Shown here in pieces: positions 1 through 64,000 of a stretch of DNA of 64,000 nucleotides; within the stretch, counting starts at the first letter, position 1, and each line of letters starts with the position of its first letter. The notes under the pieces were generated by a model that had not been told where the DNA came from, searched no databases, and saw nothing but the letters and a program-made list of their open reading frames with translations. This stretch comes from Rhodospirillaceae bacterium. Lineage in GTDB: Bacteria > Pseudomonadota > Alphaproteobacteria > Rhodospirillales > Rhodospirillaceae. The stretch spans positions 40,641 through 104,640 of the forward strand of contig SCTM01000041.1 in NCBI GenBank assembly GCA_004297485.1, given 5' to 3'. The position numbers and the translations under genes were made by a program.

Positions 1-1158
1 TTGAATATGGGGCGCCACGTTGGAATTGTCGGGGTCGGGCAGACGCATCATTCGCGGCGGCGGACCGATGTCAGCCAGGCGGGGCTCGTGCGCGAAGCCG
101 TGGATCGCGCGCTAGCCGACGCGAATCTGTCCATGGATGATATCGATACCATTGTCGTGGCGACCGGGCCCGTCTTGTTTGCCGCCGTCAACCAGCCCGA
201 AAAATGGGTTGTGGATGCGATCGGCGCACAGCTGAAGCCAGTGGTGCGCGTGACAAGCGGTGGCGGTGCGGGCTTCGCAGGGGCACTGGCCGGCTATTAC
301 CAGGTTGCAGGAGGATTTGCTGACCGCACCCTCGTTGTCGCCTACGACAAGCTGTCCGAAGGCGCGCTGCAATATTCCATCTCCACGCTCTATGACCCCT
401 TCTGGGGGCGTGAATTTGCAGTCGGCATCATGGGATTCTCCGCCGCCTACTGGAGAGCGCGGATGGATGCGCTCGGCCATACCGAGAAGGCGGCGGCGAT
501 GGTTGCGGTCAAGAACCGCAAGAATGCGATGGCCAACCCCTATGCCCATGTCAAAAAGGAAGTGACCGTCGCGGAAGTGCTGGCCTCGAAGCCGCTGTGC
601 TGGCCCATCAAGCTCCTTGATGCGCCGCCGATTTCGGATGGGGCAGCCGCCATCGTCCTGGCGTCGGAAGACGTCGCGGCAAAATCGACCACTCGTCCGG
701 CCTGGATTCACGGCATTGCCTATTACTGCGAGGCAGACAACGCCGCGGAACGTTCGATGCTCCTGTCCGAACCGCTTGCCATTGCGGCGCGCCACGTCTA
801 TCGCGCGGCGGGCATCACAAATCCCCGCCGCCAGTTCGATGTCGTTGAAGTCCAAGAGCCATACACCTGCTTTGAACTCAGCTATTACGAAAGCCTCGGA
901 CTGTGCCCGCCCGGCGGCGCGGCCGAACTCATCGCATCAGGCGCGACACAAATCGACGGCGATATCCCGGTCAATCCCTCGGGGGGGGCCCTGGGGGCCA
1001 ATCCCATCGGCGCCGCCGGATTGATCCGCCTGATCGAAGGCGCGACGCAAGTCATGGGCCGCAACGAAAGTCACCAGATCAAAGATGCCAAGCTCGCGCT
1101 TGTCCAATCGGGCGGTGGCTGGGCGAACCTGCGGGGCTGCGCCGTGCTGGGCGCTTAA
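1..1158 (+). CDS. Thiolase family protein (SCP-x/acetyl-CoA acetyltransferase-like)
   Basis: ORF with VGIVGVGQT N-terminus, NPSGGALGANPIGAAG and GGGWANL C-terminal thiolase-like motifs; begins at the window edge, likely start is ATG at 7. Confidence 0.85.
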   Translation: MNMGRHVGIVGVGQTHHSRRRTDVSQAGLVREAVDRALADANLSMDDIDTIVVATGPVLFAAVNQPEKWVVDAIGAQLKPVVRVTSGGGAGFAGALAGYYQVAGGFADRTLVVAYDKLSEGALQYSISTLYDPFWGREFAVGIMGFSAAYWRARMDALGHTEKAAAMVAVKNRKNAMANPYAHVKKEVTVAEVLASKPLCWPIKLLDAPPISDGAAAIVLASEDVAAKSTTRPAWIHGIAYYCEADNAAERSMLLSEPLAIAARHVYRAAGITNPRRQFDVVEVQEPYTCFELSYYESLGLCPPGGAAELIASGATQIDGDIPVNPSGGALGANPIGAAGLIRLIEGATQVMGRNESHQIKDAKLALVQSGGGWANLRGCAVLGA

Positions 1159-1170
1159 GGAGAATCTCGG

Positions 1171-2100
1171 ATGCACGCCGCTCCCGATACATATGCGATC
1201 GATCTTCCGGCGCTCCACAGCGAACTGGCAATGCCGTATACGCTGACGCCGGGGCGCGCAGCGGGAACTTTTCTCGCGGAAATCGGAAAGCGCCGGATCA
1301 TCGGCTCCCGCTTTGCTTCGGGCCTGACCATCGCACCCGCCGAGGACTTCTCGCCCACGGACGGCGAAAGCGATTTTGAATTCGTGGAAGTTCCCGCGAC
1401 CGGTGTTCTCACGGCCTTCACACAAGTCGGCGGCGACATCATCGGCCTGATTCGCCTGGACGGATGCGACAACGATTTCCCTCACCACATTGTCGAGGCG
1501 GAATTCGGCAAGCTGGCCACGGGCGTACGTGTTGAAGCAGTCTGGGCGGAGGGCGTGGAAAACTCGATCCTTGCGATCACGGGATTCCGCCCCGCCCCCG
1601 GCACGCCGATTGGCAAAGCACGTCCCGCCGGCGATACCGCCGCGCCGGTCACCGTGATCCTATATACCATGAAGCTGCACTACGAGCATGCATACGGCCC
1701 CTATTACGCGCGCCTCTTCGATGAAATCCGCACCAACCGAAGGATCATGGGCGTGCGAACGTCGGACGGTGATACGGCGCTCCTGCCGCCGCGCGAGATC
1801 GACGACATTACCCATCGCCGCACCGGCACCTGGAAAGCCTGCAAGGACACCGGGACGATACGGGCGTGTTCGATCATCAATATGGAGTTTTTGGGGCAGA
1901 CCCGCCCACCGCCCTATGTCTATGCGGAAATCGTGCTCGACGGGGCGTCGACGCGGTTGATCCACATGATCACCATCGACAGCGTTGAAGCAGCGAAGAC
2001 GCGAATCAAACCGGGAACGCGCGTCCGCGCAATCTGGCGCAAGGGCGAGCGCGAGGGTTCGTTGCGCGACATCGAGCGCTTTGAAGTGATCGATGGTTGA
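1171..2100 (+). CDS. Protein with two DUF35-like OB-fold domains, partner of the thiolase
   Basis: Adjacent to thiolase; two halves each with OB-fold-like 'GVLTAFTQVGGDIIGLIRLDG...GVRVEAVW' / 'YVYAEIVLDGASTRLIHMI...GTRVRAIWRKG'. Confidence 0.65.
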   Translation: MHAAPDTYAIDLPALHSELAMPYTLTPGRAAGTFLAEIGKRRIIGSRFASGLTIAPAEDFSPTDGESDFEFVEVPATGVLTAFTQVGGDIIGLIRLDGCDNDFPHHIVEAEFGKLATGVRVEAVWAEGVENSILAITGFRPAPGTPIGKARPAGDTAAPVTVILYTMKLHYEHAYGPYYARLFDEIRTNRRIMGVRTSDGDTALLPPREIDDITHRRTGTWKACKDTGTIRACSIINMEFLGQTRPPPYVYAEIVLDGASTRLIHMITIDSVEAAKTRIKPGTRVRAIWRKGEREGSLRDIERFEVIDG

Positions 2101-2953
2101 GATGATGCCAACGCACGAGCCATTCACGATTACGTCGCTCCGACTGGGTGAACTTTACCTTCCGCACGGCGGCGGACTCATGCGCGACCCGATGCATTGT
2201 TGGCTTGTCCGCGGGAAGGGCATCAACATTCTCGTCGACAGCGGCATGGCCGACATCGCCACGGTCCAGGCGCGCATGAACGTCGGTGGTTTCGGCGGCG
2301 GGCACGCGGCGTTGCGCACCGCGTTAGCAAGCGAAGGATTGGGACCCGATGACATCCAATATGTCGTCTTGACGCACTTGCATTTCGACCACGCCGAAAA
2401 TCTCGACCTGTTCCCGAACGCCTGCGTCGTCGTGCAGCGCGACGAACTGTTCGCGGCGGTCGATCCGGTGCCGTCGCAACGCATTTATTACTGGCGCTCG
2501 ATAACCCAGGGCGTGCTTGAGCGCAAACGCCCGAACGCCCTGCGGTTGGTTGACGGCGATGTCGAGTTCTTCCCCGGATTCCAACTGTTGAAAGTGCCGA
2601 GCCATACGGAGGGGATGCAGGTGGCCGTGGTAACGACCAAAGCAGGGCGCGCCGCGTTGGTATCCGACCTGGGGGATCACTATCGATACTGGTTCCCGGC
2701 CGACCGGCGCGCGACCGCGCATCCGCAGCGGTCGCTCGCCGGGGCATTCCTGACCGGCAGCATACGCTCGTCGAGCGAACGCGACTGGCAAGCGGCCATG
2801 CAGCGTGTGGTCGACAACAGCGATATCGTCGTGCCGGCCCATGATTTCCGCATTCCCATGCGCATGCCCGAGCAGTGGTTTGCAATCCCCGAGTCGACCG
2901 ACGGCGATCTTGCACAGGTGCCGCCCCCGGCTCGCGATAATGCGGGGGCGTGA
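2093..2953 (+). CDS. MBL-fold metallohydrolase
   Basis: HLHFDHAEN (HxHxDH) metal-binding motif, 'PSHTEGMQ', overlaps preceding CDS. Confidence 0.85.
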   Translation: MVEMMPTHEPFTITSLRLGELYLPHGGGLMRDPMHCWLVRGKGINILVDSGMADIATVQARMNVGGFGGGHAALRTALASEGLGPDDIQYVVLTHLHFDHAENLDLFPNACVVVQRDELFAAVDPVPSQRIYYWRSITQGVLERKRPNALRLVDGDVEFFPGFQLLKVPSHTEGMQVAVVTTKAGRAALVSDLGDHYRYWFPADRRATAHPQRSLAGAFLTGSIRSSSERDWQAAMQRVVDNSDIVVPAHDFRIPMRMPEQWFAIPESTDGDLAQVPPPARDNAGA

Positions 2954-2954
2954 C

Positions 2955-3752
2955 ATGGCTTTTCAAACTCTTCTTTACGAAGTGAACGATCGCATCGCTA
3001 CCGTCACCCTCAATCGCCCCGAGGCAATGAATGCCACGACCGACGAAATGTATCGGGAGCTCTCGGCGTTGTGGCGAGATATAGCTGCCGACAAGAACGT
3101 CGCGTGCGTCATTCTAACCGGGGCCGGTCGCGGCTTCTGTGCGGGGGCCGATCTCAAGGCCCGCAAGGACGATATGAGCCCGCTGCAGCGGCGCGCGCGG
3201 CACCGCTGGATTCTCAAGGACGTTCTCGAGCCGCTGGTTCGTCTCGAAAAGCCTGTGATCGCGGCGGTTAACGGCGCGGCCGTGGGCGCAGGCTTCAACA
3301 TCGCGCTTGCCTGCGACTTCATCATCGCCAGCGATCAAGCGAGCTTTGTGCAGGCGTTCGCGCGAGTCGGTCTCGTCCCCGATCTGGGCGGCCTGTATCT
3401 GCTCGGCCGGGTTATCGGCATCAACAAGGCCAAGGAACTGTGTTTCACTGCGCGCAAGGTATCGGCGCAGGAAGCATCGACAATGGGTATCGTCAATCAT
3501 GTCGTCCCGCATGACCGGTTGCTCGCGGAGACTTGGGTGATCGCCGCGGCGATCGCAAAGGGCTCGCCAACCGCGCTGGCGATGACCAAGACGCTGCTGG
3601 ATAGAGGCACAAACGCTACGCTCGATCAGATGCTCGAATTCGAAAGCTACGCCACGACCGTCGCTTTTCTGACGCCCGAGTATGAGGAAGGCGTGCGGGC
3701 ATTTCGCGAAAAGCGCGCACCCGATTTCGCCGCGATTGCCGCAAAGGATTGA
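2955..3752 (+). CDS. Enoyl-CoA hydratase/isomerase family protein
   Basis: ATG at 2955; 'ATVTLNRPEAMNA', 'GRGFCAGADLK', 'AAVNGAAVGAGFNIALACDF' crotonase motifs. Confidence 0.9.
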   Translation: MAFQTLLYEVNDRIATVTLNRPEAMNATTDEMYRELSALWRDIAADKNVACVILTGAGRGFCAGADLKARKDDMSPLQRRARHRWILKDVLEPLVRLEKPVIAAVNGAAVGAGFNIALACDFIIASDQASFVQAFARVGLVPDLGGLYLLGRVIGINKAKELCFTARKVSAQEASTMGIVNHVVPHDRLLAETWVIAAAIAKGSPTALAMTKTLLDRGTNATLDQMLEFESYATTVAFLTPEYEEGVRAFREKRAPDFAAIAAKD

Positions 3753-3755
3753 GCG

Positions 3756-4943
3756 TTGGACTTTTCATATTCCCCCGCCGAAACCGAGTTCCGCACGGCA
3801 TTGCGGTCGTGGCTTGCAGATGCCTTGCCCACCGGCTGGGGAGAGACGGTTTTCGAGCCGAAGGATGAAGACGAGCGCGCCCGATTTCGTCTCGACTGGG
3901 AGCGCAAGCTGCACGCCGGTGGATGGAGCGGGATCAACTGGCCCAGGGCGTACGGAGGCCGCGGCGCGACCCTGGTCGAGCGTGCCATTTTTGCCGAGGA
4001 AATGGCGCGCGCGCGCGCGCCGGAGGGACTGAATATCATCGTCGGACACAACCTCGTCGGCACGACATTGCTGCGGCACGGCACAGAGGCACAAAAGCAG
4101 CGATTCCTGCCCAAGATCATTTCGTCCGAGGAAGTCTGGTGTCAGGGCTTTTCGGAGCCGAACGCGGGGTCGGATCTGGCGTCGGTCCGGACGCGGGCTG
4201 AGCGGCGCGGCGACAAATTCATCGTCAACGGCCAAAAAATCTGGACCAGCTTCGCGCAATACGCCGACTGGTGTATTGCTCTGGTGCGTACTGATCCCGA
4301 GGTACGCAAACATGCCGGCTTGAGCTTTCTGCTGATCAACATGAAGACTCCGGGCATCACGATCCGCCCCTTGCGCCAGATTTCAGGGGAATCGGAATTC
4401 AACGAGATGTTTTTTGACGACGTCCAGGTCCCCGCCGAGAACATCGTCGGTGAGGTCAACGGAGGCTGGGCCATCGCCATGACAACACTGGCCTTCGAAC
4501 GCGGCCCCGAAGACGCCTTGGGACGGCAGATGCGGTTTAAGCAAGAGCTCGATGAGTTACTTACGACCCTCGCGAGCCTCAAACGGGACGGCGGCCACGT
4601 CATCGACGATCCTATCATCCGCCAGAAACTCGCCAAATCGATTACCGAAGTTGAGATCATGCGGCTTAACGCGCTGCGCAGTATCAGCAGATATCTGAAT
4701 GGTGAGGATCGTGGGCCGGATGTATCGCTCATGAAGCTCTTTTGGAGTCATGCCGCACAGCGCTTGTACGATACCGCGCTCGAGGCACTCGGCCCGCTCG
4801 CGCCGCTTTGGGGAAGCGCCGCGACCGCAGGCGGTCGGTTCCAGTTGAGCTGGCTCCAGTCAAAGGCCTTTACCATCTATTCGGGCTCGTCCGAAATCCA
4901 ACGCAATATCATCGGCGAGCGCATGCTCGGCTTACCGCGTTAG
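3756..4943 (+). CDS. Acyl-CoA dehydrogenase
   Basis: TTG start; 'WCQGFSEPNAGSDLASVRT', 'KIWTSFAQYADWCIALVRTD', 'IYSGSSEIQRNIIGERMLGLPR'. Confidence 0.9.
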   Translation: MDFSYSPAETEFRTALRSWLADALPTGWGETVFEPKDEDERARFRLDWERKLHAGGWSGINWPRAYGGRGATLVERAIFAEEMARARAPEGLNIIVGHNLVGTTLLRHGTEAQKQRFLPKIISSEEVWCQGFSEPNAGSDLASVRTRAERRGDKFIVNGQKIWTSFAQYADWCIALVRTDPEVRKHAGLSFLLINMKTPGITIRPLRQISGESEFNEMFFDDVQVPAENIVGEVNGGWAIAMTTLAFERGPEDALGRQMRFKQELDELLTTLASLKRDGGHVIDDPIIRQKLAKSITEVEIMRLNALRSISRYLNGEDRGPDVSLMKLFWSHAAQRLYDTALEALGPLAPLWGSAATAGGRFQLSWLQSKAFTIYSGSSEIQRNIIGERMLGLPR

Positions 4944-4952
4944 GGGGCGTCC

Positions 4953-6083
4953 ATGAACTTCGGATTCGACGGAACGCAGCGCAGCTTGGGCGATACCGTC
5001 GCGCGCCTGTTGCAAAGCGTTCCGGCGCTGACGGCACCCGATCTTGATCCGCGCCAGAGCGACAGAGTCTATGAAATGCTTGCCGAGTGTGGATTGTTCG
5101 CGCTGCTGGTGCCCGAAAGCTGCGGTGGCACAGGTCTGTCGCTTGTGGATACCGCTCTTGCGGTCGAAAGTCTGGGCGGTGGTCTTGCACCGCCCGCGGT
5201 CATTGCAACCCTTGCTGCAACCGATGCCATTGTCCGTCATGGCCATGAGGGCCAGCGGCGGGAACTCTTGCCAAAAATCGCATCGGGCGAGTTGAGGGTT
5301 GCCATCGCGCTACTTGAGCCGGGATGCGGCTACGATCCTCATACGATGAAAAGCACGATTGCGAACGGTCGCCTGACCGGGCGCAAACTGCTGGTGCCGG
5401 GCGCGGCGGAAGCGGACCTGCTGCTCATCGTCACCGGGTCCGGCGGCAAGCCGACGCTGGCATTACTCGATGCACGATCGGGCGGCGTTGCCACTCAGGT
5501 TCAGGAGAGTCTCGATCCGACCGCTGATTTCCACGAGGTGGTTCTGAAGAATGTCGCCGTGAGGCCGGAGTCGCTGTTGGGTGGCGCATCGCCGGAGCGG
5601 GCCGTCGAGCGGCTCATGGATGTCTCGGCCACGCTCCATGCCGGAATGCTCATGGGTATTGCCGCGCAGATGCTCCACAAGACGGTTGAATACGCAAAAA
5701 TCCGCGTCCAGTTCGGGCAGGCCATCGGCGCATTCCAGGCGATCAAGCATCGCTGCGCAGACATGGCTGTTGCGGTTGAGGCGGGCCAATCCGCGGCATA
5801 CTACGCCTTCTGGGCGATTGCCGAGGACAGTTCAGACTCTCCGCGCGCCGCCGCGATGGCCAAGAGCTATTGCGGTGAGGTGGCGCGCATGGTGTGCAAT
5901 GAGGCGATTCAGGTTCATGGCGGCATGGGCTTTACGTGGGAGCTTGGGCTGCACCGCTATCTGCGGCGTGCCAAGGTTCTAGAGCACGCATTTGGCGAGG
6001 GCGCTTGGCACAATGAGAGAATTGTGGCGGCGACGCTGGCTGCGCTCATACCGGAGACAAACCGCCAGTGGGAAGTTGCCTAG
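4953..6083 (+). CDS. Acyl-CoA dehydrogenase (second, shorter paralog)
   Basis: 'VQFGQAIGAFQAIKHRCADM', 'QVHGGMGFTWELGLHRYLRRAKVLEHAFG'. Confidence 0.88.
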   Translation: MNFGFDGTQRSLGDTVARLLQSVPALTAPDLDPRQSDRVYEMLAECGLFALLVPESCGGTGLSLVDTALAVESLGGGLAPPAVIATLAATDAIVRHGHEGQRRELLPKIASGELRVAIALLEPGCGYDPHTMKSTIANGRLTGRKLLVPGAAEADLLLIVTGSGGKPTLALLDARSGGVATQVQESLDPTADFHEVVLKNVAVRPESLLGGASPERAVERLMDVSATLHAGMLMGIAAQMLHKTVEYAKIRVQFGQAIGAFQAIKHRCADMAVAVEAGQSAAYYAFWAIAEDSSDSPRAAAMAKSYCGEVARMVCNEAIQVHGGMGFTWELGLHRYLRRAKVLEHAFGEGAWHNERIVAATLAALIPETNRQWEVA

Positions 6084-6109
6084 AACAAGATTTGATGACG
6101 TTGAATTGC

Positions 6110-6172
6110 CCCCTCACCGCCTCACTCCGCTCGGCACCATCTCCCCGTTGGGGAGAGGGTTGGGGTGAGGGG
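6110..6172. repeat. Intergenic palindromic repeat / possible terminator between convergent genes
   Basis: Outer arms CCCCTCACC/GGTGAGGGG and inner hairpin TCTCCCCGTTGGGGAGA (6140-6156). Confidence 0.6.
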
Positions 6173-6235
6173 ACAGCGCGCTTCAACGTGAAGCAATCAG
6201 GCTCACTGAACTGGACGTGCGGCATCGCCAGCGGG

Positions 6236-7030
6236 CTAACGCCGTCGCGGCGCATTGCGCGCGGATTGCTCAACGCGCAGCTCTTCCGCGAGCAAATTAA
6301 GTATTCGCTCAACGATCGCCGTGCCCGCTTTGGTCAGGTTCCGTGGTCGCCGATATAGGATCCAGGTTATAATGACTTGGTTCAATCCGCCGATGAGGAT
6401 CGCGGCGGTTTCGTAAGGATCACGCATGGCGGACCATGCGCCTTCATCCATCCCCTGACGGATGAGGAGCACAAGTACGCGTGCGAAATCGTCGATGCTA
6501 TGACGCAACTCCTCCGTGTCATTGACGAACACGCTCGGCCAAATTTCCAGATAAAAAAGTCGCGCCCATTCGGCATTTTCGCGGGCGAAATCGGCGGACA
6601 TCGACATGTAAAGGAGGATCCGCTCGCGCGCGTCCGTCACGCCCGCCACGGCGTCGCGGTATTTCGAGAAAAAGGCGGCGAGGTACGACAACGGGACCTC
6701 GGAGGCCAATTCCTCCTTGCTCTTGTAGTAGTCGTAGAGGGTCGACGTCGGCACACCGGCTTCGGCAGCAATGTCCGCAATCTTAGGCCTTGAGATGCCG
6801 TCGCGCGCGAACACCCGAAGGGCGGCGTTCATGATTTGCTGCGCGGTTCGCTTGCTGCGATCCTGTTTGCGATTGCTCACGCGCTTCGGCCGGTCTGCGA
6901 TCGTGGCCAGAAGCGCGTCGAACGAATCCGCGTGCGCAAGCCGGACAGGAGCCTCCGGCGTGTCCGATGCAGACTCCGTCGTGGGTTTGAGGTCACTTAT
7001 ACGGGTGGCCACGTTCGACGCTCTCCCCAT
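6236..7030 (-). CDS. TetR/AcrR family transcriptional regulator
   Basis: 'RTAQQIMNAALRVFARDGISRPKIADIAAEAGVPTSTLYDYYKSKEEL' HTH; start uncertain (ORF open to 7153). Confidence 0.85.
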   Translation of the reverse strand: MGRASNVATRISDLKPTTESASDTPEAPVRLAHADSFDALLATIADRPKRVSNRKQDRSKRTAQQIMNAALRVFARDGISRPKIADIAAEAGVPTSTLYDYYKSKEELASEVPLSYLAAFFSKYRDAVAGVTDARERILLYMSMSADFARENAEWARLFYLEIWPSVFVNDTEELRHSIDDFARVLVLLIRQGMDEGAWSAMRDPYETAAILIGGLNQVIITWILYRRPRNLTKAGTAIVERILNLLAEELRVEQSARNAPRRR

Positions 7031-7322
7031 GCAGGCAACGCGTGACCATGTCCCGACCGAGTCCGGCGTTGCAGAAGCTTCCTCGCACAGCGGCCACCGC
7101 CGGACAAGTCCGATAAAAACTCGGATTGCGTCCACCCGTGTGATTGCAAACAAGGTTATTTACGACAAATTCCGTGGCCAGATGGTGATCTATTCCGACT
7201 AAACGTCAATTGCAAATTGAAGCCTGCCGCTCGGTTCCGTCGTGATGCATTCGGCCGGCCGTGGCGCGCGTGCCTGATGCCCCGCGCGCGGCGTGAAAAA
7301 ACGCACCTCGAATGCGGGGAAA

Positions 7323-8213
7323 TTATCTTCCCTTAAGATAGCCTTCCGCGATCTCGTCGAGCCGCCGCTGCATACCGTCGATACCATAGTCGGGCGCCGT
7401 CCCTTCCTTGCCGGGACAAAACAATACCAGGCGATGGGCCCCTGCGGCGGCATAGTCATCTAGAATCTGACAGGGCTCGGCATCCTCGTAGACGAGGCAG
7501 CTAATCTCGATCTCGCGGAAGTCGCGCCCCTGTTTTTCACATTCCCGTTTGATGAAAGCGATCCGCTCGGCGAGGACCTTGGTCGTCATGAGGCCGCGGC
7601 CGGTACCCGGCATCCAACCGCTTCCATAAGTCGCCACGTCCTTCAGGGCCGCATCCACGAAAGCGCCAATATGGATCGGCGGATGCGGCTTCTGAACAGG
7701 CTTTGGATATTGGCGCACGAGGGGAAAGCTCACGAACTCGCCTTCATGACTGGCGTCGTCCTCGGCCCACAGCTTGATCATCGCCCGGACATAATCCCGC
7801 GTCACCCCCCAGCGGCGCGAAAAATCAATGCCGAACAACGCCGCTTCTTCCGCGTTCCATCCGGACCCGATGCCGAATATGAAGCGCCCGTTGGAATAAC
7901 GATCCAGGGTCGCAACCGTTTTTGCGAGCTCCAGGGGATGATGCTCGGCGACAAGACAGATGGCTGTGCCGATCTTGATCCTGGTCGTGACGGCCGCGGC
8001 GAAGGATAGCGAGACGAATGGCGCCGGCAGTTCATAGTAAAAATCCGGCAACTCGAGGCCGGACGCCGACGGCCGCTTCGATTCCCTACCGACCGGGACA
8101 GCGGTGTGCTCGCCGACGAAAAATGACTCAAATCCCCGCTCCTCACAGGCGCGTGCCATGGTCGCGGGGTCAGCTGTCTTATTGCTCAATGGTGCGACTA
8201 CGCCGATCTTCAT
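7323..8213 (-). CDS. LLM-class (luciferase-like, putative F420-dependent) oxidoreductase
   Basis: 'MKIGVVAPLSNK', 'FFVGEHTAVP', 'RFIFGIGSGWNAEEAALFGIDFSRRW'. Confidence 0.85.
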   Translation of the reverse strand: MKIGVVAPLSNKTADPATMARACEERGFESFFVGEHTAVPVGRESKRPSASGLELPDFYYELPAPFVSLSFAAAVTTRIKIGTAICLVAEHHPLELAKTVATLDRYSNGRFIFGIGSGWNAEEAALFGIDFSRRWGVTRDYVRAMIKLWAEDDASHEGEFVSFPLVRQYPKPVQKPHPPIHIGAFVDAALKDVATYGSGWMPGTGRGLMTTKVLAERIAFIKRECEKQGRDFREIEISCLVYEDAEPCQILDDYAAAGAHRLVLFCPGKEGTAPDYGIDGMQRRLDEIAEGYLKGR

Positions 8214-8291
8214 CGTCCTCACCTTCACCCGGCCAATCAAATCCAATTGGGATAGTAAGCGCACCTGTCACGGGCGCAACACGGTAAGATG

Positions 8292-9527
8292 CTATTGTGG
8301 CCTAAGGGCGCGGAGAACAACCGGCCCCAACAGAACCCCACCCGCCAAGACACCGAAGGCTCGCGTCCACGCACCGACGCCGCTTCCATGGTCCAACACA
8401 AGGCCCACAACCGACGGAGAGATTCCGGCGGCGAGGAAGCCAAGTACGGAGTGCACTGCGAGAGTTGCTCCTTGCCGACCAGGGGCCGCGAAATGCACCG
8501 CGCCCGCCGTCAACGCGCCCGAGTCTGCGCTTACGAGAAAACTGTAAGCCGAGCAGATAAGAAATGCGCTGAGCAAGGAAAGCGAAAGCGTTGGAACGCT
8601 AAGCGCGACTGATGCCGACATGAGCATGACCATGCAAATAACGCGCACCCTGCCGAAGCGTGCCGACAATTCATTTCCGATGATGCTTGCCGGAAGGCCA
8701 ACGAGGAGTACGAAAGATGCCAACAGCGGCACCTGGACCGCGCTGGTGCCAGATAGCGTCGCAACAAAAACCAAAAAGGTGACGATCCACGCACGGAACC
8801 CGTACAATTCCCACATATGTGCTGCGTAAGCTAAGTTGAAGGCCAGGGATGACGTGTTGGAAAATGCGGGCTTCAGATTTAACGTCTCCCGCCAGCTGGG
8901 AACTTTCCCAACTGCAGGTGCCGCAATTACCGTTGCACATATGGACGCGGCAATGAGAGCACCGATCGCAGCAACGGCGAAGGCACCGCGCCAGCCGAAA
9001 CCATGTCCGGCCAAGCCTGCGGTCAACACGGCGACACTGGCGCCAGCGCTAAATGTCGCTGTGTAATATGCCACGGCCCGTTGGCGAAGCGTCGGCGACA
9101 AGCGATCAGAAAGAACTCTGAGCCCTGGGAGGTAAGTGCCCGCCAGGCCTATGCCTGAGGCAAGACGAAATGGCATCGCCGAAACCCAGCCGGTTGCGAC
9201 CAATGCAAGGAGGATGGATGCGACTGAGGATAAGATTGCCGAAAATACAAATATCCGTTTTGGATCGACCCTATCGCTAAGCGCCAGTAACACCGGGGAC
9301 GCAAGAAGGTACCCCGTCTGGAACGATCCATCGACAAGCCCGGCCTGAGCATTACTCATGTGCCAAGACGACCGGAGCGCCGGAATAAGTGGCGCGTAGG
9401 TTCCAGCAGGTATTGTCGCCAGCAGTTCCGCACAACACATTAGGACGATCAGCCGATATGGTGCCGACAAGTTCATCAGGCTGAGTTGCTCAAGAACGTG
9501 GTCGCGGAGCGCGCTATCTGCCGCCAT
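8292..9527 (-). CDS. MFS transporter
   Basis: Multiple hydrophobic TM segments; 'GLVDGSFQTGYLLASPVLLALSDRVDPKRIF'. Confidence 0.8.
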   Translation of the reverse strand: MAADSALRDHVLEQLSLMNLSAPYRLIVLMCCAELLATIPAGTYAPLIPALRSSWHMSNAQAGLVDGSFQTGYLLASPVLLALSDRVDPKRIFVFSAILSSVASILLALVATGWVSAMPFRLASGIGLAGTYLPGLRVLSDRLSPTLRQRAVAYYTATFSAGASVAVLTAGLAGHGFGWRGAFAVAAIGALIAASICATVIAAPAVGKVPSWRETLNLKPAFSNTSSLAFNLAYAAHMWELYGFRAWIVTFLVFVATLSGTSAVQVPLLASFVLLVGLPASIIGNELSARFGRVRVICMVMLMSASVALSVPTLSLSLLSAFLICSAYSFLVSADSGALTAGAVHFAAPGRQGATLAVHSVLGFLAAGISPSVVGLVLDHGSGVGAWTRAFGVLAGGVLLGPVVLRALRPQ

Positions 9528-9585
9528 TGTAACATGTGAGGTTGCGCCCTTAGCCTCATATTAATATAGGCAGCACCTTGCCTGC

Positions 9586-10809
9586 CTATTTGAGCTTTAC
9601 CTTACCGGCCAACAGCGCCGTGGCATCGAGAAACCCCATGTCCGGATTTTTCGCGCACACCGATGCGACGGCACCGAGGAGCCGCGCCCGGACGTCGAAC
9701 GGAATTTCCATATTGGGCTGGCTCACGTTCTTGAAGCCCTGGATGAAGGCAAAGCCCCAGAGACCGGCCATGTCCGCCTCGGCCACATTGGCGCCGTTGC
9801 GCGCGGCGATGTAGTTCGCGCAGGTGTAGGTCGCAGGGGAAAACGCCGCTGTCGTTGCCGGCAACTCCCGCGGCGTCTGTGTCAACGTTTGATTGACGAC
9901 GGTCGGGAGAAAGGACTGCGGGTATGTTCTGCAAGCATCAGAAAGTCCGATATCCGCTGGACCGCCGGCAGCATCGGCAAAAAATATCAGCTTATTCGTC
10001 GCCTTATAGGTTCCCGCCAAATAACCATGTGTCCAAAGCCGCGCGAGCACCGATTGGGATGTCGTGCTGGAGTTATCTGTAAGAGCGATGCACCTGAACT
10101 CGGCGGCGCTGAAATCCGCCGGCGCCGCGGCAGACTCCGCCGCGTTATCGGCGATTCCATCCGCGTCCGCGGCCACCTGCAGCCGAACAATGCGGTCGGG
10201 ATTCCTTACCTTCCCATTGTTATCGGCGTCACCCTTGTGGATCATGTCCACGAATTCCATCCCGGATGTGACCTCGCCCCACACCGTATATTTGCCGTCA
10301 AGCGCCGCACGGCTATCGGCCAGCACAATAAACCACTGGCTGTCGGCGCTGTTTTTATCGGATGTGCGGGCCATGGAGACCGTGCCGCGGACCTGCGGCG
10401 TGCGCGTGAATTCCGCGTCGATCGAACGGCCGGAGCCACCCGCACCGGTACCGCTGGGATCGCCGGTCTGCGCCATGAAACCGCTGATGACGCGGTGAAA
10501 GACCGTGCCGTCGTAGAACCGCTCACGAACGAGATGCTTGATGCGCGCCACGTGTTTCGGCGCGAGATCCGGCCGCATACGGATGACCACGCGGCCATAG
10601 TCGAGGTCGAGGTACAGAGTGTTGTCGGGGTCAGATGGCAGGGACGACGAAGCCGGGTCCGGTCCAGCGGCAAGCGCGCTCTGGTCGGTGGAAACGACCT
10701 GAAGAAACAGCAGCAGAAGTGCAATGAGAACGCCGCCGCGCATAATCGGCACTCGCTTTCGGATGGGTTTCAAAGTGCCCCGCTTCCCTATAAAAGCACG
10801 AACGCCCAT
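9586..10809 (-). CDS. Cyclophilin-type peptidyl-prolyl isomerase with two C-terminal HdeA/Rap1a-like Cys modules
   Basis: Cyclophilin core 'FYDGTVFHRVISGFMAQTGDPSGTGAGG...SMARTSDKNSADSQWFI'; C-terminal 'FRCIALTD..LWTHGYLAGTY..DACRTYP' and 'YTCANYIAARN..LWGFAFIQGF..SVCAKNP'; start uncertain. Confidence 0.8.
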   Translation of the reverse strand: MGVRAFIGKRGTLKPIRKRVPIMRGGVLIALLLLFLQVVSTDQSALAAGPDPASSSLPSDPDNTLYLDLDYGRVVIRMRPDLAPKHVARIKHLVRERFYDGTVFHRVISGFMAQTGDPSGTGAGGSGRSIDAEFTRTPQVRGTVSMARTSDKNSADSQWFIVLADSRAALDGKYTVWGEVTSGMEFVDMIHKGDADNNGKVRNPDRIVRLQVAADADGIADNAAESAAAPADFSAAEFRCIALTDNSSTTSQSVLARLWTHGYLAGTYKATNKLIFFADAAGGPADIGLSDACRTYPQSFLPTVVNQTLTQTPRELPATTAAFSPATYTCANYIAARNGANVAEADMAGLWGFAFIQGFKNVSQPNMEIPFDVRARLLGAVASVCAKNPDMGFLDATALLAGKVKLK

Positions 10810-11037
10810 GCCATGCGAACGCCATAGGCCATCCTAAAAGCAATATGTAGCCGTGATGGCCGTTCTCGAATCGAGAATCCGGGGCAAAAGCACAGGCGTC
10901 GTTCTTATATCGGCCATGCGCATACGGCACAACCCTCGCGCGTTTTTACGTCTTGCATTTGCACGGCGTTCATTTATATCAAATTTGAATATTTTATAAT
11001 ATGAAATAAAATCGCCACAGTTGTACGGTCAACCGAC

Positions 11038-11529
11038 GTGTCTTCATCCAGTTCCCGCGGCAAAGATGCCGGCAAGGCCGTCGCGCCGTCGTCCGATCCG
11101 GCCACGTCGACAGCCGAAGCGGCGGCGTTTCTGCAGAATTTACGTGCTCTGAGTGTAAGCATCGGCGAACAGATTTCGCCCATTCTGGAAAAAGAGCAGG
11201 GTGTCGATCTGCGCTTGTGCTTTATTCTGCACAATATTGCCGAAGGCGCGCTCTATCCCAGCGCCATCGCTCAGACGACCGGATTGCCCAACAGCCTGAT
11301 CAGCAAGCATATCGATCAGCTGGTCAAAAAGGGCTTGATCGCGCGCAATCTTGATTCACAGGACACGCGCCGCATTCGGCTCACGCTCACAGCCAAAGGC
11401 AAACGCGCTCAACGCGACACCGCCGATATCTTTACAACTTTGGCGCACGAGCGCTTGGCGCGCATACCTGCAAAACGGCGCATCGCCTTTCTCGCCGTTC
11501 TCGCCGACCTTGCCCGCGAGATCGAGTAA
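11038..11529 (+). CDS. MarR family transcriptional regulator
   Basis: GTG start; 'LPNSLISKHIDQLVKKGLIARNLDSQDTRRIRLTLTAKGK' winged helix. Confidence 0.85.
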   Translation: MSSSSSRGKDAGKAVAPSSDPATSTAEAAAFLQNLRALSVSIGEQISPILEKEQGVDLRLCFILHNIAEGALYPSAIAQTTGLPNSLISKHIDQLVKKGLIARNLDSQDTRRIRLTLTAKGKRAQRDTADIFTTLAHERLARIPAKRRIAFLAVLADLAREIE

Positions 11530-11531
11530 TC

Positions 11532-13043
11532 ATGACCGTCAGGACATCCCAAAAGCGTCTCATCTCCGGCGTTGCCGTTGCTGCGGTGACGACATTCCTC
11601 GCCGGCTGCGCCGTTGGTCCTAATTTTCACCGGCCGGCGGCACCTGCGGTCACGGGATACACCGTCGAGGCCTTGCCGGACAAAGTGGTGGCGGGGGACA
11701 TGCCTGGTGGACCGGCTCAGCAGTTGGCTATGGGCGGAGATGTCACCGGCCGGTGGTGGACGCTGTTCGGGTCCGCCCCGCTTGATGCCTTGGTGGAACA
11801 GGCGTTGTCCGCCAACCCGGATCTGGCCGCGGCCAAGGCCGCCCTGCGCCAATCCCGGGAAAAGCTATACGCGGGCGAAGGCGCTTTCTTTCCCAACGTC
11901 GACGGCAATTTTTCATCGACGCGCCAGAAGATCAATGCCACCGCATTCGGCGGCGCCGCGTTAAGCCCGCCGCCCTTTACCCTGCACAATGCATCGGTGA
12001 GCGTAACCTATGCCCTGGACGTCTTCGGCGGAACGCGACGGACAGTGGAATCCCTGAGAGCTCAGGCCGAAGCCGTACGCTTCCAGACCGAAGCGGCTTA
12101 CCTGACCCTGACGGCCAATGTCGTCACCGCCGCGATTCAGGAAGCCGCAATCAAGAGCGCGGTCGCGGCGACCCAGGAGATTGTCGCCGGTGACCGCCAG
12201 CAGCTCGATATCGCGCGCCGGCAGGAATCCGTGGGCGGAATATCCAAAGCCGCATTTCTGGCGGAGACGGCACAGGTGGCGGCCGTAGAAGCCACCTTGC
12301 CGCCTTTGGAAAAGCAACTCGCCCAGCAGCGCAACGCCCTGGCAGCGCTTGCGGGACGGTTTCCAACCGAAGGTCCGTCAGCGAGTTTCGACCTTGCCGT
12401 GCTTACCATGCCCGAGACTTTGCCCGTCAGTCTGCCTTCGCGCCTGGTCGAACAACGTCCCGATATTCGTGCGGCGGAGGCGACGCTCCATGCCGCCAGC
12501 GCCGAAATCGGCGTCGCCACCGCCAACATGCTGCCGCAGATCAACCTGAGCGGCACCTATGGGAGCAGCACCGGCCAAATCGGCGACTTATTCGCCGCCG
12601 GCACGGGTATTTGGAGCCTTGGCGCCCAGGCGGTGCAACCGATCTTCCACGGTGGCCAGCTCCTTCATGAGCGACGGGCGGCCGTGGCCGCCTACGATCA
12701 GGCAGCAGCACAGTATCGGGCGACGGTGCTCGCGGCCTTTCAGAACGTGGCCGACACATTGCGGGCATTGCAATCGGACGCGGACACTCTGAAGGCGCAG
12801 AGCGTCGCCGAACGCGCGGCCGCCGACAGCCTTGAGATCGCGAAACAACAATATGCCGCGGGCGCCATCAGCACCTTGCTTCTGCTTGACGCTCAACGGA
12901 CATACCAACAAGCGCGCATTGCTCTGGTGACGGCGCAGGCAAGCCGCTACGCCGACACAGTTGCCTTGTTCGTCGCCCTGGGCGGCGGCTGGTGGAATCG
13001 CCCGGACGACGTCACCGACCATCACGGCGGCAGCCAGCAATGA
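11532..13043 (+). CDS. Efflux system outer membrane lipoprotein, NodT/TolC family
   Basis: Lipobox-like 'FLAGCAVGPNF'; 'VEQRPDIRAAEATLHAASAEIGVATANMLPQINLSG'. Confidence 0.9.
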   Translation: MTVRTSQKRLISGVAVAAVTTFLAGCAVGPNFHRPAAPAVTGYTVEALPDKVVAGDMPGGPAQQLAMGGDVTGRWWTLFGSAPLDALVEQALSANPDLAAAKAALRQSREKLYAGEGAFFPNVDGNFSSTRQKINATAFGGAALSPPPFTLHNASVSVTYALDVFGGTRRTVESLRAQAEAVRFQTEAAYLTLTANVVTAAIQEAAIKSAVAATQEIVAGDRQQLDIARRQESVGGISKAAFLAETAQVAAVEATLPPLEKQLAQQRNALAALAGRFPTEGPSASFDLAVLTMPETLPVSLPSRLVEQRPDIRAAEATLHAASAEIGVATANMLPQINLSGTYGSSTGQIGDLFAAGTGIWSLGAQAVQPIFHGGQLLHERRAAVAAYDQAAAQYRATVLAAFQNVADTLRALQSDADTLKAQSVAERAAADSLEIAKQQYAAGAISTLLLLDAQRTYQQARIALVTAQASRYADTVALFVALGGGWWNRPDDVTDHHGGSQQ

Positions 13044-13125
13044 CGGGCAAGACGAACGACACGTGGACCGATCCGCTCTCGCGCCATGGGCGGCCTATGG
13101 ATGTAAAGAAACGGGATATATCGTG

Positions 13126-14259
13126 ATGACTAAGCGCATGATCAACATGTTGATCGTTGTCGGCCTGATTCTGGCAGCCGTATTTGGATACAAGATGTTC
13201 GGCAGCTATATGATGGGGCGCTATATGAAGGCGCTTGCATCAGCGCCGCAGGTGGTCGCGACGATGCACGCGACCACCCAGGAGTGGCAGCCGCAGATCA
13301 GGGCCGTCGGGTCTTTGCGCGCCGTCCAGGGCGCCGATCTTTCCGTCGAAACATCCGGCATTGTCGAGAGCATCGATTTTACGTCCGGCGAAGACATCAA
13401 GGCAGGCGCCGAACTTCTGCACCTTCGGGCTGCCGACGACATCGCCAAGCTTCACGCCCTTGAGGCAAGCGCCCACCTCGCCGCCCTCACCTATGACCGC
13501 GACAAGAAGCAGTTCGCGGCCCAGGCCGTGAGTCAGGCAACCCTGGATTTCGACGCCGCCACTCTCGACAGTGCCAATGCGGCGGTGACGGAACAACAGG
13601 CCGTGATCGAGAAGAAAGTCGTGCGTGCACCGTTCGCGGGCCGGCTGGGTATTCGCGCCGTCGACGTCGGTCAGTATGTCGGCGCCGGAACAGCGGTTGT
13701 CTCGCTGCAGACCGTGGATCCGATCTATCTGGATTTTCCCCTGCCACAACAGGAAGTAAGCCGTCTCAAGACCGGACTCACGGTGACGGTGCAGACGGAT
13801 GCTTATCCGGATCGCCGGTTCACCGGAGAAGTCTCGGCGCTCAATTCCCGCGTCGATACGGCCAGCCGCAATGTGCAGGTTCGCGCCACGATAAAAAATC
13901 CCAATCACGCGCTGCTGCCGGGCATGTACGGGACCGTGGCTATCGATAGCGGCGTTGTAAACCGCTACATCACGCTGCCGCAGACGGCGGTGACCTATAA
14001 TCCCTATGGCAACATCGTCTACGTCGTTGAACACCAGGGAAATGACGAAAAGGGTCAACCGCGCCTCATCGCGCAGCAGGCGTTCGTCACACTTGGGCCG
14101 GCGCGCGGCGACCAAGTTGCTATCGTGAATGGCCTCAAAGAGGGGGACGAGGTCATTGTCCTTGGCCAGCTTAAACTGCGCAATGGCTCGCCAATCATGA
14201 TCAATAATGCCGTCATGCCGAGCAATGACGCCGCGCCGGCACTGCCGTCCGATCAGTAG
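13126..14259 (+). CDS. RND efflux periplasmic adaptor (MFP/HlyD-like)
   Basis: 'VRAPFAGRLGIRAVDVGQYVGAGTAVVSLQTVDPIYLDFPLPQQ'; between OMF and RND genes. Confidence 0.92.
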   Translation: MTKRMINMLIVVGLILAAVFGYKMFGSYMMGRYMKALASAPQVVATMHATTQEWQPQIRAVGSLRAVQGADLSVETSGIVESIDFTSGEDIKAGAELLHLRAADDIAKLHALEASAHLAALTYDRDKKQFAAQAVSQATLDFDAATLDSANAAVTEQQAVIEKKVVRAPFAGRLGIRAVDVGQYVGAGTAVVSLQTVDPIYLDFPLPQQEVSRLKTGLTVTVQTDAYPDRRFTGEVSALNSRVDTASRNVQVRATIKNPNHALLPGMYGTVAIDSGVVNRYITLPQTAVTYNPYGNIVYVVEHQGNDEKGQPRLIAQQAFVTLGPARGDQVAIVNGLKEGDEVIVLGQLKLRNGSPIMINNAVMPSNDAAPALPSDQ

Positions 14260-14279
14260 ATGAACGAAAGAGCCTTGCG

Positions 14280-17200
14280 ATGAATTTTACGGACATTTTC
14301 ATCCGGCGCCCGGTATTGGCGACGGTCGTCAGTCTGATGATCCTGGTCCTTGGCCTGCGCGCGGCCGGTTCCCTATCGGTGTCGCAATTTCCGCATACAG
14401 AGAACGCCGTCATCTCTGTTTCAACCACCTACTACGGCGCCGACGCCGACGTGGTCGCAAGCTATATCACCACGCCATTGGAAGCCGTCATCGCCCAAGC
14501 CTCGGGTATTGATTACCTCACATCGTCGAGCAAGAGCGGTTCCAGCACCATCACCGCCTATCTGCGGCTGAACTACGACGGCGACAAGGCGATGACTGAA
14601 ATCAGCGCCAAGGTCAACGCGGTGCTGAACCAGCTGCCGCCGGAATCCCAGCGCCCGATTCTATCGCTCCAGATGGGCCAGGTAACCCCGGCGATGTTCA
14701 TCGGCCTCAACAGCGACGTTTTGCCGTCGACCCAGCTGGCCGATTATGCCCTCCGCGTCGTCGTGCCCAGGCTGCAGGCAATCGAAGGCGTGCAGGAAGT
14801 GCAATTTGGCGGCGGCAAGGGGTTTGCCATGCGCGCCTGGCTGGACCCAACGAAGCTGGCCGCGTTGAACCTTACGGCATCGGATGTTTACAGCGCGCTT
14901 GCCGCCAACAACTATATTGCCGGACTGGGCACCACCCGGGGGCAAATGGTGCAGGTCAATCTGGCCGCCTCCACGAATCTGCATTCGGTCGAGGACTTCC
15001 GGAACCTCGTGCTCAAGACGGTCGGTGGAACGATCATACGCCTCCAGGACGTCGCCACCGTTGATCTCGGCACGGAGGATTACGACTCCATTGGGGCGTT
15101 CGACGGCAAGCAAGCCATCTTGCTCGCCGTGCAGGTCGCGCCCTCGGCGAATCTGTTCGATGTCATGAGGCGCGCGCACAAGGTTATCCCCGATCTCAAA
15201 CTGCAGCTGCCGCAGGGCGTGCACCTGACCGTGGCCTATGATTCCTCGGATTTTATCAGCGGCGCCATCAAGGAAGTCGTCCGAACTCTCATTGAGGCCC
15301 TGTTGATTGTCACTCTGGTGGTGTTCGCCTTCCTCGGATCGCCGCGGTCGGCGCTGATACCAGCCATCGCCATTCCCCTATCCCTCGTCGGCACGTTGAC
15401 CATCATGCTGGCGCTCGGCTTTTCCCTCAACCTTCTGACGCTGTTGGCGCTGGTGCTTTCGATCGGCCTGGTCGTCGACGATGCGATCATCGTGGTCGAA
15501 AACATAAACCGACACATGGAAGAAGGGATGGCACGGACCAAGGCATCTCTATTGGCGGCACGCGAACTTGCCGGGCCGATCGTGGCAATGACCGTGGTCC
15601 TGATCGCCGTATATGTCCCGATCGCTTTTCAGGGAGGCCTGACCGGTGCTTTGTTCACCGAATTCGCATTCACCCTGGTCGGCGCGATTACCGTTTCCGC
15701 CATTGTCGCGCTGACATTGTCGCCGATGTTGTCCTCACGTCTTCTGCGGAGTCACGTTAAGGATGGCGGCACCTGGGAGGACGGTCTGGTGCGGTTCATC
15801 GACCGCCGGTTCGATAGTCTGCATCGCTACTATGCTTTTGCCCTGCACGAGAGCTTGAACTCGGTGGCGGTCATCGTTGTTTTTGCCTTGACCGTTCTGG
15901 TCAGCATTTATTTCCTCTACACCACGGCCCGCGATGAATTGGCGCCGCAGGAGGACGGCGGCTTTATGGCCGCTCTTATGATCGCGCCGCCCAGTTCGAC
16001 GCTTCAGCAACGTGAACTGTTCATGGAGCAGGCCGCCGGAGTCTTTTCAAGCGTCCCGGAGGTCATCCATTCGATCCATATGGACACACCGGATCGCGCC
16101 CTCATCGGCATTGCGCTCGCCCCCTGGGACAAACGCAAGCGCACCATGAGCGAGGTGCAGGGGCCGCTGCAGAAGGATTTGAACCAGATCGCCGGATTCC
16201 GTGTTGCGATCTTTCAGCCGCCGCCGTTGCCGGTCGGCTTCGGCCTGCCTGTACAATTCGTCATCGGCTCGACGCAGCCTTTCGACCGCATGAACGACGT
16301 CGGGCAGGCGTTCCTTGAGCAAACCAGCAAAATGGGCATGTTCAGCTTCTTGAGTTCCGACCTCAAGATCGACCTGCTGCAGACGACTGTTGAGATCGAT
16401 CGCGACAAAGCCGCCCAACTTGGCCTCAACATGACGGATGTGGGCCGGGCAATGACCACCATGTTGGGTGGAGGATATGTCAATTATTTCGCCTTCGACG
16501 GGCGGGCCTACAAAGTGATTCCGCAAGTCCAGCAGAATTATCGGCTCAATCCTCAACAGCTGCTCGACTATCATCTTCGCATCGCCGACGGTTCGGTCGT
16601 TCCCTTGTCGACCATTGCACACCTCAGCACCAAGACGATTCCCGAATCCCTGCCCCACTTTCAACAGCTCAACAGCGTCACAATCCAAGGTGTGCTGGCG
16701 CCGGGGGTGGCAATGGGTGATGCGCTGGATGCCCTCAGGGCACTTGCCGCGCGGACACTGCCCGCCGGCTATTCGGTCGACTACGGCGGCACATCGCGTC
16801 AATACATGCAGGAGTCGAGCGGATTCCTGCTGACGTTCGTGTTCGCGCTGATCATCATCTTCCTGTCGCTGGCCGCCCTGTTCGAGAGCTTCCGCGACCC
16901 ACTGATCATTCTTGTCTCGGTACCCATGTCCATCGCCGGTGCATTAGTGTTTATTTCCACAGGCATCGGCGGAACCACCCTTAACATTTACACCGAGGTC
17001 GGCCTCGTCACCTTGATGGGACTGATCAGTAAGCACGGCATCCTGATCGTCGAATTCGCCAATGCGGAACAACATCGCGGCAAACCCAAGCGGGAAGCTG
17101 TGGAGCTGGCCGCCGCCACGCGGTTGCGTCCCATATTGATGACGACCGCAGCCATGGTCCTGGGCGTGATGCCGCTGCTTCTGGCCAGCGGCCCCGGCGC

Positions 17201-17363
17201 CGGGGCGCGCTTCAACCTGGGCCTCGTCATTGCCAGCGGAATATCCATCGGCACGCTGTTCACGCTGTTCGTAGTACCGGCGGCATACTTGATATTGGCC
17301 GCGGACCACACGAAAGACGGCGTTGCGTCTGATTTGTCTCAGGAATCTGCCGTAGAATATTGA
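14280..17363 (+). CDS. RND family efflux transporter permease (AcrB/MexB-like)
   Basis: 1027 aa; 'MNFTDIFIRRPVLATVVSLMILVLGLRA', 'VLSIGLVVDDAIIVVENINRHMEEG', 'EVGLVTLMGLISKHGILIVEFAN'. Confidence 0.95.
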   Translation: MNFTDIFIRRPVLATVVSLMILVLGLRAAGSLSVSQFPHTENAVISVSTTYYGADADVVASYITTPLEAVIAQASGIDYLTSSSKSGSSTITAYLRLNYDGDKAMTEISAKVNAVLNQLPPESQRPILSLQMGQVTPAMFIGLNSDVLPSTQLADYALRVVVPRLQAIEGVQEVQFGGGKGFAMRAWLDPTKLAALNLTASDVYSALAANNYIAGLGTTRGQMVQVNLAASTNLHSVEDFRNLVLKTVGGTIIRLQDVATVDLGTEDYDSIGAFDGKQAILLAVQVAPSANLFDVMRRAHKVIPDLKLQLPQGVHLTVAYDSSDFISGAIKEVVRTLIEALLIVTLVVFAFLGSPRSALIPAIAIPLSLVGTLTIMLALGFSLNLLTLLALVLSIGLVVDDAIIVVENINRHMEEGMARTKASLLAARELAGPIVAMTVVLIAVYVPIAFQGGLTGALFTEFAFTLVGAITVSAIVALTLSPMLSSRLLRSHVKDGGTWEDGLVRFIDRRFDSLHRYYAFALHESLNSVAVIVVFALTVLVSIYFLYTTARDELAPQEDGGFMAALMIAPPSSTLQQRELFMEQAAGVFSSVPEVIHSIHMDTPDRALIGIALAPWDKRKRTMSEVQGPLQKDLNQIAGFRVAIFQPPPLPVGFGLPVQFVIGSTQPFDRMNDVGQAFLEQTSKMGMFSFLSSDLKIDLLQTTVEIDRDKAAQLGLNMTDVGRAMTTMLGGGYVNYFAFDGRAYKVIPQVQQNYRLNPQQLLDYHLRIADGSVVPLSTIAHLSTKTIPESLPHFQQLNSVTIQGVLAPGVAMGDALDALRALAARTLPAGYSVDYGGTSRQYMQESSGFLLTFVFALIIIFLSLAALFESFRDPLIILVSVPMSIAGALVFISTGIGGTTLNIYTEVGLVTLMGLISKHGILIVEFANAEQHRGKPKREAVELAAATRLRPILMTTAAMVLGVMPLLLASGPGAGARFNLGLVIASGISIGTLFTLFVVPAAYLILAADHTKDGVASDLSQESAVEY

Positions 17364-17548
17364 TCTCTCTTCCTGAGAGCCCACCGGCACGTCCCCACCG
17401 TCGTTCCGATGTCATGAATCCCTCGCCTTGAGCCCCGCCCGGTGCATCGCACGCGGATGTGCCGGTTACCAAATTCTTGGCCAAACCTTTGGATAAGTGA
17501 ACGAATGTATGGTCTAAGGGGATCATAAGAATACGGGAGGGGGCGGCG

Positions 17549-18451
17549 ATGACATTCAATTACCACTCGATTTTCAAGGTCGGCACCGCGGCGGAGCGGG
17601 AGCAGAACTTCGAAACCTATTACGCGTTCACGCGCAAGCATTCGGGCGACATACTCGAGCAAGAGCAGGATCTCACCCGCAAGCGCGATACCTTAAGCGC
17701 CTATCAGAATAACCCGGTTCGCGCGCGCAAGCCGATTGCCGAAGTCGACGCCTTCTACCGCAACTATGTGGACATGATCGACAATCCGGCAACCTTGGAA
17801 CGCAAAACGCTCTTCCTCACAAGTATTTACAAGTTCGCGCGGCATGAGTGGGTCGGCATCTCCGGCGCATGGGATGCAACGCCGACCATTGCACGGTCAA
17901 AGGATATTATGGACCGCATCAGCCGCTATCACCTGGCTGAGGAATTCTGTCATATCCGCCTCTTCCACGAAATGTTCCGGACCATGAACCTTGACAAGGT
18001 ACAGTGGCGTCCACTCGGTCCGTTCATGGGGCGCGTCTATCGCATCTTCCCCTATCTGCCGGGATTCCTCATGGATGCGCCGGCATTCGTTACGGAGCTG
18101 ATGGGGATTGTTTTCTATCGTCATATGGATGCCCAGCTTGACGAAATTTTTGCCGACGAGCCTGAGGCCCGGGATCGTCTCCGCGCCCTCCTGCACGAGA
18201 TCATGGTCGACGAGCTTGCCCATGTGGGCCAGCGTCGGAATTTCATCGGACCCATCGGCACGCGCTTCGCGCGGCTGATTGTCGGCCCGCTGTTCCGGGC
18301 GTTCTTCCACGATATCCCCGAAAGCCGTTTCGTGTTCGATGTCGAGCAGATGATCAAAGATGCTCACGCCTTCGACTACACCCTGGTGTCGTCGGACATG
18401 GTCGAGCAGAGCTGGGTTCCCACTTATTGCAAAGTCGCTGCTGCCGCGTAA
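17549..18451 (+). CDS. Putative ferritin-like diiron protein of unknown function
   Basis: Helical protein with 'YHLAEEFCHIRLFHEMF' and 'IMVDELAHVGQRRNFIG' carboxylate/His motifs. Confidence 0.55.
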   Translation: MTFNYHSIFKVGTAAEREQNFETYYAFTRKHSGDILEQEQDLTRKRDTLSAYQNNPVRARKPIAEVDAFYRNYVDMIDNPATLERKTLFLTSIYKFARHEWVGISGAWDATPTIARSKDIMDRISRYHLAEEFCHIRLFHEMFRTMNLDKVQWRPLGPFMGRVYRIFPYLPGFLMDAPAFVTELMGIVFYRHMDAQLDEIFADEPEARDRLRALLHEIMVDELAHVGQRRNFIGPIGTRFARLIVGPLFRAFFHDIPESRFVFDVEQMIKDAHAFDYTLVSSDMVEQSWVPTYCKVAAAA

Positions 18452-18490
18452 GCGCGTTTTAAACGGCCCCTTCGGCGGCTGGATCGCCCG

Positions 18491-19732
18491 TCACGAAGGT
18501 ACGGCGTTCTGAACAGTAAGAGTGTCTGCGGTGGGGACGGGACTTTCCGTTTCCGCCAATTCGACTTTATTGCGACCGCCGGCCTTGGCCCGGTACAGCG
18601 CCTCATCGGCGCGCGCATAGAGCGCCGGGTGATCCATCTCGCCGGGCGCCGAAATCGCCAAACCCGCCGAAACCGTCGCCCGAAGATCGCCGCCTGGAAC
18701 CGGAATCCGGCTCTCCGCGAACGCGTGACGAATACGTTCCGCCGCCTGGCGGAACGCGGCCGCGTTGGTGTCTGCAATCACCAGAACGAACTCTTCGCCA
18801 CCCACACGAGCAAAAAAATCGCTGTCGCGGAGAACCGAACGGGCGACCCCGGCAAAATGACGCAGCATGATATCACCGGTGGTATGGCCATGGTTGTCGT
18901 TGATGAGCTTGAAGTGGTCGATGTCCATCAACCCCATGCCAAAACGAATGCGGTCACGGCGAACGCGCGGCGCGAGACGGCGCATTTCCTCGTCGAAGGC
19001 ACGGCGATTCGGCAGGCCCGTCAACACGTCCACCGTGGCTGTCTGCCGTAATCGAGCGGTCACGCGATTGGTGGCCAGTAGGATATAGCCATAGGCGCGG
19101 AGGATGACGATAACGGCCGCATAGATGAAAACGGCGATTTGATTGAGTTGATCGGAGCTGGCCAGGCTTTCGGTGTCGAAGTTCAACGACGGCAGCTTTC
19201 CCTTAACGAGTAGCGCCACGATGCGCAAACCCAGGATCGGAAGGCCGAACGCGTAGACAAAGGCGAGGACGATCACGCCCGCAAATCCCTCCTGCCGCCC
19301 CAGAGCCACCAGGGCAGGTGCCTGCAACAACAGGGAAATCGAGAGCGCCGTTGAAAATACGATTGTGCGGCTGACGAATTGGGGATCGACCCACGTAAAA
19401 TAGGACGCGCCGAGGATCATCCAGATAAACACCAGAATGGCGCCGCGCGCGGGCACGGGTCTGATGGCAAACCGGCAAAGGCCTAACAGCACAAGAAGCT
19501 GGCCGCCCACGATGAACATATCGGCTAATAGGATCGATACGCCGTCAGGAAGCTCGCCTTCCAACGCGCGGAAGACCACCCCTATGATCGAGAGGGCGGT
19601 GCCGGCGGGCCACCACCCCACCCCCTCCATATCCTTGTGGATGCGCCAGTTGATCGTCAGCGCGATCATCCCGGCGATCATGGGCGGCAGCATGATGGCG
19701 GCGATGGATTTGTTCGAGAGCATGCCGGGCAA
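18491..19732 (-). CDS. Membrane-anchored diguanylate cyclase (GGDEF)
   Basis: N-terminal TM segments; 'DVLTGLPNRRAFDEEM', 'MDIDHFKLINDNHGHTTGD', 'ARVGGEEFVLVI'. Confidence 0.92.
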   Translation of the reverse strand: MPGMLSNKSIAAIMLPPMIAGMIALTINWRIHKDMEGVGWWPAGTALSIIGVVFRALEGELPDGVSILLADMFIVGGQLLVLLGLCRFAIRPVPARGAILVFIWMILGASYFTWVDPQFVSRTIVFSTALSISLLLQAPALVALGRQEGFAGVIVLAFVYAFGLPILGLRIVALLVKGKLPSLNFDTESLASSDQLNQIAVFIYAAVIVILRAYGYILLATNRVTARLRQTATVDVLTGLPNRRAFDEEMRRLAPRVRRDRIRFGMGLMDIDHFKLINDNHGHTTGDIMLRHFAGVARSVLRDSDFFARVGGEEFVLVIADTNAAAFRQAAERIRHAFAESRIPVPGGDLRATVSAGLAISAPGEMDHPALYARADEALYRAKAGGRNKVELAETESPVPTADTLTVQNAVPS

Positions 19733-19927
19733 CTCTAGCCGGTTGCTCCGGTAGGTTGTAAGTGTGAATTTGATGCCAACGCTAAGTTTGATTATTGGGA
19801 AGGACGTTGATCGTTCCGCCGGACCATGTGCATGGCAAATGAGCGCGGTTTTACGTTACCCGTTGAATAACCGACATGGGTTCAAGACCATTAAGCCGCT
19901 CCGAGACTATGTGTTGTGGCGTTCAAT

Positions 19928-20395
19928 TCAAAGGCCGGCAAGATAGGTTTCAAGCTTATCAATGGTCTCGGCCCAACCTTGATCCATGCCCGCGAGCATT
20001 TGCACCGCGATCGACGCCACGCCGCGCGCCGTCGTATGCACGGTGAGTTTCGTCTTGTCGCCGTGATCGGCGAAGGTGACCGTGGTGAGCCCTTCGAGCA
20101 ACGTATTGCCGTTCTCGTCCACGGCGATATTCGTGAAGACAAGACGTTCGGGCGCCGTGATCTCACGGAATATGCCCTTCATGGGCGCGGTTCCCCATTC
20201 GGGGGAATGCATGACGATTCTGAGCACGCCGCCGACACGGAGGTCTACTTCGCAGATGGGAATCGTAAAAATCTTCGGACCCCACCATTGCTTCAAATGC
20301 TTCGGTTCGGTCCATACCTTGAAAACCAGTTCCCGCGGCGCGTCGAAAATGCGGGTAATGGTCAGCTCACGATAAGGCGCGGGCGCGGTCGTCAT
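19928..20395 (-). CDS. SRPBCC (AHSA1-like) family protein
   Basis: 'ELTITRIFDAPRELVFKVWTEPKHLKQWWGPK'. Confidence 0.88.
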   Translation of the reverse strand: MTTAPAPYRELTITRIFDAPRELVFKVWTEPKHLKQWWGPKIFTIPICEVDLRVGGVLRIVMHSPEWGTAPMKGIFREITAPERLVFTNIAVDENGNTLLEGLTTVTFADHGDKTKLTVHTTARGVASIAVQMLAGMDQGWAETIDKLETYLAGL

Positions 20396-20407
20396 TGAGA
20401 GCCCCCT

Positions 20408-20935
20408 TCACTTTTCGACAGCCGTTTTCAGATTAGCGAGGCCAGCCTCGAAATCTTTGCCGATCATCTTATCCATATTGAAGAACAGGGACATGACTTT
20501 CGCGACGTAGGGTTGGGGGCCATCCATGGCCCAGGTGACGACGGTGGAATCGCCGACCGGTTCCAATGTGAATTCGGCGGTGTTGTGCGCTTCAAAAGGC
20601 TTCATGAAATCCAGTTTGATCGTTAGATTGGACGGCGGAGAAGCGACCACGATTTCCATGCTCCCCTGACCGACGTTTTTATTTCCGTCCCACGCGTAGG
20701 TCGCGCCTTTGCCGCCGGTGATGGTGCCATAGGTCCGTCGCATATCCGGATCGCGATTCTCGTAAGGCGACCAGGATACCCAACTGTGAAAATCATTGAT
20801 CAGGGGGAAAATCTTTTCCGGTGACGCGTTGATGCGCGCCGAGCGCTGGACCCGAAAAGTGCTGGGCTTTGTAGCGGTATAGGCGAGAATCGCCGCGATC
20901 AGAATGACAGCAAAGCCTGCAATTTTGATGAGCAT
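20408..20935 (-). CDS. SRPBCC family protein with N-terminal membrane anchor
   Basis: 'FRVQRSARINASPEKIFPLINDFHSWVSWSPYENRDPDM'. Confidence 0.85.
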   Translation of the reverse strand: MLIKIAGFAVILIAAILAYTATKPSTFRVQRSARINASPEKIFPLINDFHSWVSWSPYENRDPDMRRTYGTITGGKGATYAWDGNKNVGQGSMEIVVASPPSNLTIKLDFMKPFEAHNTAEFTLEPVGDSTVVTWAMDGPQPYVAKVMSLFFNMDKMIGKDFEAGLANLKTAVEK

Positions 20936-21020
20936 TATCGAACTCCTCCATAGAGATCACCGGCCGTGGCCAGCATAACGATAGTTATTTCCTCACGCGC
21001 CGCGCTCGGTCGCCGGAGTG

Positions 21021-21374
21021 CTATTTCTTCCTGCGCCCGGATTTTTTTCCGCTCTTTTGCAACTTGCGCAGATACACATCCAGGCGGTCAAAACTCTCCT
21101 CCCAGAACCGGCGGTAATGCTCGATCCAGCCGGCGATATCCTTGAGCGGCCCTGCTTCCAGGCGACACGGTCGCCACTGGGCCTCGCGACCGCGCGCGAT
21201 CAAGCCCGCGTGTTCCAGCACTTTCAGGTGCCTGGAAATGGCGGGCAGGCTCATATCGAAGGGTTCGGCCAGTTCCGTTACCGAGGTTTCACCCAAGGCC
21301 AGGCGCGCCAAAATCGCCCGGCGGGTCGGATCGGCCAGGGCCGAAAAGGTCTTACTGAGACGGTCCTGCGTCAT
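21021..21374 (-). CDS. ArsR family helix-turn-helix regulator
   Basis: 'LADPTRRAILARLALGETSVTELAEPFDMSLPAISRHLKVLEHAGLI'. Confidence 0.9.
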   Translation of the reverse strand: MTQDRLSKTFSALADPTRRAILARLALGETSVTELAEPFDMSLPAISRHLKVLEHAGLIARGREAQWRPCRLEAGPLKDIAGWIEHYRRFWEESFDRLDVYLRKLQKSGKKSGRRKK

Positions 21375-21553
21375 ATTTAAGATAACGATATGGTTAAATA
21401 ACGTATCTGTTAAATACAGAGCGCGGGGCCGGTCGTCAAGATATCTTCTCCTGCAAGGGCGCCCCCAGTGTAACTATTTGTGCTATGATTTCATGACATG
21501 GTGCAAAACGACGCATCGCGTGCGCGTCTCGATGCCAAACGTGAGGGGGTCCT

Positions 21554-22465
21554 ATGGTACACACCGCAGAGCACGGGCTTTCGCGTCGCGCCATCCGGAT
21601 TAACCGGTGGTCGTTATCGGTCTTTGCGCTTGTTGCCCTCGGTGCTCTTGGCGCGGCACCGCCTGCCCGGGCGCTGCCCCTTCAGGACACGGCCAGCAAC
21701 GTGGCGGACGCCTTGCACAATATTTTGGATCTACGCCCCAGCGACACAACCGACTGGCGCCTGGGCGTAGGACCGGTGATCAATCCCAAGTTTGAAGGCA
21801 GCAGGGCTTACACCATCCAACCGGCACCGATGATATCCGTGCGCTACAGGGATGTGCTGAAAGTCGACAATAATCAAATCGATTTTACTGCCTTTGACCA
21901 GGTGTTCGACCTCGGTGAGGGCGTCGGAAAGCTCAAACTGGACGCCGGCCCGGTGATGAATCTCGACTTTGGCCGTCACGCGAGCGACTCACCGGCGCTC
22001 AAGGGGCTCGGCAACATCGGCGTGGCGGTCGAGCTCGGCGGCTATGTGAGCGTCCGGGTCGGCCGCGTAAAGTTCGACGCAGAAATGAGTCAGGACATCG
22101 CTGACGGTCACCACGGAGCGGACCTCGACCTTCACAGTTCACTGGTGCTCTATCGGAACGACAAATTGACCATCGCGCCGGACATCGTCCTGACCTGGGC
22201 CACCGCGCGCTACATGAAGTCCTTTTTTGGTATTACCCAAACCCAATCGAACGCCTCGGGGCTGCCGGTTTTCCGCGCCGGGTCAGGCTTCAAAAATGCC
22301 ACGCTTAGCTTGCTTGGAAACTATGACCTGTCGGCCCATTGGTCGTTATTGGCGAATATCGGCTATAAGCGCCTGCTTGGCGACGCGGCCGCAAGCCCTT
22401 TGATAAAACTGCGAGGCTCGGCCGACCAGTGGACCGGGGGCACATACATCGTCTATGCGTTTTAA
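21554..22465 (+). CDS. MipA/OmpV family outer membrane protein
   Basis: Signal-peptide-like N-terminus; 'RLGVGPVINPKFEGSRAYTIQPAPMISVRYRD', C-terminal 'GGTYIVYAF' beta-barrel end. Confidence 0.82.
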   Translation: MVHTAEHGLSRRAIRINRWSLSVFALVALGALGAAPPARALPLQDTASNVADALHNILDLRPSDTTDWRLGVGPVINPKFEGSRAYTIQPAPMISVRYRDVLKVDNNQIDFTAFDQVFDLGEGVGKLKLDAGPVMNLDFGRHASDSPALKGLGNIGVAVELGGYVSVRVGRVKFDAEMSQDIADGHHGADLDLHSSLVLYRNDKLTIAPDIVLTWATARYMKSFFGITQTQSNASGLPVFRAGSGFKNATLSLLGNYDLSAHWSLLANIGYKRLLGDAAASPLIKLRGSADQWTGGTYIVYAF

Positions 22466-22532
22466 CGGAACCGGACTGCGGGCTACGCCGCGATCAGCGA
22501 TCCGCCGGAAATTTGTCGCACCCGCAACGTTC

Positions 22533-25500
22533 TTACTTCCCAATGTCGGCGCGCTGCTGAGCCGTCATGGTGTTGAGCTGGCCGAACGTAAAGGCGTTGG
22601 CCTGGGTTGAGTTGAGCCCCATAAGCGCCGTGTCGGTAAATCCGGTGATTTGCGCCGTGATAAACGCCGGAATCTGCTGCGTCGTCAAACCCGGCATCTG
22701 GCTGACCAGGAAGTTGGCCGCTTCGGTATTGGTGAGTGCGGCCAATTGAACCGCCGTCAGGCCGCCGATTTCCGTGACAGTGAGGGCCTGGAATTGCGGT
22801 ATGGCCAACTTGGCGATGATCGTGGTGCTGAGGCTCGCGACCTGGGTCGATGTCAGCGCGGATATTTCGGTCGTCGTCAGGCCGGTGAGTTGACCCGACG
22901 ATAGGACCGCGAGGTCGGTGGTGCTGAATCCGACGATTTGTGTTGTGGCCAATCCGCCGAGTTGGACGGAACTCAATACGCTGAAGGCCGTGCTGTTCAG
23001 CCCGCTCAGTTCGGTTGATGAAAGGCCGGAGAGCGCCGTCGCCGTTAATTTCGCGATCTCGGAAGAGCTGATGCTGCCGAACTGGGTGGATGAGAGCACA
23101 CCCAGTTGCGTGGACGTGAGGCCGCTGAGCTGACCCGACGTCAGGAACGCCAGATCGGTGGTGCTGAAGCCCCCCACCTGCGTGGTAGTCAGTCCCGTCA
23201 GTTGCGCCGAGGTCAACGCACCGAATGCGGTCGTGCTTAGGCCGCCGAACTGCGTCGCGGTCAGACCGCTGAGCTGGCCGGTCGTCAGAGCGGCGATATT
23301 GGTGGTGTTGATGGCGCTGAGCTGCGTCGTGGCGAGCCCCCCGAGCTGGGTCGACGTCAGCGCCGCGGCCTGTATGGCAGACAAGTCCGCAATGTTGGTA
23401 CTGCTGAGACTGATCACCTGGGTGGTGGTCAACACGGCGATTTGCGTGTCGGCGAGACCGGTGAGTTGGGACGAGGTCATCTCGCCCAGATCGCTCGTGC
23501 TCAAGCCCACCGCCTGCGTGGTGGTCAATCCGCCCAGCTGCGTGGACGTCAAGCCCGTGAACGCCACGGTATCGATCGTGCCGATCTGGCCAGCACTTAG
23601 GCCACTCAGCTGAGCAGCGGACAGGTTGCCGATATTGGTGGTGGTCAGGGCGTTGAACTGGGTCGCACCCAACGCGTCGATTTCCGTGGACGTCAATCCA
23701 CTCAGCTGCGAGGTGGTCAAGCCGCCGATATTGACGGTCGTGATCGCCACCACCTGCGTATTGGCCAAACCACCCAACTGGGTGGAGGTCAGCGCACCGA
23801 AAGTTGCGGCATTGAGGCCAGCCACCTGTGTCGCGGCAAAGCCCGCGAGCTGGGTCGACGTCAAACCGGCGACCACGCTGGTGGCGAAGGAATTCAGTTG
23901 GGTCGTAGCGAGACCGCCAAACTGGGCTGCGGTAAGGCCGCTCACCTGCACGGACGTCAGGCTGGGGATAATCGTGGTATCGAATACGCTCAACTGTGTG
24001 GCGGCCAAAACGCCCAGTTGCGTTGACGTCAGGCCGTTGAGCTGTGACGTGGTCAGAATATTGAGATCGGTGGTGCTGAGACCCAGCGCCTGGGTCGTCG
24101 TCAGCCCGCCCAACTGCGTAGAGCTCAGGCCAGCAAAGCCAACGACACCAAGGCCGGTGAGCTGGGCTGGCGTCACACCGCTAAGCTGGGCTGCCGTCAG
24201 ATTGGCGATGTTGGCGGCCGGGACGGCATTCAATTGCGTCGTCGTCAAGCCGCCGAGCTGGGTCGAGGTCAAACCGCTGAGCTGCGATGTTGTCATCGCC
24301 GTTAGGTCAGTGGTGCTCAACCCGCCCACTTGGGTCGCGGCCAGACCGCCGAGCTGAGTCGAAGTCAAGGCACCGAAGGCCGTCGTGTTCAGGCCACTGA
24401 TCTGCGCCGCTGTTAATCCGCTGAGCTGGGTCGACGTGAGCCCGGCGATATTTGCCGTAGCGATGGCATTCAACAGCGTCGTGCTGACAACACCCATCTG
24501 CGTGGACGTCAGCCCGCTAAGCTGGACGCTTGACAGGCTGGCGACGTCGGTCGTGCCGATCGCGTTCAGCTGAGTCGCGGCCAAGACGCCGAGCTGGGTC
24601 GAGGTCACGCCACTCAGTTGGCCGGTCGTCATGACGGCGATGTCGGCAACGCTCAGGCCCTTGGCCTGGGTCGTCGACAGCCCGCCAAGCTGGGTGGAAG
24701 ACAAAGCGCCGAACGCGGTCGTGTTGAGGCCACCGATCTGCGTCGAGCTCAAACCGGACAGCTGCGTGGAGGTCAGGCTGCCCATATCCGTGGTGCTCAG
24801 GTTATTAAGCTGGGTCGTCGTCAAGACCCCGACTTGCGTAGATGTGATGCCGCTCAACTGGCCAGTGGTCATGGCGGCCAGATCGGTCGTACTGAAACCC
24901 TTGGTCTGGGTGGTCGTCAGGCCGCCAAGCTGGATCGACGTGAGGGCACCGAACGCGGTCGTGTTCAACGCGCCAACCTGCGCCGACGTCAAACCGCCAA
25001 GTTGGGTCGACGTGAGGGCCGCGATGTCGGTGGTATTGAGGGCATTGAGCTGGGTGGTGTTTACCGTTCCGAGTTGCGTCGGCGTTAGGCCGCTCGCCTG
25101 CGTGGTCGTCAGATTGGCGAAATTGGTAGTGCCGAGCGCGTTAAGCTGAACCGCCGTCAGTCCGCCCAATTGAGCCGATGTAATGCCGCTCAGCTGCGAT
25201 GTGGTCATTGCACCGAGGTCGGTCGTGCTAAAGCCCGTCGCCTGGGTCGTGGTCAGGCCACCGAGTTGCGTGGAGGACAAGGCGCCGAAGGCGGTCGTAT
25301 TGAGACCGCCGATTTGGGTCGCTGTGAGTCCGCCAAGTTGGAGCGCCGTGAGTCCGCCGATGTTACCGGTTGAGAAGGCATTGAGCTGCGTGGAGGTGAG
25401 CACGCCGAGCTGGCCTGAGACAATGCCGCTCAGCTGGGACGTTGTGATTGCGGCGATATCGGTCGTATTCAGTCCCTTGATCTGAGTCGTCGAAAGGCCG

Positions 25501-28500
25501 GTCAGTTGGGTCGATGTCACGGCACCGAAGGCGGTGGTATTGAGACCGCCGATTTGGATCGATGTCAGATTGTTCAACTGGGTGTCGGTCAGAGCCGCGA
25601 TATTCGTCGTGCTAAGGGCATTGAGCTGGGTTGTGTTCACCGTCCCAAGCTGCGCCGGTGTTAATCCGCCGGCTTGAGTGGTGGTCAGGTTGGCAACATC
25701 AGTGGTGCTGAGGGCATTGAGCTGCGCGGCGGTCATCACGCCGAGTTCCGTAGAGGTCAATCCGCTCAATTGGGATGTGGTCAATACGGCCAGATCAGTG
25801 GTGCTGAGGCCCTTGACCTGCGCCACCGATAATCCGCCGAGCTGGGTTGAGGTCAAGGCCAGAAAGGCCGTGGTATTAATCCCACCGACCTGGGCAGCAC
25901 TTAGTCCCGTCAGCTGTGCCGACGAGAGCGAGGCCACGTTCGTGGTGCTCAGTGCGTTGAATTGGGTCGCGGCCAGCACACCAAGTTCGGCCGAAGTCAG
26001 GCCGCTGAGTTGTCCTGTAGTCATAGCGGCGAAGTCGGTGGTGCTAATTCCGGCCACCTGAGCGTTTGTCAGCCCGTTCAACTGGAGGGAAGTCAGCGCG
26101 CCGAAGGCCGTCGTATTCAATCCGCCCATCTGCGCCGCGGACAGGCCGGCGATTTGCGTCGTGTCCAAGAACGCGAGGTCTGTGGTTGCGAGGTTGTTCA
26201 GCTGTGTGGATGAGAGGCCACCCAGTTGCGCCGGCGACATGCCGCTGACCTGAGTCGTGGTGAGGTTGGCGAGGGCGGTTGTGGTCAGCACCGCGAGTTG
26301 AGTCAACGCCAACACGCCGACCTGGCTTGAGTTCAGCCCGCTCAGCTGAGATGTCGTTATGATCGCAAGGTCGGCCGTGCTGAGGCCTCTGATCTGGGTT
26401 GTCGTAAATCCGGCAAGTTGTGTGGAAGTCAACGCCGCGAAGACAGTGGTGCTCGAGCCGCCCAGTTGCGCCCCTGTCAACCCGCTAAGTTGGACGGAAG
26501 TCAGGTTGGCGAGCGATGTGGACGTCAGTGCGTTCACCTGCGTCGTCGTCATGGCTGCGAGTTCAGTGGACGTAATGCCGCTCAGTTGCGATGTGGTGAG
26601 AGCCGCGATGTCGGTGGTGTTGAGCCCCGCGACTTGAGCCACCGTTAACCCGCCGAGTTGGGTCGAACTGACTGCGCCGAAAGCGGTGGTGTTGAACCCA
26701 CCGATCTGTGTTGAAGTGAGCCCGGCAATCTGAGTCGCCGTCAGACCGGTCAGGTCAACGGTAGCGAATGCATTGAGATGTGTCGTGTTCAGACCGCCGA
26801 TTTGAGCTGCCGTCAGGCCGCTCACCTGAGTGGTGGAGAGGCTGCCGAAAGTAGTGGTGGTCAGGGTGTTCAATACAGCAGCCGACAATGCCCCGACCTG
26901 GGTAGAACTCAGCCCGCTCGCCTGGCTGGTCGTCAGAATGGCGAAATCGGTCGTGCTGAAACTCTTGAGTTGCGTTGTAGTCAGGCCTGCGAGCTGTGTT
27001 GATGTGAGCGCCAGAAACTTCGTCGTGCTCAACCCCGCCAGTTGAGTGGCAGTTAGCCCAGCTAGCTGAGCTGACGAAAAACCGGCAATGTTTGTATTGG
27101 TCAGCGCGTTCAACTGGGTTATCGCCAGCGCCGCGATTTGGGTCGTGAGCAGGCCGCTCAGCTGCGAACTCGTCAAGGCCGCCAGTTCAGTGGTCGTCAG
27201 GCCCTTCAATTGAACGGCCGTCAGGCCGCCGAGCTGAGTCGACGTCAGCGCACCGAAGGCTGTGACGTTGATTCCGCCCAACTGCGTTGCGGACAGACCC
27301 GACAGTTGCGTGTTCGTCAACCCAGCGATGTTCACCGTCGCCAGAGCATTGAATTGCGTCGTGGTCAGTTTTCCGATCTCGCCCGCGGTGAGTCCGGTTA
27401 CCTGGACGGCCGATAGATTCGCAAGGATCGTCGTGCTGAGGGCCGGAACTTGGAGCGCGGTCAGCCCGCCGATGAGTGTTGAGCTGAGGCCACTGAGCTG
27501 CGATGTAGTGAGCGCGGCGATATCGGTGGTGCCGATCCCACTGAACTGAGACACGACAAGACCGCCCAATTGGCTCGATGTGAACGCATCGAATTTTGCG
27601 GCGCTGATATTGCCGATCTTTGTTCCATTCATAAAATCCAGCTGCGCGCCGGTGATATTCGCGAGATCGGTCACGGGCATGGCATTGAGCTGAGTCGTCG
27701 TGAGAGCCGCAAGCTGCGTTCCCGTGAAGCCGCTCAGCTGCGTCGTCGTCAAAGCGCCCATGCCCGTGGTGGTGGAGAGCGCCGTCATCTGCGTCGTCGT
27801 CAACGCGGCAAGTGCGGTCGACGTCAAAGCACCGAAGGCCGTAGCATTGAGGCCGGCGATTTGAGTCGTGGTCAGGCCGCGTAACTGGGTCGCGGCCAGT
27901 CCGGCGAGATTTGCGGTGGCGATAGCGTTTACCTGTGTCGTCGCCAATAGCGCAATTTTCGCAATGGGAAGGCCGGCAAGCTGTCCCGCCGTCAAACTCC
28001 CCATGTCGATTGCTGTCAGGGCCTTCAATTGCGTGGTTACCAGCGCGGCGATCTGGTTCGACGTCAGACCGCTCAGCTGCCCGGTGGTCATGGCGGTGAT
28101 ATTCGTGGTGCTTATGGCCGCAAGCTGGGTACCGGCCAAACCGGTCAGCTGCGTCGACGTCAGGGCACCGAAAGATGCGGCGCTTAAGCCGGTGACTTGT
28201 GTCGCGGTGAGTCCATCAATCTGGGTGTTGGCGAGATTGCCGATCGTACCCGCGGCCAGGGCATTGATCTGGGTGACCGCTAAACCGCCGACTTGTGCCG
28301 CGGTTAGGCCGGTGACCTGCACCGAGGACAACACAGCGAGCTCGGCCGCGCTGAGGCCTTTGATCTGCACACCCGAGAGACCGCCGAGTTGCCCCGCCGT
28401 GAAACCGCTAAAGTTGGAGGCGGTAAACTCGCCGATCTCGGTCGCCGTCAGCCCAGTCAACTGCGTCGCCACAAGCCCGGTCACCTGGGTGCTTGTCAGC

Positions 28501-28625
28501 GCCGCAACCTGAGTAGCGAGCAGATAACTCAGCTCGGTTGGCGTCCAACCGGCGAGCTGGGCCGGAGTCAAAGCCGCGATTTGGGCCTGCGTAAGAGCGT
28601 GAACGCTTGTCGCCGATAGAGTCAT
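22533..28625 (-). CDS. Giant octapeptide-repeat protein (2030 aa, 252 octads L-[TS]-x-x-Q-[LIV]-x-[GA]); function unknown
   Basis: Whole ORF is octad repeat in one register: 10 aa cap + 252 octads (one 9-mer) + 3 aa tail = 2030; no Cys seen, few charged residues, no obvious signal peptide or TM. Confidence 0.9.
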   Translation of the reverse strand: MTLSATSVHALTQAQIAALTPAQLAGWTPTELSYLLATQVAALTSTQVTGLVATQLTGLTATEIGEFTASNFSGFTAGQLGGLSGVQIKGLSAAELAVLSSVQVTGLTAAQVGGLAVTQINALAAGTIGNLANTQIDGLTATQVTGLSAASFGALTSTQLTGLAGTQLAAISTTNITAMTTGQLSGLTSNQIAALVTTQLKALTAIDMGSLTAGQLAGLPIAKIALLATTQVNAIATANLAGLAATQLRGLTTTQIAGLNATAFGALTSTALAALTTTQMTALSTTTGMGALTTTQLSGFTGTQLAALTTTQLNAMPVTDLANITGAQLDFMNGTKIGNISAAKFDAFTSSQLGGLVVSQFSGIGTTDIAALTTSQLSGLSSTLIGGLTALQVPALSTTILANLSAVQVTGLTAGEIGKLTTTQFNALATVNIAGLTNTQLSGLSATQLGGINVTAFGALTSTQLGGLTAVQLKGLTTTELAALTSSQLSGLLTTQIAALAITQLNALTNTNIAGFSSAQLAGLTATQLAGLSTTKFLALTSTQLAGLTTTQLKSFSTTDFAILTTSQASGLSSTQVGALSAAVLNTLTTTTFGSLSTTQVSGLTAAQIGGLNTTHLNAFATVDLTGLTATQIAGLTSTQIGGFNTTAFGAVSSTQLGGLTVAQVAGLNTTDIAALTTSQLSGITSTELAAMTTTQVNALTSTSLANLTSVQLSGLTGAQLGGSSTTVFAALTSTQLAGFTTTQIRGLSTADLAIITTSQLSGLNSSQVGVLALTQLAVLTTTALANLTTTQVSGMSPAQLGGLSSTQLNNLATTDLAFLDTTQIAGLSAAQMGGLNTTAFGALTSLQLNGLTNAQVAGISTTDFAAMTTGQLSGLTSAELGVLAATQFNALSTTNVASLSSAQLTGLSAAQVGGINTTAFLALTSTQLGGLSVAQVKGLSTTDLAVLTTSQLSGLTSTELGVMTAAQLNALSTTDVANLTTTQAGGLTPAQLGTVNTTQLNALSTTNIAALTDTQLNNLTSIQIGGLNTTAFGAVTSTQLTGLSTTQIKGLNTTDIAAITTSQLSGIVSGQLGVLTSTQLNAFSTGNIGGLTALQLGGLTATQIGGLNTTAFGALSSTQLGGLTTTQATGFSTTDLGAMTTSQLSGITSAQLGGLTAVQLNALGTTNFANLTTTQASGLTPTQLGTVNTTQLNALNTTDIAALTSTQLGGLTSAQVGALNTTAFGALTSIQLGGLTTTQTKGFSTTDLAAMTTGQLSGITSTQVGVLTTTQLNNLSTTDMGSLTSTQLSGLSSTQIGGLNTTAFGALSSTQLGGLSTTQAKGLSVADIAVMTTGQLSGVTSTQLGVLAATQLNAIGTTDVASLSSVQLSGLTSTQMGVVSTTLLNAIATANIAGLTSTQLSGLTAAQISGLNTTAFGALTSTQLGGLAATQVGGLSTTDLTAMTTSQLSGLTSTQLGGLTTTQLNAVPAANIANLTAAQLSGVTPAQLTGLGVVGFAGLSSTQLGGLTTTQALGLSTTDLNILTTSQLNGLTSTQLGVLAATQLSVFDTTIIPSLTSVQVSGLTAAQFGGLATTQLNSFATSVVAGLTSTQLAGFAATQVAGLNAATFGALTSTQLGGLANTQVVAITTVNIGGLTTSQLSGLTSTEIDALGATQFNALTTTNIGNLSAAQLSGLSAGQIGTIDTVAFTGLTSTQLGGLTTTQAVGLSTSDLGEMTSSQLTGLADTQIAVLTTTQVISLSSTNIADLSAIQAAALTSTQLGGLATTQLSAINTTNIAALTTGQLSGLTATQFGGLSTTAFGALTSAQLTGLTTTQVGGFSTTDLAFLTSGQLSGLTSTQLGVLSSTQFGSISSSEIAKLTATALSGLSSTELSGLNSTAFSVLSSVQLGGLATTQIVGFSTTDLAVLSSGQLTGLTTTEISALTSTQVASLSTTIIAKLAIPQFQALTVTEIGGLTAVQLAALTNTEAANFLVSQMPGLTTQQIPAFITAQITGFTDTALMGLNSTQANAFTFGQLNTMTAQQRADIGK
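22545..28595 (-). repeat. 252 tandem 24-bp (octapeptide) coding units
   Basis: Hand-parsed translation; span is 2017 codons = 252x8+1. Confidence 0.9.
22665..28427 (-). repeat. Ten tandem 576-bp (24-octad, 192-aa) higher-order modules
   Basis: Phe-marker octads (e.g. LNTTAFGA) at units 8,18,32,42,56,66,80,90,104,114,128,138,152,162,176,186,200,210,224,234, strictly alternating +10/+14 with 2-3 degenerate markers. Predicted module boundaries 28427/27851/27272/26696/26120/25544/24968/24392/23816/23240/22665; module 2 has 3 extra bp. Confidence 0.85.
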
Positions 28626-29129
28626 GGCCGATCACTCCACCCCGGCTCATGCAGGGCAGGCTTGGGACATGAATGCGAAGACATGCGGACATACGAACGT
28701 CTCTGCCGCGGACAGCAGAGACCGCCGGCACATCGCTCAATCTCTGTTCGCGAGACCTTGAACACCCAAACCTCGCCCCATGGCTCAGTCACTAACGTCT
28801 TGCGCGTATCCACAGTTGCCGAAATCCGAGGGCCCCCATCATCATTGGAAGACACAGCGGCCCCGCACACGTAACAAGTGTATCAAATTAAGTATATTAA
28901 ACGCGATAGTGGTGACGGCTATTATGACCCTCGCATGGTTCTTTTTAAGGACGCGTTAATATCCGTTTACACGCTGAGCGCGGTACGAGACCAAAGCCCG
29001 GCCATGTAAAATAATACAATTATTTCAATGTATTAGATTGATCTTACCGCCGCCCTGCAACGCAGGCGGTGCGCGCCAGGGGCTGCGATCAGGCGAATCG
29101 GCCGACGGCCGCCATCGCTGTCCGGCGGC

Positions 29130-30629
29130 CTAAGCCAGGACGTTCAACTGCCCGACCGACATCACCCCGAGCTGGGTGGATGTAAAGCCCGAAACCTGAA
29201 GCGTATTGAGTGCGGCCAGCGCCGCCGGGGCGAGCTCGGGAATCTGGGTGACGGTGAAAGCGCCAATCTCCGACGTCGTCAGGGCGACCATCTGGCTGCC
29301 GACCAGCCCTGAAACGACGGTGGTCGTGAGAACGGCAATATCCGTCGTCGTCAGAGCTGCCAACTGGCTGGCGGTAAACCAGATCGCCGTACTCAGAACG
29401 GCGATCTGTGTCGGGGCCAATGCGGCGATGACCGAGGTCGAGAGCAGACTGGCCACTTGGGTGTCGGTCAACTCAGCGAGCACGGTCGCCCTGAACCCGC
29501 TCAGCTGCGTTGCCGACAGTACAGACAATTCCGTGGTGGTCAGGCTTTTGACCTGATTGGCGGTAAGCGCTGCCAATGCCTTCGACGTCAGGGCGCTGAA
29601 ATTGGTGGTGCTCAGGTCGCTGATGTCGGTGACCGACAATCCGGCGATCTGTGTCGAGGTTAACACCGCCATGGCGCTCGTGCTCAGAGCGTTCACCTGT
29701 GTCGTGGTCAAAACCTTCATTACGTTCTTCACCAGGCCGCTGGCCTGGGTCGATGTCATGACGGCCAGGTCGTTGGCACTGAAGCCCTGCGCTTGTGTCG
29801 TCGTGAGATTGTGAATCTGGGTCGACGTAAGTCCGCTGAACGCCGTCGTACTTAATGCGCCGATCTGTGTCGACGTCAGGCCGACAAACTGTCCGCTGGA
29901 AAGTGCCCCGATGTCGGCCGACGAAAGCGCGTTCAGTTGATCCGAGGAGAGTGCAGGTGCCTGGTGCACATTTATCCCGCTCGCCTGCGTGGTCGTGAGT
30001 GCCGCCAGTTCCGTCGTGGTAATCGCCTGAATCTGCAAAGAACCGAGCGCTGAAATCTCTGTGGACGTCAGTCCATTCAATTGCGATGTCGTGAGACTCG
30101 TAATCTGAACCACGCTCAGACCCTTGACCTGGGTCGTCGTCAAGCCGCCGATTTGGGTGGCGGTCAGCGCGCCAAAGGTTGTGGTGTTAAGGCGCCCAAT
30201 CTGGGTCGATGTGAGTCCGTCCACCTGCCCGACCGTCAGCGCGGCAATAAGGGTGGTGGTGAAAGCGTTGAGCTGGGCGGCATCGAGAGACGCCAGTTCG
30301 CTGGTGGTCAGACCGGCGCGCTGTGTCGTGGTGAGAAGCGCGAGTTCGGTCGTCGTGAGTCCGTCGAACTGCACGGGAAAGAGATTCTTGATCTGCGTCG
30401 AGGTCAGGCCCGAAAAGCCCGAGGTCGAAAGGGCCCCGAGCTGTGTTGACGTCAGCCCGCGCACTTGGCTCGTAGCCAAGCTTCCCACTTGCGTCGCGGT
30501 CAACACGGCAACCTGCCCCGGCAGCAGGTAACTCAGATTAAGGCTGGTCAACGCCGCAAGCTGCGTGGTGGTCAGCCCGGCAATATAAGCCGTGGTGTAG
30601 GCCTGGACGGTCGTTCGGCTGAGATCCAT
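29130..30629 (-). CDS. Short octapeptide-repeat paralog (499 aa, about 61 octads); function unknown
   Basis: Same octad motif, same 10-aa N-cap (MDLSRTTVQA vs MTLSATSVHA), Phe markers at units 8,18,32,42 in the same register as the giant paralog. Confidence 0.88.
   Translation of the reverse strand: MDLSRTTVQAYTTAYIAGLTTTQLAALTSLNLSYLLPGQVAVLTATQVGSLATSQVRGLTSTQLGALSTSGFSGLTSTQIKNLFPVQFDGLTTTELALLTTTQRAGLTTSELASLDAAQLNAFTTTLIAALTVGQVDGLTSTQIGRLNTTTFGALTATQIGGLTTTQVKGLSVVQITSLTTSQLNGLTSTEISALGSLQIQAITTTELAALTTTQASGINVHQAPALSSDQLNALSSADIGALSSGQFVGLTSTQIGALSTTAFSGLTSTQIHNLTTTQAQGFSANDLAVMTSTQASGLVKNVMKVLTTTQVNALSTSAMAVLTSTQIAGLSVTDISDLSTTNFSALTSKALAALTANQVKSLTTTELSVLSATQLSGFRATVLAELTDTQVASLLSTSVIAALAPTQIAVLSTAIWFTASQLAALTTTDIAVLTTTVVSGLVGSQMVALTTSEIGAFTVTQIPELAPAALAALNTLQVSGFTSTQLGVMSVGQLNVLA
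29139..30599 (-). repeat. Tandem 24-bp octapeptide coding units of the short paralog (two irregular units)
   Basis: 487 codons = 59 octads + one 9-mer (LLSTSVIAA) + one 6-mer (LSTAIW). Confidence 0.85.
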
Positions 30630-30886
30630 TGCGCCTTACGCGGAACAGTTGAAGGACTTCACACTACACCGGTCGCGGATCGCACACACGTCCTTTGGGG
30701 CGCGCAACAAAATTATAACGGATAATCAAGGCATTGCATTAAAATACGATGGGGGTTGTGGGACGGTTGCACGACACGCGTGCCGGATATGGCTTGACGG
30801 CCCTCGCCACGCCGTCAAGGTCGGCACCGACGCCCCCCGGCATGCCGTGTGGGGCCGTTCATTCGAAGACGGGGCGGCGGCAGGCC

Positions 30887-31765
30887 ATGAAGATTAAATC
30901 CGACGATTTCCGCGTACGGGCTGGTGCGGCCGTCGTCCTCAAGGACTGGGCGACGAAGGTAAAACCGGTCTACGCCTCGAAGGAGAACTACCGCGAGCTT
31001 CTTCAGGAGCATGTGACGCAGCTTAGCGATCTTCAGGAACTGCTCTATGCCTCCAATCGCTATTCCCTGCTGGTAATCTTTCAAGCCATGGATGCGGCCG
31101 GCAAAGACAGCGTCATCAAGCATGTCATGTCCGGGATCAACCCCCAGGGCTGCCAGGTGTTCAGCTTCAAGCATCCCGGCGGCGATGAACTCGAGCACGA
31201 TTTTCTCTGGCGCGCCGCCGTGCGTTTTCCGGAACGCGGTCACATTGGAATCTTCAACCGGTCCTATTACGAAGAAGTGCTGATCGTGCGCGTGCACCCC
31301 GACCTGTTGACGGCGGAGGGTATCCCCAACGGCCTGGGCGAGCCCAAGGATGAAATTTGGACGGCGCGCCACCGCTCGATCCGTCATCTGGAAGATCATC
31401 TCCATCGCAACGGCACACGGATCGTCAAGATTTTCCTCCATCTGTCGAAGGAGGAACAGCGCCGACGTTTTCTTGCCCGCATCGACGAACCGCATAAGAA
31501 CTGGAAGCTCAGCATGGCGGACATCGAGGAGCGCAAATATTGGAAGCAATATATGCGTGCCTACGAAGACTGCATTTGCGCGACAAGCACCAGCGATGTG
31601 CCGTGGTATGTGGTTCCCGCCGACGATAAGCCCAACGCGCGCCTGATCGTGTCGCAGATTATCCTTGATCGGCTGAGGGCGTTGAAGTTGGATTATCCCA
31701 AGACAACCGCTGCCCGTCGCAAAGAACTGCTGGCGATCCGTAAATGCCTCGTCAAAAAAAATTGA
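30887..31765 (+). CDS. Polyphosphate kinase 2 family protein
   Basis: ATG 30887; Walker A '[33 protein letters not shown]', '[22 protein letters not shown]', '[23 protein letters not shown]'. Confidence 0.92.
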
Positions 31766-31778
31766 GGCTCTTGTCCGT

Positions 31779-32516
31779 ATGGATCGAAGCGGCGGTGGAG
31801 TCAGTCGCGGCGTGATGATGCGGCTCCATCCCAATTGGCGTCTTCTTGCCGTGATCCTTGCCGTGGTTGTCGGTCCACCGGTCGCCGCCGTGGCGCTCAT
31901 GGCAAAGGTTCCGCCCGTTGTAACCCCCTTGATGATTCTGCGAACCTTGGGATATCAGGCGACTTCCAAACTGCCGGCACCCCACGGCTGGGCCTATCAG
32001 TGGGTACCGCTGACGCGGATCGCGCCATCCTTGGCCCGCGCCGTGATTGCCGCCGAGGACACGACGTTCTGCAGCCACAACGGCTTCGATCCAGAGGCTT
32101 ATAACCGCGCCTGGGAAAACTACAGCGAGGGCATCGTTGCGCGCGGCGGCTCGACCATCACCCAGCAAACCGCCAAGAATGTGTTCCTGTGGCCGGGGCG
32201 AAGCGTTCTGCGCAAGGGTGTGGAGACATTGCTGACGCCATTGTTGGAAGCCATCTGGGGCAAGCGCCGCATCATGGAGGTTTATCTCAATGTGGTGGAA
32301 TGGGCGCCGGGCATTTACGGCGCGGAGGCCGCCGCCCGATTCCATTTTCACCACGGCGCCAACGAACTCAGCCCCCGCGAGGCGGCATTGCTCGCCGCGG
32401 TGTTGCCCAGCCCGCGTCACTGGTCGGCGAGCGCGCCGGGGCCCTATGTGGAAAGCCGCGTCGGCACCATCATGGCGCGCGAGTCGGAAGTGACGACGGG
32501 GTGTGTGGGAAGATAA
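31779..32516 (+). CDS. mtgA: Monofunctional biosynthetic peptidoglycan transglycosylase
   Basis: 'AVIAAEDTTFCSHNGFD', 'GGSTITQQTAKNVFLWPGRSVLRKGVE', 'KRRIMEVYLNVVEWAPGIYGAEAAARFHF'. Confidence 0.93.
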   Translation: MDRSGGGVSRGVMMRLHPNWRLLAVILAVVVGPPVAAVALMAKVPPVVTPLMILRTLGYQATSKLPAPHGWAYQWVPLTRIAPSLARAVIAAEDTTFCSHNGFDPEAYNRAWENYSEGIVARGGSTITQQTAKNVFLWPGRSVLRKGVETLLTPLLEAIWGKRRIMEVYLNVVEWAPGIYGAEAAARFHFHHGANELSPREAALLAAVLPSPRHWSASAPGPYVESRVGTIMARESEVTTGCVGR

Positions 32517-32520
32517 GTCC

Positions 32521-33306
32521 TCAGATCACAATCGACGTCGCTTCATTGTCCAACATGCGCATAATGGACAAAGCCGCCATATGCGACGTCTTGGGATTGT
32601 CCGGCGACGGATTTGCGTTGATTTCCAGAATCAGTTTCCCGAAAGCACCCTCGGCCTCGAGATGATGAACGTTCTGGGTGACGCCCGGATCGGCGACGAG
32701 GGTCACAGTCGTATCTTCAAATCCTAATCCAGCAAGGGCCGCAGTGGCGGCGACGTTGGCATTCTTGGGAAAGGTGGACGCGGCCTCGCGCGCGTTGCCG
32801 GAAAAAATCACCGTCGGCTTTGTGATGGCCGCGAGATCGTGGGTCTTTTCCGCCGGGGTGCCGCTCCAGGCTTTCGGAGGCTTTGACGAACGCAGCGTGA
32901 CTTTTGTCAGGCCGGCCAGTTTTCCCGCCGAAAGCGCATCCACACCGGGCAGCGCACCCGCCGGTAACTTGAGCTGCGCGGTTGATCGTTCGGCGGCGGC
33001 CTTCAAGTCACGCCATAGATCCGCATCGGCAAGACTGCCCGTGGACACGATGATCAGATCGATGCCGGCGTCGAGCACCAGGGTTCCGTAGGCCCGCACC
33101 GCGCCGTGGCCGGCGCATTCCACCACCAGATCGGGCGCGAGTGCCCGGAACGCGGGCCAGGTCTGCACCACGGGATGGGTTCCCACGGAAACTTTATCCT
33201 CGGGCAGACCGAGCGCGCCGACGACGGTAAAGCGGTCGGACCGCTCCTTGCAAAACCTCGTCACCAGTTTGGCGATGGCGCCGTTCCCGATCAGTCCAAT
33301 CTTCAC
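32521..33306 (-). CDS. Aspartate dehydrogenase (NadX-like)
   Basis: GTG start 33306; 'VKIGLIGNGAIAKLV', 'VVECAGHGAVRAYG', 'PKNANVAATAALAGLGFEDTTVTLVADPGVTQNVHHLEAEGAFG'. Confidence 0.88.
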   Translation of the reverse strand: MKIGLIGNGAIAKLVTRFCKERSDRFTVVGALGLPEDKVSVGTHPVVQTWPAFRALAPDLVVECAGHGAVRAYGTLVLDAGIDLIIVSTGSLADADLWRDLKAAAERSTAQLKLPAGALPGVDALSAGKLAGLTKVTLRSSKPPKAWSGTPAEKTHDLAAITKPTVIFSGNAREAASTFPKNANVAATAALAGLGFEDTTVTLVADPGVTQNVHHLEAEGAFGKLILEINANPSPDNPKTSHMAALSIMRMLDNEATSIVI

Positions 33307-33399
33307 CGTGAATTCCTTGCGAAAGGCCGCCCGCTGTTTTCCGAAAAAAGGCTCTAATGGCAAATGAACAGCGACGCAAGGTCGGGTTATACGCCCCGG

Positions 33400-33951
33400 T
33401 TACGGATGACTGTCATGCCATTTCTTGACGGCAGCCATGGTCTTTTCCACGTGGCCGGTCGGGTCAAGGGCGGAGTAGGCGAAAATGATCCTGTCGTCGG
33501 GAGAGATGACATACGACGTGCGATCGGCAACGCTTGGCTTGAACCATAGAACCGCATCGTAGGACTTCATGATCTTTTGGTCGCCGTCGGCGGCCACGGC
33601 GAATTTATTGCGGCATTCGCTGACGGAGAATTTATCCAGCGTTTCTATATTGTCGTAGGACACGCCGATCACGGTCGCGCCCAGGGCTTTGAAGTCGTCG
33701 GTCGCCGCGGCGAAATTGTGGGCTTCGATGGTGCAGCCCTTGGTAAAAGCGGCGGGGTAGAAATACAGCACGACCGGCCCGTTCTTGAGGGCGTCGGCCA
33801 GGGAGAAAGTGAACTCCTTGCCGCCAACGGACGCAGGCGCGGTGAACAGCGGCGCGACGGCGCCCTCCTTTAATGTCGCGAAAGCCGGAGGCGCACAAAG
33901 CATCGCCGCCAGAGTCCAAACGCAAGTGAACCACGCGGAGATGCGATTCAT
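33400..33951 (-). CDS. Exported peroxiredoxin (AhpC/TSA family)
   Basis: Signal peptide 'MNRISAWFTCVWTLAAMLCAPPAFA'; 'VVLYFYPAAFTKGCTIEAHNFAA'. Confidence 0.88.
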   Translation of the reverse strand: MNRISAWFTCVWTLAAMLCAPPAFATLKEGAVAPLFTAPASVGGKEFTFSLADALKNGPVVLYFYPAAFTKGCTIEAHNFAAATDDFKALGATVIGVSYDNIETLDKFSVSECRNKFAVAADGDQKIMKSYDAVLWFKPSVADRTSYVISPDDRIIFAYSALDPTGHVEKTMAAVKKWHDSHP

Positions 33952-33988
33952 AACAGCTCTCCCTTCCGACGAGGATGAGATTGGCGTG

Positions 33989-34597
33989 TTAGGCAGTTTC
34001 GCGCACGGCCGCAAGCCGGTGTTCCAGTTCGCCGAGACGATCAGCACCCCAGAACGGCTCGCCGTCGAGTACCACGAAAGGCGCGCCAATCATGCCATCG
34101 GTCTTGGCATCTTCGAGCACGTTCACCACCGCCGCCTTGGCTGCGGGATCGTCCGCGGCGGCCTTGATGTCGTCGAGGTTCAATCCCGGCAGCGCGCGGC
34201 AAGCTTTGACGATATCACCGACGGACGCCACGGATTCGCCCCGCCCGAACAGCGCCGACATGATCGCCTTGGCGTAGAGGTGGCTGAAGCCTTCGTCCTT
34301 GGCTTTCAGGCGCCAGAACATCTGCCGCGCCAGCCTCACGTCCGGCGGAAACGGATCGGGCATCTTGCAGGGCAATCCCTCGCGCGCGCAGGATCGTTTG
34401 AAATCCAGGACGAGATACTTGAACTTTGCCGGAATCAACGGCGGCGGCGTGATCCCTTGTGCCTTGAACAGATGGCCGAGGGAGATTGCCCGCCAATCGA
34501 CAGTCCGGCCATGACGCGCGGCCACCTCGTCGACGCGGTGGACGGTGATGTAGGAGAATGTGGACGTAAAATCGAAGTAGAATCGCAGCGGCGTCAT
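33989..34597 (-). CDS. 2-hydroxychromene-2-carboxylate isomerase / DsbA-family protein
   Basis: 'LRFYFDFTSTFSYITVHRVDEVAARHGRTVDWRAISLG', 'DGMIGAPFVVLDGEPFWGADRLGELEHRL'. Confidence 0.88.
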   Translation of the reverse strand: MTPLRFYFDFTSTFSYITVHRVDEVAARHGRTVDWRAISLGHLFKAQGITPPPLIPAKFKYLVLDFKRSCAREGLPCKMPDPFPPDVRLARQMFWRLKAKDEGFSHLYAKAIMSALFGRGESVASVGDIVKACRALPGLNLDDIKAAADDPAAKAAVVNVLEDAKTDGMIGAPFVVLDGEPFWGADRLGELEHRLAAVRETA

Positions 34598-34617
34598 GGA
34601 AGGAAAATTCTCCCGCG

Positions 34618-35412
34618 TCAGCCGATCATTGCCACGGCGCGCTCAGCCATGACGCCGATCAGATGCGCCCGGTATTCCGGTGTGGCATGGATGTCGCCGT
34701 TGAGATCGCCCGGTGGCACGGCGATGCCCTTGATCGCCGACGGCACGAAGGACTTGGTCAAGGCCTGCTCCATGCCGGGAATGCGAAACACACAAGGTCC
34801 GGCGCCGGTAACAGCCACGCGAATCCCCATGGATGTGTCCGCGACCATCACGCCGACGATGGCATAGCGCGACGCCGGATTGGGGAACTTCATGTAGGCG
34901 GCGCGACGCGGCACGGGAAAACTGACCTTCGTCACCAACTCGCCCGGTTCGAGCGCGGTTTCAAACATGCCGGTGAAAAAGTCGTCGGCGGTGATAGTGC
35001 GTTTCGAAGTGTGCACGGTGGCGCCGAGGCCGACGACCGCGGCCGGATAGTCGGCAGCGGGATCATTATTGGCGATGGAGCCGCCGATGGTGCCGCAGTT
35101 GCGCACCTGAGGATCGCCGATGCCGGACGCCAACGCGGCGAGCGCGGGAATCGCACGTTTGATATCCGCCGAGGCGGCCACGTCCGCATGACAGGTGGTG
35201 GCGCCGACGGTCACCGTGTTGCCGCTGACAGAGATGCCCTTGAGGTCGGCGATGGCACCCAGATCAATCACGACCGACGCGTGGCGCAAGCGTTGCTTGA
35301 GCGTCGGGATCAGGGTCTGGCCACCAGCCAGAAAGCTCGCCTCATCGCTCGCGCCGTGCAATTTGACGGCATCGGCGAGGGTCGCCGGACGCTGATAATC
35401 GAATGTGTACAT
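34618..35412 (-). CDS. FAD-binding medium subunit of xanthine oxidase/CO dehydrogenase family
   Basis: 'FLAGGQTLIPTLKQRLRHASVVIDL', 'NCGTIGGSIANNDPAADYPA' FAD-binding motifs. Confidence 0.9.
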   Translation of the reverse strand: MYTFDYQRPATLADAVKLHGASDEASFLAGGQTLIPTLKQRLRHASVVIDLGAIADLKGISVSGNTVTVGATTCHADVAASADIKRAIPALAALASGIGDPQVRNCGTIGGSIANNDPAADYPAAVVGLGATVHTSKRTITADDFFTGMFETALEPGELVTKVSFPVPRRAAYMKFPNPASRYAIVGVMVADTSMGIRVAVTGAGPCVFRIPGMEQALTKSFVPSAIKGIAVPPGDLNGDIHATPEYRAHLIGVMAERAVAMIG

Positions 35413-35415
35413 CGG

Positions 35416-35898
35416 TCAGCCTCCGCCCGTCATGGCTGCGGCACCGGCGGCGATCGCCTTGACGATACCGTGATAGCCGGTGCAACGGCACAAGTTGCCT
35501 TCAAGCTCGTGGCGGATGGTGGTTTCATCCAGGGGTTTTCCCTTATGGCGCTCGACCATGGCCAAGGCGCTCATTACCATGCCCGGCGTGCAGAAGCCGC
35601 ACTGCAGACCGTGGTGTTCGCGAAAAGCCGCTTGCATGGGATGCAAGGTGCCATCGGGTTTGGCGACGCCCTCGATGGTCGTGACGTTGCGGCCGTCGGC
35701 CTGAACCGCGAGGAACGTGCACGCCTTTATCGACCGGCCATCCAGGTGCACCGTGCAGGCGCCGCACTGGCTGGTGTCGCAACCCACATGGGTTCCCGTC
35801 AGACCGAGCTTCTCACGCAATACCTCGACCAGCAGAGTGCGCGGCTCGACCTCGGCTGTGCGCTCGGCGCCGTTGACCTTGAGAACAATCTTAACCAT
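35416..35898 (-). CDS. 2Fe-2S small subunit of xanthine oxidase/CO dehydrogenase family
   Basis: '[16 protein letters not shown]', '[13 protein letters not shown]', '[12 protein letters not shown]'. Confidence 0.93.
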
Positions 35899-35979
35899 GT
35901 CTGCTCACCCGCTCCCGGAACCGTACGCGCCCTGACGCGATCTCGTGGTCCGATTCTGACATTCGCTCCGCTGGCGCGA

Positions 35980-36636
35980 TTACCAGACGACCAGAATAAT
36001 TCCCACCAACGCCGCCAGCGCCACCAGAACGGCCATCCACGTGCCGAACCCGATGGGCTTGAAGTCCGCGAGGGCATCGCGGGAGATCGCACCGTCGGCT
36101 TTAACCGTAGCCGATGCGGCCTGCGGTGTCACCGCCGCCTGGGACGGAGTCGGCGCCGCGGCCTGGGGTGCAACCGTAACGGACGGTGCCGCGCTTCGTC
36201 CGGCAGCCTCGGCACCGAATTTGGCGAAGAATTCGTCGGCGAGCTTTTTCGCTGTGGAATCGATCAGTCGCGAGCCGATCTGGGCCAGCTTGCCGCCCAC
36301 GGCCGCGTCAACTTTATAAGACAGCAGGGTTCCTCCGGGCGCGTCGGCAAGGCGCACGACGGCGCCGCCCCGGGCAAAGCCGGCCACGCCGCCCTTACCC
36401 TCGCCGCGGATGGTGTAGCCGTTAGGCGGGTCCAGATCGCTCAGGGTGACCACGCCTTTGAAGGTCGCCTTCACCGGCCCGACGGTGGCGGTCACGACCG
36501 CCTCGATCTGGTTGTCCGGCAGAGCCGCCATGGACTGGCACCCGGGAATCGCGGCCTTGAGAATGTTGAGGTCGTTGAGCGCCGCCCACACCGCCGGACG
36601 CGGTGCGGCGATAAGATACTCCCCGGTCATTTCCAT
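35980..36636 (-). CDS. CoxG-like SRPBCC protein with C-terminal membrane tail
   Basis: 'MEMTGEYLIAAPRPAVWAALNDLNILKAAIPGCQSM'; C-terminal hydrophobic 'WMAVLVALAALVGIILVVW'. Confidence 0.88.
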   Translation of the reverse strand: MEMTGEYLIAAPRPAVWAALNDLNILKAAIPGCQSMAALPDNQIEAVVTATVGPVKATFKGVVTLSDLDPPNGYTIRGEGKGGVAGFARGGAVVRLADAPGGTLLSYKVDAAVGGKLAQIGSRLIDSTAKKLADEFFAKFGAEAAGRSAAPSVTVAPQAAAPTPSQAAVTPQAASATVKADGAISRDALADFKPIGFGTWMAVLVALAALVGIILVVW

Positions 36637-36861
36637 CGACAGGTCTCCAACGCACGTGAAAGAGGGCTAAGACTGAAAGAACGGGTTTGCCCGGGGTAGG
36701 AGAAAAAAGCAACTAGTGGTCCGATTCCAACATTCGCGTCCCGGTTCGGCAGGCTGTCTTACGAAGGTTAGAATCATAGGACGGAGCTTTAGGTTTGAGC
36801 GCCCGTTCCACATGCAGTTTACGGCTTACACGGGGCCGCGTCCGATGAATTCTGAGGGATA

Positions 36862-38184
36862 TCACCGCTTTTGCCCCCGGAACCCACGCCCTTTGCCGAT
36901 TGCCGCCGTCCCGAACCGGGCCCGCACCGCGTCCATGGCCTGTTCAACCTTTGCCATATGCACTTTTCCGTCAACGTTACTATCGGCAAACAGGTCCGGC
37001 GGGTCCGCTTCCGACGCGTCGCACAGATCGTCAATGCCCACGCCGATGAGGCGGAAGCGCGCGCCTTGCCTCTTTTGCGCCGCCGTCTCCCGTTCCACCA
37101 ACGGCTTGGCGGCACGATAAATCTGTTCGGCCAATTGTGTGGGCGCGTTCAGGCGGTGATGGCGGGTCAGCAATTTGAATCGGGCGGTTTTCAATTTGAC
37201 GGTGATCGAGCGTCCGGCAACGCCCTTCGCCTTGAGGCGCGCGGCGACCCGCTCGCATAGCGGCCAAAGTTTGTGCAACAAGTCCTCCACCTTGGCGATG
37301 TCCCGGTCGAATGTCGTTTCCGCCGAGATGGTCTTGGCGGTGCGATCGCTATGCACCGTGCGCTCGTCCAGACCCCGCGCAAGATTGGCCAGCAGAGTAC
37401 CGGTCTCACCGTAACGGGCAGCCATTTCCATTGCCGGCCGCGCCTGGATATCGCCGATGGTGAACAGGCCATCGACCTTGAGCCGGCTGGCCAGGGCTGG
37501 GCCGACCCCGGGCAGGCGCGTCACCGGCAGATCGTGGAGGAATGTCACCGCCTCGGCGCGGCCGATGACTGTAAAGCCACGGGGCTTGTTCATGTCCGAA
37601 GCCATTTTCGCCAGGAATTTTGTATCACTCAGGCCGATGGATACGGTGATCCGGACCTCGCGTTCGATCTCGCGGGCGATGTGGGCCAGCGTCGCCGCTG
37701 GCGTACGCCGGAACAGCGCCGCGGTGCCGGAAAGATCAAGAAATGCCTCATCCAGTGACAAAGGCTCCACCAAAGGCGTCGCCGCGTCGAAGATGGCACG
37801 AACCTGTGCCGCCACCTGTTTGTACTTCTCCATGTTGGGACGGATCACCACCGCGTCGGGACACAATTCCAGTGCCTTGTACATGGGCATGGCGGAGCGT
37901 GGACCGAACCGGCGCGCGACGTAACAGGCGGTGGCAACCACGCCGCGTCCGCCGTCATGGCCCACCAGGACCGGGCGATCCGCGAGCGCCGGGTTGTCGC
38001 GCTTTTCGATGGCGGCGTAGAACGCGTCGCAATCGATGTGAGCAATGGCGAGACGGCCCAACTCCGGGTGGGACACAAGACGATTGGAGCCGCACCGGGG
38101 ACATGAATTGGGCGCGCGGGGGAATTCCGCGAGGCAATCGCGGCAAAGGACGGTGACCGAGGCCAAAGACGCAGCGTCGCTCAT
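36862..38184 (-). CDS. dinB: DNA polymerase IV (Y-family) with N-terminal zinc ribbon
   Basis: 'IAHIDCDAFYAAIEKRDNPALADRPVLVG', 'PLSLDEAFLDLSG', N-terminal CRDC..CPRC. Confidence 0.92.
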   Translation of the reverse strand: MSDAASLASVTVLCRDCLAEFPRAPNSCPRCGSNRLVSHPELGRLAIAHIDCDAFYAAIEKRDNPALADRPVLVGHDGGRGVVATACYVARRFGPRSAMPMYKALELCPDAVVIRPNMEKYKQVAAQVRAIFDAATPLVEPLSLDEAFLDLSGTAALFRRTPAATLAHIAREIEREVRITVSIGLSDTKFLAKMASDMNKPRGFTVIGRAEAVTFLHDLPVTRLPGVGPALASRLKVDGLFTIGDIQARPAMEMAARYGETGTLLANLARGLDERTVHSDRTAKTISAETTFDRDIAKVEDLLHKLWPLCERVAARLKAKGVAGRSITVKLKTARFKLLTRHHRLNAPTQLAEQIYRAAKPLVERETAAQKRQGARFRLIGVGIDDLCDASEADPPDLFADSNVDGKVHMAKVEQAMDAVRARFGTAAIGKGRGFRGQKR

Positions 38185-38409
38185 GGCGGATACTCGTAGA
38201 TGCGGCTGGCGGTAATCCCGGCTGCGTCCTATATGCACCGAGCGGGGCTTCCTTACATACCCTTATGGCAGATCTTAGCGCACGTCCCGTGGGGCGCGAA
38301 TCGGCTTTCCGCGCAAGACCTGCGCAATATAATGAATGAGGGGCCGTTTTATCCGGTGCGGTATGACGACGGTACCGGAAAAAAATTCTAGGCTTGAAAG
38401 GGCGAAACC

Positions 38410-40242
38410 GTGAGCGATCATTCCCAAGGCAATAGCCGCTGGAACATGCCGGAACGCCCCCGGAGTCGTAATTACCGCTTCTTAGGTCGTACCTGGGGGT
38501 TCATACGCCCCTATCAAGGCAAGCTGGTTATCGCCGCCATCGCCCTGACCGTCACCTCGCTCTCGACACTGAGCATCGGCGCCGGTCTCAAATTTCTCGT
38601 CGACCACGGTCTTCGTTCCAATAGTCTTGCCTCCCTGAATGAGGGTCTGGTCATCCTCATCGCCATCATCCTGGTGATCGCCACCGGCACCTACTTCCGC
38701 TTTTACTATGTGTCCTGGATTGGCGAGCGGGTGGTCGCGGATATCCGTGCCGGCGTGTTCGCCCACATTCTGCGCCTGAGCCCCGGGTTCTTTGAGACCG
38801 CCAAGACCGGCGAACTCCTGTCGCGCCTGACCGCCGACACCACCTTGCTGCAGACGGTTATCGGTTCATCGTTGTCCATCGCCGTGCGCAATACTTTCAG
38901 TCTGATCGGCGGCGTCGTGATGCTGGTCATCACTGAGCCCGCGCTCGCCGGAATTGTCGCGCTGGTGGTGCCGGTCGTGGTGGTCCCAATCATCTGGTAC
39001 GGCCGGCGCGTGCGCAAACTGTCGCGGGAAAGCCAAGACCGTGTCGCCGACGTCGGCTCCTATGCCGAGGAAACCCTCAACGCCATCCGTACAGTACAGG
39101 CCTTCGTCCACGAAGACCGTGACCGGGCCTTATTCAGCAAGGAAGTGGAGCGCGCCTTTGGCACCGCCATGCGCCGCATATACGCCCGAGGCATGTTGGG
39201 CAGCGTCGTCATTCTACTGGTGTTCGGCGCCATCGCCGTCGTGGTGTGGGCCGGTGGACGCGGTGTGATAGCCGGCGAAATCACGCCGGGCGACCTGTCC
39301 GCATTCATGTTTTACGCCGTGCTGGTCGCCGGCGCCGTCGGAGCGATCAGCGAAGTGCTGGGCGATCTGCAGCGGGCGGCGGGCGCCACCGAACGGCTGG
39401 TGGAACTACTGGAGACCAAACCCGACATCGAGGCACCGCCCAATCCATTGCCCATGCCCGTGCCCGCGCGCGGTGCCATGAGTTTTGACAATGTGACCTT
39501 CCACTATCCGTCGCGACCGCTGACCGCGGCCTTGCACGGGCTAAGCTTGGCCGTAGCACCCGGCGAACATGTCGCCCTGGTGGGACCGTCGGGCGCCGGC
39601 AAGACCACCGTGTTCCAACTGTTGCTGCGATTCTACGATCCGCAATCGGGTACGGTGTGCATCGACGGCATGGATTTGCGCAAGGTGGACCCGCGCGCGG
39701 CCCGCGCCCGTGTCGCGATTGTTTCCCAGGACCCGGTTATCTTTGCCGCCAGCGCCATGGAGAACATCCGCTATGGCCGCCCCGACGCGTCGGACGCGGA
39801 GGTGATCGCCGCCGCCGAAGCCGCCGCCGCCATGGAATTCATCAGCCGCCTGCCCGAAGGCATGCAAAGCTTCCTGGGCGAGCGCGGCGTGCGCCTGTCC
39901 GGTGGCCAGAAACAACGCATCGCCATTGCCCGCGCGATTCTGCGCGACCCGGCGCTGTTGTTGCTGGATGAAGCCACCAGCGCGCTGGACGCGGAAAACG
40001 AACGTCTGGTGCAAAAGGCGCTCGAGCGTTTGATGATCGGACGCACGACCATGGTGATCGCGCACCGGCTGGCCACGGTCGTCAACGCCGATCGCATCGC
40101 CGTCATCGACAACGGCCAATTGATCGCCACCGGGCGCCATCAGGACCTGCTCACGACAAATTCGTTATATGCACGCCTCGCCGCGTTGCAATTCTCCGCT
40201 GATGCCGGCAATTACGCCGGTGAGAGCGTCGCCGCGCAGTAG
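38410..40242 (+). CDS. ABC transporter with fused permease and ATPase (MsbA/exporter type)
   Basis: TM domain plus Walker A 'LVGPSGAGKTT', signature 'RLSGGQKQRIAIARAIL', Walker B 'ALLLLDEATSALD'. Confidence 0.94.
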   Translation: MSDHSQGNSRWNMPERPRSRNYRFLGRTWGFIRPYQGKLVIAAIALTVTSLSTLSIGAGLKFLVDHGLRSNSLASLNEGLVILIAIILVIATGTYFRFYYVSWIGERVVADIRAGVFAHILRLSPGFFETAKTGELLSRLTADTTLLQTVIGSSLSIAVRNTFSLIGGVVMLVITEPALAGIVALVVPVVVVPIIWYGRRVRKLSRESQDRVADVGSYAEETLNAIRTVQAFVHEDRDRALFSKEVERAFGTAMRRIYARGMLGSVVILLVFGAIAVVVWAGGRGVIAGEITPGDLSAFMFYAVLVAGAVGAISEVLGDLQRAAGATERLVELLETKPDIEAPPNPLPMPVPARGAMSFDNVTFHYPSRPLTAALHGLSLAVAPGEHVALVGPSGAGKTTVFQLLLRFYDPQSGTVCIDGMDLRKVDPRAARARVAIVSQDPVIFAASAMENIRYGRPDASDAEVIAAAEAAAAMEFISRLPEGMQSFLGERGVRLSGGQKQRIAIARAILRDPALLLLDEATSALDAENERLVQKALERLMIGRTTMVIAHRLATVVNADRIAVIDNGQLIATGRHQDLLTTNSLYARLAALQFSADAGNYAGESVAAQ

Positions 40243-40265
40243 GCGCGTCGATATAACATTCTTCT

Positions 40266-40298
40266 TCGTCGCCCTCGGACTTGATCCGAGGGCGACGA
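40266..40298. terminator. Perfect 14-bp stem, 5-nt loop hairpin between convergent genes
   Basis: TCGTCGCCCTCGGA-CTTGA-TCCGAGGGCGACGA. Confidence 0.6.
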
Positions 40299-40323
40299 CA
40301 ATGAGAGTTCGGCTTCGAACGCC

Positions 40324-40794
40324 TCAGCTCTCTCCTATCGGCGCTTCCACCACGATCTCCGTGAGCAGCGAATTGGCGATATAGCATTCCTCGTGCGCCG
40401 TGTGATGAAGTGCCTGGAGTTCGCCGGCTGTCGGCTGCCGGTCGGTGAATACGATCCTCGGCCGCAACGTGATCCGTGTAATGGCAAGCCGGCCGTGCTG
40501 GTTCTTCGCCAGCACGCCCTCGGCTTCATCCCGATAGCTCTGGATCGAAAACCCGTCCTTCGCCGCCGCCCATAGGAACGACAGCATGTGGCACGACGCG
40601 GCCGCCGCGATGAGCGCCTCTTCAGGATCGACCGCGTGCGCGTCCGACCACGGCAGCGGCACCACATGGGGCGACGAGGACGCCGGAACCGTCACACCAC
40701 CGTCGAAAATCCACTGATGGGCGCGGCTGTAGCGCTTCGCGGGGAGGTCGCCGCCATTTGCCTGCCACGTCACGGTTGCTTTATGGGTCGCCAT
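40324..40794 (-). CDS. OsmC family protein
   Basis: 'DAVDPEEALIAAAASCHMLSFLWAAAKDGF', 'HHTAHEECYIANSLLTEI'. Confidence 0.88.
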   Translation of the reverse strand: MATHKATVTWQANGGDLPAKRYSRAHQWIFDGGVTVPASSSPHVVPLPWSDAHAVDPEEALIAAAASCHMLSFLWAAAKDGFSIQSYRDEAEGVLAKNQHGRLAITRITLRPRIVFTDRQPTAGELQALHHTAHEECYIANSLLTEIVVEAPIGES

Positions 40795-40807
40795 GATTTC
40801 CTCCTTT

Positions 40808-41239
40808 TTAGTCCCAGTTGCTGCCGCGACCGCGCTTCACGGAACTGCGGTGTTTCTTGCCCTCGAGACGGCGTTCCTTGGACGCCCGCGAGGGCCGCGT
40901 TTTCACGCGTTTCTTTGGAACCACAAGCGCGGCGCGCACCAACTCCACCAGGCGATCCGTCGCGTCCTTGCGATTAGCCTCCTGGGTGCGGAAACGCTGC
41001 GCCGTGATGACGATCTCGCCGGCCAGTGTCGCCCGGCTGCCCGCAAGACGCAGCAAACGCCGCCTCACCGTTTCCGTGAGGGCTGGGGAATGTGCCGCGT
41101 CGAAACGCAGTTGTGCCGCGGTTGCGACCTTGTTGACGTTTTGCCCGCCCGGGCCGCTGGCACGGATGAAGGTGAACTCTAGCTCTGCAGGATCGAGCGA
41201 CACGCGCGCGTCGATACGAAGGCGGGACTCGGTGGTCAT
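40808..41239 (-). CDS. arfB: Alternative ribosome-rescue factor / peptidyl-tRNA hydrolase
   Basis: 'FIRASGPGGQNVNKVATAAQLRFD' GGQ motif and basic C-terminal tail. Confidence 0.93.
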   Translation of the reverse strand: MTTESRLRIDARVSLDPAELEFTFIRASGPGGQNVNKVATAAQLRFDAAHSPALTETVRRRLLRLAGSRATLAGEIVITAQRFRTQEANRKDATDRLVELVRAALVVPKKRVKTRPSRASKERRLEGKKHRSSVKRGRGSNWD

Positions 41240-41324
41240 GAAAGCTCTCGAAAATCCTTGCGCTACGGCGGTTCGTCCTTAGGTTATACCAAGACCCCCG
41301 ACAATTTGCGCGCCACGAAACCTG

Positions 41325-41774
41325 ATGACACCGCCCCTCCCCGAGATGATCGCACCAGCCATGAGTTTCGAAGAGCTCAAGGACAACTTCGCCCTGTTTG
41401 ACGAATGGGACGACCGGTATGCTTATCTCATCGACTTGGGCCGAAAGTTACCGGCCCTGCCGGACGTCTGGAGAACCGAGACCACCAAAGTGCGCGGCTG
41501 CATGAGCCAGGTGTGGTTGGTTCCCGACGGCACGCCGATGCGGTTCGCCTTCGCCGCCGATAGCGATTCCAGCATCGTCAAAGGACTGATCGCCGTGCTG
41601 GCGACGCTCTTTATCGGCCAACCGGCCGCCGCCGTGGCCGCGACCGACGCCGAAGGCGCGTTCAAGCACCTGGGTCTGGAACAGCACCTGAGCCCAAATC
41701 GTCGCAACGGGTTTGTCGCCATGGTCGGCCGCATCAAGGACGCTGCCCGCGCCACGGCGAGCACCGCGCCGTAA
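41325..41774 (+). CDS. SufE family Fe-S assembly protein
   Basis: 'DEWDDRYAYLIDLGRKLPALPDVWRTETTKVRGCMSQVWL'. Confidence 0.92.
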   Translation: MTPPLPEMIAPAMSFEELKDNFALFDEWDDRYAYLIDLGRKLPALPDVWRTETTKVRGCMSQVWLVPDGTPMRFAFAADSDSSIVKGLIAVLATLFIGQPAAAVAATDAEGAFKHLGLEQHLSPNRRNGFVAMVGRIKDAARATASTAP

Positions 41775-41792
41775 ATTCCCGACAATCGTCGC

Positions 41793-42872
41793 ATGCCGTT
41801 TCCGGGAGGAGTTTCAATGGCAAGCCCAAAACAGAGCGCCGAGCCCATCATCGAGCCGGATCTGCCCATCATCGATCCGCATCATCACCTGTGGGACAGG
41901 CCGCTGGCGGCGTTTCCCACAGCGCAGGATTCCGACAGATCCTTTATCTCCATAATGCGAAATAAAGCGCACTACCTGCTGGACGATTTTCTTGCCGACA
42001 TCAACACCGGCCATAACATTCGCGGCACGGTCTATGTCGAAGCCAACGCCATGTATCGCGCAGGCGGTCCGGAGCACAAGAAATCCGTGGGCGAGGTGGA
42101 GTTCGCCAATGGCGTCGCCGCCATGTCGGCAAGCGGCGCGTACGGCGACGCGAGGATCTGCGCGGGCATTGTGGGCCATGGCCACCTCGGTCTCGGCGAT
42201 GGCGCCGAGGACGTGCTTCGTGCCCATATCCTTGCCGGAAACGGGCGCTTTCGCGGAATCCGCGCTCACACGGCTTACGATCCAGATCCCGGAATTTTCA
42301 GCGGCATGCAAGGCCTTCCGCCCCATATCCTCCTCGACAAGACGTTTCGCGCCGGATTCAAATGGCTGCACAAACTGGGACTGTCGTTCGACGTGTGGGT
42401 GCTTGAGCCGCAGCTGCCCGACCTGATCGACCTGGCCCGCGCCTTTCCCGAAACACAGATCATTCTCAACCACACCGGCGGACCCTTGGGCATGAGCAGC
42501 TATGCCGGGAAAAGGGACGAACGATTCCCCATGTGGCGCGAGAACATCCGTGCCCTGGCGGCCTGCGACAATGTCACCGTGAAACTGGGTGGCCTGGGCA
42601 TGCCCGTGAGCGGTTTTGCGTCATTCATGTCCGAGCCGCCGGCCACCTCGGCGCAGCTGGCGGCGGAATGGAAGCCATACATGGAGACATGTATCGAGAC
42701 GTTCGGCGCCGGCCGCTGCATGTTCGAGAGCAACTTCCCGGTGGATTCCGGCGCATGCACCTATCCGGTGCTGTGGAATGCATTCAAGCGTTTGGCCGCA
42801 GGAGCCTCGAAGGACGAGAAAACCGCGCTGTTCAGCGGTACGGCGAAGCGAGTCTATAGACTCGATATCTGA
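41793..42872 (+). CDS. Amidohydrolase family protein (TIM barrel)
   Basis: 'LPIIDPHHHLWDRP', 'ILNHTGGPLG', 'RCMFESNFPVD'. Confidence 0.88.
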   Translation: MPFPGGVSMASPKQSAEPIIEPDLPIIDPHHHLWDRPLAAFPTAQDSDRSFISIMRNKAHYLLDDFLADINTGHNIRGTVYVEANAMYRAGGPEHKKSVGEVEFANGVAAMSASGAYGDARICAGIVGHGHLGLGDGAEDVLRAHILAGNGRFRGIRAHTAYDPDPGIFSGMQGLPPHILLDKTFRAGFKWLHKLGLSFDVWVLEPQLPDLIDLARAFPETQIILNHTGGPLGMSSYAGKRDERFPMWRENIRALAACDNVTVKLGGLGMPVSGFASFMSEPPATSAQLAAEWKPYMETCIETFGAGRCMFESNFPVDSGACTYPVLWNAFKRLAAGASKDEKTALFSGTAKRVYRLDI

Positions 42873-42888
42873 GCGTGGGGGCTGCGGA

Positions 42889-44532
42889 TTAGCTGAACAG
42901 CCGCCGGTCCAGCTTCTTGATGAAGCCCCACGGATCGGGGTCGGGCTTGCCGAACAAAAAGCCTTGGACGTATTCAACGCCGCAATCGCGCACGAACTCC
43001 AAGGACTCCTTGGAGTCGACCATTTCAGCAATGGTCTCGACCTTGAGCGTCTTACACAGGGTCGTCAGAGCGCGCAGAAACGCGCGGCCCTTCGGCGCGG
43101 CTTGTGCGTTTTTCACGGCGCTGCCGTCCAGTTTCACGACGTCGACTTCCAGCGTGCTGAGATATTGGAAACTGGCGGCGCCGGCGCCGAAGTCGTCCAG
43201 ACAGACGTGAAAGCCGCGCCCGCGCAAACTTTGGACGAAAGTGTTGGCCTGATTGAGGTCGGCGACGCGGGCTGATTCCGTGATCTCGAACAGCAAGAAG
43301 TCCTTGAGCCAGGTATCGGCATCCAGCAGCGTATGCAGTTCCTTGATATAGGGCTGATTGTCCACCGAGTTACCCGAAATATTCACGGCGATGGACACGC
43401 GATCGGCGCGGTTTTTGCGCAGCCACTCGACGCATTTCTTTGCCATGGCGATATCGAATTCGGCGATCAGGCCGGTTTCCTCGGCGAAGGTGATCTGCTT
43501 GTAGGGCGATTCCTCGAACTTTCCATTGAAACGCACCAGCGCTTCGTAGTGGTGCACCGCGCCGGTACGCACGTGGAGAATTGGATGAAAGGCAATCTGG
43601 AAGTCATTGCCGCCGACGATATTGCGGAACTTGTTCAGGGACTGCATGGCCTCCTTGACCAGGCCATCCATGTTCTGGGCGATGTCCTTGACATTGAACT
43701 TGTCGCCCACCTGTTCCTTGAAATGATTGATGGTGTAGACGAGGCCCTTGGTCAGATCCTCTTCGTTGACCGCCGTCATGTCGACGGCGACCGTTCCGGC
43801 TTGAACCTCGATGCCCTTGCCGGTGCGGTCAAAGGCCTTGGTTGCTTCGGACAGAGTTTGTTCGAGGGCGGTGACGTCCATGCCCTTGGCGTGGACCAAG
43901 CCGAATTTGCCGTCGCCGATTTCACCGGCGCTGTTGCCGTCGATTGAATTCGCCCGCAGGGTTGTCCCGACGGTATTGCGGAAGACCTGTTGGTCATCCG
44001 GCGATAGTTTTTCAAAGAACGCGTCGAACCCGGGCAAATTGACCAGGGTCATTTCCGCCGGAGCACCGGAGGCCGCGCTGGACCGCAATTGCTCCGCCGC
44101 GCGCGCGGAGAAGGAGTCGCTGGTGAGTAGACCGGACTCCTTGTCGCGTTCGACGCCGTCTTCTTCTTCCCCAACTTCGTTCAGGGGCACCGTGGCACGC
44201 AAGGCCAGGAAGTGGTGGTCCTTGAGATCGGGCAGGACATAGCCGGCGAACTTCACCGGATGGTTTTTGCCATCCGGGCTGACCATATGAATTTCCACGT
44301 CGTGGATGCGCGCACGTTTCGTGGTCATGGCCAGGAGCTGGTCCACCAGCACCCGGTCCTTGAGGTCTACCAGTTCGTGAAAGTCGCGCCCGATCAAAGT
44401 TTCGGGCTTCGCCCCCACCATGGCGCGGGTCGCACCGGTTGCGAACAGGATTCGCCGCGACTGATCAAGCTCGATCAGCGCGTCGGCCCAGCAGAACGCG
44501 AATGCAACAAATTTGTCTCTGGCAGAACTCAT
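42889..44532 (-). CDS. PAS - degenerate GGDEF-like - EAL domain protein
   Basis: 'HYEALVRFNGKF', 'CLDDFGAGAASFQYLSTLEVDVVKLDG'; central 'GDGKF' in place of GG[DE]EF. Confidence 0.8.
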   Translation of the reverse strand: MSSARDKFVAFAFCWADALIELDQSRRILFATGATRAMVGAKPETLIGRDFHELVDLKDRVLVDQLLAMTTKRARIHDVEIHMVSPDGKNHPVKFAGYVLPDLKDHHFLALRATVPLNEVGEEEDGVERDKESGLLTSDSFSARAAEQLRSSAASGAPAEMTLVNLPGFDAFFEKLSPDDQQVFRNTVGTTLRANSIDGNSAGEIGDGKFGLVHAKGMDVTALEQTLSEATKAFDRTGKGIEVQAGTVAVDMTAVNEEDLTKGLVYTINHFKEQVGDKFNVKDIAQNMDGLVKEAMQSLNKFRNIVGGNDFQIAFHPILHVRTGAVHHYEALVRFNGKFEESPYKQITFAEETGLIAEFDIAMAKKCVEWLRKNRADRVSIAVNISGNSVDNQPYIKELHTLLDADTWLKDFLLFEITESARVADLNQANTFVQSLRGRGFHVCLDDFGAGAASFQYLSTLEVDVVKLDGSAVKNAQAAPKGRAFLRALTTLCKTLKVETIAEMVDSKESLEFVRDCGVEYVQGFLFGKPDPDPWGFIKKLDRRLFS

Positions 44533-44604
44533 TGAACCCCGGACATCTATCCCGCGAATTTCAGTAGCGGAACACGAGCAAGCCTATGATTCTCGTGGAG
44601 CTTT

Positions 44605-44659
44605 GGATTTGACATTCGCATCTCAGTCTTGGGCTTGTTGGGCTGCGAATGTCAAATCC
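44605..44659. repeat. Perfect 16-bp inverted repeat with 23-nt spacer
   Basis: GGATTTGACATTCGCA (44605-44620) / TGCGAATGTCAAATCC (44644-44659). Confidence 0.9.
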
Positions 44660-44890
44660 GCTTCACTAGGAGGTTTAACGGCTCACTCCGTCCGGCTCAA
44701 GCCCAGTCAGCACCGGAACGCTAAATCCGGAGTTGGGTGGCATTCGGGGTCCGTGACACTGTGACGGGTCCAAGATATACCCGTCGCCCAAGAACTTGCC
44801 TCCACGGAGGCGAAAATCGCACAATACTCTGCATTACCCCCGGGGACCGGCCACAGGTCGGCCTTCCCCGCCAGAGACAAGGATACGCGA

Positions 44891-45514
44891 ATGACTCGGA
44901 TAACCCAGGCCGGCTGTTTTAGCACCCAGTTTGGAAAAGCTGTGATGGCCTGTGGCTTCGGCCTCCTTGTGGCGATTACCCCCGCCGCAGCGCAGCAACA
45001 TGCCCCGGAGCGGCCGGTTGATCGAGGAGTAATCGTACGGCAGACCACCTTGCTGGTGGAGGACATGGATCGCGCCTTGGACTTTTACATGCGTCTCGGG
45101 CTGAGCAAGTCTTCCGACCGCACTTTCGACGAAGGCGACCAAGACGCGATCTTTAGCGCTGCCGACCTGCCCCTTGCCGCCGACCCGAAATCGGCGCGCA
45201 TTGTCGTATTGAGAGGCAGTAGCGATCAGGCCGGCATGATCGGCTTGGTCGCCTACGACAAGCCGCGACTTTCAAGCGCCAGGGGAAATCTTGGTGGATT
45301 AGGAACCGGCGACATTATCATCACCGTCGAGGTGACGGACATCCAGGAAGCCTACCGGCGTCTGGCCCAGATCGGGACTCGCTTTCAGCGCATTCCCTAT
45401 CGCTTCACACTCACCAACGGTGACGGTACCCACCAAGTGGTGATGCGCATGCTCGCTTTCGATCCCGATGGGCATTTGGCCGAGATCGTGCAACCCGACA
45501 CCGGTCATAAGTAA
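44891..45514 (+). CDS. VOC/glyoxalase-like protein with putative signal peptide
   Basis: Hydrophobic N-terminus ending 'PAAAQQ'; 'RQTTLLVEDMDRALDFYMRLGLSKS', 'LAFDPDGHLAEIVQPD'. Confidence 0.78.
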   Translation: MTRITQAGCFSTQFGKAVMACGFGLLVAITPAAAQQHAPERPVDRGVIVRQTTLLVEDMDRALDFYMRLGLSKSSDRTFDEGDQDAIFSAADLPLAADPKSARIVVLRGSSDQAGMIGLVAYDKPRLSSARGNLGGLGTGDIIITVEVTDIQEAYRRLAQIGTRFQRIPYRFTLTNGDGTHQVVMRMLAFDPDGHLAEIVQPDTGHK

Positions 45515-45523
45515 CAGTGGCGG

Positions 45524-47299
45524 TTACTCGCCGATGGCGACGCCTTCACGGCGCGGATCGGCGCCGCCTTCCAAGCCATCGGGCGTGATTCGGATGACCT
45601 GAAGGCCGCTGGGAAACTCTCCCACCGTTACCGTGTCGCCGAGCGCCTCGAATACGGCCTTCGCCGGCTCCAGTGCCGGCTCGATCATGAGGCCGTTACC
45701 AAAATCGAGTGCATTGGGCGTCGCGACCGCTTCTTGGGGCGTCGTGCCCCAATCGATCATGGCCACGAGCGTCTTAGCCACGAAGGCGACAATCGCCGGA
45801 CCGCCTGGCGAGCCCAACACCATCTCCAGGCGTCCTTGGGAATTGAACACCATGGTGGGGGCCATGGAACTGCGCGGACGCTTGTTGGCGCCGCCTCGGT
45901 TGGCCACCGTGTTCCCCTTGGCCACGTCGTCATAAGAGAAATCGGTCAGGGTATTGTTGAGGATAAAACCATCCACCATCAACCGTGATCCGAATGCGTT
46001 TTCCACGGATGTGGTCATGGCCACCGCGTTACCGTCTCGATCGACAATGGACATGTGGCTGGTGGACGGCAGCTCGGGACTTTGTGCCGGCACAAGATTG
46101 AACGCGCCCCTGAGCGGAACCTTGCCCGCCTCCACCGTGTTCATACGCCGGTCAAGATTGATGAGCTGGGAGCGTCCCCGCAGGTAGTCAGGCGCGATCA
46201 GCGCATCGGTCGGCACCCGGATCGCATCCGGGTCGGCGATGTAGACGGCGCGATCCGCCAGCGCCAACCGGCCCGCTTCCGCCAACACGTGGTAAGCCGT
46301 GGCCGACGTTGCGCCGAGCGCGCGCAGATTGAAGCGTTCAATAAGGCGCAGGGTTTGGATGACGCCGATCCCGCCCGCGGACGGCGCACCCATGCCGCAT
46401 ACCAGATAAGCGCGGTAGGGTCCGCACACCGGCTTGCGCTCGGCGGCATGATAGGATTTCAGATCCTTGAGGGTGATATCACCCGGGTTCGACTGGGCCG
46501 TGGTGACGGTGCGGACAATATCCGCGGCGACAGCGCCCTTATAAAACGCATCGGAGCCTTTGGCGGCGATGGCGCGCAATACGACCGCCAACTCCGGATT
46601 ACGCAAGACCGTCCCGACCGCAAGCGGCGTGCCGTCAGACTGGTAATAGTAGGAGCGGGCCGGCTCGCTGTTGCGCAAGGCCGGATCGACCGCCAGCAGA
46701 TCGTGCAGGCGCTGTGACACGGGAAAGCCCTCGTCGGCAACGCGGATGGCGGGGGCGAACAGGTTGGCCCAGGGTAGTTTGCCATGCTTGTGATGAGCGA
46801 GTTCCAGCATGCGGACAACGCCCGGCACGCCCACGGAACGTCCGCCGACGATGGCCGTCAACCGCGCCATGGGTTGTCCATCCGCGGTCAGGAATCGCTT
46901 TTCGTTGGCGGCGGCGGGCGCCCGTTCACGGCCGTCGAAGGTCGTGAGCTTCTTCTTTTTGGCGTCCCAGTAAACCAGGAAAGCGCCGCCGCCGATGCCC
47001 GACGACTGCGGTTCCACCATGTTGAGGACAAGCTGCACGGCGATGGCCGCGTCGATGGCGTTACCCCCGGCCTTGATGATTTCCGCGCCGGCGGCGGCGG
47101 CAATGGGATTGGCCGCAGCCACCATATAGGATTTGGCGAGGGCGCCTTGCGCGTCACCCTGCGCAACCGTGCGGCCGGTGGCCGCCTCCGGCGAAGCCAC
47201 GTCCTGCGCACGGGATGAGAGCGGTGCTAGCAGAACGCAAATGCCGACGACCGCGGCGGCACTCGCCAACCGCCGGCCGCCCGTCACTCTAGGCGTCAT
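45524..47299 (-). CDS. ggt: Gamma-glutamyltransferase
   Basis: 'GGNAIDAAIAVQLVLNMVEPQSSGIGGGAFLVYWD', 'STSHMSIVDRDGNAVAMTTSVENAFGS', 'LGSPGGPAIVAFV'. Confidence 0.95.
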   Translation of the reverse strand: MTPRVTGGRRLASAAAVVGICVLLAPLSSRAQDVASPEAATGRTVAQGDAQGALAKSYMVAAANPIAAAAGAEIIKAGGNAIDAAIAVQLVLNMVEPQSSGIGGGAFLVYWDAKKKKLTTFDGRERAPAAANEKRFLTADGQPMARLTAIVGGRSVGVPGVVRMLELAHHKHGKLPWANLFAPAIRVADEGFPVSQRLHDLLAVDPALRNSEPARSYYYQSDGTPLAVGTVLRNPELAVVLRAIAAKGSDAFYKGAVAADIVRTVTTAQSNPGDITLKDLKSYHAAERKPVCGPYRAYLVCGMGAPSAGGIGVIQTLRLIERFNLRALGATSATAYHVLAEAGRLALADRAVYIADPDAIRVPTDALIAPDYLRGRSQLINLDRRMNTVEAGKVPLRGAFNLVPAQSPELPSTSHMSIVDRDGNAVAMTTSVENAFGSRLMVDGFILNNTLTDFSYDDVAKGNTVANRGGANKRPRSSMAPTMVFNSQGRLEMVLGSPGGPAIVAFVAKTLVAMIDWGTTPQEAVATPNALDFGNGLMIEPALEPAKAVFEALGDTVTVGEFPSGLQVIRITPDGLEGGADPRREGVAIGE

Positions 47300-47315
47300 T
47301 CGCCACTCCTATTTG

Positions 47316-47585
47316 CTAACGCTGCCTACGCTTCGCCCTGGGGAGTTCGTCTCCCTTCATGGCCGGACGGCCAGCGCCCGCCCGCTTGAGTACGCCGAGT
47401 GCCTTGGGAATGTCGGCGCGGGCAGCACGTTCTGCAATATAGCTCTCGGTTCGCAGAGCCGACAGTTTCTCAGCCACCGCCACATTGATAAACTGGTTGA
47501 GTGCGACTCCATCGGCCTCGGCCAACTTGCGCGCCTCATCGAGAAGCGACGGCTGCAGCCGCAGAGCGAAATTACTCTTTCTCAT
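47316..47585 (-). CDS. Ribbon-helix-helix/HicB-like antitoxin
   Basis: 'FALRLQPSLLDEARKLAEADGVALNQFINVAVAEKLSALR'; overlaps toxin gene end by 4 bp. Confidence 0.75.
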   Translation of the reverse strand: MRKSNFALRLQPSLLDEARKLAEADGVALNQFINVAVAEKLSALRTESYIAERAARADIPKALGVLKRAGAGRPAMKGDELPRAKRRQR

Positions 47586-48014
47586 GATCCCTTCTCCAAT
47601 CGTTTTACCGCTTCGCCCGACGACAAGATCGGAATTCCGAACTGTTCCGCAGGGCCGAAGTCGCGGTGGTTGAACGGCACAATCCCGTCCGCGCGGCCAT
47701 TGACCACCGCCTCCAACACCATGTCGTCGTCCACGTCCGGCAACGTCGGGCGCCAGAGAAAGGCCAACCTCACCGGCTCGGAGACCGCAGCAACCGCGTC
47801 GAGTAATACTTCGACGTCCCGTGTCGACAACCGGGCGGCCTTAAGATGCTCCGGTCGCGTCACGACTGCTTCATATTCGATCAGCAGCGGGACTGATACG
47901 AGGAGCGTCAAACCACGCTGTTGTTCGAGAGCCGCGCGGAGCAGATGCCGTGAGGCCCCCCGCATTGCTGCTGATCGCCGCCACCAAGATTGTCGTGCCG
48001 AACACCAGCCTCAC
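47582..48014 (-). pseudogene. PIN-domain toxin, frameshifted
   Basis: GTG 48014 gives VRLVFGTTILVAAISSNAG, then C6 tract (47956-47961) shifts frame; ORF 47582-47965 continues GASRHLLRAALEQ...LPDVDDDMVLEAVVNGRADGIVPFNHRDF. Confidence 0.75.
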
Positions 48015-48027
48015 GTCCGCTTATATG

Positions 48028-48043
48028 ATATTGCATGCAATAT
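48028..48043. promoter_or_regulatory. Perfect 16-bp palindrome upstream of toxin-antitoxin pair (candidate operator)
   Basis: ATATTGCATGCAATAT. Confidence 0.6.
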
Positions 48044-48064
48044 TACAATGTGCAGCCGGTGTGT

Positions 48065-49066
48065 TTAGGCCGACGTTGGCGACATTTCCCGCCAATGATG
48101 ACACGCGACCTTGTTGTCCGCACCGGTGTTTTCAAGCATCGGTGTTTGGTCGGCGCATAGAGCGGTGGCATGGGGACAGCGGGTGCGGAAGACGCACCCC
48201 GATGGGGGATCAAGCGGCGACGGTGGATCGCCCGAGAGGATGACGCGGGGCTTGGCCCGTTCCCGATCCGGATCGGGAATGGGAATCGCGGCCATGAGCG
48301 CCTGGGTATAGGGGTGGCGCGGCATTGCGTAGAGCGCATCGCGATCCGCCAGTTCCATGACGCGACCTAGATAAAGCACCATCACGCGATGGCTGATGTG
48401 GCGCACGACGGCGAGATCGTGACTGATGAAGATGAGCGCGAGACCGAATTCCCGCTGCAACGCCATGAGCAGATTGACCACTTGCGCGCGGATCGACACA
48501 TCCAATGCGCTCACCGGTTCATCGCACACGACAAGCTTCGGCTTCAGGATCATGGCCCGCGCCACGCCGATGCGTTGACATTGGCCGCCGGAAAATTCGT
48601 GGGGATAGCGATTGATCATGGCCGGCAGCAGGCCGACTTTGTCCATCATCTCGCGCACGCGCCGATCGATCTCCGTGCGCCCGAGGTTGCCATGAAAGTT
48701 CCACAACGGTTCGGCGATGATGTCGCCCGCGGTCATACGCGGGTCGAGACTGGCGAGGGGATCTTGAAACACCACCTGCATCTCACGGCGGAGCGCATGC
48801 AGATCGGCCGCGCCGGCATCGCAAAATGACTTACCGAGCCATGACACCGTACCGCCCGTTGGCGCCACAAGCTGCAGGATCGCCCGGCCAAGGGTGGATT
48901 TGCCGCAGCCGGATTCGCCAACGATGCCGAGCGTCTCGCCGGCCTTGAGGTCAAAACTCACCCCATCCACAGCCTTGAGCGGCCGATACTGACCAATGAG
49001 AACGCCACCGGTACGCACCGGAAAATGCACCTTGAGATCATCAACCGCGAGGATCACGCCGGTCAT
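48065..49066 (-). CDS. Oligo/dipeptide ABC transporter ATP-binding protein (OppF/DppF-like)
   Basis: 'GIVGESGCGKSTLGRAIL', 'FSGGQCQRIGVARAMILKPKLVVCDEPVSALD', C-terminal oligopeptide Cys region. Confidence 0.92.
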   Translation of the reverse strand: MTGVILAVDDLKVHFPVRTGGVLIGQYRPLKAVDGVSFDLKAGETLGIVGESGCGKSTLGRAILQLVAPTGGTVSWLGKSFCDAGAADLHALRREMQVVFQDPLASLDPRMTAGDIIAEPLWNFHGNLGRTEIDRRVREMMDKVGLLPAMINRYPHEFSGGQCQRIGVARAMILKPKLVVCDEPVSALDVSIRAQVVNLLMALQREFGLALIFISHDLAVVRHISHRVMVLYLGRVMELADRDALYAMPRHPYTQALMAAIPIPDPDRERAKPRVILSGDPPSPLDPPSGCVFRTRCPHATALCADQTPMLENTGADNKVACHHWREMSPTSA

Positions 49067-50046
49067 GACGCGTGTGCCAAATCGTCGCGGATGCAAGCCT
49101 TGAATCGTCCGCCGCCCAGACCGCGCAGCGCCGGGCGATCGTTGCGACAGGCGTCCAATACCGACGCGCAACGCGGCGCGAAGGCACAACCGGCCGGCAA
49201 GTGTTCGAGATTGGGCGGCTGGCCGGGGATGGTGAACAACGCACCGGTCACCGCCGCGTCCATCCGCGGCGTACACGCCAATAAACCGCGCGTATAGGGA
49301 TGACGGGGATCGGCGAACACCTGGCGTACGTCGCCCATCTCGACGATACGCCCGGCGTACATGACGGCGACGCGGTCCGCCAGGCCGGCGATGACGCCGA
49401 GATCGTGGGTGATGAGCACGACCGCCGTGTGCAGCGTGTCCTTCACCTCGCGCAGGAGATCGAGGATCTGTGCCTGAACCGTGACATCGAGCGCTGTCGT
49501 CGGCTCGTCGGCGATAATCAGCTCCGGCCCGCACAAGAGTGCCATGGCGATCATCACGCGCTGGCGCAACCCGCCGGAGAGTTCGTGAGGATACATGGCC
49601 AGGCGGCGTTCCGGATCGGGCACCCGAACCCGCTTCAGCATGACCAAAGACTCTTCCCTCGCCCGCGCGGCGCTGACGCCGCGATGGTGGATCAACACCT
49701 CGCTCAGCTGGCGGCCCACGGTCATGTGCGGCGTCAGGGACGTCATGGGGTCCTGGAAGATCATGGCGACTTTATCGCCGCGAATGGCATTAAGTTCGTT
49801 ATCGCCGAGGGTGAGAAGATCATCGCCGTGGAACAGCGCCCGTCCCCGCGCCGATCCATTGGCGGCCAGCAAACCCAGGGCCGCCATGAAGGTCTGGCTT
49901 TTGCCCGATCCGCTTTCGCCCACAACGCCGAGACATTCTCCCGGCGATATATGCAGCGAAAGGTCGCTGACCGCATCGACCGCGCCGTCGGCCGTGGTGA
50001 ACTTGACGGTGAGATTATCGATGTGCAGCAGCGGAGCGGAACCCAT
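49063..50046 (-). CDS. Oligo/dipeptide ABC transporter ATP-binding protein (OppD/DppD-like)
   Basis: '[21 protein letters not shown]', '[32 protein letters not shown]'. Confidence 0.92.
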
Positions 50047-50051
50047 CGCCG

Positions 50052-50933
50052 TCAACGCTCCTTCGGGTCGAGAGCATCGCGCAGGCCGTCGCCCAGGAAG
50101 TTGAAACAGAACAAAGTCGCGGTCAGGAAAATGGCCGGGAGGATAAGGGTTTGGGGCGAGGTTTCCATTTCCGCCGCGCCGTCGCTGATGAGCATGCCCC
50201 AGCTGGTCATAGGCTCCTGAACACCGAGACCGAGAAAGCTGAGAAAGCTTTCCAACAAAATCACCTGGGGAATGGTGAGGGTGACATAGACCACCACCAC
50301 GCCCAGCACATTGGGCACAATATGACGGACGATGATCGATGCCGTTGACCCGCCTGCGGCACGGGCCGCGTCGATGAATTCCTTGCCCTTGAGGGTCAGG
50401 GTCTGGCCGCGCACGATGCGCGCCATGGTCAGCCACTCCACACACCCGATGGCCACGAACATCAGGATGAAGTTGCGGCCGAACAGCACCATGAGGATGA
50501 TGACGAAGAACGTCAGCGGCACCGCGTACATAAGATCGACGAACCGCATAAGCAGCTGATCGGTCTTGCCGCCCACGAACCCCGCCACCGCCCCCACGCT
50601 CACGCCAATCACCAATGCCACTGCCGTCGCCAGCAGGCCGATGGTAAGGGAAATACGTCCGCCGAACAGGGTACGGGCAAGCAGGTCGCGGCCGACGCTG
50701 TCGGTTCCGAAATAATGGCGGGTGGCGAGATCCGGCGGCATGACCTCCATGTGGTCCCAATCGATCTGATCATAGGTCCAGGGCACCAGCATTGGACCGG
50801 CAATTGACGCTACCGTGATCACCGCCAGCACGATGAGACTGGCAACGGCGGCGCGATTGGCGAACAGGCGTCGGCGCGCATCCTGCCACTGGCTGCGCCC
50901 TTCTATGATTTCGCTGGGAACCGACTCAGTCAT
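50052..50933 (-). CDS. Oligo/dipeptide ABC transporter permease (OppC/DppC-like)
   Basis: 'HYFGTDSVGRDLLARTLFGGRISLTIGLLATAVAL', 'DAARAAGGSTASIIVRHIVPNVLGVVVV'. Confidence 0.92.
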   Translation of the reverse strand: MTESVPSEIIEGRSQWQDARRRLFANRAAVASLIVLAVITVASIAGPMLVPWTYDQIDWDHMEVMPPDLATRHYFGTDSVGRDLLARTLFGGRISLTIGLLATAVALVIGVSVGAVAGFVGGKTDQLLMRFVDLMYAVPLTFFVIILMVLFGRNFILMFVAIGCVEWLTMARIVRGQTLTLKGKEFIDAARAAGGSTASIIVRHIVPNVLGVVVVYVTLTIPQVILLESFLSFLGLGVQEPMTSWGMLISDGAAEMETSPQTLILPAIFLTATLFCFNFLGDGLRDALDPKER

Positions 50934-51861
50934 AGCGCACCCGCGGATCGAGAAATCCGTAGAGCACATCCACCAGCAGATTGGTGGCGATGACCGCGAC
51001 CGCACTGATAATGGTCACCCCCATGACCAGGGTATAGTCGCGATTGAGCGCACCCTGCACGAAGTAACGGCCGATGCCGGGCAGCTGGAACACGGTCTCG
51101 ATCACCATGGAGCCGGTGAGTAAAAGCGCCGTCGCCGGGCCGAGATAGGTGACCACAGGAATCAGCGCGGTCTTGAGCGCATGGCGCGTCACCACCAATC
51201 GAAAAGGCAATCCCTTGGCCCGAGCCGTTCGGATGTGGTTGGCGCGGAGCGCCTCAATCATGCTGCCGCGGGTGATACGCGCGATGGTGACGATGAACGG
51301 CAGCGCCAGACACATCGCCGGCAGAATGCGATTGGGCCAAGCGCCGCCGTTCCAGGTTCCGGCAGGCAGATGAAACATCGTGTCCCTAAGCCAGACGCCG
51401 AAAATCAGGATGAACAGGTGGCCGGTGACGAATGTGGGAATGACAATGCCGGTCATGGCAAGGCCCATGACGGCGTGATCGCGGAATGAATTCTGACGGA
51501 TGGCGGCGAAAATGCCCGCGGGAATTCCCAGCACCACCGCCAGCAGCAGGGCACACAGTCCATTCTGCGCGCTCACCGGCAGGCCCTGGGCGATCAGCTC
51601 CGTGACCGTGAAGTCCTTGTACTTGAACGACGGACCGAAATCCCCCCGCGCCAGATTGCCCAGATAATCCAGATATTGGACGGCAAGCGATTGGTCGAGG
51701 TGATAGCGCGCACGCAAGTTGACCAGAATCTCCTGCGGCACGGGGGCCTGGGCATCGAAGGGACCGCCCGGCGCGAGCCGCATGAGGAAAAAGCACACGG
51801 TGATGATCGCCCACAGGGTGGGAATGGCGATGACAACACGGCGCGCGAAATAAGGACCCAT
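50926..51861 (-). CDS. Oligo/dipeptide ABC transporter permease (OppB/DppB-like)
   Basis: 'MGPYFARRVVIAIPTLWAIITVCFFLMRLAPGGPFD', 'RTARAKGLPFRLVVTRHALKTALIPVVTYLGP'. Confidence 0.93.
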   Translation of the reverse strand: MGPYFARRVVIAIPTLWAIITVCFFLMRLAPGGPFDAQAPVPQEILVNLRARYHLDQSLAVQYLDYLGNLARGDFGPSFKYKDFTVTELIAQGLPVSAQNGLCALLLAVVLGIPAGIFAAIRQNSFRDHAVMGLAMTGIVIPTFVTGHLFILIFGVWLRDTMFHLPAGTWNGGAWPNRILPAMCLALPFIVTIARITRGSMIEALRANHIRTARAKGLPFRLVVTRHALKTALIPVVTYLGPATALLLTGSMVIETVFQLPGIGRYFVQGALNRDYTLVMGVTIISAVAVIATNLLVDVLYGFLDPRVRYD

Positions 51862-51917
51862 CCGGCCCTTATATCAAGCCGCGCCGAAATTGACTCGGGA
51901 GAAGCAAACGCGGGCCG

Positions 51918-52757
51918 TCACCCCATGCGTTCCGGGATCACCGTATTGGCCAATATGCCCACCTTACTGATCTCCACTTCGATCCGGTCGCCGGGCTTCA
52001 TCCATAGGGGCGGCTTGCGACCGCCACCCACGCCGGCCGGCGTGCCCGTGGCGATGACATCGCCCGGCTCCAGATGCGTGAAGATCGAGATGTAAGCGAT
52101 GATCTGGGCCACGGAAAACACCATCTGGCTGGTGCTGGCATGTTGCACCACTTCGCCGTTGAGACGCGTCGTCAGGGTGAGATCTTGCGGATCGGGAATC
52201 TCCGACCCAGGAACCAGCCACGGCCCGCAGGCGCCCGAGGAGTCGAAGTTCTTGCCGGCCGTGAATGAGTGCTTTTGATAGTCGCGCACCGAACCGTCGA
52301 GAAAACAGGTGTATCCGGCCACGTGGCTCAAGGCCCGGTCGGCGGGGATATGGCGTCCGCCCCGGCCGATAACCACCGCCAGCTCGCCCTCGAAATCATA
52401 TTGAACAGAGGCGCGCGGACACACCACCGACTGCTCATGACCCACCAGGGACTTGGTGGTGCGAATGAACAGATTGGGGTCCGTTGGCGGCACACCACCA
52501 AATTCGGCCGCATGATCGGCATAATTCCGGCCGACGCAAATAATGCGCGCCGCGTCGGGCACCACCTGATGCAGCACCACATGATCCAGCGCCACGGAGG
52601 GCTTGCGGCTGGCGACAACGGCCCGGAGATTGGACAAGGGTCCGCTGGCAAGAACAGCGCGCAGGGATGGCCCCGCGTCGGACAGATCGACGATATCCTT
52701 GTCGATCACGGCGCCGAAAGACGGGCCATGGTTGTACTCGTAAGAAACAAATTTCAT
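51918..52757 (-). CDS. Fumarylacetoacetate hydrolase family protein
   Basis: 'ICVGRNYADHAAEFG', 'YDFEGELAVVIGRGGRHIPADRALSHVAGYTCFLDGSVRDYQ', 'GDVIATGTPAGVG'. Confidence 0.93.
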   Translation of the reverse strand: MKFVSYEYNHGPSFGAVIDKDIVDLSDAGPSLRAVLASGPLSNLRAVVASRKPSVALDHVVLHQVVPDAARIICVGRNYADHAAEFGGVPPTDPNLFIRTTKSLVGHEQSVVCPRASVQYDFEGELAVVIGRGGRHIPADRALSHVAGYTCFLDGSVRDYQKHSFTAGKNFDSSGACGPWLVPGSEIPDPQDLTLTTRLNGEVVQHASTSQMVFSVAQIIAYISIFTHLEPGDVIATGTPAGVGGGRKPPLWMKPGDRIEVEISKVGILANTVIPERMG

Positions 52758-52893
52758 GTCAATGACGGCTCGACTTCAATTGCACCATGGGCCGGGAGGA
52801 TTTCATCCCACATCTAGAGTATGTCCCAGCCGGAGAAAATAACCCTGTGATATCGACATAACCTGACATTCTGAAATGGCGCTTGTGTTGGCA

Positions 52894-53388
52894 TCACCGT
52901 GGCAGAAGAACCATGTCGATCACATGTACGACGCCGTTGTCGGCCATGAGATCCGGCTTGGTGACCTTGGCGTTTTCGACCATGAAGGCGCGGGTGCCGT
53001 CCACCGCGAGCGTACCGCCCTGGACGGTGACAGCTTCAAGACGGCGGCCGGTAACATCCCGCGCCAGCACAATTCCTGCGAGCACGTGATTGTTGACCAA
53101 CGCTTTCAGTTTCACCTTGGTCTCAGGGTTTTCGGTATCGAACAGTTTCTTGACCATGCCTTTTGGGAGTTTGGAGAAAGCGTCGTCGGTGGGGGCTAGA
53201 ACAGTGAACGGTCCATCACCGGATAATGTTTCCTGCAAACCGCTGATTTTTACGGCCTTCAGAAACATGCTGAAGGCACCCGCCTGATCCATGGTCTGGA
53301 GAACGTTGCTGGCGTGGGCACCGGCGGAAAAAAACATCAAAGCGAGGGAAACCGCGACGGGTCCCAGGCAGCGCAGGCGTGACATCAT
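52894..53388 (-). CDS. Exported fasciclin-domain protein
   Basis: Signal peptide; 'LSGDGPFTVLAPTDDAFSKLPKG', 'LVNNHVLAG', 'VIDMVLLP'. Confidence 0.9.
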   Translation of the reverse strand: MMSRLRCLGPVAVSLALMFFSAGAHASNVLQTMDQAGAFSMFLKAVKISGLQETLSGDGPFTVLAPTDDAFSKLPKGMVKKLFDTENPETKVKLKALVNNHVLAGIVLARDVTGRRLEAVTVQGGTLAVDGTRAFMVENAKVTKPDLMADNGVVHVIDMVLLPR

Positions 53389-53529
53389 GATGGCTTCCCC
53401 TTGGCGGCTTCGTACCCGGACAATTGCCGGATGCGCATTGAGACGGGCCCCGACGCGCGAACGGGTACCGATGCGTCCGAAAATGCTTTAAGCACACCTG
53501 ATGGCGCAAGCATCGGAGAAAAGCACCCG

Positions 53530-53835
53530 ATGAACAAAACAAGTTCGAAACCGGGTTCAAAATCACCAGAGGATAAGGACGCGGCAGGTCCGTCCGGACC
53601 GCCGCGCCCTGAGTCGCGGGAAATGTTCACCGAGATCACCAGCCTCATGGCCGCCCTGGCCAAGGCCCTGGGCTTGCCCGAGGCCGAGGCGGTCGCCGCC
53701 GTGGAGCGGGGCGAAGTGACCCTGAACCTGGCCCGGGACGCAAACGGCAATCCCTATGTGGCCGCCACCCGCGCCGGCGTCACCTCTCGGGTTTATCAGG
53801 GGGCGATCAAGCGGGAAGCGGGCAAGCCACCTTGA
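53530..53835 (+). CDS. Small conserved-looking hypothetical protein
   Basis: ATG 53530 'MNKTSSKPGSKSPEDKDAAG...EVTLNLARDANGNPYVAATRAGVTSRVYQGAIKREAG'. Confidence 0.5.
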   Translation: MNKTSSKPGSKSPEDKDAAGPSGPPRPESREMFTEITSLMAALAKALGLPEAEAVAAVERGEVTLNLARDANGNPYVAATRAGVTSRVYQGAIKREAGKPP

Positions 53836-53842
53836 TCTCAGG

Positions 53843-53875
53843 CTGTCATCCCCGGACTTGTTCCGGGGACGACAG
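53843..53875. terminator. Hairpin downstream of 53530-53835 CDS
   Basis: CTGTCATCCCCGGA-CTTGT-TCCGGGGACGACAG (14-bp arms, one mismatch). Confidence 0.55.
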
Positions 53876-53896
53876 TTGAATCATGCTCCGTAGTTA

Positions 53897-53906
53897 TGTA
53901 AATACA
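53897..53906. promoter_or_regulatory. TGTAAATACA palindrome just upstream of marR-type gene
   Basis: TGTA-AA-TACA inverted repeat 5 bp upstream of the start codon at 53912. Confidence 0.45.
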
Positions 53907-53911
53907 CCCCT

Positions 53912-54379
53912 ATGGAAACCCCGGATATCCATCAGGTCTCCCCGGCGGCGCTTTTGGAAGTTTGCGTCTGCCATATGACCCGGCGCGCGGCCCGGGCCGT
54001 GACCCGGGCCTATGACACGGCCTTGGCGCCCACGGGCCTGACAGCCAGCCAGTTCACCCTGCTCGCCGCCATTGCTTCCCTCGGCACAGCCATGGCGCCG
54101 GCAACGGTCGCGCGTCTGTCGGCAAGTCTACTCATGGAGTCGAGCACCCTCAGCCGCAATCTTCAGGCTCTGCGCGATCGGGGATATCTGCGGTGGACCT
54201 CGGGTTCCGGCCGCCGCGCGGCGCACATCAGCCTGAGCGATACCGGCAAGAAGGCCCTCGCCGCCGCCATCCCCGCCTGGCAGGACATGCAGCGGCAACT
54301 GACCCAGCGCCTGGGCAGCGGCAAGGCCGGCGCGCTGCTGGAAAACTTGGAAGCGGCGGCGACGGCGCTATCAATGTAG
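53912..54379 (+). CDS. MarR family transcriptional regulator
   Basis: 'LTASQFTLLAAIASLGTAMAPATVARLSASLLMESSTLSRNLQALRDRGYLRW'. Confidence 0.85.
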   Translation: METPDIHQVSPAALLEVCVCHMTRRAARAVTRAYDTALAPTGLTASQFTLLAAIASLGTAMAPATVARLSASLLMESSTLSRNLQALRDRGYLRWTSGSGRRAAHISLSDTGKKALAAAIPAWQDMQRQLTQRLGSGKAGALLENLEAAATALSM

Positions 54380-54386
54380 ATACATT
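54373..54386. promoter_or_regulatory. AATGTAGATACATT palindrome overlapping the marR-type stop codon
   Basis: 6-bp perfect arms AATGTA/TACATT, 2-bp spacer. Confidence 0.45.
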
Positions 54387-54564
54387 CTAAAGGGAATACT
54401 CGGCAATGGCGTATCATCCCCGATTCCCCCACCCTTAAGACATATTAAACCGTTCCCGACGACACTGTTTCCCTGGCCGTGCCTCGCCAGGCCGCTGGCC
54501 CGTTTCACGCGGGTTTGGGCGGCCGGATCTGGGCAACACGACGAGCAGAATCGGGAAACCATCG

Positions 54565-56565
54565 GTGCGCACAGTTACCAAGGCGTTTCGCGACGGCGAA
54601 ACCATCTATCGTCAGGGTGAGGAAAGCCGCTGGGCCTTCGAACTGCTCGAAGGCGCGGTAGAGTTGCTTAAGGACGGCCCGGACGGCCCGACCACCATTG
54701 CCCGCATGAAGGCGGGCGATCTGTTCGGCGAATCGGGTGCGCTGGACAACACCCCCCGCTCTCACAATGCCCGGGCCCGCGGCTCGGTGACCGTGCGTGC
54801 GATTCCCCGCGACGAGTTCCTCCGCGAGGTCGAGGCCAACCCGGCCATCGCCCTCAAGGTCATGACCAAACTGGCCAAGCGCCTGAAGGGCGACGGCCAG
54901 GTCACCGGCGTCGATCCGGTGCGCGAAGCCGCCTATCGCAATGCCGCCGCCAATCTGCCCGTGCCGGTGACACCGTCGGAGACGTTCTTGCCCGCGCCGG
55001 TGCGCGTCGGCCGGCCCTTGCCCGCCAACCTCATCGGTGAGCGCAAACCGACCTTGTTCGAGAAGCTGATCGACGCGGTGGTCAAAGACCCCACGCGCAA
55101 ACCCGGCCGCAAGGCCAAGGCGCCGACGCCCGGCGACATCCTGATCCTCATCGGCCGCCTCAAGGACGATTACGATGATCTGCAGCGGCAACTGTTGCTC
55201 CAGGCGCTGGACGGCGTTCCCGGAGTGCGCGCCGAAGCCATCGACCGCGAGCTGACGCGATTCATTCCCGGTCTCGACGATCCCGACGCACTGGCCAACG
55301 ACGACGTGGTGAAGCGCGCCACCCGCGAAGCCCGCGTATGGATGGCCGAAAAAAATGCCGACTTGCTGGTGTGGGGCGGCGCCGATCCCACCGGCCGCAA
55401 CATGGAGCTGCGCTTTGTCGCGACTGCGTCCAGCCCCGGCGAGCGCGCCGGACGCTTCACCTCCCAAAACATGCTGGTGGTGCCCAACGACTTCTATAAC
55501 GAGTGGGTGCCGCTGATTCGTTCCGTGTTCCTGGCCGCCGTCGATCCGCGCAGTTTTCCGCAAGGACGCATCCTGCGCTCGGCCCTGCCTGCCCTCGCCA
55601 CCACGGCCAAGACCATGGGCCTGGAGCCGTCGCCCGCCCTGGAACCCACGGAACGCGCGGCAATTCTTTTCTGCTACGGCAACGTGGCGGCGATATGCGC
55701 TCAGCTGGAAGGCGCGCGCGCCTGGTATCACGTGGCCGTCGACGCCTGGCGTGCCGCGGCGGAGCTTTTAGACACGTCGCGCGGACCGCTGCTGGGTCAG
55801 CTTTATCAGCAGCTCGGCCTGGTGCTGCAGATCATCGCCGAGCGCACCAACGACACCGATCGCCTGCAGGAAGCCGCCGATGCCTATCGGCGTTCCCTGA
55901 TCCATCTTTCCCGCCGCAAACAGCCCCTCGATTGGGGTTTGATGAAATACCGTCTGGCCTGCGTGCTTTACAAGGTCGACATGGCCATCGGCGACGACAA
56001 CGCGTTGCGCGAGGCAATTCATGCGAGCCAGGCGTCACGCCAGGTGTTCAATCGCTATACCCATCCCATCCGCTGGTCGGAAATCTCCAACACCCTGGCG
56101 CAGATTCTGCAGGTATACGGCGACAACATCCGCAGCGTACCGATCCTGGAATACGCCGTGAAATGCTGTGCCGCGTCGCTGCAGGTGCGCACGCCCGACA
56201 CCGCGCCGCTGCAATGGGCGTCCATCCAGAACACTTTGGGATCGGCGTTGTTCTTGCTGGCAAAGCATACCGGCGAGTGGGAATACATGCGCCAATCGTC
56301 GGAAGCCTTTCGGTTAGCCTTGCTGGTCTATCGCGACCACGGCGCGCAGAAGATGGCGATTGTCACCGAACGCAATCTGTCCCGGGCCGAACGGCAGATC
56401 GAAGCCACCACTACCAAACGCCTCAACGATCCGGTGTGGGCACAGAGCTTCAACATCACCGACAACAGCGATTCCTTCGATTGGGGCGCCTTCCTCAGGG
56501 GAAACAGCGCAACGCCGGACGACTCGCCGTCAACATCGGGCAGCGGCTTCAGCGAAGTGGCGTAG
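54565..56565 (+). CDS. N-terminal cyclic-nucleotide-binding (CAP_ED) domain fused to large helical/TPR-like region
   Basis: 'IYRQGEESRWAFELLEGAVELLKDGPDGPTTIARMKAGDLFGESGALDNTPRSHNARA'; C-terminal tandem helical repeats. Confidence 0.8.
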   Translation: MRTVTKAFRDGETIYRQGEESRWAFELLEGAVELLKDGPDGPTTIARMKAGDLFGESGALDNTPRSHNARARGSVTVRAIPRDEFLREVEANPAIALKVMTKLAKRLKGDGQVTGVDPVREAAYRNAAANLPVPVTPSETFLPAPVRVGRPLPANLIGERKPTLFEKLIDAVVKDPTRKPGRKAKAPTPGDILILIGRLKDDYDDLQRQLLLQALDGVPGVRAEAIDRELTRFIPGLDDPDALANDDVVKRATREARVWMAEKNADLLVWGGADPTGRNMELRFVATASSPGERAGRFTSQNMLVVPNDFYNEWVPLIRSVFLAAVDPRSFPQGRILRSALPALATTAKTMGLEPSPALEPTERAAILFCYGNVAAICAQLEGARAWYHVAVDAWRAAAELLDTSRGPLLGQLYQQLGLVLQIIAERTNDTDRLQEAADAYRRSLIHLSRRKQPLDWGLMKYRLACVLYKVDMAIGDDNALREAIHASQASRQVFNRYTHPIRWSEISNTLAQILQVYGDNIRSVPILEYAVKCCAASLQVRTPDTAPLQWASIQNTLGSALFLLAKHTGEWEYMRQSSEAFRLALLVYRDHGAQKMAIVTERNLSRAERQIEATTTKRLNDPVWAQSFNITDNSDSFDWGAFLRGNSATPDDSPSTSGSGFSEVA

Positions 56566-56592
56566 GGCCGCTCTCTATTGCACACCACCCTT

Positions 56593-57336
56593 TTACAATG
56601 CGCCCAATGAGCCTGGGCCGTGCACATCGGCGAACGCCAGCATCGAAAATAGTTGCTGCTCCCTATCACCATCGAAACCGCAGAAAGCTTCAAAATTTTG
56701 CGGGTTTTCGTATGTTCCAAACAACATGTCCCACCACACAAAATCGCCGTAATTGTTCTTATGGCGATTATACTGATGATGTATTCGATGCATTTCAGGG
56801 CGCTGAAAAATGAAGCCGATCCAACGAGGGGTCCGCACACTCGTATGATAGAAAAATTCGCCGACGGCCGTGAAGAAGGTATAGATGGCTCCAGCTTCTA
56901 GAGTTAAGCCGAGCAGCGAATACACCAAGAGACTGCCAATAATCGAATTCACTGTCATTTCGATGGGGTGCTTGTAGAACGATGTGATGACCTCTATGCG
57001 TTGCGGGCTGTGATGAATTTGGTGAAAGCCCCGCCATAAGAAGTCCACTTCATGGCGCCAGCGATGCCACCAGTAGAAGACGAACGTTGCGATGAAATAT
57101 GCAATGAAGCCGCCCACCCAAGGCCCCACATATTTCGAAAGGTGAAATACGGACGCGTGCGATAACCAACGCTCCCATGTCGCCCCCGCCAGCATGATGA
57201 TGCCGAGTTGAATGAGATTAACGACGATAACGCGGACAGCCCACGTCGGAACTCGCGGAAGGTTCCAGCCAGGTTTTACCCGTTCCAGAGCAAAACATCC
57301 CGCAGCTATAATCAATGCGTAGCCGATCATGGTCAT
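56593..57336 (-). CDS. Sterol desaturase / fatty acid hydroxylase family protein
   Basis: His-box motifs 'HRWRHEVDFLWRGFHQIHHS' and 'HRIHHQYNRHKNNYGD', TM segments. Confidence 0.9.
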   Translation of the reverse strand: MTMIGYALIIAAGCFALERVKPGWNLPRVPTWAVRVIVVNLIQLGIIMLAGATWERWLSHASVFHLSKYVGPWVGGFIAYFIATFVFYWWHRWRHEVDFLWRGFHQIHHSPQRIEVITSFYKHPIEMTVNSIIGSLLVYSLLGLTLEAGAIYTFFTAVGEFFYHTSVRTPRWIGFIFQRPEMHRIHHQYNRHKNNYGDFVWWDMLFGTYENPQNFEAFCGFDGDREQQLFSMLAFADVHGPGSLGAL

Positions 57337-57404
57337 TCCTGCCCGAGTCGTCGGTTGTCAGTAGAATAGCTTGACAAGTCGGATAATGAAATCCTCTGGA
57401 ACCC

Positions 57405-58182
57405 ATGACGCGAGCGAATAAACTCATTGCGTTAGTGGGCGCTTGCACCGTCGTTATTTTTGGAGTGATGGCGTTTGTCCCCTCGCTGCCCCAGGATCAA
57501 GCTTACCACTCCTTTGCGGATCAGCGATCCTGGTTTGGAATTCCCAACGCCGCCAACGTAATTACCAACCTAGGCTTTGCCTTAGTCGGCATATCGGGTT
57601 TGTGGTCGCTCTATTTTACGAATGCGGGCCGGTCGTTCAGGACGCGGACATGGGCATTGCCCTATGCCGTTTTCTTTCTCGGCGTTGGGTTGGTGGCGCC
57701 TGGATCAGCCACTTACCACTGGTCGCCGGACAACAATTCTCTGCTCTGGGATCGGCTTCCGATGAGCGTCGCCTTTATGGCCCTGCTTGACGCATTCGTC
57801 GCTTGACGCATTCGTCGCTGATCGCATTAGCCCACGCGTTGGCAAGGCGATGCTGTGGCCACTTCTGATCGTCGGCGTGGGATCGGTATTGTATTGGCAT
57901 TTCACAGATGACGTGCGGCCATATGCAATTGTGCAATTCTTACCCGCCATTTTGGTTAGCTTGATGTGCTGGCTGTTCCCAGCTCACGTCGGTCCGCGAG
58001 AAACGCATGTCGGTACATTATTGGTTGGATATGGAATCGCCAAAATCCTGGAAGCCGCCGATTCGCTGGTATGGCGAAGCCTGAGTTTTACGGTCAGCGG
58101 TCATAGCCTAAAGCACATAGCCGCCGCAGCAAGTTGCATTGCCATCCTCGCTTTTATCCAGAAACCTTATCACGAACCGTGA
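57405..58182 (+). pseudogene. Ceramidase (alkaline phytoceramidase-like) membrane protein gene split by a frameshifting duplication
   Basis: ORF 57405-57806 ('NAANVITNLGFALVGISGLW', 'GSATYHWSPDNNSLLWDRLPMSVAFMALLDAFVA') and ORF 57787-58182 ('DAFVADRISPRVGKAMLW...') join if one copy of a 16-bp direct repeat is removed. Confidence 0.75.
57785..57816. repeat. Exact 16-bp tandem duplication (GCTTGACGCATTCGTC)x2
   Basis: 57785-57800 and 57801-57816 identical. Confidence 0.97.
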
Positions 58183-58198
58183 ATATCGCTTCACTGTC

Positions 58199-58221
58199 GT
58201 CCCCGGACTTGTTCCGGGGAC
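58199..58221. repeat. Hairpin repeat of the same family as 53843-53875
   Basis: GTCCCCGGA-CTTGT-TCCGGGGAC. Confidence 0.6.
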
Positions 58222-58462
58222 CCAGAGCGTGTGACTCGGTACGCTGCCGAAAGCGCTGATTTCCCTGCATCCCTCCCGCTTCGCAACCCTTGATTCCCGT
58301 GTCGCGCGCTGAAACGCGCGTGATTAATAATGGCGGGCCTTCGCCCGCCGGCACGGGAATGACGATTGGGGGTAGGCGCGCCTTGACTAGCAATTTTGAC
58401 AACCACTTCAAGCGCGCCGACTCCCGATTGACCCGCACGCGCTCCGCGCCGAAGCTAGGGCC

Positions 58463-59125
58463 ATGGGAGCATCCTCATCCGCACCACGTCCCGATATTGT
58501 CACCGCGATTCTGGCCGGTGGCGAGGCCCGACGTTTGCGCGGTGCCGTCAAGGCAACGCTGACGGTCGCGGGCCATCCATTGTTGACGCGTGTGCTCGTG
58601 GCGCTCACACCCCAGAGCAATGTCACGGTACTGTGCGTGGCGTCGCGCAACGTCGCAGCCGCATGGGTGAAAGCCTCCGCGCTTCCCGTCGCCGTGGACG
58701 CGGTGGAGAATTGCGGTCCCCTCGCCGGCATTTCCGCCGCACTGTCCTGGACGCGCGCAACCATGCCCCACGTTCGCGCCGTGGTCACGGTGCCGGTGGA
58801 TGTGCCGTTCGTACCGCCGGACCTGGTGGCGCGGCTGGCCGCCGACGCGCCCGAGAATGGAATCGCCGTGGCCGAGTCCGGCGACCGCCGTCATCATGCC
58901 ATCGCCTACTGGCCCTTGAGCTTGACCGATGAACTGCAAGCCACTGTCACCACTGGCGATGCGGGCGCCGTTCATCTCTGGCAAGCCCGCCATCCCCTTG
59001 TCGCCGTGCGCTGGAGCACGGAGCCCTACGATCCGTTCTTCAACATCAACACCGACGACGATCTCAGCGCCGCCGCAACCATCGCTGTGATTGTCGATGG
59101 CATATCCACACGGCAATCTTCATGA
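58463..59125 (+). CDS. mobA: Molybdenum cofactor guanylyltransferase-like NTP transferase
   Basis: 'VTAILAGGEARRLRGAVKATLTVAGHPLLTRVLVAL', 'GPLAGISAALSW', 'VVTVPVDVPFVPPDL', 'FFNINTDDDL'. Confidence 0.8.
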   Translation: MGASSSAPRPDIVTAILAGGEARRLRGAVKATLTVAGHPLLTRVLVALTPQSNVTVLCVASRNVAAAWVKASALPVAVDAVENCGPLAGISAALSWTRATMPHVRAVVTVPVDVPFVPPDLVARLAADAPENGIAVAESGDRRHHAIAYWPLSLTDELQATVTTGDAGAVHLWQARHPLVAVRWSTEPYDPFFNINTDDDLSAAATIAVIVDGISTRQSS

Positions 59126-60630
59126 CCGGCACCACGCGCATTTTGGCCATCGACCAGGGCACGACCTCGACCCGCGCCGTCATGTTCGACGCCAAGGCAC
59201 AGCCCCTTGCCACGGCGCAAATGCCGCTACCGCAGATCTTTCCGCGCGACGGCTGGGTGGAACACGATCCGGAATTGATCTGGGAGGCGGTCGTGGCCAC
59301 CTGTCGCCAGGTCATCGCCGCCACGGGCGGCATCGACGGCGTGGCCGCCATCGGCATCACCAACCAGCGTGAGACGACGGTGCTGTGGGACCGGAAGTCG
59401 GGCCGGCCGGTTATGAACGCTATCGTCTGGCAGGACCGGCGCGGCGCCGACATGTGCCGGGAGCTGCGTGCCAATGGCCACGAGCCGTTGATTCAAGCGC
59501 GCACCGGCTTGCTGGCGGATTCCTATTTCTCCGCCACCAAGCTGGCGTGGATGTTCAAGAATGTTGATGGCGCGCACGCGGCGGCGATGCGTGGCGATCT
59601 GGCCTTTGGCACCATCGACAGCTTTTTGTTGTGGCGCCTGACCGGCGGACGCGTGCACGCCACCGACGCCACCAACGCGTCGCGCACCATGCTTTACGAC
59701 ATTCATAAGAACGCCTGGGACGCCGACCTGCTCGCCCTGTTCGATATACCGGCGTCCATCTTGCCGGACGTGCGCGACTCGGCGGGAGTGTTCGGCGTCA
59801 CCGAGGCGAGTCTGTTCGGCCGTGCCATTCCCGTCACCGCCCTGGTGGGCGACCAGCAGGGCGCCCTCGTCGGACAGGCATGCTTCGCACCGGGAATGAT
59901 CAAGAGCACCTACGGCACCGGTTGTTTTGTATTGGCAAATACAGGGCCCACGGCGCACACGTCACACAATCGCTTGTTGACCACCATCGCCTATCGCCTG
60001 AACGGCGCGACCACCTATGCGCTGGAAGGCAGCATCTTCAACGCCGGCACCGTCATCCAATGGCTGCGTGACGGCGTCGGTATGATCGCCAGCGCCGCTG
60101 AGTCCGAAGCCTACGCTGCCGGTCTCGACAAAGACGGCGGCACCGGCCGGATCTATTTCGTGCCCGCTTTCACCGGCTTGGGTGCCCCCCACTGGGACCC
60201 CGATGCCCGCGCCGCCATCATCGGCCTGGGCCGGGATTCCACCCGTGCGCATATCGTTCGCGCCGGACTCGAGTCGGTCTGTTACCAGACCCACGATCTC
60301 CTGACGGCACTGGCGGCGGACGGTATGGCAACCCCGGCTGCGCTCCGCGTCGATGGCGGCATGGCGGCCAATCGCTGGCTGCTTCAGTTCCTGGCCGACA
60401 TCACCAATCTGCCGGTCGAGCGCCCAATCTACGGCGAAACCACCGTGCTGGGCGCGGCCTTCCTCGCCGGACTCGGCATCGGGATCTACTCAGACCTGCA
60501 TGCCGTGGAAGCGGCATGGCGCCTTGATTTTCAGGCGATTCCCACCATGGCGGGGGGCCAACGCACCGCGCGTATCGCCGGATGGCGGGATGCCGTGGCA
60601 CGCATACGGACGAGTCTGGATGGCCGCTGA
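59122..60630 (+). CDS. glpK: Glycerol kinase
   Basis: 'ILAIDQGTTSTRAVMFD', 'GWVEHDPELIWEA', 'AIGITNQRETTVLWDRKSGRP', 'KSTYGTGCFVLANTG'. Confidence 0.96.
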   Translation: MTGTTRILAIDQGTTSTRAVMFDAKAQPLATAQMPLPQIFPRDGWVEHDPELIWEAVVATCRQVIAATGGIDGVAAIGITNQRETTVLWDRKSGRPVMNAIVWQDRRGADMCRELRANGHEPLIQARTGLLADSYFSATKLAWMFKNVDGAHAAAMRGDLAFGTIDSFLLWRLTGGRVHATDATNASRTMLYDIHKNAWDADLLALFDIPASILPDVRDSAGVFGVTEASLFGRAIPVTALVGDQQGALVGQACFAPGMIKSTYGTGCFVLANTGPTAHTSHNRLLTTIAYRLNGATTYALEGSIFNAGTVIQWLRDGVGMIASAAESEAYAAGLDKDGGTGRIYFVPAFTGLGAPHWDPDARAAIIGLGRDSTRAHIVRAGLESVCYQTHDLLTALAADGMATPAALRVDGGMAANRWLLQFLADITNLPVERPIYGETTVLGAAFLAGLGIGIYSDLHAVEAAWRLDFQAIPTMAGGQRTARIAGWRDAVARIRTSLDGR

Positions 60631-60819
60631 CGCGATGACGCGAGCCCGCGGCACGCACCGAACGACAAGCAGTAAAATGTGGCATAATGTTTCGTGGCGC
60701 GACAACGCGCGGCGCAAAGTTATGCGGCGCGAAGTGACTCCAGTTGGTGCCATCTTGAACTTGGTGTAAGGTTTCCAGAAGGCCGTTTGTTCGCGTCACG
60801 AGCGCTTAGGTCTGTCCAG

Positions 60820-61359
60820 ATGCAGTCGTCTTCACCGGCGGGGGCCGGTAAAACTGACGTTACCGCGAAGGTGAAGTGGTTCAACCCTGCCAAGGGTTTT
60901 GGCTTCGTTGCCCCCACGGACGGTTCCGCTGACGCGTTTCTCCATATCTCCGTCGTACAGAAAGCGGGGCTGCGCACCCTTCGCCAAGGCGCCACCATTG
61001 TCTGCGATCTGAATGAAGGACCGCGCGGACCACAAGTCTCGGGCATCGCACACGTCGACGACTCCACTGTATCCGACGACATGCCACCGGCAGAGAACGA
61101 CGAGGAGAGCGTTCTTCACGGCGAGGTCAAATTTTTTGCCGTGGAGAAAGGCTATGGGTTCGGCGTACCGGAGGACGGCAGCGCCGATGTGTTCATCGGC
61201 ATCGCCGCCCTGCAGCGATCCAATCTCGATCGTCTCGAATCCGGACAGCAGGTGCGGATGTGCGTGCGGCCAGGAAAGCGCGGCCCCATGGCCGTGCGAA
61301 TCGAGATCACCGCCGCCGCGCCGCCGTCGCGCCCGAACCGCAACGATGGCGAATCATAG
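60820..61359 (+). CDS. Protein with two cold-shock domains
   Basis: 'AKVKWFNPAKGFGFVAPTDGSADAFLHISVV' and 'GEVKFFAVEKGYGFGVPEDGSADVFIGIAAL'. Confidence 0.93.
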   Translation: MQSSSPAGAGKTDVTAKVKWFNPAKGFGFVAPTDGSADAFLHISVVQKAGLRTLRQGATIVCDLNEGPRGPQVSGIAHVDDSTVSDDMPPAENDEESVLHGEVKFFAVEKGYGFGVPEDGSADVFIGIAALQRSNLDRLESGQQVRMCVRPGKRGPMAVRIEITAAAPPSRPNRNDGES

Positions 61360-61511
61360 AGCCCTTCCAGGCGCATACCGCACGCCCAAACCCTCAGGCC
61401 AGATCGCCACCGCACGCGCCGATGGATAATCGTTCCGTATACGGGCTTCAAAAGTTCACCAAACAAGCTTATGTATGACACCGTGATGTAACGGAACGAG
61501 ACTGCAACAGC

Positions 61512-61934
61512 ATGCGCGCCAGGTCGACAACCGCATCCGACCCCACTGTGCTCGAACGTTTGCGCGGCGCCGGACTGCGTCCAACGCGCCAACGCTTGGC
61601 GCTCGCACGCCTGTTGTTCGCACGCGGTGATCGCCACGTTACCGCCGAGGCCCTGTTCACCGAAGCGAAGCAGCATCGGGTGAATCTCTCCCTCGCCACG
61701 GTTTACAACGCGCTTCACGATTTCACCGGCAAGGGTCTGCTGCGGGAAATCGTGCTCGACTCCAACCGGTCGTGCTTCGACACCAACACCAGCGACCATC
61801 ATCATTTTTATTTCGAGCGCTCCGGCCGGCTGGAGGACATTCCCGCCGAGCAGGTCCGGATCGCCGCCTTGCCCCAAGCGCCCGACGGCGCGTCCGTGTC
61901 CCGAGTCGACGTCATCATCAGGGTCGACGGCTGA
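61512..61934 (+). CDS. irr: Fur-family iron response regulator (Irr-like)
   Basis: 'LRGAGLRPTRQRLALARLLF', 'NLSLATVYNALHDFTGKGLLREI', 'TNTSDHHHFYFE'. Confidence 0.88.
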   Translation: MRARSTTASDPTVLERLRGAGLRPTRQRLALARLLFARGDRHVTAEALFTEAKQHRVNLSLATVYNALHDFTGKGLLREIVLDSNRSCFDTNTSDHHHFYFERSGRLEDIPAEQVRIAALPQAPDGASVSRVDVIIRVDG

Positions 61935-61971
61935 ACCTTCGGTTTTGGTTCGGCGCGGGGGCTTGCTTTAG

Positions 61972-61988
61972 TTTAGAATTGTTCTAAT
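61972..61988. promoter_or_regulatory. ICE-like (Irr-box) inverted repeat upstream of rubrerythrin
   Basis: TTTAGAA-TTG-TTCTAAT, 99 bp upstream of the rubrerythrin ATG. Confidence 0.65.
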
Positions 61989-62087
61989 CTACTTGACGGC
62001 GGGCGATGCACGCCTTAAAGATCCTGGCACGGGCTGTCGTCCCTATGCCCCACAGTTCATTTGCAGCGTCATACGGAGGTAAAGATC

Positions 62088-62504
62088 ATGAGCAAACTTA
62101 AGGGTTCCAAGACTGAAGCCAATTTGAAGGCCGCGTTTGCCGGCGAAAGCCAGGCCAATCGTCGTTACCTTTACTTCGCCCAGAAGGCGGATGTGGAAGG
62201 CCAGAATGAAGTCTCCGCCCTGTTCCGCTCCACGGCAGAAGGCGAGACCGGCCATGCCTTCGGCCATCTCGAGTACCTGGAAGTCGTCGGCGACCCGGCC
62301 ACCGGGCATCCCATCGGTGATTCCAAGCTCAACCTGAAAGCCGCCGTCGCCGGCGAAACCCACGAGTACACGGACATGTACCCGGGCATGGCGAAATCCG
62401 CCCGTGACGAAGGCTTCGACGAAATCGCCGACTGGTTCGAAACCCTGGCGAAGGCCGAGAAGTCCCACGCCGGGCGGTTCCAGAAGGCCCTCGACACACT
62501 CTAA
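62088..62504 (+). CDS. Rubrerythrin family diiron protein
   Basis: RBS-like GGAGGT; '[23 protein letters not shown]', '[14 protein letters not shown]', '[16 protein letters not shown]'. Confidence 0.93.
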
Positions 62505-62612
62505 GCGAAACATGTTTTCCCGGCCGGCTATCGCGGCGATGCCGCGACGGTCGGCCGGTTTTCGCCGACGACCATTCGGGCGCGGCAGCTCCAACCATCA
62601 CCGAGGACGAGG

Positions 62613-63956
62613 ATGAGAGAAGGCTCGCTCGAGGCACCCACCCGCCACGTGATTGATTGGACCAATCCCGACTTCATCAACGCCGACATGCTCGACGCCG
62701 AAATGCGGCGTCAATTCGACATCTGTCACGGCTGCCGGCGCTGCTTCAATCTTTGCGATTCCTTTCCGCGCCTTTTCGACCTGGTGGACGCCACCGGCGC
62801 CGACGAAGTGCACGCGGTCGCGAGCGCCGACTTCAAGAGCGTGGTCGATGCCTGCACCTTGTGCGACATGTGCTTCATGACCAAGTGTCCCTATGTGCCG
62901 CCGCATGAGTTCGCCATCGACTTCCCCCATCTCATGCTGCGTTATCGCGCCGCCGAGCACGCCAAGCACGGCACGCCGTTCTTCGACGCGCAGCTGATCG
63001 AGACCGATCGCAACGGCAAGCTGGCAAGCCACGCACCGGCGGTGGTGAATTGGGCAAGCAAACGCGGCAACGCCCTGACCCGGCCGGCGCTGGAAGCCAT
63101 CGCCGGTGTGGATGCCGATGCCGAGTTGCCGAAATTTCACGGCCGTACGTTGACGGCCCGCGCCAAGGCCGAGTCCCTGCAGGCCAACGCCGCCGCGCCG
63201 GCATTCGGCCGCAAGGTCGCGGTCTATGCCACCTGCTTTGTGAACTACAACAATCCGGACATCGGCACCGCGGCGCTGAAAGTCCTCGCGCACAATGGCG
63301 TCGATGCGGAGGTGGTCTACCCCGGCTGCTGCGGCATGCCGAAGCTGGAGGCGGGCGACATCGCCGACGTGGCGCGGCGGGCACGGGAAACCGCGGCTGC
63401 CCTCAAGCCCCATATCGAAGCGGGCCGCGACATCGTCGCGCTGGTGCCCAGTTGCGCGCTCATGCTGAAGTTCGAGTGGCCGTTGATCGTACCCGACGAT
63501 CCGAATGTGAAACTTCTCGCCCAGGCGACTTACGATATCTCCGAGTACGTGGTCGACATCGCCAAGAAGGAAGGGCTCGCGCCGGGCTTGTGCGCGGTTC
63601 CCGGCGGCGTCGCGCTGCATCTGGCCTGTCACGCCCGCGCGCAGAACATGGGTGCCAAGGGCGCGGAGATGCTGCGGCTGATTCCCGACACGGATGTGGG
63701 TGTGGTTGAACGCTGCTCGGGTCACGGCGGAAGCTGGGGCATCAAGAAAGGCAACTTCGCCATTGCCACCAAGTTCGCCAGCCAGACGGTGAAACGGCTC
63801 GACGACGCCAAGAAAACATATCTCGCCTCGGAGTGCCCGCTCGCCGGCAAGCACCTCGCCCAGGGCATGGAGCGCTTGGACGGCAAGCGGCCGCATGTGG
63901 AGCAATCGCACCATCCGATCCAGATCCTGGCCAAAGCCTACGGTTTCACATCATGA
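62613..63956 (+). CDS. (Fe-S)-binding oxidoreductase, GlpC/heterodisulfide-reductase-like
   Basis: 'CHGCRRCFNLCDSFP', 'CTLCDMCFMTKCPYVPP', CCG-type 'VYPGCCGMPKLE' and 'VERCSGHGGSWG'. Confidence 0.9.
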   Translation: MREGSLEAPTRHVIDWTNPDFINADMLDAEMRRQFDICHGCRRCFNLCDSFPRLFDLVDATGADEVHAVASADFKSVVDACTLCDMCFMTKCPYVPPHEFAIDFPHLMLRYRAAEHAKHGTPFFDAQLIETDRNGKLASHAPAVVNWASKRGNALTRPALEAIAGVDADAELPKFHGRTLTARAKAESLQANAAAPAFGRKVAVYATCFVNYNNPDIGTAALKVLAHNGVDAEVVYPGCCGMPKLEAGDIADVARRARETAAALKPHIEAGRDIVALVPSCALMLKFEWPLIVPDDPNVKLLAQATYDISEYVVDIAKKEGLAPGLCAVPGGVALHLACHARAQNMGAKGAEMLRLIPDTDVGVVERCSGHGGSWGIKKGNFAIATKFASQTVKRLDDAKKTYLASECPLAGKHLAQGMERLDGKRPHVEQSHHPIQILAKAYGFTS

Positions 63957-64000
63957 TGGGAATGCAGGAGCGAGGGTTGATCATGCCCCATATCATCACC

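Follow-up and report, generated by a model that had tools for sequence, protein, structure and literature searches.

Giant octapeptide-repeat proteins of a Rhodospirillaceae bacterium: a predicted α-helical superhelix whose relatives are linked to a GT41 glycosyltransferase and type I secretion

Introduction

Two adjacent open reading frames of a Rhodospirillaceae bacterium, P0002 (499 aa) and P0001 (2030 aa), consist almost wholly of the octad L-[TS]-x-x-Q-[LIV]-x-[GA]. They lie in the window analysed here, a stretch of 64,000 nucleotides of contig SCTM01000041.1. What are such giant repeat proteins for? An initial annotation, made from the letters of this stretch, had described them as being of unknown function and had suggested a filament, spacer or surface-structural protein system. 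We have followed the repeat through its family, its predicted fold and the gene neighbourhoods of its relatives. Our favoured reading, which we rate at slightly better than even as a whole explanation, is that the two products are leaderless, type-I-secreted surface fibres glycosylated on Thr and Ser.

Results

Two octad-repeat proteins under protein-level constraint

Both frames lie on the minus strand, 504 bp apart (Table 1), as the initial annotation had it, and its hand parse of the longer protein (10 aa, 252 units and 3 aa, including the one irregular unit) was reproduced exactly. At lags divisible by 8, P0001 has a self-identity of 0.27–0.52, against an average of 0.09 at the others. P0002 shows register breaks, with 13 residues falling outside octads in the parse and a visible shift near residue 400. 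The composition also agrees with that annotation: cysteine is absent from both proteins and charged residues are few (K+R = 19 and D+E = 51 in the 2030 aa of P0001). Thr and Ser make up 30% of residues, and ∼66–69% at each of octad positions 3 and 4. Since the highest 19-residue hydropathy is 1.5–1.7 and neither protein has a lipobox or LPxTG motif, no transmembrane segment or signal peptide is obvious in the pair, again as had been noted; the first octad starts at residue 3 or 11, and the N-terminus does not look strongly hydrophobic. The RTX nonapeptide GGxGxD does not occur in either protein.

Table 1. Features of the octad-repeat locus (positions within the window).
Feature	Position	Strand	Basis or remark
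Octad-repeat protein 1 (P0002, 499 aa)	29130..30629	−	ORF and PF20080; first in transcription order
N-terminal cap, protein 1, MDLSRTTVQAYTTAYIAGLTTTQLAALTSLNLSYL	30525..30629	−	comparison of N-termini; pattern ..TTxQIAgFTsTELGYL.. common to paralogues
Conserved C-terminus, protein 1, LNTLQVSGFTSTQLGVMSVGQLNVLA	29133..29210	−	comparison of C-termini; candidate secretion signal or cap
Spacer between ORFs (504 bp), with A+T-rich stretch	28626..29129	−	sequence
Octad-repeat protein 2 (P0001, 2030 aa)	22533..28625	−	ORF, PF20080, octad parse, AF2
N-terminal cap, protein 2, MTLSATSVHALTQAQIAALTPAQLAGWTPTELSY	28524..28625	−	comparison of N-termini
Only nine-residue unit in P0001, LSTTTGMGA (residues 283–291)	27753..27779	−	parse
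Conserved C-terminus, protein 2, LNSTQANAFTFGQLNTMTAQQRADIGK	22536..22616	−	comparison of C-termini; candidate secretion signal or cap

The G+C content of P0002 at the three codon positions is 0.53, 0.52 and 0.76. When 24-octad units were compared pairwise, identity by codon position was 0.65, 0.79 and 0.39, and 62% of identical residues were encoded by differing codons. This pattern demonstrates that the octad ORFs are kept as protein, their reading frame being under protein-level constraint. A promoter-like match in the spacer (28948–28921, minus strand), from a consensus scan alone that found 4 matches in the region against 1.9 expected, raises the possibility of a separate promoter for protein 2. 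Scanning the window for Rfam families and tRNAs gave no hits.

The ALTTAQ family and its names

Pfam entry PF20080, the ‘ALTTAQ repeat’ (ALTTAQ_rpt), matched P0001 with 642 bits (E = 1.9e-198, 72 stretches) and P0002 with 182 bits (E = 1.7e-54, 18 stretches), both far above the curated gathering cut-off of 26.4 bits. Judged by these matches, P0001 and P0002 are paralogues within this octad family; many further octad paralogues are encoded elsewhere in the same genome. The Pfam repeat is identical to that of the window pair and the entry is a sequence description, in which we found no statement on secretion or glycosylation context. The literature searched yielded neither a paper on the family nor a published function for it, so that ‘unknown function’ stands in that respect, but the repeat is catalogued and a structure of the same octad design has been solved (see below). 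Relatives are annotated variously as ‘heme utilization protein’, ‘large exoprotein involved in heme utilization or adhesion’, ‘ICE nucleation protein’ and ‘hypothetical protein’, bearing out the inconsistent naming mentioned tentatively in the initial annotation; the heme utilization and ice nucleation names are misleading. The pair had no match among 50,697 phage records, and a phage origin was set aside. Methylobacterium META1_2412 (15,831 residues) is a different protein, for which its own paper gives RTX and haemagglutinin domains.

A helical octad and a superhelical period

The AlphaFold modelling that had been suggested was run with AF2 on residues 844–1131 of P0001 (36 octads). The model has a pLDDT of 94.5, with a helix in every octad and no strands; a second region (pLDDT 88) likewise gave one helix per octad. 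In these models the octad is one short α helix with a tight turn, the helix probably being capped by Thr/Ser at position 2 and Gln at position 5. With no strands in the model, we rejected leucine-rich-repeat membership, for which PF23952 (LRR_EndoS) had scored 69 bits on P0001, and read that score as a composition cross-match; CAAP1 membership and plant and animal LRR matches in the PDB were dropped on the same ground.

The alignment used was in phase; one of mixed register was set aside because MAFFT opened gaps. The sequence also has a second periodicity, of 24 octads and of 3.43 octads, 24 octads being seven turns. The 3.43-octad spectral peak was present at positions 2, 3, 5 and 8 with a power of 17–48, as compared with maxima of 10–14 in shuffled sequences. 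Super-repeats among paralogues are mostly 7, 10, 14, 17, 24, 34, 41 or 48 octads long, close to whole turns of 3.43 octads. The period is thus a predicted signature of a superhelix, its geometry read from the sequence alone and independently of the AF2 model.

Among solved chains, HeliScrew4 (PDB 9zem) matched the octads in sequence with E values of 6e-12 and 1e-10. Its octads, LTPEQIAA and LSPDQFAA among them, are in register with those of the window pair, but the chain is 120 aa long and charged, with mostly Pro and Glu/Asp at positions 3–4; judging by its name, it is apparently a designed protein. It was not seen among the Foldseek matches of the octad model, and the likeness thus stands at the level of sequence. 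The best Foldseek matches in the PDB were mesothelin and stereocilin (E = 1e-4 to 8e-4), for which TM-scores of 0.26–0.38 indicate at most a distant likeness of stacked short helices. These eukaryotic proteins are predicted to form ARM-type superhelices (PMC2628672).

Conserved ends

Both proteins carry the N- and C-terminal signatures of their paralogues (Table 1). The C-terminal motif A[FL][TS]..Q..M[TS]..Q was terminal in 44 of 96 proteins, as against 118 internal occurrences in 19,932 octads. In the AF2 model the C-terminus of P0001 consists of folded octads until near its end, and the motif could be a folding cap instead of an export signal. These ends, the 24- and 3.43-octad periods and the paralogues in the same genome are absent from the initial annotation; the gene context described below lies outside the window and was therefore invisible from it.

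Linkage to a GT41 glycosyltransferase

The octad family has a TPR-GT41 clade of its own, made up of O-GlcNAc-transferase-type enzymes. An octad ORF was present at 60 of 80 loci of this clade, in 53 cases within 200 bp and on the same strand. None of 20 comparison GT41 loci passed the octad-ORF test, although two of the 20 (L149, with an octad-like ORF, and L157, with type I secretion genes) proved to be members of the octad-linked clade. At the genome level, the clade was found in 39 of 48 genomes with PF20080 and in 1 of 250 without it (p = 6e-39), the remaining nine PF20080-positive genomes having no member at the score used. In the GT41 tree all octad-linked enzymes except a single unrelated second copy fall together in a group supported at 100/100. 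At most loci the GT41 gene directly follows the octad gene, often with overlapping frames, and it tracks octads also where type I secretion genes are not adjacent. Magnetococcales members of the clade are mostly without detectable octads. Other sugar genes (rfbABCD, epimerases, UDP-sugar decarboxylase) lie near some octad loci. That the genes adjoin is no proof of which protein serves as substrate for the GT41.

Linkage to type I secretion

Four loci (L038, L056, L057 and L058) have the gene order TPR-ABC-HlyD-octad-GT41, and at L059, L060 and L062 ABC-HlyD-octad runs up to the contig end. The same order was obtained for the window's own genome by joining contigs, of which C92 encodes ABC residues 1–136, C213 ABC residues 127–719 followed by HlyD and an octad gene, and C177 octad-octad-GT41-MTase. 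The HlyD scores above the curated cut-off of TIGR01843 (type_I_hlyD). The genetically tractable laboratory strain Cereibacter sphaeroides 2.4.1 has the corresponding set of annotated genes, namely OGT (WP_011836188.1), peptidase-domain ABC (WP_011836187.1), HlyD (WP_011836186.1) and octad (WP_011836189.1), and an annotated set occurs in Pseudoroseomonas as well. Type I secretion genes were nevertheless found at only 12 of the 80 GT41 loci, making this linkage weaker than that to GT41. The octad protein of locus L026 has an N-terminal non-repeat domain and, by eye, a Pro-rich hinge. Near the window pair neither type I secretion nor GT41 genes were found; the GT41 enzyme is encoded in another part of the genome. 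When two congeneric genomes were searched with the PPK2 gene that neighbours the pair, no orthologous neighbourhood came up.

Discussion

Our starting point is what was observed directly, namely the repeats, their two periods, a confident fold model, the conserved ends and the gene linkage of relatives. Because the operons of relatives include a type I pump and a sugar-adding enzyme, we infer export, glycosylation and a surface location for the octad proteins. With ∼3.43 octads (27.4 residues) to each turn, stacked octads would form one continuous superhelix, and the protein a long, thin rod. Before export, many exposed Thr and Ser residues would most likely be O-glycosylated in the cytoplasm by the operon's dedicated TPR-GT41. 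Export would most likely proceed through the HlyB/HlyD-type system encoded with the paralogues, with the conserved C-terminus as signal. The giant, glycosylated rod would then sit on the cell or around it as a coat, adhesin or biofilm fibre. Since the window pair is not beside such genes, its use of the operon machinery in trans can only be inferred. The surface-structural part of the initial suggestion is favoured by the two linkages in relatives, and a filament would fit the predicted continuous superhelix.

Would the rod need sugar at all? Thr/Ser at position 2 together with Gln at position 5 suits a helix capping box, which makes some of the Thr/Ser structural; a type-I-secreted rod could use these residues for capping and solubility and stay unglycosylated, the GT41 acting on another product or building a glycan, as the nearby rfbABCD, epimerase and decarboxylase genes would allow. 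We nonetheless consider this unlikely, given the position of the GT41 gene directly behind the octad gene, its association with octads even away from secretion genes, and the abundance of Thr/Ser at positions 3–4, where HeliScrew4 has mostly Pro and Glu/Asp. A cytoplasmic scaffold or filament that is never exported would account for the lack of a signal peptide, transmembrane segment, lipobox or LPxTG motif and of an adjoining secretion gene, but is quite unlikely: close relatives occupy type I secretion operons in several genomes and on annotated plasmids, the window pair shares its conserved C-terminus with them, and the N-terminal domain and hinge of the L026 protein look, by eye, like those of a surface protein.

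The orphan position of the pair, the register breaks in the 499-aa copy and promoter signals that are consensus matches alone would all suit silent or decaying duplicates of operon-encoded octad genes. We regard this as very unlikely: both frames are open over 6.1 and 1.5 kb and have a coding-type codon-position signal (GC3 0.75), protein-level constraint between repeats and intact terminal signatures. The regular spacing of Thr on a repeat rod, and the name ‘ICE nucleation protein’ given to the C. sphaeroides homologue, recall ice-binding or ice-nucleation proteins. Ice-nucleation repeats are held to be β-solenoids, however, and the octad model lacks strands; with no ice-nucleation family among Pfam matches up to E = 1, we give this idea hardly any credence.

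Glycosylated, secreted surface fibres thus remain our preferred reading, and the linkage gives a catalogued family a concrete candidate role with a probable enzyme and pump. More tentatively, and at somewhat under an even chance, we propose a new system in which the GT41 clade decorates hundreds of Thr/Ser on all-α octad superhelices of up to ∼4,600 residues and a HlyB/HlyD-type pump exports them as mucin-like, rigid glycoprotein fibres, across Alphaproteobacteria and scattered in Verrucomicrobia and Myxococcota. The literature searched does not describe such a probable role as sugar-coated surface fibres.

Giant T1SS adhesins of the LapA, SiiE and MpAFP type are likewise giant, leaderless repeat proteins linked to HlyB/HlyD-type genes, but are built with β domains, whereas the window pair has all-α octads without RTX motifs or Ig-like matches. 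For the enzyme, the closest parallel in role, sequence relation aside, is FlmG of Caulobacter, a cytoplasmic TPR-OGT that glycosylates flagellins ahead of export (PMC7591256). In both cases a TPR-glycosyltransferase in the cytoplasm would act on a substrate destined for export, although FlmG serves flagellin and the flagellar system, and the substrate and route here are presumed to be an octad giant and a type I pump. If true, this would be multi-site cytoplasmic O-glycosylation ahead of type I export, and bacteria would have in these fibres their counterpart to mucin-type coats, carried by an all-α scaffold of an unusual kind.

Two octad-repeat genes with a maintained reading frame

Both of the adjacent octad-repeat ORFs claimed in the initial annotation were recovered by ORF calling, with 504 bp between them. 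Its hand parse of the longer protein, P0001, was exact: 10 aa, 252 units and 3 aa, with a single nine-residue unit at 283-291. Self-identity was 0.27-0.52 at lags that are multiples of eight residues, compared with 0.09 at other lags, and the preferences at octad positions 1 to 8 were L, T/S, T/S/A, T, Q, L/I/F/V, G/A/S/N and G/A. Codon positions 1, 2 and 3 agreed at 65%, 79% and 39% between units 24 octads apart, indicating that protein rather than DNA identity was kept. The reading frame is maintained. Ordinary neighbours in the window (11532-17363, 18494-19732 and 42892-44532) are OEP/HlyD_D23/AcrB efflux genes, a GGDEF protein and an EAL protein.

Octad-repeat ORFs and flanking genes in the window
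Feature	Length	Position	Strand	Source
MipA gene, flank		21554	plus	neighbour survey
P0001, octad ORF	2030 aa	22533-28625	minus	ORF call
P0002, octad ORF	499 aa	29130-30629	minus	ORF call
PPK2 gene, flank		30749	plus	neighbour survey

P0001 and P0002 match the Pfam profile PF20080 (ALTTAQ repeat) with 642 bits and 182 bits, respectively (cut-off 26.4), so the repeat is already catalogued; the pair is a real feature built of it. The word ALTTAQ was not found in the literature searched, and homologues are named inconsistently (heme utilization protein, large exoprotein, ICE nucleation protein, hypothetical). Seven more contigs of the same genome carry octad ORFs. PF20080 is patchy, being present in 48 of 298 genomes of the host's order, and the longest octad ORFs, in finished genomes, reach ~4,600 aa. 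In drafts, contig breaks interrupt octad genes at many loci (e.g. L029, L030, L059, L060). Counts and lengths of family members taken from such assemblies are therefore probably too low. One octad protein of the same genome (L026:5846-9103) begins with a non-repeat region of ~375 residues and then has a Pro-rich hinge, PPSPPPPTP, which suggests a putative surface domain borne on an octad rod.

Predicted fold and conserved ends

P0001 residues 844-1131 were modelled with AlphaFold2, the alignment consisting of six in-phase segments taken from P0001 itself. In the resulting model (pLDDT 94.5, pTM 0.82) a helix spans roughly positions 3-7 of every octad and a short turn comes after it; strands are absent. 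The C-terminal 240 residues were modelled with the same pattern (pLDDT 88). Among solved sequences HeliScrew4 (9zem) is nearest, a chain of 120 residues made up of LTPEQIAA-type octads; Foldseek matched mesothelin superhelices at E ~1e-4, but with TM-scores of only 0.26-0.38. Taken by itself, the octad fold is very probably as modelled.

For spectral analysis of P0001, octads were taken as letters and substitutions scored by position. Positions 2, 3, 5 and 8 each peaked at 3.43 octads (power 17-48; shuffle maxima 10-14); position 7 peaked at a period of two octads. Some caution is needed, as the duplication of 24 octads by itself confines power to multiples of 1/24; among these, 7/24 dominated the summed spectrum (195 versus 75 for the next listed peak). 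Super-repeat lengths in paralogues, mostly 7, 10, 14, 17, 24, 34, 41 and 48 octads, are approximately whole multiples of 3.42 octads. From these periods we infer a putative superhelix with ~3.43 octads (27.4 residues) per turn.

The ends of octad proteins are conserved although the middle ranges from <400 to >3,000 residues. Of 96 octad proteins, 44 carry the motif A[FL][TS]..Q..M[TS]..Q within their final 32 residues; among 19,932 internal octads it occurs 118 times. The Cereibacter sphaeroides 2.4.1 protein ends in ASAFTATQLGAMSSAQIAALFL, matching the C-terminus that relatives share. Such conservation would fit a signal for type I secretion (T1SS; ABC + HlyD) or a folding cap, and is compatible with both.

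Linkage to a GT41 glycosyltransferase

When the GT41 of the window's own genome, a TPR-containing O-GlcNAc-transferase-type glycosyltransferase, was used as query, scores fell into a group at ≥480 bits and a remainder at ≤395. The group was present in 39 of 48 PF20080-positive and 1 of 250 negative genomes, counting one truncated member (Fisher p=6e-39, kinship ignored); for the corresponding HlyD group the counts were 14 of 48 and 1 of 250, respectively. In a scan of named genomes, a few of them relatives already included in the genome-level count, 60 of 80 GT41 loci had an octad ORF (same strand in 55, within 200 bp in 53), the two genes commonly overlapping or standing a few bases apart. 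Several of the remaining 20 start at contig ends or have octad ORFs slightly below threshold. T1SS genes were also present at 12 of the 80. No octad ORF above threshold was found at 20 loci of other GT41 genes. Hosts include Rhodospirillales, Hyphomicrobiales, Caulobacteraceae and others, as well as Verrucomicrobia and a Myxococcales bin.

Octad-linked GT41s grouped in the tree at 100/100, as two sub-clades, except for a second GT41 copy at a single locus. Two of the 20 control loci were placed in the second sub-clade; one of them has an octad-like ORF and the other a T1SS. This sub-clade (L172:1240-3072, L170:10758-12530, L141, L054), sister to the main one, also adjoins octad or T1SS genes, and some loci have both enzymes. 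Magnetococcales loci L075, L109, L120, L139 and L144 have clade members without detectable octads, some inside very long multi-domain ORFs.

Operons around relatives

At locus L038, genes for a TPR protein, an ABC transporter, HlyD, an octad giant, TPR-GT41 and a methyltransferase follow one another on one strand. The order recurs as far as GT41 in L056, L057 and L058, and its first part in L059, L060 and L062, which end at the contig or locus end. In the window's own genome these genes are spread over three contigs: C92 encodes the TPR protein together with ABC residues 1-136; C213 covers ABC residues 127-719 and holds HlyD as well as the first part of an octad gene; and C177 carries the end of an octad gene plus a second such gene, GT41 and a methyltransferase. 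Joined, these would give an L038-type gene set. With 269 bits, the L038 HlyD scores above the curated TIGR01843 cut-off (208.65 bits); the operon ABC protein is closest to TIGR01846 (HlyB), under its cut-off, and its N-domain lacks cysteine, as do HlyB-type C39-like domains.

On plasmid pA of C. sphaeroides 2.4.1, an octad gene encoding 1,561 aa is divergently oriented to genes for O-linked acetylglucosamine transferase, a peptidase-domain ABC transporter, HlyD and methyltransferase. A dTDP-rhamnose operon (L170:196-3538) lies near this cluster, reminiscent of rhamnose-operon biofilm plasmids. On Pseudoroseomonas cervicalis pL11-A, octads occur with ABC, HlyD, UDP-glucuronate decarboxylase, OGT, TPR and two methyltransferase genes.

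Further genes were observed, some of them at such loci. About nine tandem homologues of the operon TPR protein (33-38% identity) at G000:C245:10976-25133 are possibly an array of TPR-type glycosyltransferases. In a congeneric genome (L045:4419-6056) a radical SAM-like gene, its Pfam score just below cut-off, immediately follows two octad genes. In another lineage (L046-L053, L065), octad giants of 4.4-4.6 thousand aa pair with GT41 near epimerase-like genes and two others, one glycosyltransferase-like (400 aa) and one of the B12-type radical SAM kind (448 aa); these accessory genes may extend or modify the glycan.

Discussion

GT41 is probably the cognate enzyme of the octad family, and export by T1SS is likely, if slightly less so. 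The octad protein would be synthesised in the cytoplasm, TPR-GT41 would modify its exposed Thr/Ser, and it would leave the cell as a long glycosylated rod through the ABC-HlyD pump and an outer-membrane channel; we lean only a little towards this whole chain. Because its termini and composition are common to operon-encoded relatives, the window pair presumably uses this machinery in trans.

FlmG provides a precedent for TPR-guided O-glycosylation in the cytoplasm preceding export (PMC7591256). The secretion-glycosylation context of the octad family is apparently undescribed so far. Octad proteins would not be categorically new, belonging with giant type-I-secreted surface proteins that undergo cytoplasmic glycosylation.
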